From NCBI GenBank assembly GCA_000697055.1, contig JNDT01002246.1:62001-126000 (forward strand): a stretch of DNA of 64,000 nt, in the 5' to 3' direction. Of the stretch, positions 1 through 64,000 are shown piece by piece. Below the pieces are notes generated by a model. The model was not told the DNA's origin and ran no database searches. It saw only the letters and a program-made list of their open reading frames with translations. Each line of letters opens with the position of its first letter. Positions within the stretch are counted from its first letter, which is position 1. The stretch comes from Saksenaea vasiformis B4078. Lineage: Eukaryota; Mucoromycota; Mucoromycetes; Mucorales; Saksenaeaceae. The translations under genes were made by a program, and so were the position numbers.

Positions 1-74
1 TATTTTGTTATTAATTATTTCGCTGATACTAGCATCCCACTACCTCAACATGTACATTTGACGTTTTAAGCGTT

Positions 75-210
75 ATTACTGTTTTTCCCAAAATGAATGT
101 TGCAAAGGAAAGAAAAAAAGATGTCGTTAGCGAACTACAAAAATGGAAATCGATGGTTTTGCGATACTTACGACATTGTCTAAACGTCGCGAGCTTCTGT
201 TGCTCGGATT
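75..210. repeat. Left arm of inverted repeat flanking Fanzor locus 1
   Basis: This stretch matches the reverse complement of 4452-4642 in two blocks: 75-144 against about 4574-4642, and 161-210 against about 4452-4502. The right arm carries about 71 extra bases (4503-4573) where the left has about 16. Read on the plus strand, the outer block encodes the same peptide tail as the ALDH C-terminus ([15 protein letters not shown]...). Read on the minus strand, the inner block encodes the last nine Fanzor codons (IRATEARDV and stop). The few differences in both blocks fall at codon third positions. The repeat could be a transposon terminus, or the edge of an inverted duplication of a Fanzor/ALDH tail-to-tail junction. 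Confidence 0.85.
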
Positions 211-3200
211 GGTTCGAAGTTGTGATTGAATATCGGTGGACGACTCGTTGGCTGGTGGGCACCTTCAATCGCCAGCATGGCCAACGCGTGGATATTTCTT
301 GCAGCGTTCAAATCTCGTTGCCAAATGCGTGAGCGGCTGTTGCATACTACCACCGAATGCAAGTTCGATTCTTCTATTTGCAAGTTGTCCAACGACCTCG
401 TTCCACAGATCCTGCAGACTTTGCTTGAATATGATTCATTTACAGACACCATGATCAAATGCCCTTCTGTCTCTGCTCGTTTCAGCAACTTCCGAAGTCT
501 CTTTGCCAGAGCGTGGTTTCCCCCTGAATGTACGCCGATCGAACCGTCCGTCACCGACACAGACTACATTTACCACATCATCGTGGGTGCGAACGAACTC
601 TGCCTTGCGCCATTTGTTACTAAGAGAACATGGCATGAATCAGTTTTGTCTTTCAGACTTCTATTAAAACACGCAACTTACGGTTTGGGGACGGTTTGGG
701 CTTGGGCAACGGGTGGCGTCCGGTGCTAGTCCTTGCTGCAAGTACTTCTTGGCTCACAATGCTCGGACCTGCATTATACTTCTTGCCACCTCGGAGAAAT
801 ATGTTCACCAGTTCGTCATCCACCTTTTGGCGCCCACGGTAGTTAAGGAAACGGAGCTTTTGGACCTCGATGCCATAGAATTGGGTTAATACAGGCAGAC
901 GCTCCAGAAGGCCAGCAATGTATTCATCCAATCTTGCAAGATCCGTTGTTTTGGCTGTGGATATTGCGCTTTCAATACGATCAATGCCTTGTGCTTTCTT
1001 CCACCGCATGATCTTGGTGTTTGTCTTTTTGAATCCTGCCTTAACATAATACTCTGCTGCCGAAAATTTTCGCACTTGGTGTCGATGGTTGCCCACATGT
1101 TCTGGGTGGGCATAAACGTCCCTATCACTGTCATCAACGCCAACAAATACTTCATTGACTCCCGGATCCACTCCCCAGATTTTGCAGTGTTGGAGATCGT
1201 CCAAATTGATATCGTCTAATGCAAGGGATGGCAACTCGTCTTCTGGTACAGGTTTGAGAAATATAAAGGAAGTGGCATAGCCGTCCGTGAGAAAGTCATT
1301 TTGGAAGATGCCGTGTCTAAACCAAACAAATCAGCGCCTTGCGTGTTTTTTACTTCATCTTACCGCTTCATTTTGCCCATATCAAACATGTTGAAATTGG
1401 TATGTGGGCGATCGACAGGTACAGGGGTCCCAGATCTTGCAGCGTGGTGGTCAAGACCAAAGTGACGGAGGATGGTTCCCATGGTCTCATGGTCAATGCT
1501 GATATACTTTAGAGTAAGACCAGGCACAGGGGCAAGGGTGAACAACCGCGTCTGTTGTCTAGTCAGATACCCAGGCGGGGTGAATACACCATTATCTAGT
1601 TGCTGCTTAGCTTCTGCGATGAACGACTGCATCTGATCGATAGAATTTTGGCTAAAGCCGACCGGAAGACGTCCATGTTCGAAGGCACGTCGTTCATTGA
1701 TGATCTTGGTGACGGCACGCACAAGATTGGTACGGCGGCGATAGTTCAGAAATGCCCATTCAGGTAAACTTGACAATTTATGGCGCGTCCATGTGAATCC
1801 GGCCTCTGTTTGCACCGTAGCTGGGAGCTCTTCTTCCTGATCGTTCCAGAGTTCCATATAACCAAGTATTTCATACAAGATTGGCAAAAACAGATGAGGA
1901 TATCTCGTCAAAGTAGCAGTCGTAGTTGACCGGTCCAGAGCAAGCTGAGAGACACCAAAGCTACCAACAGTAGTCATACTGAGAGAAGGCGATGGAGCAT
2001 CGATCGAGCCAGGCGTGAGTGCCGGGGAATAGTCCATAACTTGTGTTAATGGGTCTGATGAGGAACTTGCGACAGCTGAAGTCTGGGGTTGTTGTCTCCG
2101 GGTTAGACGTTGACGAGCGAGCCGTATTTGGTCAAAGATGTGATCCCACATATCGCTTGCTTCGTCGACCAATGCTAGTAGCGTGTCATTGAGGTCGTTG
2201 TCATCTATGTCAGCATTGTCGTCATAATAGACTGTGGGCCATTCCGGAGGGCATTTAGGGTCTTTTGTGGTAATATCGTAAACGTACTGTGCGTATGAAA
2301 ATGCTTGGCCGGTCTTGAGGCCCTGTGTGGATAAAACAAATGAGCTATCGACTTCGCCTATCCAGCTACTATACATACCGGAAATTGGCGCAGGAGAGAT
2401 GCCTGTAAATATGAGATGTAGTAACCATCAAAGTTCTCCACAATATGGTTGGTGAAGTTGGTCGCGCATTGCGAGACAGTGGACGAAAGCATATGGCTGA
2501 ACGCTACCGGTGGTTTGCCGACTGGTGATATAACCTTATTGCACCGGGCACTGGGGTGCTCTTGTATGAATTGAGAAAAGACATAAAGGAGGTCCTCCCG
2601 AAGTTCTTGTGATAATATTGCTTTGTTGGATATTTGGCCACCGAGAAGAAGCTGGAATATGCTCGTGAAGAAAACTTCGTTAAAAAAAACGGTTAAGATT
2701 GGCAGTTGAGAAGCCAAACGACGAGTCAGGTAATAAAGGAGGAAAAGATGGCTTTTGATCACAATTTTTCGGTTGAAATCCACTACGACTCTGATGCCTT
2801 CAATGAGACGGATCTTTTCCGCTTCGTCCAATATGCGTAACAGACCGTACAACCCATGCTTGATGCAGTGAGTACGTACAGTTGCACCACCAAGTAGTTC
2901 CTTCGTCTTTGTTTTCAAGCGTGGTTTATAATCCGGACAGTTTCGATTTGATGCGCGTGAATGTGTTCCTGCTGTCTCAAGTCGATATCGTTGTAATTCA
3001 AGATCGCCTTGTTGTGCTGCTTGCTTGGCGGCCCTCGTACAAGTTGGACATGGCCTCATTGGGGTATGACTCTCGGAGCGAACTCCAACTTCTCGTTCAT
3101 CGCGGGCTCCCCTCTTTTCTTTCTTCTCGTCGGACGATTGCTTCCTTTTTGTTGTACGTCGAGATTTTCCTCGACGTTGGCGCTTCCGCTCTAGACGAGA

Positions 3201-3372
3201 AAGAGTTATATTCGAGCACTGTTTTAGCAGATATTGTACCTGGTTCGTCCCGACCCGTTCCTTCCTCGTCAGTAGTCTCTGCACCCTGCTGTCGTCCTTG
3301 TTCTTCCTGTTCCAATCGTTGTTTCTTTTCTAACTTCTTTCTTTTGATGAATTCACGAACAGTGCGTGACAT
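180..3372 (-). CDS. Fanzor RNA-guided nuclease (eukaryotic TnpB homologue), probably a decaying copy
   Basis: Fanzor proteins are eukaryotic TnpB relatives that cut DNA guided by an omega-RNA. I splice five exons: 3372-3240, 3190-2379, 2322-1364, 1316-682 and 599-180, with introns of 47-82 bp, all GT-AG, giving about 985 codons. Visible in order: a basic N-terminus, a Cys/His knuckle-like segment (CPTC, then HSRASNRNCPDYKPR, about 3000-2900), a long helical region, the LTDGYATSFIF strand (about 1290), RuvC-I WGVDPGVNE (Asp near 1167), RuvC-II-like VCVGDGRF (about 560), VNESYSSKVC carrying a Glu near 437, a zinc ribbon, and RuvC-III WQRDLNAARN (Asp near 314). The canonical RuvC-II Glu is absent; the Glu before the zinc ribbon fits the relocated Glu described for Fanzor. 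Damage: one extra base in a C/G run at 520-524 shifts the frame between RuvC-II and the zinc ribbon, and the second CxxC pair has lost a Cys (CNSRSRIW). Family assignment is firm; activity is doubtful. Confidence 0.88.
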
Positions 3373-3374
3373 GA

Positions 3375-3812
3375 GGATAAAGAACACAATTGAGAGGGAA
3401 AGGACTGATAGGTTTATAAAAGACAAAGAAGAGAAACAGCATGCCTCAGAAAAAGAAAAAGGGTTTGCGTTGAACCAATCGGAGCGCACGGATACCGATG
3501 GATCAGAAAAAAATGATGCATGATACTTCCTGAATAAAGCTAGTAAGTATGTTGAGCCATCAAAGACAAAGAAAAGAAACAATACCTAAAAAAACGAGAC
3601 TGCATCAAGCTACTTAGTAGACCAATCAGAGCCCACGGATGCCAACGGATCAGAAAAGGAAGTTACATGATACTTCCTGAATAAAGCTAGTAAGGATGTT
3701 GAGCCGTCAAAGACAAAGAAAAGAACAATACCGAAAAAAACGAGATTGCGTCAAGTTACTTAGTAGACCAATCGGAGCATATGGGTGCCACCGAATCAGA
3801 AAAAACACCTTG
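3375..3812. repeat. 147-bp tandem repeat, about three copies, upstream of Fanzor locus 1
   Basis: Two well-matched units start at 3519 and 3666 with the shared opening CATGATACTTCCTGAATAAA, giving a period of 147 bp. A more diverged third unit runs from about 3375 to 3518 (shared ACAAAGAA, CCAATCGGAGCGCACGGAT and GGATCAGAAAA blocks). The array begins almost at the Fanzor start codon (3372), so it occupies the Fanzor promoter/5' region and the space up to the divergent small ORF. Its function is unknown; promoter repeats or internal element repeats are both possible. Confidence 0.85.
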
Positions 3813-3974
3813 AATCTAGTTTCTGAGCATGGTGTGCTATACCAAACAGCGCTCCCACAGTCTAAACGGATTTATCAAAACGTTGCTGGATTTTCTCGAT
3901 TACCATATCTGACATTTATTTTCATTCACACTAGCACTTACGCAACTCACAACATATACGAAAATTCGATTATC

Positions 3975-4223
3975 ATGGTCCTGCTTCAATTCATACGAGA
4001 TTATTCGAAGACATATCCGCACACAGAACACAAAGTGGAGCATGTCATTCATGATCCAGTTACAGGAATTTCGAGAACAACGATATCCACTTTTACAGGC
4101 CTAATCAACTGCATCTTTAGTTGTCTGACTGCCCTGTTTTCTTTTTTCTTTTTTTACCAATATCTAGAAGAAAGCTTCATTAGATTGCGCGCCATTATGG
4201 AAAAACTGACGGACAATACGTAA
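3975..4223 (+). CDS. Putative small membrane protein inside the Fanzor element
   Basis: An 82-residue ORF starting at the ATG at 3975 (MVLLQFIRDYSKTYPH...) has a hydrophilic N-terminal half and one strongly hydrophobic segment (about residues 40-62, LINCIFSCLTALFSFFFFY), then a short charged tail. It lies between the inverted-repeat arms and diverges from Fanzor across the tandem repeats. The open frame extends upstream to 3696, but that part consists of the tandem repeat, so the later Met is the better start. I recognise no family. It may be element cargo or chance; the T-rich stretch alone could make a false transmembrane segment. Confidence 0.3.
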   Translation: MVLLQFIRDYSKTYPHTEHKVEHVIHDPVTGISRTTISTFTGLINCIFSCLTALFSFFFFYQYLEESFIRLRAIMEKLTDNT

Positions 4224-4451
4224 GGAAGCTGAGAAAGTGAATGACAGGAAATACCAATTTTGAACACTCTCCCCATAACTTCCCCGTGCTGCCACGCCCC
4301 GTGTTGCTCGGTAATTCTTAGTATTAGACTGCAGTATCCAGTATTAAAGGGAGCGTTGGATGGCAATGATCGCCTACTATACTAAAAAGGGCTGAGTCGC
4401 ATTCACAAACTCACGTCCACATGTCCTCTCTGTGAAGATTGAAAATCAAAT

Positions 4452-4642
4452 AATCCGAGCAACAGAAGCTCGTGACGTTTAGACAATGTCGTAAGTATTG
4501 CCAAAAAAAGAAAAATAGGAAGTTGAGAACTTCGATTGGAATAGGTGAGTGTAAACAGATCGAAGCTGAATTTCATTTTTGTAGTTCGCTAACGACATCT
4601 TTTTTTCTTTCCTTTGCGACATTCATTTTGGGAAACACTGTA
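4452..4642. repeat. Right arm of inverted repeat flanking Fanzor locus 1
   Basis: Reverse-complement partner of 75-210. On the plus strand, 4454-4483 encodes the same nine Fanzor terminal residues plus stop, with one synonymous change, although no other Fanzor sequence precedes it here. On the minus strand, 4573-4642 encodes the ALDH C-terminus. The 71-bp segment at 4503-4573 is unique to this arm and lies just beyond the ALDH stop. Confidence 0.85.
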
Positions 4643-6743
4643 ATTTGACCTTTTTTAAAGATGACGTTCTTGCTGGCAACAAGAGCCTTGAACAATGTCT
4701 GTATCTTGGCTCCAACAGATTCGGGGAGTCCATTGATAAACAAGGAAATGGCAGTGTATTTGTCAGCTGTGTAGGGTGGGTACCTGACCGAAAGTACACT
4801 TTCCAATCCAGCCGATCTGATCATCGTCGATCTTTCATGTGTGAAGGTATCAAACGATTTGTCCCCATGATAAGATCCCATTCCGGAGGGACCAACACCA
4901 CCAAATGGCAAGGACAGTTCTTGGAGATGCATCAATGTATCATTGACTAATGCACCGCCAGAATTGGTCGAATCAAGAACTATGTATAATGTCAGAACCC
5001 CTGAAAATCACAAGGAAAATACATACTCTTATTATATACGGCGGGGTCACCGCTGAAAATGTACAGCGCCAACGGATGATCCCTGCAAGATAAAGTATGG
5101 ATTTACACTTCTTCTTATCCTTAAGCGTCGTACCTGTCATTAACAATGTCGATGGCTTCATCCATGTTTTCGACTGTAACAAAGGGTAAGATAGGTCCTA
5201 TCAACCCATGTCATCAGTATGTATGTTTTTCGTATTAAAAAAAATAATGTTCTGTACCGAAAATCTCTTGTTGCATAAGAGTAGCGTTATTTGTCACCGG
5301 GCAAACCACAGTAGGTTCAATGTACAGATCGTCTCTGTCAGTCTTGCCGCCTAGGACGACTGTGGATGGATCACAGCTATCCAGTAATCCTTTGAGACGA
5401 TCGAATTGACGATGGTTGACGATACGGCCGTAAGAATCTGATTTTTGCGGGTGTTCACCGTAGAACTGACGAATAGCGTTTTGACATGCAGATGCTAACC
5501 GATCAGCCTTGTCTTTTTCTACCAACACGTAATCCGGTGCAACACAGGTCTTTGATTCATCCACCGTCAGCCAGAGCTAAAACGTTCTTTTTCTTTTATA
5601 TATATAATTTAATTTACCTGTCCGTTATTGAAAAATTTTCCAAACACAAGACGATTGGCAACAACGTCTAGGTCCGCATCGGATGCAACAAAGGCGGGTC
5701 TAAATAATCAATCGCAGTGTGAGCCAATCAAAACAAAAGGCCGAGTTAAGTTCATTACGATTTTCCACCCAGTTCAAGAGTGACAGGTGTAAGGTGTTGA
5801 GCTGCAGCGGTCATGACAATACGTCCCACCATACCATTGCCGGTGTAGAAAATATGATCCAACTGTTGTTCTGGAGAAAATGCATGAGAAATGCACGTCG
5901 TCATGTCATGGTGATTACCCAGCAATACTGTTGTTTCTTCAACGGCACCGTTGATCACTCTATAAGCACGTTCGTCCAGGTATTTTGGCAGAAGACGAGC
6001 CATGGTTACAGCTGTATGCGCAGACACTTCCGAAGGCTAGGTGCATACACTCAGTACATGCGAGATATTTTGCATTTTTTGTTTTACCTTTAACACAACA
6101 CAGTTACCAGCAGCAATAGCCCCTACTGCAGGCATCAAAAGTAGATTGACCTAAACTAACAGTTTAAGTAACTAGGATAGCATGTAACAGTTGGACATAT
6201 TACAGGATAATTCCATGCACCTGCCCAGCACGGAATTCAGGGTTAACTGATGTATGTTTATCGTGATTCCGTTGCCACTTACCAATGACGAGAACAACAC
6301 CTTTGGCTTCCTTCCGAATACATGTCTTATCCATGCTATTCATCAGGAAACGTTTTGATGTATAAGTCGGTTTGGCCAGTCGATCCATATTCTGACAAAA
6401 AGAAAGAGAGAGTAAGCAAGGATGATGAAAGGGACGTTGGCATTTGTCACCTTGATCATATATTTGCATTCATCCACAACAGACGCGATCTCGCCTATAG
6501 TACATTCCATTTTGTGTTTGCGAAGATCTTTCCATACTGCGTCTTCAAAATCACTAGCATTTTCCTCGAGACAGTCAATGAGTTTTTGTAACTGTTGTTT
6601 GCGAAACGCAAGATCCTTTGTGATGCCTGACAGACCGTTAGTAAGGGTTTATAGGGACCGTACTCACCTGTCTTGAAGTTCTCGCGCAGTTTGGCAACGA
6701 TAGTGGGAATAGCTCCCTTTGGGGTGTAGGTTAGATCAGCCAT
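4573..6743 (-). CDS. Class-3 (fatty) aldehyde dehydrogenase
   Basis: NAD(P)-dependent oxidation of aldehydes, probably medium- or long-chain, to acids. The start ATG at 6741-6743 opens [20 protein letters not shown]. Splicing out about seven short introns gives a full-length protein: the N-terminal helical region ([20 protein letters not shown]), [28 protein letters not shown] (NAD site), FYTGN, catalytic Glu in LELGGKS (about 5755), catalytic Cys in [14 protein letters not shown] (about 5545), QEIFGPILPFV, and [16 protein letters not shown] (about 4900). The tail [15 protein letters not shown]... is coded by the inverted-repeat arm and is duplicated at the left edge of the window. It is downstream of, and convergent with, the orphan Fanzor tail at 4454-4483. 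Confidence 0.92.
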
Positions 6744-9568
6744 GAGAAAAACAATGCGCAGGAAAGAGATAAAAAGGGATCAAAACCGGACGTATGCGAA
6801 TCCGGCCATTATATATAATTTTAATCCCCGATGACGGGATAGACTTGGACAGAGACATGAGAAGGGTCTGTAGAGAATAGGCCACGCTTCATCGCCTTTT
6901 TTATTACGTTGTGTTACCTGAATACTTATTTCTCTCATTCTACCCTGTTTATACACTGATTACGCGTCGTCTCCATTAATGGTAGAAGAGCATGTGGCCT
7001 ATTCTTTTCTCTTTACTAATCGAAATTAACAGAAACGGTTCGACCGCTTGACCTTGACAGGATCATCCGTGCATGTTGATCCGTAGCCAATGAAAGCTAC
7101 AAAGTTCGATCGTTGGAGAGAAGAGCAGCGAACGCCGGTCCGGAGGACTACGTGACCGGACAACTACACGATCGACCCCGCAAACACGTTGAAAACGAAC
7201 GTGACAATCTCAGCCATGTATTGGTCCGTGTAACCCGACTATTTGGTAATTGCAAACATGTCTCTCTCATGATTGACTGCTTACCAACTATCAGGACATT
7301 GGTACCGTTGTCTGTTAGAGGTGGCTGACTAATCCATATCGCGAGGCGATGCCAGGTACTCAACGCTTATCAGCATTCACTATCAAAAGAAATTAAGGTC
7401 TGTTACGGAGTCATGCTGCTGACAAGTGTCGTAGCTTGCATTAGCATGGACTCCTTTTATCAATCCTAACCACAGTGCGAGCGAACAGAATCTTTCATCT
7501 GTAATAACTCCTAGTCACTAGCGCGGTACCAACTGATTTCTGAGGTTAACCAGTCATCATGGCCCGTTTTAAACGATGTAATTCTCGCTGCTCCAGAAGG
7601 GGGTCCAAGGCGGTGTTGAGCTTGCTATTAGTTGATACTCGGTGCAAAGGATGCATATTATCGATCAGAACTTTCCAAGAGAACGAAACTCAGATGCTTT
7701 AGAGGCTATCTTCTTGATTGAGTGTCATAGAACTGCTGAGACTTGTACAAGTCCTGCGTATCCCTGTGTCATGCATCATGGCTTTGGAATCCCTTGTGTA
7801 ATCCGATGACAACACCAGTTTCCACCGATCTTAACTGGTGGAAACGGAAACGTTATGTACACACGTCCATCTCCTCACTCTTCTGGTAGATCAGCCAAAT
7901 CATAACAGGAAATGGACATCGTAGTGATCACTGCTTCATTTTATACGATCGCGATGATACCTTTTTTGACACACGTGAATAGGGCGTGACAGAAGCTGCT
8001 AGCTTTCTTCGTCTTGTCGTACAAACTCTCCCAACTTTTCTTCTTTTTTTTTACAAGAACATCGTCGATCGCCGCCGTGAGGTTTTTTTAAATAGGATCG
8101 GCAATTCCCGAAATAGTTCGAGTAGGTCGTACCAGGGACAAGTGCCACGTAATGTGTTGTTCTTAACGCGTCGGGGTTTTAACAGAGATCCGTTTTCTGT
8201 TTCGAGACTCTTATTAGAGTAACTCGTAGCTGCATTAAAAAAACCTAGATAAGACAGAGGTCGATCATCGTTGTATTGACCAAATCGATAACCTTGTAGG
8301 TTTGATCCACATAGATATGCGTTATGAAACTTTGTGCATCAACTGTGTTCATTTGTCTCGAATTTCAAGAAGAAAATCAGACGATCTGAAGGCGTGGTGT
8401 CAGATAAATAGCACACTTTCTCCTTGTACTCCCCAACATAGGCGATACAGTGATTGGTACACTCGGGTTTTGCTTTGCTGCATCACTATAGGGGAAAGGG
8501 ACGTGTCACGACAGCAAATGCATAGATCCCTGATTCACAGACTCAGGAGATAAAACGGTTACTCAAGATTGGAGGCATAGTTTAGCCTATGTAAGCATAA
8601 AAAACAAAAACAACAACAACGAAGATGAGAAGGAAGGAAAAAAAAGAGAGAAGATTGCGAAAGATATTCTTTTTTGGGGGCAGAAGCTACTTCTCTTTTT
8701 TCGTAAATGTGCGGCGTCATGTTATTCTGATAAGACCAAGGTCACGCAAAAGGGGGAGGGAGTCTTTACAACTGAACCAAACTTGCGTTGTGTTACGGTT
8801 GTTCCATAGAGAAATGAGATGTATGGGCTAAAAGAGGAATCATTCTTAAAGAGATTTACTTTTGATGGCGAACATCGTTACTATAGCGTTTCAGCCTTTT
8901 CTAAACAGAATGTCATAGATGTCATTTGTTGAAGATACGTGGGAAAGATTAGACAATATCTTTTGGGCTACGGGTTGCAAGTCAGTGATGGTTGGATCAA
9001 TGGGAAAGGGGTTAGATGAGAGATCCCAGTGCCTGGGACCTTTTTACAACAAAAGGGTTTCTTAAAAGAAAAAAAAAGAGTCTGTTTTTGTTCTTAGGGG
9101 TGACATGTGGCGTAACAAATACAAAAGCCACGCAGATAACCATAAGTATAGATAGAGTTATGTCCTCTTTCGAATGGAGTACATGTTTAGTATTTCATAT
9201 TTGTTATAATGTGTTTGTAAATGTGGATGATGGCAGTAATAGTTAAAGAGATTTCAAGAAGAGGTAAGAAAACAAGAACGGAAGGGGATTTCCAGTATAC
9301 ACATGCGCAAACAATGGCTGTTGTGATACATTGGGTGTAAAGAATAGAAGACAGGAATATATATACTCTCTCAAGGTGACTATGCATCAGAAACCCCTAA
9401 ATTCTTAAATTCCTTTCCATTGTCTATAAAAATGTCAAAATGGGAATCATTAAGTAGGTTAACTAAAACCCAAATGTAAGCGGTGATTTAAAGTATTGTT
9501 GTTAAAAGAAAGAAGAGAGAGTGTATGTGTAAAGAAAGAAGAGATAGAGATATAGATAGATAAAGATT

Positions 9569-9603
<35 letters not shown>

Positions 9604-9865
9604 TGTGTGTGTGTGTATGTGTGAATGAAAGAGAGAAAGAGAGAGAAAGCGACACAAAAAGGGAAAAGAAAACAATACGAAGAGCAGTTGAGTCTCCAAT
9701 GAACTCAACTCCCCCCTTAGCTTGTGTTTTCTTCTCTCTCTCTCTTTTTCTTCCCTTCTTCCTTCCTTCTTTCCTTCTTTCTCTCTTTCTCTCTCTTCCT
9801 ATTCTCTTTTCTATTGACTCTCCTTTTCTTTTATATATATATATACACGTTCGGAGAAAAGAAAA
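6744..9865. other. 3.1-kb intergenic region with no supported gene
   Basis: No open frame here has recognisable protein features, and the short ones present lack intron signals leading anywhere. It contains a 12-bp inverted repeat (6874-6885 with 6994-7005), a stem-loop near 7815-7849 (GTTTCCACC/GGTGGAAAC, 10-base loop), and a GA/GT microsatellite plus pyrimidine tract just before the kelch-BTB gene. The ALDH and kelch-BTB genes face away from each other, so both promoters should lie here. Confidence 0.6.
9571..9614. repeat. (GA)15 and (GT)7 microsatellite
   Basis: An uninterrupted GA run (9571-9600) passes directly into a GT run (9601-9614). A CT-rich tract follows at about 9725-9830. All sit within 300 bp upstream of the kelch-BTB start codon, so they may lie in its promoter or 5' leader. 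Confidence 0.95.
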
Positions 9866-12183
9866 ATGTCACTTCAGAAATCAGGTCAACCTATTCAAAC
9901 AACGGGGAACAATCTCGTCGGTTTATGGCGTCCATCATTTGTAAAGGTCGATCATCGATTATTCGTCTATGGTGGCGGTGGAAATGTAACCAATGATTTA
10001 CATATTCTCAATTTATGTGATATGCGTTGGGAGACTATCCATGTAAGAAATAACAAACAACCTATCCCCTGTCTTCTTCCTCTTCCTGCTGCTGCTCCTC
10101 CTCCTCCTCCCCCTTTTTTCCTTTTTACACTCTTACTGACAGTCACGATGTCGATCATCTGTAGACTGTCAAGGGAACCGCCCCATACAAACGCTATGGC
10201 CACACTGCAACACTTTGGTCTAATTTTATCATTGTTTTTGGTAAGCTACTTCAAATTGCAATCCTCGTCAACTAATTTTCTCTTTCAAAGGTGGATGCAA
10301 TGAATTTCAAGCTTATTGTGACGATGTGCATTTATTTGATCTGGAAAAAATGACCTGGGTTCAACCAAATATCACAGGGTCTGTCACTGCTAGATACCTT
10401 CATAGTGCTGTGGTATTTGAGGATAAACTCTTTGTTTACGGAGGTTTTGCCAGGAACTCGGATTGTAAGTACCTTAAAGAAAAGGAGAGAGAAAGAGAGA
10501 AAGAGAAAGCTTGATCTCTGAAACAGCAAGGGGGCGTTTGTTAGGTACCTATGTACTGGATGAAATGAGCGTGTTGGATTTAAAAACCTTTACTTGGACA
10601 AAATATCATGGTGTACCACCACGTTATAATCATTCGGCAACACTTATTGGTCAGAAAATGTACATTTACGCCGGCAAAGACGAACATGGCAACACCGTAT
10701 CCGATCTCTTTGTCGTCAACCTCAGTACACCACCTTATACACCACATATCGTTTTGAGGGGTACACAGTCAAACTCAAATAATCAAATGGTCCTCTTGAA
10801 GAGTCAACATTTCTGTGAAGCGGTTTGTGGGAAACTCTTGGTCTTTGGTCGTTATCCTGCGATAGGCCAGAATACGTGCAACAGCAACAACAACAATGGC
10901 AATGGCAATAATAATAATAATCCCGAACCCATGTACGGTTTATGTATGCTTGATCTGGATACGCTGGTGTGGACACGGCAAGAATGTAACGCAAATTTCG
11001 AAGTTGGCGGATGGAATTATTTCACTGTGATCACCGAAAATATTCAACAAGATGCTGTCGATGAACAATCACAAGTGTTGGTTAATAATTTATTCTTCTT
11101 GGGCAACACCGATCCATACAGACCTCAAGGCTATGATCATTTTAGGTAAAGATCATTCATCTTATTTTTCTGTATTTTGACTTTCACTTCTTTTTTTTTC
11201 CTTTCTTTAGAGATGCATTAATCATTAATGGTGAATCGCTAGGACTGTACGACATTTCACCTGTGCGGCATTCACATGAATTCGCCCAACTCCTCAACAA
11301 TCCCGAACTCTCCGACTTTGTGATCGTCCCCGCTAACGGTCAGGAACTTCATGTCCATCAAGTCATCTTGATCACACGCTGGCCGCATTTCAGGAACATT
11401 TACAAATCAGGCATGATTGAAGCTCAGGAACGGCGGATGAAATTGCCAGAACCCTATGAAGTCGTCGTCGCCTTTCTGAAATACCTCTACAGTGATCGGA
11501 TTGATGATGATGAAAACTGGGAGGTCATCTGTGAAGTACTGATTGTAGCCAACATGTACCTCTTGCATCGCCTGAAAAAGATCTGCTGCCAACGTCTCTA
11601 TCAAAGGCACATGACAGTCGAGAGTTGCGGCGTTATATTTGAAAAGGCAATCATGGCGGACGAACCCGGCTTAAAAATGCTTGCCCTCAACTTCATGTTT
11701 CGAAACTACGGCGCCGTACTGAAATCCAACACGCTGATGCAGATGCCCCCAGCCATCCGAGAAGAGTTTCTCGAAGCCGTCCCCGATGAAGCGGTTTTGG
11801 AAATCAATCGTTCAAGATCACTCTCAACCAGTATATCCTTAAAACAACCTCTCCCCTCAACCACACCCCTAACACAACCACAAGTAGTAGCTGCAGCAGC
11901 AGCAGCAGCATCATCATCGTCACCACCACCATCATCATCAGGACCACCTGTACTGGCAGCAAATGGTAACACCGTAGCCGAGAATAGTGTTCCACAGCAG
12001 CATCCAAATCTTGTTTATTCCCCATCTTACCAACCATCTACACCCTTTAATTATCCACATCCAACAAGAATGAGATATACAATCAACGGTAATTCACAGA
12101 CAACCCATGTTATGTTACCAGCAAGACCACAATCCCCGCCAGCTGGTATAAATACATCCAGTGGTATGAGTGTGGGCGTTTAA
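9866..12183 (+). CDS. Kelch-repeat BTB/POZ protein
   Basis: Five exons (9866-10042, 10165-10240, 10291-10464, 10545-11145, 11211-12183) join in frame to give 666 residues. The first about 370 residues carry kelch blades: LFVYGGGGN, RYGHTATLW followed by IIVFGGCNEF, ARYLHSAVVF followed by LFVYGGFARN, RYNHSATLIG followed by MYIYAGKDE. A BTB domain follows (LSDFVIVPANGQELHVHQVIL, FRNIYKSGM, FLKYLYSD, about 11300-11560) with a BACK-like helical stretch. The tail is low complexity (poly-Ala/Ser/Pro, Asn-rich insert in the propeller). Kelch-BTB proteins often act as CUL3 adaptors, but here kelch precedes BTB, as in LZTR1- or fungal-type proteins. The substrate cannot be told. Confidence 0.88.
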
Positions 12184-13798
12184 TTACTCTTTTTCTTTAT
12201 ACCACCTAATTCACGTGGGAGGAAACAAAACCTTTTGTACTTTTTTTTTCTCTTTCTTTCTTATGCGTTTCCTCCACTCCCATTGCTTGTATTGCATCAT
12301 TTCCTTTTTTAATCCTTCTCCTTGCACATCTTGACTACGTTTCGTTATTTTTTTTCTGCAATTTTCATCAATCAATCCACTCACGCACACAAAAAGTTTA
12401 CTTTTTCTTCTCTTGCACATCCTACACTAGTTCTTAAAAAGTCTCCAGCATAAATTAGTTTAGCCGACTGAAATTCCTACTGTCTCTGTTTTCCGTTGCG
12501 TAGCCTTGCTAGAAAGATGGACAATGAAGGTTTATGCATGTCACAGACCCCGTTGGCCGTAACCATCGGCCTCTTTCTGATGCACTAATTGCTTGGTCTT
12601 TGGATTGTACATTGCTATTCATTTGTTATGGATATTGGAGTGTAAGTTTTCAGCGGACTCTCGACTCGAGTATGCCTTCTTGACCAATGAATGTGATTTG
12701 TGAGACTTATTCGAACCAAGTCTTCACTCTTCAGTACCAAGTGATGCATAGGCCTATTCTTCACGCTGAGTATTACACTCAACTTGAGGTCATGCGTTGT
12801 TATTAACTACTGCCCCTATTGTTTTCCACCTAAACCAATAATAACAATATCAATATATACATGTAAATATATGCATACATATACATACATTTCATACGAT
12901 CCTCCTTGAACTTGGTCAAGGCAACCAAACAGTTAGAAATGAGATCAAAGCAGGTCCCAGGACTTTATGATTGTCATCAGATTACGACACACATCCTATG
13001 ACTACCGAGAATGGGTTGATCTCTGTCAGTGTACCTTTGAAAGTTCCGAATGAAGGTATCACAACAATTCGTGATCTTGGTATGCACCTATAAGCCTATA
13101 GCGACCCTATTATCAGAAATAAAATCATTTCTATTCTCGGATCATTGTTTAGAAGCGGTTGTCACTTAAACTACAAAAGAGAACCGTCTCATTTCTGCGG
13201 TATGATCATGTTCAGGTGATATCGGCGAGGGTGACCCAGCATATGTGTTCTGCTATTTGTTTGAAGCTAACCAGTCAACTATCCCGTATGCGGTATTATA
13301 TCGCCCTCGCTCTGCGACTAAATGATGCTGAATACTTATTAGGTTGTATCAAGTGATTTATGCTCGGAAGCCATGAAAGCTTAAATTTCTATTAAACTTT
13401 ATTTTCTTCATCGTGACATGTAGATCTATGAAATGTTTCCAAAGGGTAGTCCATTGTGCTAAAAGGATTACAAGATCTACCAATTGAGCTGAGACACATA
13501 GAGGCTTAGAAGCCTAATCTATTGGCAGCTCTCATTGTTAAACGTTTGATTTTGAGGTAAGGGATAAAACATAAGGGTTATTATCGTACACGCCATTCTC
13601 ACCTGGCAATTAGTTGGCACGGCAGAGAACCCATGTAGAAATTGAACGCTAAGGTGGTAACAAATGTTACAGAAGAATGGTAGAAACGAGACATGATCAT
13701 TTTGGAATGACTCCGCAACCATTGGGCCTGTACACTCCGGAAAGAAACAAGAGGAGCCGGATAATAAACATCAGGAAAAAAAAAAGAAGTTATAATAG
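12184..13798. other. 1.6-kb spacer, no supported gene
   Basis: The only notable element is a tRNA-like fragment at about 13471-13496 on the minus strand. The rest is AT-rich with short meaningless frames; a 65-codon frame at 13159 has no recognisable feature. Confidence 0.55.
13460..13500 (-). pseudogene. tRNA-like fragment (A-box region)
   Basis: The reverse complement reads CAGCTCAATTGGTAGATC and then CTTGTAATCC, resembling a tRNA D-arm/A-box followed by an anticodon-loop-like CTTGTAA. I see no matching B-box (GGTTCGAATCC-like) or acceptor stem pairing beyond it. It is best read as a decayed tRNA or tRNA-derived SINE head, or chance. Confidence 0.3.
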
Positions 13799-16700
13799 TC
13801 ATTGGTGCAATATTGTATCTTGACTTCCTTTGTGTCCAATATCGTAGTGTGGTGGCATCGGTAACAGCATGTGTTGCGCGTTGTTGCAGCTATCATGGCT
13901 ATCTGCCTGTGTCGTTTCAGAGTTCTTATCACATGGTGTATGTTTGCATAGCTTGCTTTCAGGATCTTTGAGCGCGCGATCGAGCCTCTGAAAGACTTCA
14001 TCATCAACGTAGTACGATTTTAACAGCAGTTCCATAAGCTGTAGTCGCTCTTCCATCTGATCGAGGCGGTCGCATGCGTCGTTATCGCTGGATGGAATGT
14101 TCTTTGCATTACTTTCTTCTTCATCTTTACTTGGTCCGTTGCCGTAGCGTCCGTCGTCTAAATCCAAAAAGCGGCGATGAACAGGATTTACAAGAGGCAC
14201 AGGTGTATTAAAAATGCTAAAACGAGATCTCAGGCCGTGTGAGATGGAGCGTCTCATGTCACCCACTGACCAACGATGGACAATGCCCCAAGGCGATCGC
14301 GGCCTGTAGCCAAACAACCACACTTGGAGTGCAATAAAAATACCAAACATACCACCAACCGTTCCGAGGGCATTCACAAGTGTGTATACCCTGGTCTCCC
14401 GTACGGTGAGGTTGACGAATGCATCTGGTGTTAGGTACATGTACCCAAGGATGTAGGGCACCGTTTGTATTGCGGCATGATTTGGCGCCTCTTGCCGGAA
14501 ATTCGCTTCAATTTCCGGTGTGTCGTTCAGTCGAGGCAGGAAACCTACGTAGTTCCATCCCGTTTCTTCAAGATATCTGTGGTTCTGGATCTGATACTTC
14601 ATCGTTGAATATGTGCCGGGTTCTATATCAAAGACGTTTTTGGTTGATATGTCGTTTCGGTCCTCATCAAGCCACGTTTTAATCTGCTGTTCAGTAAGAA
14701 GCTCTGCTGTATCATTGAAATAATAGACAAGGTTTGGATCCATCTTGGGTGGGTATACAGATATATGAACCCGACCGTTGTAGCTCGCGTTGCCATACAA
14801 GACGAATGTTAGCGAGCTTCCGTTGTTGGCCGCAGGATCCACTGTAGCTCTGAGCACAAATTCCTCTGGAGGTGCATAGAGGTAGCAGGTGGCAGGACCT
14901 AGCCTATCTGCGTACCATGGACGATGAATGTCCATGTCTAGGTGGCGGATAAACCTGTCACAGCTCATTCCAGTGTTTGTAAAACAACCGACACGCGGGA
15001 ACATTGCCGTTTTCGCCAATGCAGCATCGGTGCTCCACCCGTCAAAGCAAAATCGTATGTCTTTGTACAATGTTGTCAATGGCCAAGCCTTGTCATATGC
15101 CCATGTCTTTAAGTTACCTGGTGTTTGCACCGTGGACGCAGTGATCCTAATGGTAATCGTTGTTTTTGGGCTGTGTAGCACTTGAAATAGGATAAACACG
15201 AAAAAAGCCATGAATAAGAAAAACAGAACCAACTGTGACAAAAGTCGCGTAGTCTCAGCCCATAAAGGCTCTCCCGTCCTAGACATACGGATGAACAAAT
15301 TACACGCACAAAGCCTCCCTTTGTTTCACCTTGGTTTCCAAATCGTTCTATGGATGTGCACCACGAACCATTTCACATACCTGCGGAGTCTCCAGAGACC
15401 GATAATGAAAACACCAGCAAGGATAACCGCGCCAACAGTGATGCCTGCAACTGCACCTCCGCTGAGATCAGTGGGCTGAACGGCGGCTTCGATGCTATTG
15501 ATATTGTTCATGTAGCGGCAGGGGCCATTGCTTTGCTGAGGGAATTTCAGAATATTGATGTCATTTGTAGGAACTGCGCCAATTATGCCTGAACAAATGA
15601 GAACATCAGCTTCCTAGCTCTGGAGAAGACCGCAGTTCACTCACCGCCGACAATCATTAGATATTCATTATTCATCCAACCCACGGCAGCGTATGAGCGA
15701 CGCTTAGGCATGACACCCTCACAATGGAGAATTGTCCAGTTCAGCGTGTCAGTATCCAGGACCGCTACCTGGTTGGTAAATTGCATGTCCCATTCTAGAC
15801 TACCAGAGTCGCCTTTATGGATATGAGCCATTAAGTTTTATTTTTCTCAACTTCATTCTTACCTCCAAAGACAATAATTGACTTCTGGTCAGGACCTTCA
15901 TGAGAACATTAATTCCATAAGGTACAAGGTCCCGGACAACTACAATACTTTTACCTATAACCGCATTTGCGTTGGCTCTAGCGGTTGGTATATCTCCTCC
16001 CAGCGTCACTGTTGTAATCCAACCCTTCACATTGACGTTATACAGAAAGACCTCATGGATGGGCAGTAACATCCTTCCATTGTTGGGAGTTGTAACGGCA
16101 CCAGTCATATAAGCAATGACTCCATTTCTATGAAAGTAAGGGTCAAAGGCTTGGTACAGAAAGCAACTTACGGAAAGGCGGTTCCCGTATGAGCATACAT
16201 GCCAGGCGTATCTGGATCAGTGAGATTTCGGAATTGGCCTGAGACAGGGTCATAAGACCAGAAGTCATTAAAGGTCGCGCCGGCGGCGAAAATTGAGCTA
16301 CTAACTGCTCGAACACCACCGAGTATGTAGATCTTGCCATCTGCGCCTAAGTTTGCAGTGAAGAGCTTGCGATTGCGTGGTAGCGTGCCATTATCGGCCA
16401 GGATAGTTGCAGACGACCACATCGATGTGTCAAATCGATATTGGTGCACTAGTAGGGATCCATTTTCTGGAAGAGTGGGCGTGATGCCGCCAAATAGCAA
16501 CAGTGTCTGATTATCTTGCAACAAAACAGCTTGTGAAAAGCTAGTTGAAGGTCCTTCATTGGCTTGCTTCACGTATTCAAAGTCGATGGTGCCATCGTCA
16601 AGAAGCGACAGCTTATTGAAGACATTGCTGTAGGCTGTTCCGTACCTGCCTGTGCCTCCATAGCGATAGATGGCGTTTCCATGCACAAACGACGCAGCTG

Positions 16701-16806
16701 CTGCTACAGATGGCATCTTTCCTGCCACAGCATTCGAGACGTCATATATGGCAAATGTAGTCCTGAAAATAAGCAAAAACGTTAAGGTCCATCTATTCCG
16801 GAACAT
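13799..16806 (-). CDS. Kelch-ectodomain multi-pass membrane protein
   Basis: The ATG at 16806 opens a signal peptide (MFRNRWTLTFLLIFRTTFA). Kelch-like segments follow (AIYRYGGTGRYGTAYSNVF, TLLLFGGITP, KIYILGGVRA, PTARANANAVIG with SIIVFGG, RRSYAAVGW with YLMIVGG), several with N-glycosylation sequons. A first transmembrane helix (about 15475-15400, AGITVGAVILAGVFIIGLW) ends at a positively charged stretch. A 51-bp intron (GTGAAAC...TCTAG, about 15271-15321) joins this in frame to RTGEPLWAETTRLL and a second helix (VLFFLFMAFFVFILFQV). Then comes a roughly 300-residue Cys-containing domain, a third helix (about 14370, LGTVGGMFGIFIALQVWLF) and a cytoplasmic tail with a short predicted coiled coil (DRLDQMEERLQLMELLL). 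I read this as one gene of roughly 900-950 residues; two abutting genes are the alternative. Function unknown; a cell-surface adhesion or sensing role is inference. Confidence 0.72.
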
Positions 16807-17089
16807 GTTTGTGCCAAGTGTGGGTGTCAACGGAAGAAAAACAGAGGAGCTTGATGTTGGTGGCACTTTTTTTGATTGAGAAGTGATTGTCGCCTGATTT
16901 TCCTTTTGAATAACTACGCCTAGACCATGGACAGGCACGAAAAGTAAGTACGTTATAGTCCATTTACTGATCTTGGGTTAGCGATACCTATGCGTCATGT
17001 TCGTGCCGTATCAAAAGACATTTGTTCTGTTTTTTCTACTCACTTCATGATAGACATTCGTTTCTGGTACCATAGAGTCATTCTTAGAC

Positions 17090-17447
17090 ATCGTACAGTT
17101 TCCTACTGCAGGTCCCACATCCAACCTTCTCATTATCTGTGTCGTATTTAACAAGTGCGTTGTAACTCCGTCAGTCAAGTTAAAAGTAGTGTAACAATAA
17201 ACAAGATTCCTCCACGCCCATACCATTGCAACCAAACCAAATATTCAATATGTGTCTGTGACTCATAAATATATGCCGTCCATTTTCCCTTCCCTTCCTC
17301 TTTTTTATCAGCAAGGGAAGATATTACTGTCAGAGGATGGTCAAAGTTTGAATATTGGCAGTGTGCAAACCAAGCGATCATTTGAGATTGCCCAAATAAC
17401 AAAATATACCCAAAAGTAAACAGAAAAGGATTTACCGCTTTCCACAT
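17090..17447 (-). CDS. Possible short secreted protein upstream of the kelch membrane gene
   Basis: An ORF from 17447 begins with a good signal-peptide-like stretch (MWKAVNPFLFTFGYILLFGQSQ) followed by about 45 hydrophilic residues. A GTATGG donor at about 17221 could splice to a second exon ending near 17090, but the acceptor is uncertain and two frames are possible; one of them is rich in N-glycosylation sequons. No family recognised. It might instead be an upstream exon of the kelch gene, since a GTGAGT donor lies near 17045. Confidence 0.3.
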
Positions 17448-17764
17448 TCTACTTTCTCGCGCAGAAGTTAATTCCTATTTTTCTTCCGTAGACTTTCCAT
17501 AATGGATGAAGAGTGCATTAATGATAACTTCCGGAAGTTTTATTTCCCATGATCCCGCTACATCTGAAAAAGAAGACCAGCGTTAATGACCTATTCTGGA
17601 TTTGGCTTCATTGCTTGCCTTACAGCCCTTTGCAGTGGTCAAAAAGCTACTCAACTGCCACGTAGAACCAAAAGGCAGTCCAAAGGAATTACATATGAGA
17701 GTACATACCCGAAGAGGTAAGCATGTGGCAGGCTTTCTCCGAGGACACCGACCCCAAGGGCTTT

Positions 17765-19711
17765 CTATGCTTGCTTTTCGAATTCAAATGGCCTAGCACC
17801 GTCGTTCTCGCGCATGTACCAGAAGATATGGAGGGTGTTCCTTGCGGCGTTCACGTCCCTATTCCAGATTGTGCGACATGTTTGGCAACGTTTCACAGCG
17901 TGGAGGGCTGGTTCCAGCCGGTCAAGAAAATCTGTTTCCGCATGTACAGAGGACATACTTTGCTGAATCTGTTGTGTATGCTGACCACGCCTGCAAAGGT
18001 TGGAGCACTCTTGGCTGATCCTGAATTCGTTGATGAAGACCATCGTGACGTATTGCGAGAGTTTGCGGCGAAAAGTCTCGACAGGGACTGGTCGATGTCC
18101 CACCTGCGCATGGCTGAATTCCGCACTTCCATATGCCACAACGGTGTCTTCTCTCCTGTTCCTACTGCCCCTCACGCGCATACATAGTTCATGAAGTGCC
18201 CGCTGTGACCAACGATAGGTGGTCCAGTGCAACGTTCGTTCTCGGGTATAAAATTGGAAAAGACGCTCGAGGTGCGGAAAGATGGAGCGAAGGTTCTCCG
18301 CAAACACTTGCTGGTCCACCGTCTTCGATGTGGTAATGTAGCAGTGCTACAGATAGGTCTTCATGACCTTGTGCGCGGCTTGGCTCATAGTTAGCGTCGA
18401 TTAAGATAGCAACGATATTGTATACAGACGCATTCATATAAAAGGACCAAATCCTAAATCCAGAGTCCCCACGTTTTTATCCTGAGAAAACGGTACTTAC
18501 AATTCCTAAAGAACATCTCGAAAACTCGCGTCCTCGCCCTCACCCCCTATGCCTACGAATCCGATCTTCGTAAGTTAATAGCGACGTTGGCCATGGGTTG
18601 TGCTATTACAGGTAATCCCTGATTGGGTCTCCTGTATGTCGGGATTGTGGATACGATGCGTGCGTCGCCGCGAGGAAGCTTTGTTGTGGAAAGCGAGTTC
18701 ATGCCGTTCCTTCGCGGATATGTGCAGGTTTTGCCTGGGGACGACTTCTCGATCAGCGCAAGCATTGCTTGTAGCTACTAAGTCTGTCAAACCTGGGTCT
18801 GCCCCAATCACTCGCGTGTCAGGGCCAATAGGTACTTTGGTTGGATTCAACGGCTTGCGCTTCGGTCGTTTGGGCCTTGTATACAAGATGCTTGTGCCAA
18901 TTCCATCCGTGCTGATATGGCATTTGAACCACTTTTGATGTCCAGCTTGATCTTCGTCTTCAGAGCCAGGCTTCCGGACGCCTCGGGGGTCTGGAGAAAT
19001 CGAATGCTTCCGTCCACCACCTGATCCTGTTAACGTGAAAGCCATGTCTTGAGTCAATCAGTCGGTGCGCAGCCGGATTGCCTCTAGTAGCCCATAGCAG
19101 TAACTCACGAAAAGCTCGGGTGTCGATATCAATGTATCGCTGTGTGAAAAAATGCTGTGGTACCGCATGGTACAGACGACTGGGATCTCGACGTTGTAGG
19201 AACTTCTTAGGTCGAAAGGTACCATTGCGGATCTTTTCTCTTGTTCGACGGACCTTACGATGGGAAGACTTCTGTTAAATCCCGTTCTTGTATGATGGCC
19301 TGGATAATTTCAGCCTCCAAACGTCTACGTTCGGTCATTGAAAGGGCCACAGGCTGTATTCCCCATTTCTGAGTCGGCTTGTTGACAAACCTTGATGTCC
19401 ATCGGCGGCTGGGACGTTCGGCAGGTTGTGCGATTGGAACAGCATGGGGAAGATTTTCAAGAGCACCCAGCATTGATAAGAAAAAGGGGTAATACTCCCA
19501 TGTTTGCTTCTTTACTGTCTTTTTTGTCATAGGCAGTGGACCAACATTGCCGCATAAGTGGTCGTAAATCTCTTGCATAGATCTGAATTTGTTGTATGTA
19601 AAACTTGGCGTTCCCCGAACGTGAATTCCATTCACGATTTTGACGCACAGAAGTAGGACGTATCCAGCGTCCTATTTCTCCCTCTTCTTCTTCCTCGTCC
19701 AAATCGTCCAA
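17765..19711 (-). CDS. Second Fanzor locus (distinct subfamily), exon structure partly unresolved
   Basis: Segments in order on the minus strand: an exon from about 19671 (DAGYVLLLCVKIVNGIHVRG, then FTYNKFRSMQ); a segment at 19057-18600 with the IGADPGLTDLVATS RuvC-I motif (Asp near 18798), preceded by FKCHISTDGIGTS; then 18360-17765 with YTRERTLHWTTYRWSQ, VVAYGSAEFSHAQVGH (RuvC-II region, about 18130), FINEFRISQEC with the relocated Glu near 18028, a zinc ribbon (CSNLC and CQTC, about 18005-17875) and RuvC-III WNRDVNAARN (Asp near 17857). All catalytic positions are present. An intron of about 60 bp (GTGAGTTACTGC...CTCAAG) fits between the first two segments. The region 18360-18600 has stops in every frame I tried, so it holds either unrecognised introns or disabling changes. 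Sequence differs strongly from locus 1, so it is not a recent duplicate. Confidence 0.8.
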
Positions 19712-22700
19712 GTTCGTCTAGGTCTTGCTTCCAATACACAATTCAAATATATGTGTAGCCACCGCAGCAGTTGCAATTATTGCTTGCCTTTGTATTGGCA
19801 GAAAACTAGCAGAAACAGAATTCTAGGCGTGTGACGAGGACATATTTAATTTTGGACCTCACTGTAGGAGGAGTTTAGCAATGTAGCCTTTTAGAACCTT
19901 TATTGGCCTTCCCAGGTCCACAAGGCCTGTGAGCAATTCTCAGATGACTAGTCAAGAAAGCCTGCTTCAGTACGAACATCGTCAATCTGATCAACTTTGT
20001 CACCAAGTAAATCGAGCGACTCGACGTTCAGTTTAATTAAAAAAAAAAGAAAAAAGAAAAAAGAAAAGGAAGGCGAAGGAGGGAAAGAGATGGTCGATTA
20101 CGAAGAAAAAAAAAGTAGAAAGGAAAAAGGTAGGTGAGAGAAGTTTGTCTTTCCTTTCCAAGGATTTATAGGCCGGCAGAAAAGAGGCGCTCATACGCTC
20201 CTGTTAGGTCCTTTCTTTTCTTTTTCTTGTTTTTTAAGGGATTACCTTGGAACTTAGGAAGGAAGATCTATAGTGTCCTATCACATAAAAACGATATTGA
20301 TGCTAACTTATAGCATATAGGCCAGCGCGCAAAGCCAAAAGTCGATATCTTACGCACATCAAACGATCGCGTCCACTATGTAGAGAAGTCTATGACGATG
20401 CTATCCGTACTTCCTGTAAAACTTGTCGCTTATAGCTACGAGTCAAAGTACCGCTCCATCCATAGTTGTCAGAGCCTCTCAGATTTTCCTGGCTATGCAG
20501 TGGTATTTCAAGCCGTGCAAAGTCTAATGAGGTTGCCAGAAGATGGACATAGAAAACGTGGCCCGATTGGAACGGAAGTCTGTGCTCTTTATCCAATGTG
20601 TAGAGCTCAAACACAAGGAATTCTACCAAGCTCTCCTAAGTGTCACCGGAAGGGGCATGATCGTACTCTACCTTTGACGCAGAATCTGCGCAATAGAAAA
20701 AAAAATAAAAGAGAAGAAACAAAGATCTTTTAGAATCCTCTAGTCAAGGTTGCGACATGTATTTTGAAGGGAATCATAAACTATCATCGCTTGACATTAT
20801 TTGCTAACTAATAGGACCAATCCCCTTGGGCCTATTAGGAAACTCAATTAAAGTATCTGCAGCAAGACTTTAAGTACATGTTTTCTACGGAGTATCACGA
20901 TTAAAGGGAGACACCAGATTCGTGTGTGTGCTATTACACTCGTTTGCATTGATCCATTGTTATCTTCTGTTAGACAGAAATGCTACTTTCCATTGTGGTT
21001 TTGTTTCCTTTACTCCTGCGATTCCATGTATGTAACTCATTACTTTTATGCATGTTCTTTAACGTTACATAGAGCATGGTTTATAAAAAGAATTTGCGCA
21101 AATCGTCGCAATCTTGCCTCAAGTAATTGGACATGATTCAAATGCATAGTAATTTAGCTTGATCACCTATTGAAGTATTGGAAGGTCCTAATACCATGCA
21201 TTCGGACTAGAAAGTCGGTTTACAAGATTACAAAAAGGAAAGCCTTTCTTTTTTTGATCTGATGATTTGTCTTTTCTTCTTCAATTCATATAAAGTAAGC
21301 GATGATGTCGACAAGACAGCAATGTAATCACTAACCGAATTTATTTTATTTTATTTTGCGTTCGTTCTACACGGTCATTAGTTTCCCAAACATTTTGCAG
21401 TTGCTATTCTTATTTGATGTACGTAGCCCCTATTTCTGTCCGTTGCCTGGCTCCACCTGACTTGTCCTTTTTTTATCTGTTTCAATAATAAACATTCCAT
21501 CATCTCATTTGAATAACACATCCTGCTCAGCTTTTACTCTATAACCACGAGCATTGCGGTGCAAACAGGCTATGTTAAGCTAGAAACAATAAAAATTGCT
21601 TCGCATGTGGCACTTTCTACTTACTTAACGCCACTTACCAAATTCTTGATCTAATTAAAGTATCCTACACTTTTTACGTCAATTCACATCACAATGTTAT
21701 GGACTGACCCCTAATTATGTTACTTATTTAGGCTTCTTGTCTGGCACCAATGCCTGTTGTCGATCCTTATCCTAGCTACCTTCTTCCTCACAGAAGTCCC
21801 TCAGCTTGTTATCGAATACGAAGGATTCTTAGGGTGAAAGCTGTGGTTTGTTCGTAAGTTTGTCATGCAGTCATGACGTTAACGTATCTGATCCGCCTAA
21901 GACCTCATGCGACTTCTTAAGTTTGGTCTGATCTCCGAATGCAATGGATACGATGATGGCCGTCCGAAAGAAAAAATTTATTGTACGTTACAACATCTTT
22001 CTATGTATCTAGGTGCATTGTCTATTGTGTGAGTAGGGGCATCAGGACAGAGCCGGTACAGAGGGAAGCTGAAAGATCGTCGGAGCACCAAATGGGGTGC
22101 CTAGCATCTCTGATGACGCAGGGTTCGTCAACTACATCGTTGAAATTCTTGTTCTACTATAAGGTTATATTCAACCACTAATAATAATATTAATAATTCG
22201 TTTAGAGATTAAGGTCAGTTGGTTAAAACTTTAGATAGTAGTGGTATTCCTGGTGACAATAGATTTGTTGACAGACTCGGTGGACGACGGCTTTTTCTCC
22301 GCGTCTTTTGAAAGTTAACCGCAGAAGCCAAGACAACTGCGCGGTTTTCTGACATTGGAAGATAGGTTGACCAGCCACGCAAGCCCCACTTTTGCCGATT
22401 ATGTAACTTGCATTAACCAAAGAAGGAAATATGGTACAGAGCGCAGCCACCCAGGAACAATCTGTGCATCCCGATGTGAAATTGTGATACGGCACAGATC
22501 TTTCTAAAGCTGCGGTGGCGCATTGGATGCTTGATTACCTAAAATGAAAAATAGGACATGGAAAGTTTCTTCATTCAACGGATTGTATATGTATAGGCTT
22601 TCTTCCTATCGTACCCAAGTCTAACCTACCTAACAAATGGCTACACGTAGCAAGACGCTCTTTCGCACATCCTATCGACATTCATTTTGGCAACCGTGTC

Positions 22701-24677
22701 CTTCGGGAATAACGGCAATGTTGTTAAGTATAATTTTTCCGCCAATAGCTGTACGCTAGCGTTGATTCCATTTTGTCTATCTAAAATGCATGACTGCAGG
22801 ATGGTCTGAGCCATTTTTATGCTTAAAGCAAAATAGCTCTTGTTCGCGTCATGTTGAATAATAAAACGCATCCGTACAAAGCCTTAGTTGATGCATCACG
22901 CTATCATTTAATGATAAACCTATTCTTGTTGCTATAGGCCTTGCCTATGGAAAGGTCGGTCATTCGTATGCGCAAATAGTTACAAAAAAATTCTGTTTGA
23001 AACTTGTCCAGTGCGATGTCCAGGATGAGTGTCATTGAAGTTGCAACTTAAAAGACTTGACACCGAAATTACCGTAGGTGTACAGGACACTAGTCTATCT
23101 GAAAGGGTTTTCAGCGAACGAAAAAGATGGATGGATTGGCTGGCTTGATCTTCGGAGCTGTTTCATTTGAGCTGTCGTTGACCATCATTAGGCATTGGAC
23201 GTCACTTGAACATTGGAACTGCTCTTCCGATCCTAAGTTTAGATATTTTGCCTTTTTTACTCATGACAAGCGCAAGTAAAAGAAAAAAAAAAGAGGTCTC
23301 AGAAATCGGGCACATCTATACCACTTGTGACCTGAATGGATGGATCTCCAGACAACAAGAGATACTGTTCCGTGAATAGGACCTTTTTCTTTTGCACGGA
23401 AATCTTTTGATGTCATTTATCGGTCATCATGACGAAAACTTACTTTGATATGGAAAATAGGAAGTCAAGCTCCTTGATGGCAAGCGCATGCATTCCATGA
23501 GTAAAGTAAGAAGTTCATGTCGCACCGTTTAACCAAACGAACGTAGAGAGCTGGTTTTTGCAGAAGAAATGAATGACAGTTGTTCATTGTTATACGAAAT
23601 GAACAATCTAACTAACCGTAGTAGCAAAAAAAAAAAAAAAGAAGGTTCTATTTTAGCTGTTGCGATATGAATAGGTTGTACAGTAGGCTATTTGTGACTT
23701 TTGCGTGGAGCTTAGCGCAAAAAGTTAGGTGGGCTGTGCGATTTTGTGATGATGAGAAACAGAGGGGGATGATGTTTTGTTATACATGCATTCTATGGTG
23801 ATCTTTTGCATGTTAATATTCGGAAATATAGCTGTGCATTTGTTTCTCTACACACACGCAGCCGCTTTTCAGCCGAAGTTGAATCAACATTATTCGTATA
23901 GAAAACAAGAATGGGAGAGAGAATAAGCAGGGTAGGAGTTCACTAAACATCAAACTCCTTCTTAGTTGAAGGTACCATTGGTACCTGAAGGATAGAGCAC
24001 AGTCTGCATTTTAAAAATAAGAAGATGCGCCACCCAAGTTTAGAAAATCTGCGTGGAAAAAAGAGCTGAGCCCGATCGGAATTTTTTATGTTCAAAAAGA
24101 AAATGTGCCTCGCCAAAACAAAGGAAATGTGGCTCAACTAACAATAGCGTGCCACGCGACAAATTTATATATTTTTATTATTATTGTTAATGATATAACG
24201 CAACCTGTAACCATGAAGATTAATCAGCCGAAATTTTTGCTTAGCAACAGTGATTTTTAAAGACCAAGAAGTAAAGAGGAACGATTGAGGTGTTTAAAAA
24301 AAGAACCCTAAGTTATTCTAAATTCTTGGGCTCTTTTTTTTTTTAGTACCAAGAAATTCTTATGCAAGGAACAAAAGGAGAGGGGGGGGGGGGTTTGTAA
24401 TGCGGCTTATTTCAATGATCATAAGAGAAAAAAGTAGATTCCATGTGTTTTCAGTCCTTCCTTAAACCGAACCCCTTGAAATGTATTCTTTTCTTAGTCG
24501 AGTAACAACTTCCTTCTTTCTGCGGAAATTAAAAAAAATAAGTTTGCAAATCGTAAGCTGTTCCAAGGTAAAAATAGACAGCATACGCGCGCATGAATTC
24601 TTTTCTATATAAAAGCAAAACAAAAAAAAAGATTTTCTTCTTCTTCCAGAATTATTACTATTATACATGTTATTTCC
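19712..24677. other. 5-kb gene-poor region
   Basis: I find no supportable gene on either strand. Features seen: a purine tract at 20041-20130 (A/G only over long stretches), ATTTTATTTT repeats near 21335, a 15-A run near 23627, and a 12-G run near 24382. Frames at 20392, 21981 and 22223 lack conserved motifs. Composition resembles the other spacers. Confidence 0.55.
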
Positions 24678-24846
24678 ATGACAACTCTACAATCTCAAAA
24701 GAAAAAGAAGAAAACAGTGCGATTTAGTAGCAAGGCACTTGTACGATATACTCATAGTAGATCTTACTATGATCGTTCCTGCTTTGCCAACCAACCTCCA
24801 ATTCAAACATTTCGCCCACGCTTCCCCATACAATCCACCTCTACTA

Positions 24847-24878
<32 letters not shown>

Positions 24879-25145
24879 ACTACTACTGCAAATAATGAAC
24901 CCATCCATTCTGCAACATCACCTCCTCATCGACCACAAGTAACTCCTCTTAATCTTTCCATCATCCCCAATGCAACTCGGCGTTCACCTCCTACGCCCAG
25001 AAAACAAAAACCCCCAAGGTTACAAATCGACACCCATGGTCCGCGGTTTTTTACAGACCTATCCACAAATTATCGCTGTTGCTCAGAAGATGATGACGAC
25101 ACCGGCTTTCTTACACCATTATTAACAAGGACTACATTGGTTTAG
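24678..25145 (+). CDS. Small basic protein with PP1-docking-like motif
   Basis: A single-exon frame of 155 residues starting at the ATG at 24678. The N-terminus is MTTLQSQKKKKKTVRFSSKA, where KTVRF fits the RVxF protein-phosphatase-1 docking pattern. It is followed by VRYTHSRSYYDRSCF, whose aromatic-DRS element is, from memory, common in short fungal proteins of unknown role. A poly-Thr/poly-Ala tract coded by ACT and GCT repeats (24840-24890) and a Pro-rich, basic middle follow; the end is acidic (SEDDDDTGF). It converges on the REEP-like gene (99 bp between stops). I do not know its function; a PP1-binding role is inference. Confidence 0.6.
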
Positions 25146-25244
25146 TCATTATCGTAAATATTATTTCCCTCTTTTTTTTTTTGTTGTATGTACATAGAAA
25201 TTTGTTTTTCTTTGTTCTCTGTTTTTTTTTCTTGTTTTCCTTTG

Positions 25245-26283
25245 TTATAAAAAGTTACTGTTATCAGATTCTATTCTGTTTCCCTTTACCATGCGGATTC
25301 TGCCTCCATGGATACTAACAGTGGGAATTTCTAAAGAAATTTCAATATTCCTTTTTTTTTTATTTTCCTTTCCTGTCATTCCAATGAGACATACCTCCTT
25401 ATCCAATGCTTGGTTATCCATGGTTTCTGTTCTTGTTGTATGTTCTGGTATACTTTCATTTCCGCTACTATGACTATCTTGGTCGCGTAAAAGACTAGGT
25501 GGTGTGAATCCATCCAGTACACGAAAAGATGTATTGCTTGGTTCTGTCCCCTGTAATGATCGTTCCACGATCAGGGTCAAGTTGTCGTCATTGTGCAGCT
25601 TGGACGTAACAACTTGTTGGCCCTCTGCGTCATTGTCATCATCCTGCGGTTTTTGTAATACATGGCGATAAAGAATAGAAGCACCGCGTGAATGCGGACT
25701 TTGTGCCCAGTAAAGGACAAGCAATTTGTATAAATTATAGTTGGGACATAAAGAAACAAGATCCCGTGCCCAAGCATCCAGTACTGTTCATCTTTCAGTG
25801 AGCTACTACGGTCCTTTCTTCTTCCTTTTTTTTTTCTCTTAGTTCACCTTGAATGGAACCATACAGAATCCAGTAGGTTAACCAGGATTTACATTCTCGT
25901 AAAGTTTCCATGGTTTTTTCGGTCGGAACCTCGCCTTCCAATTCTTTTATCAGATGCCAGCACCGCCAAGCTGGGTAAGTTACCCCGACGATGTTCAGGG
26001 TCAGATAGGTGGAGCGCATATAAACTCGTCGCAAGGCGAATACAAGTCCAGCACTGGTGCTGAGAAATAATAGGGTGGGATGGACACCTTTACGAATGAG
26101 GAATCGGAATATACGGGATCGAGCATAAAAAGATTCTACGGAACGCACCCGCTGTGCTGAAGCTTTGCAAAGTGGGTCCGTCAAAAAGGAAAGATTAATG
26201 GGTGAACGTCGGTTGATCGAGGTAGTCCATTGCTGAATCATGGTCGACGTCGCGAAAAGTGCTTTCTCATCTTCCTCTTCCAT
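25245..26283 (-). CDS. TB2/DP1/HVA22 (REEP) family ER-membrane protein
   Basis: REEP-type proteins insert a hydrophobic hairpin that curves ER tubules. Start at the ATG at 26283 (MEEEDEKALFATSTM); one 64-bp intron (25784-25847) joins GSIQ in frame to VLDAWARDLVS, giving 324 residues. Family marks: hydrophobic segment LLFLSTSAGLVFA, VGVTYPAWRCWHLIKELEG, CKSWLTYWILYGSIQ (about 25880), YNLYKLLVLYWAQSPHSRGA and SILYRHVLQ (about 25700). The C-terminal 130 residues are hydrophilic and acidic. It differs from the shorter YOP1-type gene at 62358, so the window holds two family members. Confidence 0.82.
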
Positions 26284-28072
26284 AGTCAGCTTAGCCGGAA
26301 AGAAAGAGGAAAAATAAAAATTGGACGCTGAATTATTTTCGCGTCCAATGGAGAACCAAATTTTGCTAGCGAACAAAAAAACTCATATTCACATGAAATT
26401 GTTGATGCTGAGGAACTCAAGCAATAATAATAATAATAATAATATTTTGATTTCAGTATACTTCGCCACAAATTAATCCTGTCAGATTCCAGTGGCCCGA
26501 TCTGGCTGGAAGAGGATACCTAGTACCATGACCCAAGGGTAGATGCACACTACAGAAGGTGTGCAACCTATGCCGATCTGCTACGACAACATTGACTTAA
26601 GCAGTGGCCACCGAGAGCAAAGATGATTACGGGGGACAGGCTGAAAATAGACAAAAAAGCATGAGTAATAATGAGTGGATATATTGAGAAATATGCCTAT
26701 CTGCTTCCACTAGCGACATAAATAAATGCTTGACGTAACGGAACCACAAGACATGGTAATGACCTTTCAGCGTGTACCGGGAATTTTCTGCCAATGTCTT
26801 TGGACCTCATAGCTGGTACATGTTCCTTCACTTCTCCGTTTTTTTTTCTTTTTGTAGGAAGCTTTTCCACCTTCAAAGATATCGCTTATACGAAAAAGTA
26901 AAATGGACCATGACTTGTGACCCTGTTAGGTCAAACATTTACCTACTACCCTTATGTAGTCAACTTTGATTATCTTTAGCCTGTCCGCAGATGTAACAAT
27001 ATCTCCCCATAACCGTTCGAGATGTACCAAGGCTTCTTTGTATACAATTTCACTTCGTGATGCTATTCAACTCCTGCTACAGTAGATTTCATGCGAAGTC
27101 CTTAGCAAGGGGCCATATTCCAGAGATTATGCACAAGGTTAAACGAAAAATCTCGGAAAATCGGGCTTCACAGGTTACAAGAGAAGGCGGTCAGAAAAAG
27201 GAGAAGAAATAGGATAAGTAAGTCGTGCTGCCGAAAGTGGATACAACGATCGCATAATTGTTGGCACCGGGGAGAATTCATCTTTTGGCTAGCCGGATTC
27301 CGGTTATCCCGCGTATGGGAACCATGAAGTTCATGAAGTTCCGTTACATGTACTTGATTCTGCGAGAAGAGAAAGGAAGTGCTATATTACCACGTTCTCC
27401 TACAGAGAACCGGATCAGGGAAGTAAGTACTCAGCTTACTGATCAGGTACTGCTGTGTATGGCAAGAATCACAGATGCAATAGTTAATGAAGATAAATGC
27501 ACTCACGAAAGAATCTCGCGATCCTACAAAGGAGGTCTCCATCCATGTCATATAAGATAGGGATCTCTTATCTCTACCGTAAAATTACAAACTATGAGTC
27601 GATCATCTCCAGTTATATACAATAGTTCGTTTTCAGTACATGAGTGGTTGTTGTTGTTACTATGTGTTTATCTTGGTCGCTAATGCTCAATGATCTTCCA
27701 ATCTGGGATTGCAGAGAAAACATTCTCTTCGTTGCTTTGCCCCACGCCCTTCCTGTGTGGGAAAAAAGCGCTGCCCTCTTGCAATAGGCAATCCACAATA
27801 TTGTCATCCCTTAAGAAAGGGGTTCGATCTCTTACCAAAAGCGTCAATAGATATCTTGGCCCGTTATGCCTTCCGCTGCCATAACAGGACAGACTACACT
27901 GGAAGGGAAGCAACCCAGAGCATGACGGTTTGCTATATTTCGTTATCAGTTGGATATGCTCCTCCCCAAACCCTCTCCATTCTTCCCGAGGGATGTCCTC
28001 GAACATCATTTCTTGTAACACGGTAGTCTCAACTTGTTGGAGCAGATTAACTTTTAATCATTGCTCTTTCGT
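26284..28072. other. 1.8-kb spacer, no supported gene
   Basis: It contains an (AAT)n tract at about 26425-26447. Frames at 27258 (plus) and 27680-28021 (minus) are open for about 100 codons each but carry no recognisable motif. In particular I see no DDE/D catalytic signature that would complete the transposase-like ORF next to it. Confidence 0.5.
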
Positions 28073-28510
28073 CTAGCCTACTTGAGTCTTGTTTTTCTTG
28101 CATTCTTTCTTTGACTTGGGCTTACGAGTGGAGGCGAGATCGTCTAAGCCAAGCTCATGAACAGCTTTGCTGAATGTAGTGAATGAAACGTTCATGCAAG
28201 ATTCTGAGAATGTCGCGTGATGAACGTTTAAAGGGGCACGCGGATTTTGGCGGAGACTGCGTGCTATGACGCGTCGTGATCTTTCTGTCAACTTCTTCGG
28301 CCTCCCTGTCCGAGGTTTTGATGTTGCTGTGCCAGTTTTCTTGATGTTGCTTACAATGTTCTGGACAGTCGATCGTGAAATGTTTTTAGCCTTGGCAATT
28401 TGGCCGTACGACATTCCCGCCTGGTTCATGCCGTAAATTATAGCGCGTTCCTGATTAGAAAATTCGGTATTCGGTTTTCTGCGCTCGCTGAAGGTATCTT
28501 TTGGATCCAT
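28073..28510 (-). CDS. Tc1/mariner-type transposase N-terminal domain, orphan
   Basis: A 145-residue frame with two helix-turn-helix units: NQERAIIYGMNQAGMSYGQI followed by AKNISRSTVQNIV, then the GRPKKLTERSRRVIARSLRQ linker/second domain with the GRPR-like basic hook. A third helical part, NVSFTTFSKAVHELGL, follows. This is the paired DNA-binding half of Tc1/mariner transposases (HTH_23/HTH_38 type). It stops after KSKKECKKNKTQVG with no DDE domain downstream. It is either a truncated copy or a DNA-binding-only derivative; the frame has no internal stop. Confidence 0.75.
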   Translation of the reverse strand: MDPKDTFSERRKPNTEFSNQERAIIYGMNQAGMSYGQIAKAKNISRSTVQNIVSNIKKTGTATSKPRTGRPKKLTERSRRVIARSLRQNPRAPLNVHHATFSESCMNVSFTTFSKAVHELGLDDLASTRKPKSKKECKKNKTQVG

Positions 28511-28994
28511 AGTAAGAAGGTTATAAGAAAATAAGTACGTAGAGGAATAAGGGCTATCGATTGCGGAGTTTACAGACCGCGTTGGACCTTTTTACCTGAG
28601 CCTTTGTTTCGGACGAGGACCATACGGCCTTCCCTCGGCTTTTCCGAACGACATAGTGGGTATTTCGTACCATGTCCCCCCAAAAATAAAACTTTCTTTT
28701 GAAAAGCGGTTCTTTTCGCTTGAAATCAAAGTAGAATGCTGGTTTACCTCAATTTTCCGTATGAGATGCGTGTTCAAGGAGATACACAGATCTTTCCTTT
28801 GACTCTTCTCATAAAAACATGCCCAGTAAGGGACATCAGTTCGGCAGGTATACAGGACTGTTCATTTCTTTTTCGTGTATCATTTAGAATACACACAATG
28901 GTTGATGAAAGCAGCATATCATGACTACGCGCGGGATGCAGGTGATGTGTGATTCATTCCCAGTCAAATGAACGATTGGCCAACATAGAAGAAT

Positions 28995-30195
28995 TTATTT
29001 TATAAGATGACATGTGATGTTTTTACCATGCTCTTTGCCCCAACCGCCGATAGGTGGAAGGCTAGAACAATCCAATGTTTTCACCATTTCGATCATCATT
29101 GTGACAACATGTTCCTGAACCTGACGTTCCGAGGCAACAGCCAGTAACTGATGATGCATCCAAGCTGCATGCTGACAAAGTACATAACTCACCGAGGCTA
29201 CTGTTATCACCGCCGCAGCATAAATAACACACATGGAAGTTGCTGCTTTGGCTAGTAACATAATTGCATCGAACGGTCGTAGGGATAAACATAATCGTTG
29301 CACGTAGACAGATGGAAGCGATCGACTGAGAACGTCCACGTTGTGATACGAAAGTGCTTCTATACCATTGATCTGCCGTAAATGTAATCGAAATTCGAGA
29401 TAACGACAGAAATGGCAATACGCTTCTTCGGCGATAAATAACGAGTAGTTCATTTCGTTCAAAAACCGTCGTTCGAGATCGTTGATTTTTTGGCAACTGT
29501 ACGTAAAATTCGTCCATTCAGACAAATCTGCATTTGACCACGTAATATCCGCTCTGACGTATATAGTTAAGTCAAACTTTTCCTCCCCAAAAGAAAAAAA
29601 GAAAAAAAAAGATAAAGAGAGAAACTTACAGGTATTTTTCAGCCACCACTATACTGGCGATAAATAAATCGTGCGGATGCCATGCCGAAGGCTGTTTACG
29701 ACGCCTTGGACGAGAATGAACAAATTGATCAATGTACCAAAGACAAACCACGAGAGACGAGCATGATATTTGTGCGCGTGAGAGGGTTCTACGTATAAAA
29801 TTCACACTTGCTCGGAATGACTCAAATGCATATCTTTCCGGCATTAAAATCTGGGGTTCACTAAGTAAGTTAACAATCAGTGCGGCAGTTAAATCTAAGG
29901 AGAGCAAGGTGAAGAAGAAGTAAGAAAGAAGAGATAAAGGGGAGGCGACGTCATTACCTATCAACTCGAGAGGGATAAGGATATGGTCTCCGTGCATGCC
30001 TTGACGCTGTATGGTTCCCAGCAACTGTTGGAAAGCCGCCACTTGGCCATAATGCTAAAAAATAACCTCGGATTCACTAAGTTCCTTTCTAAATAGAAAA
30101 CAACCACTCACCAAACAGTTGGAAAAATGCTTTAATTTGTCCCTTTCAGACTGTTCTTTACGCAAAGCTGATCGCTTGAAATTCTTTCTCGACAT
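28995..30195 (-). CDS. PHO80/Pcl-type cyclin with hydrophobic C-terminal segment
   Basis: The ATG at 30195 opens a short first exon (MSRKNFKRSALRK, to 30112); later exons give a Pcl-type cyclin box: CSSLVVCLWYIDQFV, SAWHPHDLFIASIVVAEKYL, then across an intron DITWSNADLSEWTNF, NDLERRFLNEMNYSLFI and AEEAYCHFCRYLEFRL (about 29410). Such cyclins bind Pho85-like kinases. After the box comes a hydrophobic stretch (SMCVIYAAAVITVASVSYVL, about 29240-29180) that could be a membrane anchor, then a short helical tail to the stop at 28995. Whether 29880-29950 is an intron is uncertain, because the frame stays open through it. Confidence 0.8.
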
Positions 30196-31814
30196 TGAGC
30201 ATGCAAAAAGAAAAAGAGAAAACCGAAATTCAGATAACAAGGTTTTAGGACTACAAACGGAGATTAAAATGTAGCACAGCTGCCTTTTTTTTTTGAATAT
30301 AACAAATTTTCCTCGCTTCCTTGTTTTTCTTCCTCTTCCTCTTGGACGGACAAATGCGACTCTTGGCTGCGATATTCTTAGCTTGGATCTTACTCCTTTC
30401 TTTTTTTTTATCAAGGTAATGTATATATATATTGCTGATACTGATGGAGTCTATTTTTTCCTTTGCGGGGAGATGCTTGTTCCAGTAAATTGTTGTGAGC
30501 TTTTGTAAGGCCGACTGACTGTTCAGGATACTCTGGGCTTGAACTTCAGTGCTCTTGTATCTGAAGCATGACCAGGGGTTTCCAAGGAGCTACCCAGAGG
30601 ACTAGAATCATTCAATTTCTCGTTTACCGTCTGATAACGCCTTCTGAGTGTGGTTTCAAACGAAAAATTTACAAATACGCGCTGGATCCCACGCCGTCTT
30701 GGTTTTTGTCTTTACGAAGTAATTTCTGCTTCCAAGTGCTCTGCGCGCGAGTGTTCAATTCGCTTGGAAAAGTAGGCATAAAAATAAATACGGAATGGCT
30801 TTTTAGTTCACAGAAAACCAAGATCAACACAAACATAAATTTCAGGGTACATACGCCATCCTTCTTGTGTGCAGAAACGCGCACGATCTTCCAATGAGTG
30901 GACGTGTCATTTTGGCCAAAGGATGACATGTTGCAACTGATAATTTCTTTTCTTTTCTTGTTCTCGCCATTGGGTGTATTTGTTTTCAACTAAAGGCGAA
31001 TTTGCTTTCTGGAAAGAATGTACATCGTACTTATGTTGACAGCAAATATTTTCCAGCATTTACTTGATGGCACGGCATAGTTTTTCCCGCTTTACGTGTG
31101 TTGTTGCGAACTGAAACTTAGCTCAACTCTTTGGTGCCATTTTTATTGTATCGGAGAGTTCTCTTTGGCTACTCTAATCGGTTTCTCCAAAGACGACCGC
31201 GTCTGGGCATTTTGGAAAGACCTAATATATCAAGGCGCTCTGCATCAGCCTCACAATAAGATCGCTGCCGAGTGGCGAGGCTCAGCTTGAGTGTTTGCTT
31301 CTCTACCTTGCGTTTCTTTCTTAGAACTCGTTTTTTTTGTATCAAGAAACCGCTGTCGCAATCCATATTTGCGTCATCTTATCTTTGCTAGCAAGTTTTC
31401 TTTGGAGAATTAACGTTGTTGTAAGACGTTAAAGGGTCTCCTTTTGTATTCGTACGGTCGTCTCTACCGAGCTTTTTGTTGGAGGTAAGCCCTCTCCTTT
31501 TTTAGCCAGATTTGCTGGTATTTTGAACTCATATCCTTCAGTAGTTGGGACATCCATGGCGGTAGCTACTCAAAGGTCATTCTATCCCTGATGCCATTTA
31601 TCGTAAGTGGTTCCGTTGACGTGAGACGTTGGTATTAAGCTGCTGGTTGACAATTCTGGCACCTCACATAGACATTATGTGATAAACCTATCATGGTCTA
31701 ACGAAAAAGCATCTTGGTCGAGAAGATAATTGACAGTTTCGGAGTTATACGAGAGACCAAAAATCTCAGCACCACCTGCCAGAAGTAAATCACACCTTGT
31801 TTGTTCGAAACACC
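30196..31814. other. 1.6-kb spacer between divergent cyclin and TACO1 genes
   Basis: It should contain both promoters. No motif-bearing frame was found; a T-rich tract at 30400-30430 precedes the cyclin start. Frames at 30568 and 31096 are short and featureless. Confidence 0.5.
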
Positions 31815-33005
31815 ATGGCAAGCCTTTTACGTACCGCTGTCCGTGCACGACCCACCCTGCATTCACCATTGCAACGTGCACTCATCCCAACTCTATATGC
31901 TGGCACTTGCTTTCAACTCGAACAACAACGATTTGCTGTAAGAAAGAAAGGAGCCAGTAACTTCCCATGTAACTGATCATGGATTTGTTAGGGACATAAC
32001 AAATGGAGTAAAGTGAAACATACAAAAGGTGCAAAGGACGCCAAAAAGAGCAAAGTATATTCCAAAATCTCTCTTGAAATTCTATCTGCTGTACGAGGTA
32101 ACAAGTAGTAATTCCATGACTTGTCGTCTCTAACCAACAGAATGAATTTGAAGCGGGCGGCACCGATCCTTCCGTGAACTCCAACTTGGCCGCGGTATTA
32201 ACACGTGCAAAGGCTGCCAATATGCCGAAAGACAGTGTCGAGAATGCAATCAAAAGGGTAAGAAAGAAAGAAAGAAAGAAAGATATATAGGGACAAACTA
32301 GAAGAATTGGTTAGGCAGCAGATCGTAACCGAGGAGATGTGGACAACGTTGTTTACGAATGTTATGGTCCCGCGGGCGTTGCCATGATCATGTAAGCGCC
32401 ATCCTACAAGCGACACAATAACAAACTTACAAAAGCACGTGTCAGTGAGGCAGTTACCGCCAAAAAATCGCGCACAGTCAAAGAGGTAAAAGAAGTCCTG
32501 AATCGCTTGGGGTAAGTCAGCAACTCGTGTGTGAATGCAGGGTTAAATCCATATGGTGATGAATAGTGGATCTGTATCGTCTGTTGGATGGATCTTTGAG
32601 AAAAAAGGCAAACTCGTTTTTGGACCAGGTGAATCCGGCCATGACGTTGAACAAATGAGTGACACAGCCATCGAAATTGGCGCAGAAGATATGGAATTCG
32701 AAGACAACTTTGTCGAGGTAACGATCATCGGGGAAGAAAAAAAGAGTAGCGATACTCATAGGATCGTCATGGTATAGATTATTTGCGACTTTTCCCAGCT
32801 CAATGCTCTCAATCAAGAACTGTTGAAGCGCAAGTACGAAGTTCATAAGATGGAAGCGACCTATGTTCCGCAATCGAGTACCGAGATCACGGATCAAGAA
32901 ACGTTTGAACAAGTAGACAAATGCATTGACGATATGGAAAATCTGGATGATGTCGTCAAGGTGCATCATAATGCAGTAGTTGCCTTTGAAGAAGACAAAG
33001 AATAG
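31815..33005 (+). CDS. TACO1/YebC-family mitochondrial translation factor
   Basis: In mitochondria TACO1 supports translation of cytochrome c oxidase subunit I; bacterial YebC relatives bind ribosomes. Seven exons (31815-31937, 31992-32097, 32154-32257, 32315-32391, 32446-32511, 32567-32717, 32799-33005) join in frame to 277 residues. The N-terminus is Arg-rich and lacks acidic residues until position 37, a mitochondrial presequence. Family marks: [74 protein letters not shown] and [13 protein letters not shown]. It converges on IRE1 with about 115 bp between stops. Confidence 0.93.
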
Positions 33006-33120
33006 AGAGAACTGGCACAGGCTTGTAGATATACTATCTTCGCATAACGTTTCATGGTCTAGATTTATATACAATGCTCGATAGAATAATACAAACGAAA
33101 AGAGAAAAGGGTTACATTGT

Positions 33121-36553
<3,433 letters not shown>

Positions 36554-37051
36554 GGCAAGATGAATGCTTTGCAAGCAGGCTGACCAACTGACTGTAAAAA
36601 AAAAAGAAGAAAAGGGCGCTCTGACCAAAACGCAACCCAGCCTAAAAAGGAAATTCTCACAAAAAAGACAACCTGCTTCATCGTAAAACAAATTATCTTG
36701 TGGCGTACAAAAGCCATACTATTCCTTGTGCAGTTTATTACAATTCCATGAGAAATTGCTAGTTAGGCAATACGATTTCCTCAGAAAAAGGAGATCTTTA
36801 AATAATTGACAAGCGTAAAACTCTCCGTAAAATCACTATTGACTGTCAACAATCTTTTTGCATTGAAGTACTGTTCTATTTGCTCAATGCTATTCGTTCA
36901 TGGATATTTGGCATTGGTTACAGTTCTAAGAAAAAAGTGAAAGAGGAAAGCGAGCCATGTTCAAAACCTCCTTTCGGTGTCTGAAAAAAAATTCGGCACG
37001 TAAAGCTAGCGGTTTCATGGTATGGTATCCATTCATCCGTTCTCTTTTACG

Positions 37052-38009
37052 ATGGAGGATATCGTAGCCATGGATGTCGGTACGCAATGCAATTTTGAGT
37101 TGGCATGGGTTACTCCTATGACTTACATGAGCAACAGACATGTTGGAGGCCGATGCCGCCTACGAATTACAAGAAGATCAAGGAACACTGGAGGAAGGGA
37201 CAGCTCTATCCGATGCAGCATCATCGGGAGAGAAAACTGAGAAAGAGAAGCAGCCATTGTCCACAGAAGATAAAGTTGCGGATGAAGCAGCATCATTGGA
37301 TCAAGAAGAATCACCTCGTCCTAACGCCCTCTTTCTCTATGGTCTGGACGAAATGAGCACAAGAGACATCAAAAAGTACTGTGAAGGGCTCAATCTAGAT
37401 CAGATCGAGTGGATCAACGATTCTTCGTGTAAGATCGCCGAAAATGGGACTATAAGTTGTTCATGACGGAGAAAAACGCACATAGGCAATCTCGTTTTCC
37501 CTACGGAGGAGGAAGCCATTCAAGCTGCCAACGCACTTTTGGAAACACCAAGTGAATTAACTCATACTGTACTGCGAAAAACGAAACCACATGCTCGAGA
37601 GAACCGTGTGTTTGAGAACCTACATATTCGAATTGCCACTACGGCCGATGTGAAGGAAAAAGGAGCGCGCGAACGAAGTCGGTACTATCTTTTGTATGGC
37701 ACAGAGGAAAGCACCTATGATCGCAGTCGAACACGCGAAGAGCAGGTACCTATCAGCAGTCGATTAGGTATGCGACGTGCGAGGGAAGAACGGGACGTGT
37801 TTAGTCGACTTGGAAGACGAAGAGACGATCATGACGATGATAGAAGATACTCTAGGAGGCGGGAGCGACCCAGAAGAAGAAGGTCGATGTCTCCTGTACA
37901 TAGAAGGAGTCCACCTGCAGAGAAGAGAGAAGATACGGTAGAAGATACTGACCTGACTACTGAGTTACCTGAGAGTCTCAAGGGCCGATTGGGTCCTAGA
38001 CAGGAATAA
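37052..38009 (+). CDS. NCBP3-like nuclear cap-binding subunit
   Basis: NCBP3 proteins bind capped RNA together with NCBP1 and act in mRNA export. Three exons (37052-37079, 37138-37428, 37486-38009) give 280 residues. An acidic N-terminal stretch precedes the RRM-like core: NALFLYGLDEMSTRDIKKYC, IEWINDSSCNLVFPTEEEA and IQAANALLETP. Then come HIRIATTADVKEKGARERS and RYYLLYGTEES, matching the family's second conserved block, followed by ISSRLGMRRAREERDVFSRL and an Arg-rich RS/RD-like tail (YSRRRERPRRRRSMSP). Shorter than the human protein but with the same order of elements. The convergent neighbour is also an RNA-binding protein. Confidence 0.85.
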
Positions 38010-38314
38010 ATAAAATACCTCGCAGCATCTCTTCGCTACTGTAAATTCAGAACGGTTTTGTTTTTTTTTTATTTTGCTCTACAATCCACTTCTGCAACTC
38101 CCACAGCTCTCGATAGTGGGCACATGTAGATCTTACTGATTATGTTCAACAGACTTGTAAACCATCCATATAGACAGTAAAGAAATATTTATCATTGCAT
38201 CATAGACTGGGAAAGAAAAAAGAAGGGACAGCTTTTCAAGGACATGCTAAACCCATAGAAAGGGTGCAACATGGCGATAGCAAAGGATAAAGGGGACGCT
38301 ATGTTTACTATGTT

Positions 38315-39616
38315 TTAGTCGTGATCCCTTTCGGCATTACGTTCATTGTCTTCTCTACGGTCGCGGTCTTCTCTGGGATAATCGCGATCGCGGCCACCTC
38401 CACCTCCACCTCCACGTCGATCACTGCCTCCACGTCGATCGTAATCGCGTTCAGAGCGGTAGTCATCACGGCGGGGAGATCGGTCGCGACCTCTTCGGTC
38501 ATAGTCACGGTCATGTCTTCTGTAAGATTCTAAATAAATCGATCAGTAAAAATGGAAATTGGGTTAAGTTGTATGTGTATACTACTACTTACAGGTACAC
38601 GGCAAGGAAAGAATTACGGTCGGATCGGAGCGAGCATAAAAAAAAAAAGAAAAGCCAAGGAGTTGTGTCAGGACGGATCTTTGTGTGTGTGTAATGTGTG
38701 TTTTTTTGTGTATAGTGCGTGCAGGTCATATACGATTGGACGGTCAAGCCTGGGCAGATATTCACTCCTCTTCCTTTTTTCTTTTTTTCCTTCACTCTCA
38801 CTCTCTCACTCTCTCCCTCTGTCTCTCATTCTTTCTTCTAAGAAAAAAGAGAAGAGAGAAGAGAAAAGACGGGGCAGAACACACAGGCAGAGCTTGCGGG
38901 TCGGCATTTGCCTCTCTCTTTCTCTCTGAGAACATTTTTTTTTTCTCTCTCGCCCACGCCGCTACCGGACACTGACAAGGCACGGAACACTGATATACTC
39001 TGAAGACGGGGCTCTATACCTTCTGTCACGATCACCACGGCCTTGATCACGTCGGGGAGATCGATCACGGCCTCCTCGACCACCGAATCTATCCCGACCT
39101 CGTTCGCGACAATCTCTAGCCCAGTGACCTTTAAAGAAGGAGTTATAAACATACAATAAAAAGTTTTTTTTGTTTCTTTTTTACCTTCTTTTCCGCAGTG
39201 GAAACATTCATTCTCTCCAGGTCGCTTGCCTCCGTTCTTCGCCCATTCGACAACAAGTTCCTTTTAGAGAAAAAAGGATTATCAACTACTGCTTTTTTTT
39301 CTTCGTTTCCCTCTTGTACTTACACTGCCATTTACACCAGTCATAGCATCTTCCGCATCACGCTTGTCTTCAAACTCAACAAAGCCAAAGCCTATAGAGG
39401 GGAAGTTTTTTTGTTAAAGAAAAAATACACAAAGAAAAAAAAGAGGCTTGTCTTACCTTGCTTGACATCCAGACGAGTGATCTTTCCAAATTTTGAGAAT
39501 CTATCCTCCAGATCACGCTACATGGAGCAAGATCAGTTTACATGCTATTCCCATCTGATTTCTTAACAACATACAGGATTCATCTCTCTTGGGATTCTTC
39601 CAATAAAAAGAGCCAT
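38315..39616 (-). CDS. SR-type RNA-binding protein (RRM, CCHC zinc knuckle, RGG/RD tail)
   Basis: Start at 39616 (MALFIGRIPREMNP, RNP2 in the first line). Six exons build one RRM (RDLEDRFSKFGKITRLDV, GFGFVEFEDKRDAEDAMTG as RNP1, ELVVEWAKNG), then a CCHC knuckle (CFHCGKEGHWARDC, about 39200-39125) and a long tail of RGRDR, SPRR, GGRGG and YDRR repeats. The layout resembles the SRSF7/RSZ class of splicing factors. Most introns are about 50-80 bp, but the one at 38520-39019 is 500 bp, pyrimidine-rich and splits the tail, a position typical of autoregulated SR introns. Stop TAA at 38315-38317. Confidence 0.88.
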
Positions 39617-40122
39617 TGCTTGAAAACAAGTAAAAGAAAAAAGGGGGAAGAAGCGAGTTTGGACAGAAAAAAAGAAAAAAATGATAAAAAGGGCCACAGC
39701 CCGTTTTTATAGGGTACTTTTCGGGCACGCTCAGCAGTCCTCTTGGACACAATGTTTCACGTGGGGGACCACGTTTGCGATACCGACAGTGTACGATTTG
39801 ACTATTGTTCTTACTGTTTATTGAAGCCTATTCTGAATAAACTCTGCGTCCAGGAAGAAATTGAGTAGTCATAAGCTTTTGCTTGCATCAACTTGGTTGG
39901 AGCTCGCCCCAAATGACCTAAAAACTGGTGTAGAAGTCCTATAAATAGCGATCGTTTTTTTTTTTTTTTTTTGCGTGCTCTCAATATAATGACAGCATCA
40001 TAGAAATCTGCTACCTATGGTTCCCTTTCTTTTCCAAACGTGATGAAGAGAAAATCATCATGACAGAATATGTTTCTCTCTTAACTGGAGTGAGAAAATC
40101 TATGTGAAATGATTCAAACTGT

Positions 40123-42177
40123 TTAATGCTTCGATTTATGCTTATGCTTGTGCTTCGAACGACGTTCAGATTCGTTCAAAGCCTCTAACTTAGTGTCTAC
40201 ATGTTTACGGAGTGCTCGGTACTTGGATTTCTGACTCTTGTTAAATCGTCGCAGCTCATATTCACGGGAATCGGGATTACGATAACTAATACAGATATCT
40301 TAGTAAACACATTACAAATGTGTCATTTCATCCAACTTACGGTGCCATTGTTTTCAGGGAAATATATTTGTTCAATTCTTTGTCGTCCGCCAACAGAATA
40401 TCTTCGCTGGAGAGTCCAAAATCTTCAGGTTCTGTTTGTCTGTACTTGAACTTGGGTAGGGATGGGTCATCGTCGTCCAACGGTTCTTCAAGACTCATAT
40501 TGAGGTATTCTTCCTTCAACTGCTTGTACTTCTTCTTTGCACGTTCCTTTTCTTCTTCTCCAACATCCTCCCTCTTGCGTTTACCCTCTACTGCTGCTTC
40601 AAACTTTTCACCGCCAGGTAAGTAATCAGCATCCATCATGAGATTGTCATCGTCCAAATCATCGTCCCACACTGGCTTCTCCATTTCCTGGCCTGCATAA
40701 TACTTGTCATCGAACACCTTCGCCATTTGTGCATCCCATTTCTCAGGATCAAAGTCTGCGTCGAGATCAATGTTTTCCAAACCAGATACTAGAAATCATG
40801 CTCAGATCTCCCGAGTTTACCTAATTTTTATATTCACTTACCATCGTCACCACAAATCTTCTTCAGTTGTTCCATTTGCTCTTCCAGTTCTTTCATCTTC
40901 TCTGTTCGTTTTCGTGCCAACTCTTCCATCTTTTCTTTCTTCTGCTGTTCCTTCAACAGTTTCTTGCGCTCTCTCTGACGCTTGCGCTTGCTTTCCTTAC
41001 GACGCACAGATGATTCTGGATTTCGCTCATGGGATACAATTTGTGCCGCTCCCCTAAAACGTGATGAGCCCGATAGTAACAGACAAACATGGACCTACTC
41101 TTCTTCGAAACGGAAGTTGTATTTACTCTCAAATCTGTCCACCTGATCCAAATGTTCCTCATCTTCATCCACAGCAAGGATCTGTTCGTACGTAGGGGCC
41201 TCCTCGGTCTTTCCGATCCATCCTCGATTCAGAACGTAACTGCAAGAGGTCAAAACGTGTCATCTACAGTGTCCTTCTTCACTTACTCGATCAGGAAAGC
41301 ATCGTCGGCAGACAAATTGGGATTTTCTTTGTAGTTCTGCCAGTCTTTAAAGGCTTCTGCCGAAGCTTTGTCATTCTAAACAACATCATGATTCACACTT
41401 CCTATCGACTCCCGTGTTACTTACTGCAAGGTTTTTGAGCAGAAATTCTTTATAATCCTCATCACCCTCATCGTCCTTTTCGTCTTCCTTCGCTTCTCTC
41501 TTTGTCAAAAAGTTGTCTTCTTCCTCTTCCTTTTCCTCCTCATCTTCTTCTGCTTCCGCAAACGCTGCCTTTTTAAAGGCGTCTTTGATAGCCACTTGCT
41601 CTTCGTTGTATGTCAGCTCTCGAGGTGTCTCTTCTTCATCCACTCGTTCCTCCTCAACAATGCCTCCGTGCTTAAGTAGCATCTCACGCTCGTAATCCTT
41701 CAAAGTGACCTTCTTCTCCTTTCGCTTTGAATCTTTCTTATCCTCTTTATTGACAGCATCGTCGGTATAAAACTTTGCATTTGGATCGTACACCTTTGGA
41801 TCTTTTGTTTTGATGGCAGCGATCGTCTGCAGAATTTGCAAATCCAGTTCAGGTGTCAGCCATGAGGCATCGTCATCCTCCTCCTCCTCTTCTTCTTCCT
41901 CTTCTTCTTCACTGGATTCTTCGTCGTCCTCGTTGTCGTCTTCATTTTCTGCCGAAGATTCTTATCAATGAACGCCATGGTTAAATTCAGCCTGAATCGA
42001 TCAAGATCTACCTTTTTCTTCCTCTTCACGTACTGCAACAGATAATAAGTTATCAAAGAAACATGAGTCTATATGACACTTACAAATTTCGGGAAGGACG
42101 TAGTCCTCTTGTCCCTCCTCTCTCTCCTGGATCACTACAGGGAATTCTACTTCGGTGTCCTCTGACATGCTTGTCAT
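40123..42177 (-). CDS. KRI1: KRI1 homologue, 40S ribosome biogenesis factor
   Basis: Kri1 works with Krr1 in the nucleolus in small-subunit processing. Motifs: SWLTPELDLQILQTIAAIK, KDPKVYDPNAKFYTDD (about 41780), acidic runs (poly-Glu near 41900 and 41520), TLKDYEREMLLKHGG, then IDLDADFDPEKWDAQMAKVF, DDKYYAGQEMEKPVWDDD (about 40700), LPKFKYRQTEPEDFGLS, EDILLADDKELNKYISLK and a Lys/His-rich end (KHKHKHKSKH). The first exon is MTSMSEDTEVEFPVVIQE; Met at 42168 is an alternative to 42177. I do not see the usual N-terminal segment of basic and aromatic residues found in Kri1, so an upstream exon may be missed or absent. Confidence 0.88.
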
Positions 42178-42754
42178 TAATTTTCGCGTGGAATCACAAA
42201 CTTTTTTTTACAGCTTTTTGCGTGTTTGGTTTGCGCCGCTTGAAAAGATTTTTTTTTTTTTTGGCGATAACCAATAGAACAAATTTGGAATCAGTTGGAA
42301 ATGCATTTGTCGCCCACTGCATAGGGCGACCTCATCTTCTTTTCTTTCTCAATAAATTGAAAATCGTAACGGTTCTAGTTACCAAGTATCATACGTATAT
42401 GGTGTTGCTAATTTATATTATATTGAGATGACTGCGGAGAGCGATGTGGAAGTATCCTATTAAAGCGCTTGAAGGCTCAAACGTGTTGGTTTTAGTTTTA
42501 CGTAGATGATTAATTGATAAATGCTGGTTCACGTTGAAAAAAGTGGAAATCTTACCCACAACAAAGGGCTATGATTGAATCATTTCCTTGTGCAAGGAGA
42601 AAGACGAAGAAAAAATAGATACACGATGGACAGTTCGCCTCTCATCTAAAAGCAATCATGAGCTAGTAGCCGCAGCGAGAAACTAAGAGGGAGGCCTGGG
42701 AAGCGTGCAACACCAGGTCAGCGGGTCCATATATGCATTTACAACATAAGCATC

Positions 42755-42803
42755 AAAATGTCGTCAAAATGTCGTCAAAATGTCGTCAAAATGTCGTCAA
42801 AAT
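42755..42803. repeat. 11-bp minisatellite (AAAATGTCGTC)4
   Basis: Four perfect head-to-tail copies of AAAATGTCGTC followed by a partial copy (AAAATC). There are no spacers, so this is a minisatellite and not a CRISPR-like array. The palindrome-free unit carries no obvious binding site. Confidence 0.95.
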
Positions 42804-43215
42804 CAGAAAGCATTCCTTCGCTCTCTCTCTTTTCTTTTGCCTCATCTTCCATTTCTGCTACCTGTCTCTCTCCTGTTACCGCTCTATAGTTTCCCCTTTT
42901 CTCATCTATTCTTCCAACGTGGAACTTACGCCTACCGAAGCCATTTACATTGCACTTTGACTGATTATACCGTCAATTTATCAGTTCATATTTAATCGAA
43001 TACAAAAATATTAAAACTTAAAGAAAAAGAAGAAAGAGAGAAACGTAAGGAATAATGTCTTTCACACAGGTGAAGGACTTATCTTCTCGAACATTTCGCT
43101 CTCAGTCACATGCAGAGACTGCGATGGGGAGGGGCATATATGGAGTTTGCCCACTGAACACCAATCAGGGGCGAACAACGAGCGAGAATTGCTTTAGATA
43201 TATTGTGCTTAGCAG

Positions 43216-43806
43216 ATGACCGCAGATGAAAAAACGAATATCGACGCTGGAAGAGGCTGGAGAGTCTTCAAAGGCAAAAAAAAAAGGAAGAACTACGAAA
43301 CTTTAGTGGATGAGTTCCATCTCGGGTTCACCAACTTGTGTTCCCGAGCAACCCGTCGTACTGAGGATAACGTTACCTCTGCCATCGAAGTTCCAGATCT
43401 TCGACATGCCAAAATGTTCTTGTCTATAAAGCAGACACTGGGCAAATATCTCGGTCAAACGTTACGAAAAGCTCATCAGAGAGGTCACTTTCGAAAAAGT
43501 TGTCCGTAAACAATTTCAAAAAAGAACACCCCATGAACGCGTTTTGGGCCTCTGCGATATCGCTCGCAACGTCATTATACGGAGTTCAGCTTTTCGTCAA
43601 TTAGTATATCGTGCGCCATGCCCATAATGAAATCCCTGAGCATCTTTGCACAGAAATTTTGGTATTCGATTTGTCAGCTCGTCCTCGGAAACGAAACCAC
43701 AAGCGCCAATCACAAGAGTCCCACATTGACATTGTACAGGACTGCATAGCGTTCTGGACGAACTATCCCCGTAACCGTGTATCCGCTTGCGCGACAAGAA
43801 CGCAAT
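43216..43806 (+). pseudogene. Unidentified coding remnant
   Basis: Three frames carry protein-like stretches one after another. 43216-43440 starts MTADEKTNIDAGRGW. About 43435-43616 reads HWANISVKRYEKLIREVTF, then FQKRTPHERVLGLCDIARN and VIIRSSAFRQLVY. 43611-43806 includes HIDIVQDCIAFWTNYPRN. The middle segment in particular looks like real protein (helical, mixed charge). I recognise no family. Stops separate the frames without clear intron signals, so this is probably a decayed gene or mobile-element fragment. Confidence 0.35.
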
Positions 43807-46800
43807 AGCGATATACTATCCGGTGCATGTGTGAACTCGCTACGGCATACCCGAATCGCAGCATTGAGCTAGTTGAAGACCGGAGCTCCTTTCATACCGT
43901 GTATCAATCGCAGTTTCTTTTACCTGTACGTGGTCTGGTTCGGGAGGTTATCCACATTCTTATATTCATCGACCAACAATTGATGTGCAGTGATTGTTGT
44001 TGGCTGCCTGCCGTCTTTTAAAGACCAGCATCTCTGCTCGTGGCGCAGACATCGTCGGCATATCCACCATTTGGATATGCCTAGACTAGTTCCTGGCCCG
44101 TTGAGGACCGTCACGAGAGAAATGCGACGCGAACGGCAGCGTACTCATTACGATATTATCTTACGAGGCAAGTGATCGCTATTGAAGGTCGATCGGCGTG
44201 TAAAATAGTGATGGCGTTCCAACATCGTATAATAATCTTGGATTTCGTTACTGGTTAGAACACACGTATCTCTCAAAACATCATCTATTCATATAAACAT
44301 CTGATAAATAATACTAAATCTAAAATCATTTCGATCTTGCATGTTCTTACTTGCATCATCTTTTTACTTGCAGTATATAACAGGGCCAAAGTAGTCTTTT
44401 GATTTTGCGGGGACTAGCGTGCCTGCCAGAGTATCTCGGTATCTCTCCCTAAACTGGAGATTCTTCATTGCCACTACGGCCTCACTTCTGTAGCTAACAA
44501 GTTTTAGGGAACAGAATTATAGTGCAAAAGCTAAATCCGAAGTTATCATTCAACAATGTGACACTGACAAGATTCGATGACGCTAGCTGGCATTCCTCCC
44601 TTTCTTTTGGATACACTCATGCTTTCCACAACGCAGAGTATAATTTTAGAGAAATTATCCATGCTTACAGTTTCCATGGTCATCACGGCGTCGCTTTCTC
44701 ATTGTTGTTATACAAGATATATACACAGGCGAAGGTTATGCAGCAGAAGTGTGCGTCATGCATTATTGAACAGAACATTTTATGCCGTCATTGTGGAGCA
44801 CATGGGCCTTGAAGAAAAATGAATAAAGAATGCAGCTTGTGCACACCGAGAGGAAAGCTTGTATCGTTGAAAATCTACCAAATCTTATTGAACCCATTCC
44901 AGACAATGTAGGCATAGTTGCCAAATAACACGATATAAGCCGGCTATTTTATCTGTTATTAGTTCAAATATATCCTGTAGGAGTCAACGATGGACAGTCA
45001 AGGCAAGAGAAAGGAACTGCATTATTTTCTATAGAGATCTCGGCGTTCCAAATTTAATTTGGTAGTAATCAGAAGTCGAAATGGACTTTCATAATTAAAC
45101 CGGTTTATCTTCCATGATAAAGATGGCATTTTTGCTTCTTTTTCTGTTTGGAATGGCTCCCATTCAAATACATATTTTGATGGCAACATGAAGCATGGTA
45201 ATTATGTTCAGGTCAAGATGGCTCTACACCCATGTCTCGGCATCCTACCTCTACCTCTTCCATGCCTACAGCCAAGATTAATCGTGCCCAGTTCATTTTC
45301 GAACACTTGGGACATCCATAAGGAAAGTTAAGCAAGTCTTTCTTTTTCTGGAGAGTCTCTCAGCAGGACATATTCTGGTAACGCGGTGGCATATCTGGAT
45401 TGCTTTATCGTCGTGATGACGCTATGTGGCGTATCCGATCCAAGTTGTGAGGGTCATCTTCTATAGAAATGTATTATTTTCTCTACTGATGTAATATGAT
45501 CTCGAAATTTATTATTATTACTGGTATCTGATGCAATATGATCTCTTGCATCAGGGCGCGTATGATACTTAATCATAAGATTTATTATTCTATGCGAGTA
45601 ACGCGCATCTATTATAAGCGTCATTCCTCCTTTATATAGATCACATGCACTCCTGTCTCCCCAGACTCATGGTGGCATTGTCCGTTACGCCCCCCAAAAC
45701 GTGTTTTGGTATTATTTCCTTTTCGGTTCCTTTGCAATACAGTGAATAACATATGGAGTTACATATTTCATCGTGCAAGGCAATACACCCTTCAAGGTAT
45801 GAACAAGAGTTAAGCGAACAAGAACCACCAGATGATGCCATGTATCCATGCATACTACGTAGTGATACGACCTGGTGCATGAAAAGAAATATATAAAGTC
45901 TCAAGAAACTATCGTCGTTGTACAGTAAGAGTCATCAGCCATAGCGGCCTTATGACTCTTCACAGGAGCAGTTCATCCATTTTAAGCATTAGCTTTGAGG
46001 TCATGGGCATGAAGTAAATCAACTGCCAGTCATTTGTTCTATCATGTAGTGATAGAAGCACAAAATAGAAATAGAAAAGCCTTTACAAGCAGAGAATTCT
46101 ATTGTGTCGGAAATGGCGTCTATGTTTCTGTATACGTTGCAAGGTAAGCTCTTCTAATCGACATTTAGCATAAATGTAGCAATTTTTTTTGCAACGTCTT
46201 GTATTAATAGATTTTTCGATACTTTTATATTTTGCAGCACATATACTACACGAACACGAAGCTGTGTTGCTTCCATAGCGGTCATGTTGATATGCCATAT
46301 TAGGCGAGATTGCTCCCTGTTTCACTGCAGTCTGTCAAAAACTTCATGGTACCCATTGACATTTCGATTATCTGTTTTATAGATAGAATTGACGGAGGAT
46401 AGCTCTTCTTAAATTTCTTTTGAAGCTTGTGTTATGGAGAGAGGGAGCAGTCAGAAAAAGCTTATGGTTAGTTAAAACATCGACTCCCAAACCGATCGCC
46501 AATGCCCTCCTCAAACTGATTACTAGAACCATTTGATAAACTCAGACTCTGAAGTTGAGTGTGATTGCATCTATCTTGCAACGTCTATTTTCTCGTCGCA
46601 GATATTCAGGGATTAGTCGATTGCGGATTGATGCAATTGCTATAGGACGCGAAACTAGGATACATTACTTTGGACTAAATGTTTGCGAGCCAATTTAGAT
46701 AACATTTGAAGTATGAGTGATATTCGCAATGGCCACGGATATCTTGCCACACGATGTTGGGAAGTGATCCTCATCAATGACGATGCTCCTTTCCCGTGAC

Positions 46801-47823
46801 GCTGATGATTTGGAAGGTGTAAAATGAAGGGAATATCGTCCTCGATGCTTCTACCGGAATATGAAAGTACTATCATGGATATCTGAAGATCACGGTTATA
46901 ATCTCCTAATACGGGGAAGTGGCGAGCTTGCAGAAGAGTCACAACCTTAAAAGGGTAGTTTGGGTGATCCATACTTGTTCGGGTGTCATTAGCAAACTAA
47001 TATACTCAGCCATTGTCAGCCTTTTTCGGAATGGCCACCGCAAAGCAAGAGCCATTCCTTACTTATAACATTTTGCCACACATAAAGTAGGTCGATTAGC
47101 TATTGTATAGTAGCTATCATGATGGCATTAAGTGAACATTTCAGGATGCCCTAGATGATCAGATTATATCTTCCATGCTCTGTTCCTGAACATGGATCGA
47201 TGTGTTACACAACGCCAAATAATCTGCATATTATCCCCTTTGAATTCTGTAATAAGGATATGTTTGTGAATACAGCAGAATGTATCGGTTGGTCATGACT
47301 ATTTCTCCTGTTTAGTCTGATTATTTGGATCTGATCACGTCCTCCGATCACTAGTCGGAACTGCATCCGATAAAACGTCTGTGCGTTGAGAATCACACCC
47401 ATCTAATTAACCCGTGCGGTCACACTATCACATCGATGTCGACACTCTGAATAATAGCGTGAATTTTGGATAATGGAAAAGAAAGGGATCGTATGTCATG
47501 CCCTGATGTAGTCTCTACATCATGATAACTTTAACCTTCCATGCTGCTGACCCCCGGGGATCGGGACCCAGCCAGCCGACAGGCATGTGTGGCAGAATCA
47601 GAAATTCTGGACCACAACCCCCAGTAAATAATCGATGAATGTTTCATTACATGGGTGTGAAGGATAATATGCATATTTCTTCAGGTACACAGCAATAGAA
47701 TGGGTGGCAAATATAATTCAACCAAGAAACGGAATATGCGATTCAGGACTTTTGTCCAAGCGAATTACTTGCACCTTACGGAATGTAAAGTTTTGCCCTT
47801 TTTTTATTTACAGAAAACGCCTC

Positions 47824-49364
47824 TCAGGACCTTGCATGATGTTGACGGAGTTCAGTCATGATGGAGGTCACGAACGCCTCTAGATGGAATAGATCTCCTC
47901 TGCCTATTGCCAATCGATATTCCTGTTCAGAAAATAATTTAGTACAACTGCAAGGATGGAAGAGTCATACGGACATAGTGGGCTGCTTTGTCCATAATGA
48001 ACCGTTGGATATCGCGGCTTGTAATTGCCTCAAATAAGGTAAACGCTAGGGTCTAATCCGTGGTATGGATAATGATGTTTATTACTTTTTTCCTTGTCTT
48101 GTTTACCTTTATGATGCGTGTTGGTGGTATCCCTTGACCAAGTAGGTCATATAAATGGCGACGAATGGCCAATGCACTAGTGTTCATTTCATCATTTATC
48201 GTTTATCATCATTCTTCTCACTCGTAAGGAATACCTTGTCATACTGGGTTCATTTGCCATTTTGGTTGCGATTTCGGACACGACCATCTGCCAAGGGGAC
48301 TGATCAGGTACCTGGCCGAGTGGCCGATCATCAGTGCTATCAAAGAAGCGATCAACTAAATTTGATCTTACGCAAGATCTACCAACCTCTGCAATGCCAT
48401 GCTTTGTAACGTTAGTAATGCCTCATACATATTACATTTAGACATTTTAGCGATGTTCTCTGCAAGTATCCGAGATATCGTTAAGTTTTCTTTGACAGCT
48501 ATGCTTTGCAATGCATCGACCACCTAGTCAATTTCTGGGGGTGAGAGAGAGAATTTAGCAAAACGTTTTTCTATTGCTTTACCTCATCTGTAGTTGGCCT
48601 TGCTATGCGTATTAAGAGGCAGCGTGATCGTACGGCGTTGATGATTTTACTGACGTTGTCACAACATAAGATTAATCGCACGTGGGATGCATGTTTTTCC
48701 ATCGTTCGACGAAGAGCAGCCTGCGCTTCCCGAGTCAAGGTATCTGCTTGCCGGATGCATAGTACTAGGACGGTTTCAGTAAAAAAAAAAAAAAGATCGC
48801 CTTTCGCTTTCTGTTGTTCACCTTTGAATTTGCGTCCTGCACTTCCGGTTGCTGTAGCAGACACGTCTTTCATAATTTCCTGCAGAATAATACGATCATG
48901 GAAACCAAGTTCACTGTAATCCATTTTTAATATCATAGAGAAGCAAGGGTATAACTTTCCAGACCTCGCATCAATTTCCCTATGATTTTCACTGTCAATG
49001 ACTGTATAAGTTATGGTACGATCAGTGGACGTGGTAAACGCGCGTTGATGCATTGTCTTCTACATTTGCGATCGTCAACTTCGGATGCCAGATTTGGAAG
49101 CTGCCATGTATACCATGTGTACTGCCGGACCAAACATGGCTCGAAGAAGGGTGGCGATCCGTGTCTTTTTACCGGCACCAGCTGGGCCATGGAAAAGTAA
49201 ATGGGGACCATTGTCTGATGCAGCCTATGTTTTTCGAATGCAGTGTCAAAGTCTCATGTCACTGTCTACGCGAGTCGAACCAGTGTTTCGAGTTGACGAG
49301 TGAGGTCCTCATGATATGTCAGTTGGCATAGCGTTTCGGGCTTATGCTTATCGATCCACAACAT
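47824..49364 (-). CDS. Replication factor C subunit (human RFC3 / yeast Rfc5 type)
   Basis: RFC loads PCNA clamps. The ATG at 49364 opens [20 protein letters not shown], the family N-terminus. Then [20 protein letters not shown] (Walker A, about 49190), FGPA, a 63-bp intron (GTACACATGG...AAATGTAG), [74 protein letters not shown] (arginine-finger SRC box, about 48610), [10 protein letters not shown], and the clamp-loader collar including [30 protein letters not shown] and [18 protein letters not shown], stop at 47824. One N-terminal intron boundary (about 49230-49300) does not resolve in frame with GT-AG, and another donor is GTCTGG, so splicing there is uncertain. Walker B is replaced by the LCIRQADTL line, as usual for this subunit. 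Confidence 0.82.
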
Positions 49365-50231
49365 TGGATGAGAGAAAAAAAGTGAAAAATAGCAAGAAAA
49401 AATAAGGAAAATGAAATGACGACAATCCGCCATCCTATTGCTACGATTGAACCATCCCTGTCATCCTGAACAAGAAACTATCTTATGATGAAGTCCACGT
49501 CGTTTTATCTGCACAAGCACAATGATCTGTGCCGAGTGACTTAAAATAGATGACCAACGTGCTGTACCGTCTGAAATGTTTTCCGTTCACATTCTACTGG
49601 CTCAGAGATAGGTCTACCGTTTGTAAAAAGCCCACGGCAGTACGCTCGGGAAGTGCTGGATGCGCATAATAGATACCTTTTGGGGTGGTGAAGTACGCCA
49701 AGGCTTCGTTGTCATTTTTTTTCACATCGCCTGTGCGTACAGCAACCATTTACTTCTTTTTACAATGCAGCTATTTTAATCCCATCTTCAGTTCCGAGGC
49801 AAGTAAAATGCTTAGAGCTGTAAGCAGCCACCTCGAGAAATACGAGTAAAAGCCAAAAAAAAAAAAAGGATGCATGCATCCGTGATCCTTCTACTTCCCC
49901 TTTTCTTCCCAACGTTGTTCTTCTCAGTAACATGTCGTCTTAATGCAACTCTTCTGCTTGAAGTCTTTATAAGAGCGACAGAAACTCGCAAACCAATAGC
50001 CTGGCACCTAGAGCGAATTCATCAGGATAGACAACACATGGTCCATTTCCGAGGAAGAACAGCAACAAGGTGATCGTCCGGGTAAACATTATACCTCATG
50101 GCTGAAAACGATCATTTGAACGCCTTGTGACTGTCCGGCCTCCAAGTTGCAACATAAAAAGTCGCTGAGAAAAAAGGAGAACGAGTACCTTCCCAGTTGT
50201 AAAAAGGACAAAAGCGAAAAAAAAATTTCAG
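49365..50231. other. 0.9-kb spacer between divergent RFC and ZIP genes
   Basis: A 67-codon frame at 49870-50073 begins with a hydrophobic, signal-like run (MHASVILLLPLFFPTLFFSV) but has no further support. Otherwise only A-rich and featureless sequence is present; both promoters should lie here. Confidence 0.45.
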
Positions 50232-51426
50232 ATGCGTTCGTTTAGCGATGACACCAGTTCTTATCAAGGCTGGTTAATGGTACTTCTCTCATCTATCGCA
50301 TGTGTTGCAGGCGGTATGTTCATCTCGGTGTCGATTGCTTACTCATCCATTCGTTAGCATCTGTTGTCTTCGTGGACCTTATCTGGCCTTCTCGCAGTGG
50401 CTCTATCCTTGAAAATCAGTCGTTTCAAGCTGCCTCGATGGCTCTTGGCTCCGGTGTATTACTTTTTTCATCTCTCTTCTCTCTCCTACCAGCCGCGCAG
50501 AAGAACTTGAACTCAGACCTGTGGATGTATACCTGCTTCTTTGTCGGAGCCCTGTTTACCATGCTTCTTACCCGTCTGATCCAATGGTGTGCACCAAAAG
50601 CCATACATACATGTGGTGATTCGAAACACCATGAGTTACCACCGACAAAAGACAACGGGTCGGAGACAGAAGGACAGGAACAGAGACTGATAAGACAGGA
50701 TCGACTCCGCTCGGATGTAGAATATGGCGCGATACCGTATCATGAGCGATCGGAAGGGTCTCAAGAAATGACGATGGAAGCACACAATCAATATTTCAGC
50801 ATCGGTGTTCAAACAGCTCTCGCCATCTGTATCCACAAGTTCCCAGGTAGGGTTTTTTTACTATATTTTATTTTTGTTCTCTCTCTACGCCTGCAGAAAG
50901 TTTAATGTTGTGTTACTGAACTTGTAGAGGGCTTGATTATGTTTGTGTCTAGCCAAGCTTCAGCCCGACTTGGATTGACAGTCTGCGCAGCTCTTTCTAT
51001 CCATAATTTTGTTGAAGGGTTTATGATTGCGCTACCATTGTATCTGGCGATGGGGGGCCGAATGGCGGCATTTTTTTATGCTGCCATTTTAGGGGGGCTA
51101 TCCCAACCTCTGGGTGCAGTACTAGGCTTACTTGCTGTAAACAATGTAGAACCAGCGAAAGAGCATACACTGTTTGGCGTTATTTTCGGTATTGTCAGTG
51201 GTATGATGTCCCTGATTGCTATACAGGTAAGAACAAGAAAGAAAGAAAAAAAAAGGTATCAAAATAAAAGCAGGGTTAACGCAAGCGATCGTGTTTTTTT
51301 TTCTGTTTTTGTGCTGCATAGAGTATGCTTCCCCAGGCTATCAGGGCAGATGCGCGTTATGTGCCGCCCTTTTTCTTTATTGGTATCTTTACAGTCGGAC
51401 TGGCGTCGTTGCTAAAATCAGTTTAA
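50232..51426 (+). CDS. ZIP-family zinc/metal transporter
   Basis: ZIP proteins move zinc or related metals into the cytosol. Four exons (50232-50313, 50358-50846, 50928-51226, 51322-51426) give 324 residues with about eight hydrophobic segments. The family core is clear: IGVQTALAICIHKFPEGL in TM4 (about 50800-50940) and LTVCAALSIHNFVEGFMIAL in TM5 (about 50970-51030), both with the metal-binding His and Glu. They are followed by AAFFYAAILGGLSQPLGAVL and FGVIFGIVSGMMSLIAI. A hydrophilic variable loop of about 70 residues precedes TM4. The TM4/TM5 pattern resembles the vacuolar/ER Zrt3-type branch (inference). Confidence 0.9.
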
Positions 51427-52284
51427 CCATACTTGTTGTGCATCTAATGTACATACGCGTGCAGCACACCCTTTTGGCTCGAGCTCCGTCCCCCAAACGT
51501 TCTTGCCTATCTCAAACACACAATCCTTTTTATTCACGGCCTCGATACTCATAACTCACATACAACCCACATAACCCAGCACAAACCAAAGGTACACACA
51601 CACGCGCATACTACTTTTTCTTTTTATATACATACATACACCACTACTACTACTATACACACAGGGTCACCGCCTTTCCCTCCCTCTCTCTATCTCTCTA
51701 TCTCTCTCTCCTTCCATCTTTCTTTTGTTAGCCATGACGCGTACCTTTATTGTTATTTTGTGATACCACACCCTTGTTCTAGGTCAATACTTTTTTGTTT
51801 TTTCTCTTTTTTTGTAAATAAATTGTTTAATTGATATTATCCGAGAAAAAAAAAAGATATAGAGGCTTTAGGATTGGACGGACTATAAAAGGCAGGTTGA
51901 GTTTCTAATAGCCAAAGATGGTGTTTCCATGTGATAATAGTAGGATTGAACGATTAGATCGAGTTGTTGACATAATAAAGGTAGGTTTGTTTCAGGGTCA
52001 GATGCTTTGGTGATTTATCGACATAACAAATGGCATTGCATTTTGTCAATGAGATCTTCTGCTGCCTTTAGTCTCCCCCCAAATAAACTCCTCCCCCATT
52101 ATCCTTACTTGCATTGATATTTAAAATTCATCTCTTCAATCTCACAGGTTCCTTTCCCCTTCTTTTTCTTTCTTTTATCATTTACCCTTGTGCGGGCACA
52201 ACAACGGCTAACAACGAACAAAAATATATATACAACAATAACAGTCCATCCAATCTTCTTCTTTTTTCTATCTTTAATACAAAC
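51427..52284. other. 0.86-kb spacer upstream of the kinase gene
   Basis: It contains CA-, CTA- and CT-rich microsatellite-like stretches at 51595-51715 and an A-rich tract near 51848. No gene is evident. It should hold the ZIP 3' end and the kinase promoter and leader. Confidence 0.5.
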
Positions 52285-55036
52285 ATGCCACTGATGACTT
52301 CCTTGATACGACCAACTACGCGCGTTAAACCACTCGCAGGAAAAAGAAAAGAAATTGGCGATTACTGGTTAGGAAAAACCATTGGTCGTGGAGTATCCGG
52401 TAACCCCCTTTTTTTCACTAAATCTTGTCTTTTTTGCTTTTTTTGTTTGATCGATCTGACGTTTGAATTGTTTTTTATAGGTCGTGTAAAGCTCGGTATA
52501 CACAAGCTGACTGGCGAGAAAGTTGCTATTAAAATGATTGCACGAAGTCAGTTAGCCTCATCTACGGCTACTACACAATCCGTCCAACGAGAACTTGCTA
52601 TTTTACAATTATTACATCATCCACATCTTGTGGAACTTCGACATGTCCTTCAAGACTCAACCAATGTATATTTTGTTATGGAATACATGGCTGGTGGTGA
52701 ATTATTCCATGTCCTGACTGACCGCGGGAAATTTCCCGAAGTGGAAGCTAGAAACTTATTTCGTCAGATTATTGCCGCTTTAGCGTGGTGTCATGCCCAT
52801 CACATCTGGTAGTCTATTTGTGTTATTGTTTCTTTTCTCTCCTTACTTATTTACATTTCAATCAAGCCATAGAGATCTAAAACCAGAAAATATCTTGCTG
52901 GACAAAGAAAAGAAAAATGTCAAGATTGCCGACTTTGGAATGGCTGCCATCCAACCCCTTGATTCTTTGCTAAAGACGAGTTGCGGGTAAAAAAAAAATT
53001 ATATATATATATTCTATATAACATAGTTTAACATATACTAAAAACATCATCGTCACTAGATCTCCGCATTATGCAAGCCCAGAAATTGTCAGAGTACGTC
53101 TTAGCCCATCAGTATTACAAAGGTTCCTTATTAAAAAAAAACTCCCTTCCCTCTATCTCTCTCTCCTTCTTTCCTTCCCCTTTTTTTGTCTTTTTAGGGA
53201 AAATCTTATGATGGTCCAGCAACCGATGTATGGTCGTGTGGTGTCATTCTATATGCACTGCTGACCGGTTGTCTCCCGTTTGATGACGAGAATATGAGCC
53301 GACTTCTGCAGAAAATTAAGTCAGGAAGATTTAGACCCCTTCCAACATGGGTATCCTGTGAAGCAAGAGACCTTATCCATCGGATGCTTTCCGTCGATCC
53401 AACAAAACGAATCAGTGTAAATATAACCCATGCCCAACATTTTAGGATTATATTGTTATTATTACTCTTTAATTAATTCCTTTCATTTTCATTTTTAGGT
53501 GGATGCTATTCTTGTTCATCCGTGGCTAACCAACAGATCCTTCCTCGGTACCGACGTGCGCTTTCCGTCACTTCAACCATTTACATCACATAACCCCCTG
53601 AACGATCAAGGCCTGGATCCTCCTTTGATCTCTAACCAATGTGACCTAGATGGTCGCATATGGGAAACCCTTAAAGTTCTATGGTTAAACCTTCGACAAG
53701 AAGAAGTGCTGGCTGCCTTAACAACCAGAGGGTAATGTAACACAAGTCGTTATCCCAATGTGTTGACAGAAAAGAAACTCTATTTTTTTTAAAGTTCCAA
53801 CGTACAAAAGTTGACCTGCCGCCTGTTACAACGAAGGATCGACCAATTAGAAGGTATATATTATCTTTTCTTTGCTGTTTGCATGTTTGTTTGGTTTACA
53901 AATATAAACACAAATGCATCAAATTAGACCCGGAGTCAAAATCTATTCAGAAGTCATCAACGGACGATATCCCGTCATCTCCCTCGATGCAACATAGTGG
54001 CAGCGACCTGGAATCAAAATGTAGTCTCCCTACACCTTATGCTACATCTGTGGAAACCGTCTCTGGTTGTTGCCGTGCCTTTGATTTGCCTCCAACCCCC
54101 AACAGCGGCACTTTTGAACTCGATTTATGCGACGGCGATGACTTTACAAAATGGTTAGCCTCTCTCCCTTTCTTATTTCTGGAAAGAAAAAGGTGCTTTG
54201 ACATTCATCTTCAACTTATTTTAGTGATCATCAAGCACCTTGTGTTACCTATCCACCTCTTCAACCTCGTCAAAAACATTGGCTGCCACAAACGAACGCC
54301 ACATGGAAGCAAACAGAAGAAACACGGGGATCCAAGTCCGATCCCGTTGCATCCATCGCCCCAGCTCACGTACACGCCCAGTCCTCGACAACAACAACAA
54401 CAACAACAAAAGCACCATTACCATTGAATAATAATACCCATCGGCTGGGCCGACATGAGTCAAGCAGTGACTGTACATCATCCTCATCATCATTATCATC
54501 ATCATTCTCCTCCACTTGGTCATCATGGTGGCGACCTATCGCTAAGTTTTTTAAAAAACCCAGTCCGACATTTCGCTTGGATTGTTCTGCAACCCATGAA
54601 TGTGAAGCTGCTGGCAAAATTCACCAAGTTCTAGAAGAAGTAATTATTATCCCTCGTTCCCACAAAAAAAGTCCTCAAACTCGTTTATTTTAGCGTTTTC
54701 ATGGTAAACTGCACGGTCGCATCTATCCTGACGGCCAGATCATCTGGAACGGAACAATGTTTGCCACACATGAACTCCGGTTCCTGTGCCACATGGATCC
54801 TTCGCAAGCGGCGGCTGATAAGACAAGTGTTCATGTCACATTAATCAAAGGTCGGTGATTAAAAACGAAGCGATCCGCATACTCAAAACGCTCTTTTTTA
54901 TTTTCCTTTAGGAGATCTGCATGTTTTCGCCTCTGCTATGGAACAACTTATGCAGATGGTTCATGCCTATGAACTGGATGCGAATGAAGTCGCTGCAGCA
55001 AATGGATGGACAAAGATTAAAGAAAGGGAAAAATAA
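52285..55036 (+). CDS. Gin4/Hsl1/BRSK-type serine/threonine kinase
   Basis: Kinases of this SNF1-related group act in morphogenesis and the septin/cell-cycle checkpoint in fungi. The start at 52285 reads [16 protein letters not shown]. Kinase motifs across introns: [16 protein letters not shown] with [19 protein letters not shown] (ATP lysine), [30 protein letters not shown] (about 52865), [52 protein letters not shown]. An [18 protein letters not shown] block and [15 protein letters not shown] follow, the usual post-kinase element of Gin4/BRSK proteins. A low-complexity Gln/Ser region (54380-54530) precedes a C-terminal domain ([48 protein letters not shown]) resembling a membrane-binding KA1 domain. 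Stop at 55034-55036. Confidence 0.87.
54385..54520. repeat. CAA and TCA/ATC trinucleotide tracts in the kinase gene
   Basis: An ACA/CAA run at about 54388-54411 codes for Gln or Asn depending on frame, and a TCATCC/TCA run at 54477-54510 codes for Ser. Both lie in the variable linker of the kinase, where slippage would change only linker length. Confidence 0.85.
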
Positions 55037-55112
55037 ACATATTTCCTTTGTAAAATTATTAGTCCAGATGCCAATAATTGGGGATAAGCTGCAGCGTAAT
55101 ATTTTTTACCTT

Positions 55113-56593
55113 TTAAGTCCAATTTAGCCAAAACAAAAATGGCATCACCATCAAGGCCAGTCTTCCCAAGAAAGATAATGGAAGGAGTGCACCTGCGGAT
55201 GAATCTTGTGCGTTATCTCCAAAAGCAAACCACGGTATCAGCAGTCGAGTTATGTTGTATGGCCGCACATACTGATTTGCAAGACGGTCACGGACGTCAT
55301 TGTAATGGGCATCGTCATAGACAACGTATGCATGTTCAAGTAATTCAACAAGAACGGCTGACGCCTTGAATCCGTTGGTCTCACTGACGTTAAAGGGCCA
55401 TGATGATTCGTTCAATGCAAAGACGAGTAAAAAGTCCAGTGCTTTCCTTAGACTTTTGCCGTCTTGGCTTTCGTAACTGTACAGATCAACCCCATCCAAT
55501 CGAGCCATACGTGCAAGCCGATAAAGACTGCGAAGATTTTCAACTGAAGATGTCCAGGCATCGGCCTGCATCGTTTCATGCTGCTGTTCCCCTGTGGAAA
55601 GCAGCTGTTGATCAACAAACTGGCTTAGATTGCTTTCAAGTTGAACCGCCTTATCCGTCAGGTTAAGAAAACGATAAAGTGCCAATTGTTGGACGTAATA
55701 GCGTGTACCTAAACACAAATCATAAGCAAAAAAAAAAAAAAAAAGAAAAGAAAAGTTCCCGTTTCAACGAATGCAGGCTTACCGTGATCATCCTGCAAAT
55801 GGCTGAGATGCTGTCCATTGGGACTATTGGTTAGCCACGTCAAGTAAAGGGAGAACCACGATCGTAGTTGAGCATTCATTCGCTCCGGCCAAGATTGACT
55901 GTCTTGCAATAACGCGATATGGTCGAGTAGGTCTGGCATCATATCAAACTCGACAATACCTCGTGCAAGACCTGTGTCATAGCCACGTACAAGTGAAGCA
56001 TACTGCAGATGAGGATTCATACGCGTCGCAGGATCAACAAACCACGTTTCTAGTCGTTCTACCGCCTTGTGTGCAAATGTTTCATTTTCAAAATAATAGT
56101 AAGCCAAGGATAAAAAGCGCGTATGTTTGACGAAATCCTTAAACATCACATAATCGTGCACAGACCCTGCCTCCGGATGCACGCCCGGAACTTCGCTTTT
56201 ATTGGTCGTGGCGGACGAATTATTTTTGGCCAGCGACAGATAATCGTGCGCGTCGTTACTCGGTGCAATAAGGGACTTGTTCATTACCGTAAGCAACGTA
56301 TTGTTGTTTACCAAGCGATCTGCTGTTTTCTGCAGGTACCACAGTGCATGTTGCATGCGATGATCATAATCATACATGTGCTGGCGGTTCTCCTCAAGAA
56401 CATCCATCTCCAATTGCACCGCTGGAAACTTTTCATTGGACATATTGGTAGGAGCATCCACTGCTTTTGGACCGGGATAATTCCATCCCTCAATCAATTT
56501 TGCAGGTTTGCCTACTGTACTTGTAATCAACACAAACAAAATAAAAATACACCACATGAAAAAGGGAAGATACGCATGAAACAATGCACTCAC
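55113..56593 (-). CDS. Alginate-lyase-fold protein, secreted, probably GPI-anchored
   Basis: Two exons (56593-55783 and 55708-55113, intron 74 bp) give 468 residues. The N-terminus is a signal peptide (MSALFHAYLPFFMWCIFILF). The body matches the alginate_lyase (PF05426-like) helical barrel: AHKAVERLETWFVDPATRMN, YASLVRGYDTGLARGIVEF, DHIALLQDSQSWPERMNAQL, WFSLYLTWLTNSPNGQHLSH, DDHGTRYYVQQLALYRFL, where the HG-Y element sits at the usual catalytic His/Tyr position. There are many N-glycosylation sequons. The last about 35 residues (SSAGALLPLSFLGRLALMVM...) look like a GPI signal. The real substrate is unknown; a uronic-acid cell-wall polymer is a reasonable guess for this type of fungus. Stops of this gene and the kinase are 77 bp apart. 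Confidence 0.8.
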
Positions 56594-57278
56594 TGTTTGG
56601 GAAAGTCATAAACCATCGAAAATCACCGAGCTGATACTTCGTGAAATAAAATAAAATAAAAAAGGGTGGTACCTGCAATCGCTAGTCTAGTTAATAATGC
56701 TTTATCCTTATTTTATGAAATGCGTCTTCCAAATGAACACGAATTTGAACGACCCCCATGCCTTTCGAATAACCGTACACAGTACACGTCTCTGCTAAAA
56801 ACCGAGTTATGTTCGACACTATCGTGTGTGAAACATCACATCGGCGAAACATGTCACCACTTGGAACAAGACTTTTTTATCATCAGCAACGCCTCATGCA
56901 AGAATCTGCGTCATCCGATCAGCTAGCCAAGCAAATGCTGCTTGTATGACAGGATAATTTCTGTCCTCGTTTTACTCTCTTAACCACCTGTTGTTTTCAA
57001 AGCAGTGAATCTGTGACCAACATTTTCGAATCGACTGATGACACACGAAGTGTAAGGGAGTCTGACAGCTCGCTTTGTATTGATTCTGTTTCTAGTTGGA
57101 CAGAAAAAAAGGAGACTGTCTGCGTATTATTTCTTTGTACAGAAACCAATAGGTCAATCTTTTTTTTGGGGGGGTAGAGGAGAGGGAGCGTAGTAAGTTG
57201 TTGTTCAACATTAGATTCCGCATATTAGACAGTAGATAGTTTAAGCGGCTAAAGAAGCCATATACTATTGAGGGCATG
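56594..57278. other. 0.7-kb spacer, no supported gene
   Basis: It contains a short G run near 57168-57174 and AT-rich DNA. The frame at 56666 is featureless. It should hold the alginate-lyase-like promoter and the 3' end of the DENN gene. Confidence 0.5.
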
Positions 57279-60200
57279 TCAACTCCTTTTATCCTCTTCT
57301 TTTGAAGTACGTACCACAACGATTGTTAGGTCATCACCATCAACAGACAGTTTTTCTCGTAGAAATCGCCGTCCACGCCTTTCATTTGCCGATAAACCGT
57401 CTGGTCCTAGATCTTCTGACTGAGCAGCACTTACAGGTGCTGTTGCTACCCTTCGCTCTTCAAAAACACTGCATCGACTACTTCCACTACTTAATTCTTC
57501 TTCCTCTTCTTCCTCATTTTCGGAGGATGGATAAGGAAAGTAAGGTGTACTACTTGGGGTCGAGAATTCGCTGAACATCCCACTGTTTCGTCTGCCTGTT
57601 TCCATGTCCGAGACAGCGGATGGATACCAGTTGAAGTCGAGTAAGGACATGGGTTGGTCGCCTACGTTTTGAAGCGTCACGGTAGCCTCATTTTCCTCGG
57701 TCTCCTCTTCCTCACGATGTCCATGAAATTGTTTGAGTATTTGCGTGTGTAACGAGGAGGAAGGATGGGTTCCTGGTATTGCAATTGGCACAGGCACTTC
57801 ATCGTCCGACGTATGCTCACGCTCTTCAATTCTTTTCAAATAATTCATGATCCGTCGAACACTCCATTTACGACCCAAGACATTGCTATCCGTTGACGAT
57901 TCGGACGCATAACCTTTTGAAGTCGCTTCATTCGCATAGATATCGTCCGGTCTCACCTCCGTGCCGGTGTACATGTGGCGATACACATAGGCTTTCAGGG
58001 CTATGGTGGCAAAAATGGTGTGAACATAGGCCAAGTAAGTTTGCTCAGACTATTGACTTGCGTCAGCATCCATGCCCCCAAATTGCAGTTTTGTTTAAAC
58101 TTACAGAAAACAATGTCAAATGATCGACAATCTGATGAATCCAGACTCCATCGAGGTAGAGAGGACTTGTCACAAGGTCCCCTTTTCGATCATGTGCATC
58201 AATGTCCAAGTAACTGATCTCAAGTTTGTGTACACTGATATCGACATTGTCCCGGGTTGTGCCCACCAATTTGATGGATGAAAGTTTATCTTCTGTTAAT
58301 TTCGATTCGGTAAACCAGCTTGCAATGCAGTGATGTTCCCGTGAATGGCCAGGTAAAAATATAGATAGCGCTTGTACCGTTTCCTGTATACGACTACCAA
58401 TGAAGCATGAATGCTAGCGTCTTTTTTTCCCTTAATAGCTACCTTTGACTCTCAGCCTTGCCGACAACGATAACGGGCCTGCCTGTCAGTAAGGCGAAGA
58501 TGAGATGGCAGAGGATATGTCGGAGCGATTTAAGGATATTTAGCCAACCTTGACCATTATATTTTGTTGTCCACAATAAAGAACTTTCCAGCGAAATAGG
58601 AAAGAAACGATCGTCGTCATCGTTCAACCGTCCAGCGGCCGTTGGAGGTGGTATTTCCTTGATTGGGGAAAAGGCCATAGTCCGATGTGTGTCACCAAGA
58701 CCATCACTATATGTACAGTTTTTTGCCTTTGGTCATGGTCAACCAAACTTCATTGCTGGTTTTACACGCAAACTTACTGAAAATGGCTCATGGAGAACAT
58801 AACACTGGCTGTACAAACATGCGGTTACTCACTTGAGAACAGAATTCACGGATCATACGACTTACTCTCTGGGACGTGGATTATCCATGTTCAAAACAAA
58901 GGTTCGGCCAATCGATAGCGCCTCTGACAACGGCTCTTTTTGTGCATCGGCGTAAGTTAACATGAACCTAACGCATTTGTTTGTTTACCTAGAAATAGAC
59001 CTTCTTCTTCTTCGACATCCAACTCAACATTGTCTCGACCAAGATATTTCATCAACTCCATAATACATTCGATAGACTCTGTATACATGTCACGGGTAAT
59101 TGAATTCGTAAAGGATTGTCGTTTTACTCGCGATGGCTTTTTCGGCTGTGGCTCGATAAATGACGCGAGTGGGATCACCGTTGTTTGTGGGAGATTATTA
59201 TTATTATTATTATTATTATTATGTTGTGCTCCATTCCGGCGCGCTCCACCTTCCGGATCTTGGCATAACTGGGCCAACGTACGTAGTTTGCGCTCAAAAT
59301 GGGCAACTGGGTATAACGTATCAATATATCTTGGCTGGTGGGTGTTATACAACAAGAAAGTTTTGTCAGTTGCGCAATTTTTTGTTTTTTCTTTTTTGGT
59401 AGCTTGCCTGATAATCTTGCAAGTACTGAGAAGCATTTTTGGTGGTCTGGGTTTCGTCCTCGTGATGAGGCAATATTGCGGATGGTCCACTTTCTTGTAT
59501 AGCATCGCAAGACTGTTGTTCCGTAGCTGTTTCAGGAGCTATGTCAATGGCTGCCATACGCTCTTCCATGCCTTCGCGTGACATCTGCATGGCATACAAC
59601 TCCACTGGCTCAATCATTAGCTTAGTGACAGTAATCGCTTGTTGCACGGCTTCTATCGTCATTTTTTGACTATTTTCCTTGGGACTATTCGCTAGAAAAC
59701 GTTCTGTATACTCCAAGTCCAGTAGTCTGCATTTTAGATCAATAGCAAAGTTTGAAAAGTTGCCTTTTTTCATAAGGCGTGAAACCTAAAATTACGTCTT
59801 CAGTCCCACTTGGTCCTTATCCATTTTACGTACCTCACTAAAATGTTCCATAAATTCCTCAAAGCGAAATAGAATTTTCTCGGGATCACGAGTGATATAA
59901 GACAAGGCCACTGGATGAACATAGCCTCGAGCATTGATATCAAATAGTGTCAAGTGGTGGGTCTTTTTGCGAAACAATGAGTTCTACAATTGTATTCTGT
60001 ACAAGTGCGCACTTACAAATACAAAAAATTTATGCTCTGAATCAGTAAAATAGACTTGTGTATCGTCTGGAATTGAGAACATGCAAGAAGCTGTGTTCTT
60101 TTCTTCCTGTGAAGTAGTCGCATCTTTGAGGCGGTCACTCGGGTCAATATCAAATTGACTAGAAATAAAGTGAACACAGGTTCCATTTTTTGTCTTCTCT

Positions 60201-60590
60201 TTTTCTTGAACTAGTTTCTTACTCGTAATCGTTGCCTCGATCGACTGACACCACTCTCAAAGCAAATGCGTTAAAGTCAAAGTCATGTAAACCGAGCATA
60301 CGAAGTTGCTGGTCAACATCGGCATCATCGGTTGATGAACTACATTGCCTAAGATCAAGGTACACCGTGTCCGTTACCACCGCTAATGGTAGTGGACCTT
60401 CCATCTCCGAAAACTCGCAGATCAAGACGAAATCTCGGTAATCATTCAGCTTGTCATTTAACGCATAGTTTCCGAAAAAGGAGGTCGTTCTGACAGGTTC
60501 GACAAATAAGCGATCAGACTGGAGTCCAACAGGATAGAGGAAAAGAAAAACTTACGAGGACGATAGGTTAGGTTGATCTTGCTGCAGCAT
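57279..60590 (-). CDS. SMCR8-like DENN-domain protein
   Basis: In animals SMCR8 partners C9orf72 and acts on small GTPases in autophagy and lysosome signalling. The ATG at 60590 (MLQQDQPNLSS) splices to the uDENN part: DFVLICEFSEMEGPLPLAVV, DFDFNAFALRVVSVDR (about 60270), KKTHHLTLFDINARGYVHPV followed by ALSYITRDPEKILFRFEEF (about 59900), MKKGNFSNFAIDLKCRLLDL (about 59740). The middle has KLRTLAQLCQDPEGG and an Asn run coded by an ATT repeat (59195-59222). The C-terminal DENN core: FALLTGRPVIVVGKAESQ (about 58470), VQALSIFLPGHS, VDISVHKLEISYLD, TSPLYLDGVWIHQIVDH, YVHTIFATIALKAYVY. An acidic, Ser-rich tail ends at 57279. The order of elements matches SMCR8 better than folliculin. Confidence 0.8.
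59195..59222. repeat. (ATT)n microsatellite coding Asn in the DENN gene
   Basis: About nine ATT units on the plus strand (AAT on the coding strand) give a poly-Asn stretch in the middle linker of the SMCR8-like protein. Confidence 0.9.
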
Positions 60591-62357
60591 AAGTCAAGTC
60601 ATGAGGAAGGATATAGAGGTCCGAATTGGTTATTTATCTTCTGTTTCGAACATACTATGACAAGCCACTTTTACCTGCATTCACGTATAGATACACACTC
60701 GTTCAGACTTGTTATTTCGCGTTACTATTTCGAAAGAAAAAGAGAAGAAAAAAGATAAAACAGAGTTTGGCAAGTCTTCATAAACCTCAAAAGCATTTTG
60801 AACGCACGTGAGTCATTTATCCATTTGCTTTGCATGAAGGCTCGACGATTTCTGGCTCCGAATCGTGGGGGGGGGAGGACAGGCTGTCTTTCCAGAGAAT
60901 CTTTTGCGGAAAATAGGCTGATTTGATTGGGTTAGCTTTCCCAATATGAGTCAAACTGTCTAGACACTTCTAGCATCGTAATAAGAAAAAGAACTGGAAA
61001 CAACTTGCCATCTATCTTTATGTACAATTCAGTTGGGTAAATGCACGCAAAAGTTGATGATGTATAGGTGAATAAAAGCCTACTGCTTATCAGTTAAATC
61101 GTCCATCAATCTATTATCCTGGTTGAACCAGTTGGTGATAGCTATTCAACGGTAACTTTCTTACTATATGTGCTCCGATTAATTTCCCCTTTTGTCACCT
61201 CCAGATGCAGAAGGTCTTATACTGAATGGCCATATCTCTACGTATAACCAAAGTCAATGAGGAGAAAAGAGGTCCTCGATTACTTATGCTACCCGTACAG
61301 CATGGCTAATTCTTGTGCCATTGAAATGGGATGAAAGCCAAGGTTGACTATTCCTTTTTCCTCAAGATGAAAGAAATTTTGTTTGCTCTAAGTGTAAGAT
61401 ATCGTGATGATTTCTTTGGGCAAGAGGCATCCCGCAGCAAACCACGCGGCTGCACAAGCACACTTTGAAGACTATCACAACAAGCAGATAGTCAAGGAAG
61501 GCTGGTCTTAGTCAAAGCCCATGAATTCCACGTCGGTCAAGTCAGTAGTTCTTGTGAAACAACGACGTCTGAAAATGTCATTTTGACCGACAGTTAAAAT
61601 TGCATGTCATGGTAGTATGCATCAGCTGCCAATAAGTATGGTAAGGTGGTTCTTAACATCACGTCATTGTAATGTCGACCTCGATAAGCAATGATAATGA
61701 GTATCGCTCACTCTTTGTCTGTTTTTAGTGCGAACGACATACCTCTACCAACAACCGGTAACTACCGGTAGCAAATAACTACGACGTCTAAGTTTTGCCA
61801 TAAGCAGTAAAAGTGAATCTGTTGCTAGTCCTCTCTCTCCCTCTTTCCCTGTGTACCTCTCCCTTGAGCAGTTTCTCTATTTGGTGAGTATCACAAGAGG
61901 ATATCTAGCCCATTTTGGTTGAGGCTGATAATTGTTTGCTGAGCCATTTTTTATGCTACTCATGTAGATTCTGCATTCAGTAGAAACTCAAATTGGCGTA
62001 AATGAAGGACTGAATTTGTAGCCATCAGCACATAGTGGCATCAACCTCATACTGTGCTTACCTAGAAACATCTTCAAGTCTTCAGACAAGATACTGAGAG
62101 ACTATCACTAATGCAGTGAACCACTCTGATGCAAAACTCAGGTCATCCAGGAATGAGCTATTCCTGAGATTACCGCAAAACGAACTACTTTCCAGTGCAA
62201 AGGGCGTCTCAGCTTTCGGTTCCGACTTGAAAATGAAATGGTATCTAATTGACGTTGGCATTCATTCAAATTCGGCTGTTTATTTTTTCATGGCTCATTT
62301 CCATTTCTGTGAGACTAACAATATCTCCATAATAGTGAATGAGTCTCAACCACTCTA
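60591..62357. other. 1.8-kb spacer, no supported gene
   Basis: A 9-G run lies near 60868. Frames at 60573 and 62116 are short and lack motifs (the second overlaps the YOP1 gene on the other strand). Nothing else stands out. Confidence 0.5.
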
Positions 62358-63043
62358 TCAGTCCGTCTTCGATGACCCAGTAGCAAACTCGACCGCAACT
62401 TGTCCAATCTTATGGCGGATTTCATCCGCGCGATTATCAATGTCGGTCTGGGCCTTAAGTAAGAAGGGGCGCAGGAAACGTGCATACAGAATTTCAGCAC
62501 CCTAGAGGCTGGGTTAACATAACAGAAGACGAAAAAGAAAAACAAAAAAGGAAAACTTACTCTGAATTGTGGTAAAGCGAGCCAAAGCACGAATCCAGTC
62601 TTGAATAGATAGTAAAAGGGGAACCAGAAGAGGAGGATATCAGAAAAATATTCAACCATTTGGACAAAACCAATCACGGTCCAGTACGTTAACCACTGCT
62701 TGTCATCATCCGTTCTAGGCGTTTCAATTGCTTTGAAAGAAGCATACGCTATAGGCAAATAGTATAAGTTTTTTTTTCTTTTTCATTCGTAGCACAACGA
62801 CGTACCAGGATAGATCCAAGAAATAGTGTTGGTCAATAGTTGGCCAGCAAAGTTGAAAAAGATCATAATCACAAATACGGCACCTGCGCCGACAACAACA
62901 TACGATTTGGGGACACCTGTTCGACGCTCAAACTCATTGCAATACTTGTATTGACTGAGTTCGGAATCTAGTCTTGACAGACCATCTTTCACTTTGGAAT
63001 GAACGCCATTGACGCTGTATAAATTGTCGGCTGCAGATGACAT
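62358..63043 (-). CDS. YOP1: YOP1/REEP5-type ER-tubule-shaping protein
   Basis: Yop1 forms ER tubules together with reticulons. Three exons (63043-62806, 62748-62561, 62501-62358) give 189 residues, the usual length. The N-terminus (MSSAADNLYSVNG) precedes YCNEFERRTGVPKSYVVVGA, a hydrophobic hairpin (VFVIMIFFNFAGQLLTNTIS), WIYPAYASFKAIETPRTDDD, KQWLTYWTVIGFVQMVEYFS and WFPFYYLFKTGFVLWLALPQ. The end is RGAEILYARFLRPFLLKAQ and an amphipathic helix. All are standard TB2/DP1/HVA22 landmarks. Confidence 0.95.
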
Positions 63044-64000
63044 TTTTGCAAATTAGAAAAAGAAAAAGGGGAGTAATGTCTGTCAAACTCTGGTTTACCC
63101 CTGTAACACCTGGACTGGTTCTGACTTCAGATGTTCCGTTCATTGTTGCAAAAACCAGCCAAAAAACATTACCGGAATATCTAAAAGCGTGTATCCCGCA
63201 CAGTAATCCTTTCTTCAACGTATTCTCTAAGTATAAAAGAATGAAGCGCGTTTGTTGATATCGATTTAGAGAACTGATTCCATTTTCTTAACGGAAACAC
63301 TTCCGATTTCATTGAGCGCAGCAAAAAAAAAGGTATTTTCGGCAACGGGGACTTTCAGTTCCGGTCGGACTCCGACGCTGCACAAAAACCCTGAAAAGCT
63401 GGCTGTCTTTTGATCCGCCATCACCTTCTACGTCTTTTCCAACGGATGGGTTCGTAGATATACTACAAATAGCGTGAACAATACGAAAGAAGTCAATTTC
63501 CCTTTTCAAAAAGCCAATTACAACATTTATGAATGGGATTAGGGATTGAAGAACGTATTAAGGATTAGCTCATGCTACCCACTAAAATAGATATAAGAAC
63601 TCTAAACCAACCGGGCAGGGCAATTGAGCCCAGAGAATTGGCACCATGTGGTCACATAAACAATGGCTAACCTAAAGGATACATACATGACAAATTAGAT
63701 CAATGCTTGTAGACCATTCCCGCCGGCCGTAGACCTCTTACCCTCTGCATCCCCTCCCACTCGTTTTCTCTTCTCTTTTTACAGTTTCCTTCATCCATTA
63801 ACGTTTCCCCGGCTCCCCGAACGGGTTTTCTGCCATAGAATTGTCCCCTCATTCCTTTATCCCCTCTCATCCAAGGGATTTTTCTTTTCTCTGAGGCCGT
63901 ATCAGAGCGGAATGCTGTAGTAAGGATGCCTTCAAAGTCATCAGCAAAATTTACTCTTTCATCCTAGTTCTCAATCGGTACACATCGAACTTGACGTCAT
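63044..64000. other. Right-hand edge, no supported gene
   Basis: The YOP1 promoter should lie at about 63044-63300. A 66-codon frame at 63309-63509 (minus) has no recognisable feature. Pyrimidine-rich DNA at 63735-63890 could belong to the promoter or leader of a gene beyond the window. Confidence 0.45.

Follow-up and report, generated by a model that had tools for sequence, protein, structure and literature searches.

Fanzors are RNA-guided enzymes that cut DNA, and little is known, to our knowledge, about their biology in native hosts. The window, a stretch of 64,000 nt of Saksenaea vasiformis DNA, holds near its start a gene that was proposed from its letters to be a five-exon Fanzor gene with an unusually long N-terminal part. 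The locus raises the question of whether this gene belongs to the Fanzor family, whether it is still a working gene and what carries it. In this genome, the sequence reveals a candidate TAM, a guide side and how the nuclease was lost. The features are listed in Table 1.

Table 1. Features of the Fanzor element and its gene, in window coordinates
Feature	Position	Strand	Basis or detail
Whole Fanzor element, 4.56 kb, with TA at 77-78 and 4641-4642	77..4642	-	Inverted repeats, end comparison
Candidate guide flank	57..76	-	Known Fanzor layout (excerpts of PMC10432273); varies between copies
Candidate omega-RNA scaffold (gene 3′ end plus inverted repeat)	77..211	-	Three-helix consensus, 28 pairs
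Last exon, frame broken; stop codon 182-180	180..619	-	Sister comparison, intron models
Zinc ribbon/TNB domain (PF07282), fourth Cys replaced by Arg	291..497	-	Profile match, sister comparison
Exon 4: TDG motif, RuvC-I WGVDPG; lacks, at 728/727, 31 nt found in sister copies	682..1316	-	
Exon 3: aligns with middle N-terminal part of relatives; low-complexity linker	1364..2322	-	
Exon 2: basic tail, Cys/His motif, REC-like region	2379..3190	-	Exon model, relatives, profile matches
N-terminal Cys/His segment CPTC...HSRASNRNCPDY, residues 92-132	2928..3050	-	Motif scan; coordinates worked out by hand from the exon model
Exon 1	3240..3372	-	Start codon 3372-3370
Imperfect tandem repeat of about 147 nt, upstream of start codon	3474..3803	.	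Repeat comparison
Mirror copy of scaffold sequence in other inverted repeat	4451..4642	+	Match E = 4.2e-27
Predicted TAM 5′-AATTA-3′, beside gene's 5′ end	4641..4645	-	Flank counts, exact patterns

Profile searches, a kind of check that the original prediction had named, supported membership of the Fanzor family. The window protein matched PF07282 (TNB/OrfB zinc ribbon) with E = 3.1e-10 and 40.5 bits, above the cut-off of 26.3, at C533:62291-62497. Profile A1, built from the window protein and six relatives, was searched against the PDB, and its top two solved structures were GtFz1 (9cer; E = 1.9e-6) and SpuFz1 (8gkh; E = 5.1e-5). The matches were collinear at TDG/RuvC-I and the zinc ribbon, with a weak one in the GtFz1 REC region. 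A second profile, A4, was less clear and weaker for Fz1; its ranking was headed by a TnpB-like protein, with SpuFz1 in third place. In PDB searches with parts of the protein, exons 1 to 4 alone gave no match up to E = 1, and the best match of the last exon alone was Cas12g (E = 0.008). TDGY (TDG motif, WED) lies at residue 645. By the ranks of profile A1 and TDGY, and contrary to A4, the gene appears nearer to Fanzor1 than to TnpB or Fanzor2. The window protein aligned with Hesseltinella vesiculosa P0001 at E = 7e-196 and 39% identity, a likeness far beyond chance, and with P0002 at 38%.

WGVDPG (RuvC-I), GDGRF, VNESYSSK (relocated Glu), the zinc ribbon and WQRDLNAARN (RuvC-III) follow one another on the minus strand in the order originally described. 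Four GT-AG introns (49, 56, 47 and 62 nt) fit between the five exons, but a single spliced ORF carrying all the motifs was not confirmed. Exons 1 to 4 (window 3372-682) are fully open and encode 846 residues, including the TDG motif and RuvC-I. Exon 1 is free of frame-shifting indels in four of the five sister copies that cover it; one is present in L014. At 728/727, the window copy lacks 31 nt that are present in four of five covering sister copies, the fifth (L014) having a different deletion of its own there. At 517 it lacks 2 nt that all five covering sister copies have, and this deletion puts GDGRF and the zinc ribbon/RuvC-III in different frames. The catalytic residues D685 (DPG), E903 (relocated Glu) and D944 (QRD) are present in the read-through translation but are not in one frame with GDG. 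With the fourth intron, whose GT and AG are kept in the five covering sister copies, translation of the last exon terminates after 16 residues. The zinc ribbon retains three of four Cys (CRIC and CNSR), with Arg at the position where all five sister copies have the fourth; zinc-ribbon Cys number four in L010, L014 and L015, four with a frame gap in L013 and three in L011. These comparisons do not support a working five-exon gene: its frame was lost via the two deletions. We class the window copy as a decayed descendant, apart from working Fanzor1 genes, because the deletions break the nuclease ORF. The copy presumably can no longer make a complete nuclease. Some of the frameshifts could be assembly errors.

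The same region can be read as an intact gene with unusual splicing (an extra intron or an alternative acceptor) that encodes a working nuclease. The open exons 1 to 4 favor this, as do 65 models with a single intron of 35 to 399 nt beyond RuvC-I (donors within window 900-431) and many two-intron models, all open to the final stop. In none of the 65 one-intron models, however, does GDG occur together with NESYSSK or the zinc ribbon. Among the two-intron models listed, at least 10 keep both GDG and the zinc ribbon, but they use acceptors that are not shared and delete conserved residues. Moreover, the sister copies align across the region with no intron-sized gap, and an Arg replaces a zinc-ribbon Cys. 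An intact gene is, in our judgment, extremely unlikely.

Decay extends to the relatives in the genome: each of the six long sister copies examined carries its own frameshifts. Omega was 0.14 to 0.21 in all nine comparisons between the lineage of the window copy, L010 and L012 and that of L011, L013 and L015. It was 0.43 to 0.68 in all three comparisons inside the former lineage and 0.31 to 0.39 in the other 9 of the 21 pairs. By these values, the protein was under constraint prior to decay, and the decay is probably recent, since omega is so low between the two lineages. In the short derivatives L063, L064, L067 and L074, an open frame joins exon 1 to the zinc ribbon; they were considered as a selected small protein, which was rejected because omega was 0.59 to 1.50 in the six pairs among them.

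The N-terminal part had been described as about 600 residues ahead of RuvC-I, with its own Cys/His segment, and the copy as perhaps representing an uncharacterised subgroup. It is indeed long, but with the RuvC-I Asp at residue 685, the stretch ahead of it counts about 684 residues. The Cys/His segment is real; most of the N-terminal part is nevertheless family-wide, being alignable with Hesseltinella and Mucor relatives. The Cys/His motif is assigned to the family because it was found in 6 of the 13 fetched relatives (P0003, P0004, P0006, P0008, P0010, and P0011), and it is common to uncharacterised Mucor and Helicostylum proteins. Among P0001 to P0013 (from Hesseltinella vesiculosa, Mucor flavus, Absidia cylindrospora, and Helicostylum pulchrum), the fuller proteins share the long architecture. 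Six of the relatives measure 755 to 1246 amino acids and carry labels like hypothetical, unnamed or uncharacterized; most Fz1s have 600 to 700 amino acids, according to excerpts of Xu et al. (PMC11423790). The term uncharacterised subgroup is thus fair for the family, by its lengths and protein names, but not for the window copy. In P0001, unlike the window copy, DPG, the relocated Glu, the zinc ribbon and RD all lie in one annotated protein. An AlphaFold model of P0003 (13 sequences) had a mean pLDDT of 43.9 and a pTM of 0.26, a confidence too low for use.

The gene lies between inverted repeats of about 135 nt, which pair at 75-151/4568-4644 (94%) and 157-210/4452-4505 (94%). The element ends were defined by comparing 50 ends among the fetched loci. 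TA adjoins 13 of 15 element ends on either side, and no other word is duplicated at a single position in over 2 of the 15 elements. Judged by its inverted repeats and terminal TAs, the carrier is a eukaryotic transposon and probably not IS607. Dozens of insertions of the family are present in the genome, and in the window the element interrupts an aldehyde dehydrogenase-like gene. Fanzor1 is the sole gene recognised in the element, which has no recognised transposase. A DDE_3 search gave 157 matches; none of the matches listed lies inside an element (compared by eye), and no transposase of this family with the element's inverted repeats was found. The TA duplication is a trait of Tc1/mariner elements, and together with the CAGT-like tip it suggests that the transposase, presumably supplied in trans, is most likely of Tc1/mariner type.

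At some loci the inverted repeats are joined to DIRS genes, and the element could instead have been mobilised by a DIRS-type tyrosine-recombinase retrotransposon. At C265, a Fanzor gene and the right repeat of this family enclose a reverse transcriptase (PF00078, E = 8e-22) together with a tyrosine recombinase (PF00589, E = 3.5e-5; 24.1 bits, under the cut-off of 27.1), and at C611 and C266, matching DNA adjoins such repeats. The DIRS unit, however, seems to be bounded by ends of its own. Its left start, GTCGTTCC, was seen again at C596, C479 and C269; at each of these three loci, the 181 nt fetched did not match the Fanzor repeat convincingly (the one match was 20 nt long, E = 0.007). The unit's internal inverted repeats have their matches just within those ends, and it meets the Fanzor repeat at varying points (by eye), like a nested insertion. 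Because the unit seems self-ended and nested, we rejected it as the source of the inverted repeats, and mobilisation by DIRS is very improbable.

The two flanks of the element differ. AAT|TA was found at 17 of 19 gene-5′ ends and AAT at 1 of 23 gene-3′ ends (Fisher p = 1.1e-8, with separate insertions of related copies counted as independent). With ends that were ambiguous at first added by hand, the counts were about 19 of 22 and 2 of 26. In an exact-pattern check of the genome, AAT precedes six of seven TACAGT ends and none of five TACTGT ends. We infer that the one-sided AAT is as expected of a TAM, predicted to be 5′-AATTA, facing a variable guide. It might instead be formed by the outermost bases of the element or reflect an orientation-linked target preference of the transposase. 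A search for empty sites with the joined flanks of 3 of the 15 elements, including L067, an element without AAT|TA, returned self matches only, so AAT may be the element's own. The A at -3 is frequent at both sides (18 of 19 gene-5′ ends and 14 of 23 gene-3′ ends), which resembles a symmetric target preference, and AAT is carried as well by L071, L072 and L080, copies with no Fanzor protein match in the fetched stretch. On the other hand, the one-sidedness is confined to AT at -2/-1. Further against a non-TAM origin stand the TA on each side, with no other consistent duplication, and the window flank, where CAA ATT continues the aldehyde dehydrogenase-like frame and the joined flanks end the gene shortly after. 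A non-TAM origin of AAT seems rather unlikely.

Taken together, we hold with considerable confidence that the locus is a decayed Fanzor1 gene in a TA-flanked transposon with long inverted repeats, whose intact ancestor was probably RNA guided, with 5′-AATTA as its predicted TAM. The RNA bound by the ancestral nuclease would have come from the 3′ end (the gene's final part together with the inverted repeat), with the adjoining 3′ flank as the guide. Recognizing 5′-AATTA as its TAM, it would have cut alleles without the element, and repair from the occupied copy would have kept or restored the element, itself moved by a transposase in trans. The 3′ end of the window copy could still supply RNA despite the broken nuclease. 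The window copy itself is no candidate tool, but AATTA is a concrete prediction, testable by one TAM assay with an intact relative.

In other Fanzor1s, an inverted repeat and target duplication form part of the guide RNA scaffold, according to excerpts of PMC10711439. The three-helix fold of the candidate scaffold is kept in 94.9% of cells at 3′ ends (24 ends) and in 92.6% at 5′ ends (21 ends). It is not specific to the 3′ end and its conservation may reflect mere repeat identity, and covariation was set aside as proof of an omega-RNA because 5′ ends preserve the pairs nearly as well. Single-sequence folding of five ends gave z values of -0.43 to -1.31, no clear gain over shuffles, and Rfam gave no match at the gathering score in window 1-6000. 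Since the scaffold sequence is in both inverted repeats, one element might yield two guides, but AAT is lacking beside the 3′ end, which makes a role for the second less likely. It is a doubtful extension to see in these features a homing system of Mucoromycota that is self-contained, made up of a long Fanzor1 bearing an N-terminal zinc-binding arm, the TAM 5′-AATTA as deduced from insertion flanks only, and broken or ghost copies, the window copy among them, that have lost the nuclease but go on supplying guide RNAs. If it held, a single intact nuclease at another place could protect all of the insertions.

A close known parallel in layout is SPu-1 of Spizellomyces punctatus, the element of SpuFz1, as described in excerpts of PMC3627910 (Bao and Jurka 2013) and PMC10432273 (Saito et al. 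2023). There too Fanzor1 is the sole gene between inverted repeats, with a putative TA duplication, numerous ghost copies, a short conserved motif outside the gene-5′ repeat and a guide RNA from the 3′ end; a conserved CA precedes the 5′ repeat and the TAM is CATA (PMC10432273). By the same excerpts, SPu-1 has a 633-amino-acid protein in a single ORF, repeats of 30 to 33 nt and several intact copies, whereas the Saksenaea gene has about 985 residues in five exons and much longer repeats, and all copies examined are broken. PpFz1 of Parasitella, compared by description only from excerpts of PMC11423790 (Xu et al. 2024), is likewise a Mucorales Fanzor1 with a short AT-rich TAM (ATN), and it carries a cyclophilin-binding RuvC insertion; it was not among the matches of either PDB profile search (A1 or A4). 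Excerpts of PMC3627910 also place Fanzor1 in Mucoromycota transposons of Mucor, Rhizopus and Phycomyces, several without a transposase gene. ROr-4, PBl-3, MCi-4, MCi-2 and MCi-5 in those excerpts have duplications of 9 bp, 11 to 12 bp or 6 bp, in contrast with the TA of the Saksenaea family.

The original prediction of a five-exon Fanzor gene on this stretch held for its first four exons, which were found open on the minus strand of the window (C533:62001-126000, in a genome of 38.7 Mb and 666 contigs). Joined through GT-AG introns of 49, 56, and 47 nt, they encode 846 open residues, with TDGY at residue 645 and the RuvC-I Asp at residue 685 of the spliced model. A further 62-nt intron, the fourth, can be placed after exon 4, but splicing it at the GT/AG kept in the five covering sister copies led to a stop after 16 residues. 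When the frame was read through with X at both breaks, GDGRF followed from residue 863, the relocated Glu at 903, and the QRD Asp at 944. Among 65 one-intron models whose frame runs through to the final stop, none combined GDG with the zinc ribbon; of the two-intron models listed, 10 retained both, but with different acceptors and a loss of conserved residues.

Features of the Fanzor1 element, its neighborhood, and an apparently nested retrotransposon (window coordinates unless a contig is named)
Feature	Position	Strand	Remark
Exon 1	3372-3240	minus	open frame
Exon 2	3190-2379	minus	open frame
Exon 3	2322-1364	minus	open frame
Exon 4	1316-682	minus	open frame
Imperfect tandem repeat	3474-3803		period of about 147 nt; between gene start and 5′ inverted repeat
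Aldehyde dehydrogenase-like gene	4573-6036	minus	3′ end interrupted by the element
Second, different Fanzor-like gene	17765-19671	minus	TDG, ADPG, NEF, and NRD across several open frames
DIRS-type retrotransposon	contig C265:1900-11300		loci L052/L089/L085

Six long sister copies from the same genome (L010 to L015) were aligned to the window, with 87 to 96% identity in the longest match of each. The alignment attributes the frame break to two deletions: 31 nt missing at 728/727 but present in four of the five copies covering that place (in L014, the fifth, a separate and different deletion affects this place), and 2 nt missing at 517 but present in all five. In the window, Arg replaces the fourth Cys of the zinc ribbon (CNSC to CNSR), a Cys retained by 5/5 sister copies; L011 has lost a different ribbon Cys, and the ribbon of L013 is broken by a gap. 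Beyond indels due to the window's deletions, each of the six carries at least one frame-shifting indel in the assembled sequence (L012 runs off its contig, and exon 1 is absent from L015). In L061, more distantly related at 44 to 61% protein identity by segment, the frame likewise seems, as judged by eye, to shift inside exon 2. The window copy is a relic, a decayed Fanzor1 of a known kind.

Membership in the Fanzor family was borne out by homology. The read-through protein matched P0001 (1,246 amino acids, Hesseltinella) at an E value of 7e-196, along with five more proteins; Fanzor proteins of Hesseltinella vesiculosa, Mucor flavus, and Absidia cylindrospora were among those matched, which makes a fungus of the Mucoromycota the probable source of the window. 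Later searches added P0007 and then P0008 to P0013. The TDG and DPG motifs and the relocated Glu, features named in PMC10711439, argue for probable placement in Fanzor1. With a profile built from the window protein plus six relatives, GtFz1 and SpuFz1 were the top solved structures. The GtFz1 score sums three collinear segments (7.8, 12.9, and 10.6 bits), each nonsignificant alone, and that of SpuFz1 comes from the RuvC segment, the REC segment having no match. With a second profile containing more Mucor sequences, the top rank went to a TnpB-like protein and the third to SpuFz1, so the rank order of structures is not robust. Structure prediction of the relative P0003 gave no usable model. No description of this element family was found in a literature search covering mainly open-access papers. 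The genome is rich in Fanzor-like families; the TNB zinc ribbon PF07282 gave at least 137 matches genome-wide, including some that lie on separate contigs yet score the same. The second Fanzor-like gene in the window matched this profile at an E value of 8e-7.

The long N terminus with a Cys/His segment, originally suggested as a possible sign of an uncharacterized subgroup, proved real but shared. The segment (CPTC...HSRASNRNCPDY, residues 92 to 132) was found in 6 of 13 fetched relatives when the first 300 residues were scanned (P0003, P0004, P0006, P0008, P0010, and P0011; P0006 has it at only the first of P0003's two positions). The same scan gave no match in P0001, P0002, P0005, P0007, P0009, P0012, or P0013; in P0001 and P0002 this is because the annotated start falls inside the motif. 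The remainder of the N terminus aligned along the relatives. Since most Fz1s have 600 to 700 amino acids according to Xu et al. (PMC11423790), the family of the window protein is long.

In exons 1 to 4, with indel-touching codons excluded, omega was 0.14 to 0.21 (dS, 0.33 to 0.48) in all nine pairs between the window/L010/L012 and L011/L013/L015 lineages but 0.43 to 0.68 (dS, 0.04 to 0.05) in all three pairs inside the former. The nine other pairs of the 21, namely those inside L011/L013/L015 and every pair involving L014, gave 0.31 to 0.39. These values indicate that the protein was once constrained and that constraint has since weakened.

The gene lies between inverted repeats, which are made up of a 77-nt and a 54-nt block (94% in each case). 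DNA searches with window 1-4700 and with the left repeat gave 164 and 48 matches, the best 40 candidates being scored in each, and 50 ends were read in 36 fetched regions (L051 to L086): 19 beyond the gene's 5′ side (gene-5′), 23 beyond its 3′ side (gene-3′), and 8 ambiguous. In fifteen elements with both ends taken, TA adjoined 13 of the 15 ends on each side; any other duplicated word of at least three bases recurred at one place in two elements at most. From the TA and the CAGT-like tip, which we take to be a Tc1/mariner trait, we infer a Tc1/mariner affiliation; among the matches listed, none to the transposase family DDE_3 lay inside the elements. In the interrupted aldehyde dehydrogenase-like gene, PF00171 matched two upstream exons, and the last exon had no Pfam match. 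CAA ATT at the insertion are in-frame codons of this gene, to which the element now gives 22 codons and a stop; with the flanks joined without the element, its frame ends three residues further.

The two flanks differed. AAT stood directly outside TA at 17/19 gene-5′ ends versus 1/23 gene-3′ ends (Fisher P = 1.1e-8, excluding the eight ambiguous ends, three of which [L072, L080 minus, and L085, the 3′ end of the C265 composite] read AAT). With all eight placed by hand, the counts were about 19/22 and 2/26; the second end of L060, treated as gene-5′ in the two-end set, reads ACT. Position -3 was often A on both sides (18/19 and 14/23), which may reflect the transposase, whereas AT at -2/-1 occurred on one side only. 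An exact-pattern search of the whole genome found AAT before 6/7 TACAGT ends and 0/5 TACTGT ends, tip and end type corresponding imperfectly (L052 and L068 are gene-5′ with TACTG; L076 is gene-3′ with TACAG). This arrangement resembles that of the Spizellomyces punctatus element SPu-1, for which PMC10432273 gives a conserved CA before the 5′ repeat and CATA as the SpuFz1 TAM. By this analogy, the predicted TAM of the family is 5′-AATTA. Searches with the joined flanks of L062, L067, and L058 for an empty site matched only their own halves in the genome, so the host origin of AAT is putative.

A candidate guide RNA was sought in the gene-3′ ends. Twenty-two were aligned, and L051, L053, L054, and L057 were dropped for a different insert or gap; the remaining eighteen gave a three-helix consensus of 28 pairs, with 95.8% of cells paired versus 36 to 51% when slid. 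Three pairs changed on both sides, and slides of -2 and +3 reached 3 and 4. However, the fold paired 92.6% of cells in 21 gene-5′ ends versus 94.9% in 24 gene-3′ ends (of 57 matches, 45 were assigned manually, among them three ends ambiguous earlier, and 12 stayed unassigned), and it is thus explicable by repeat identity. Had both ends made working guides, AAT would be expected to mark the gene-3′ side too, which it does not. An ancestor with an intact gene would have acted as a Fanzor1 nuclease of the OMEGA type, presumably producing its RNA, using the TAM, and homing; its cutting of unoccupied alleles would have favored retention of the element. Of this scheme, the sequences themselves show the homology, the element ends, the flank asymmetry, and the decay.

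Amplified deletion derivatives of about 1.4 to 1.6 kb were also observed (L063, L064, L067, and L074, the last ending at a contig end, plus L062, L065, and L066). In these, the zinc ribbon is fused to exon 1 plus a basic segment, and they share WQGD instead of WQRD. A frame of 140 codons is open in four copies, which gave no sign of selection on it. A DIRS-type retrotransposon occurs on C265 and at L083 (contig C611), L084 (C266), and L090 (C271), with a reverse transcriptase match (E value of 8e-22), internal inverted repeats, and tyrosine recombinase and Dam-like matches under the Pfam cutoff. At several loci it appears to lie inserted within the inverted-repeat part of these Fanzor elements, and C611 and C266 may hold two halves of one copy.
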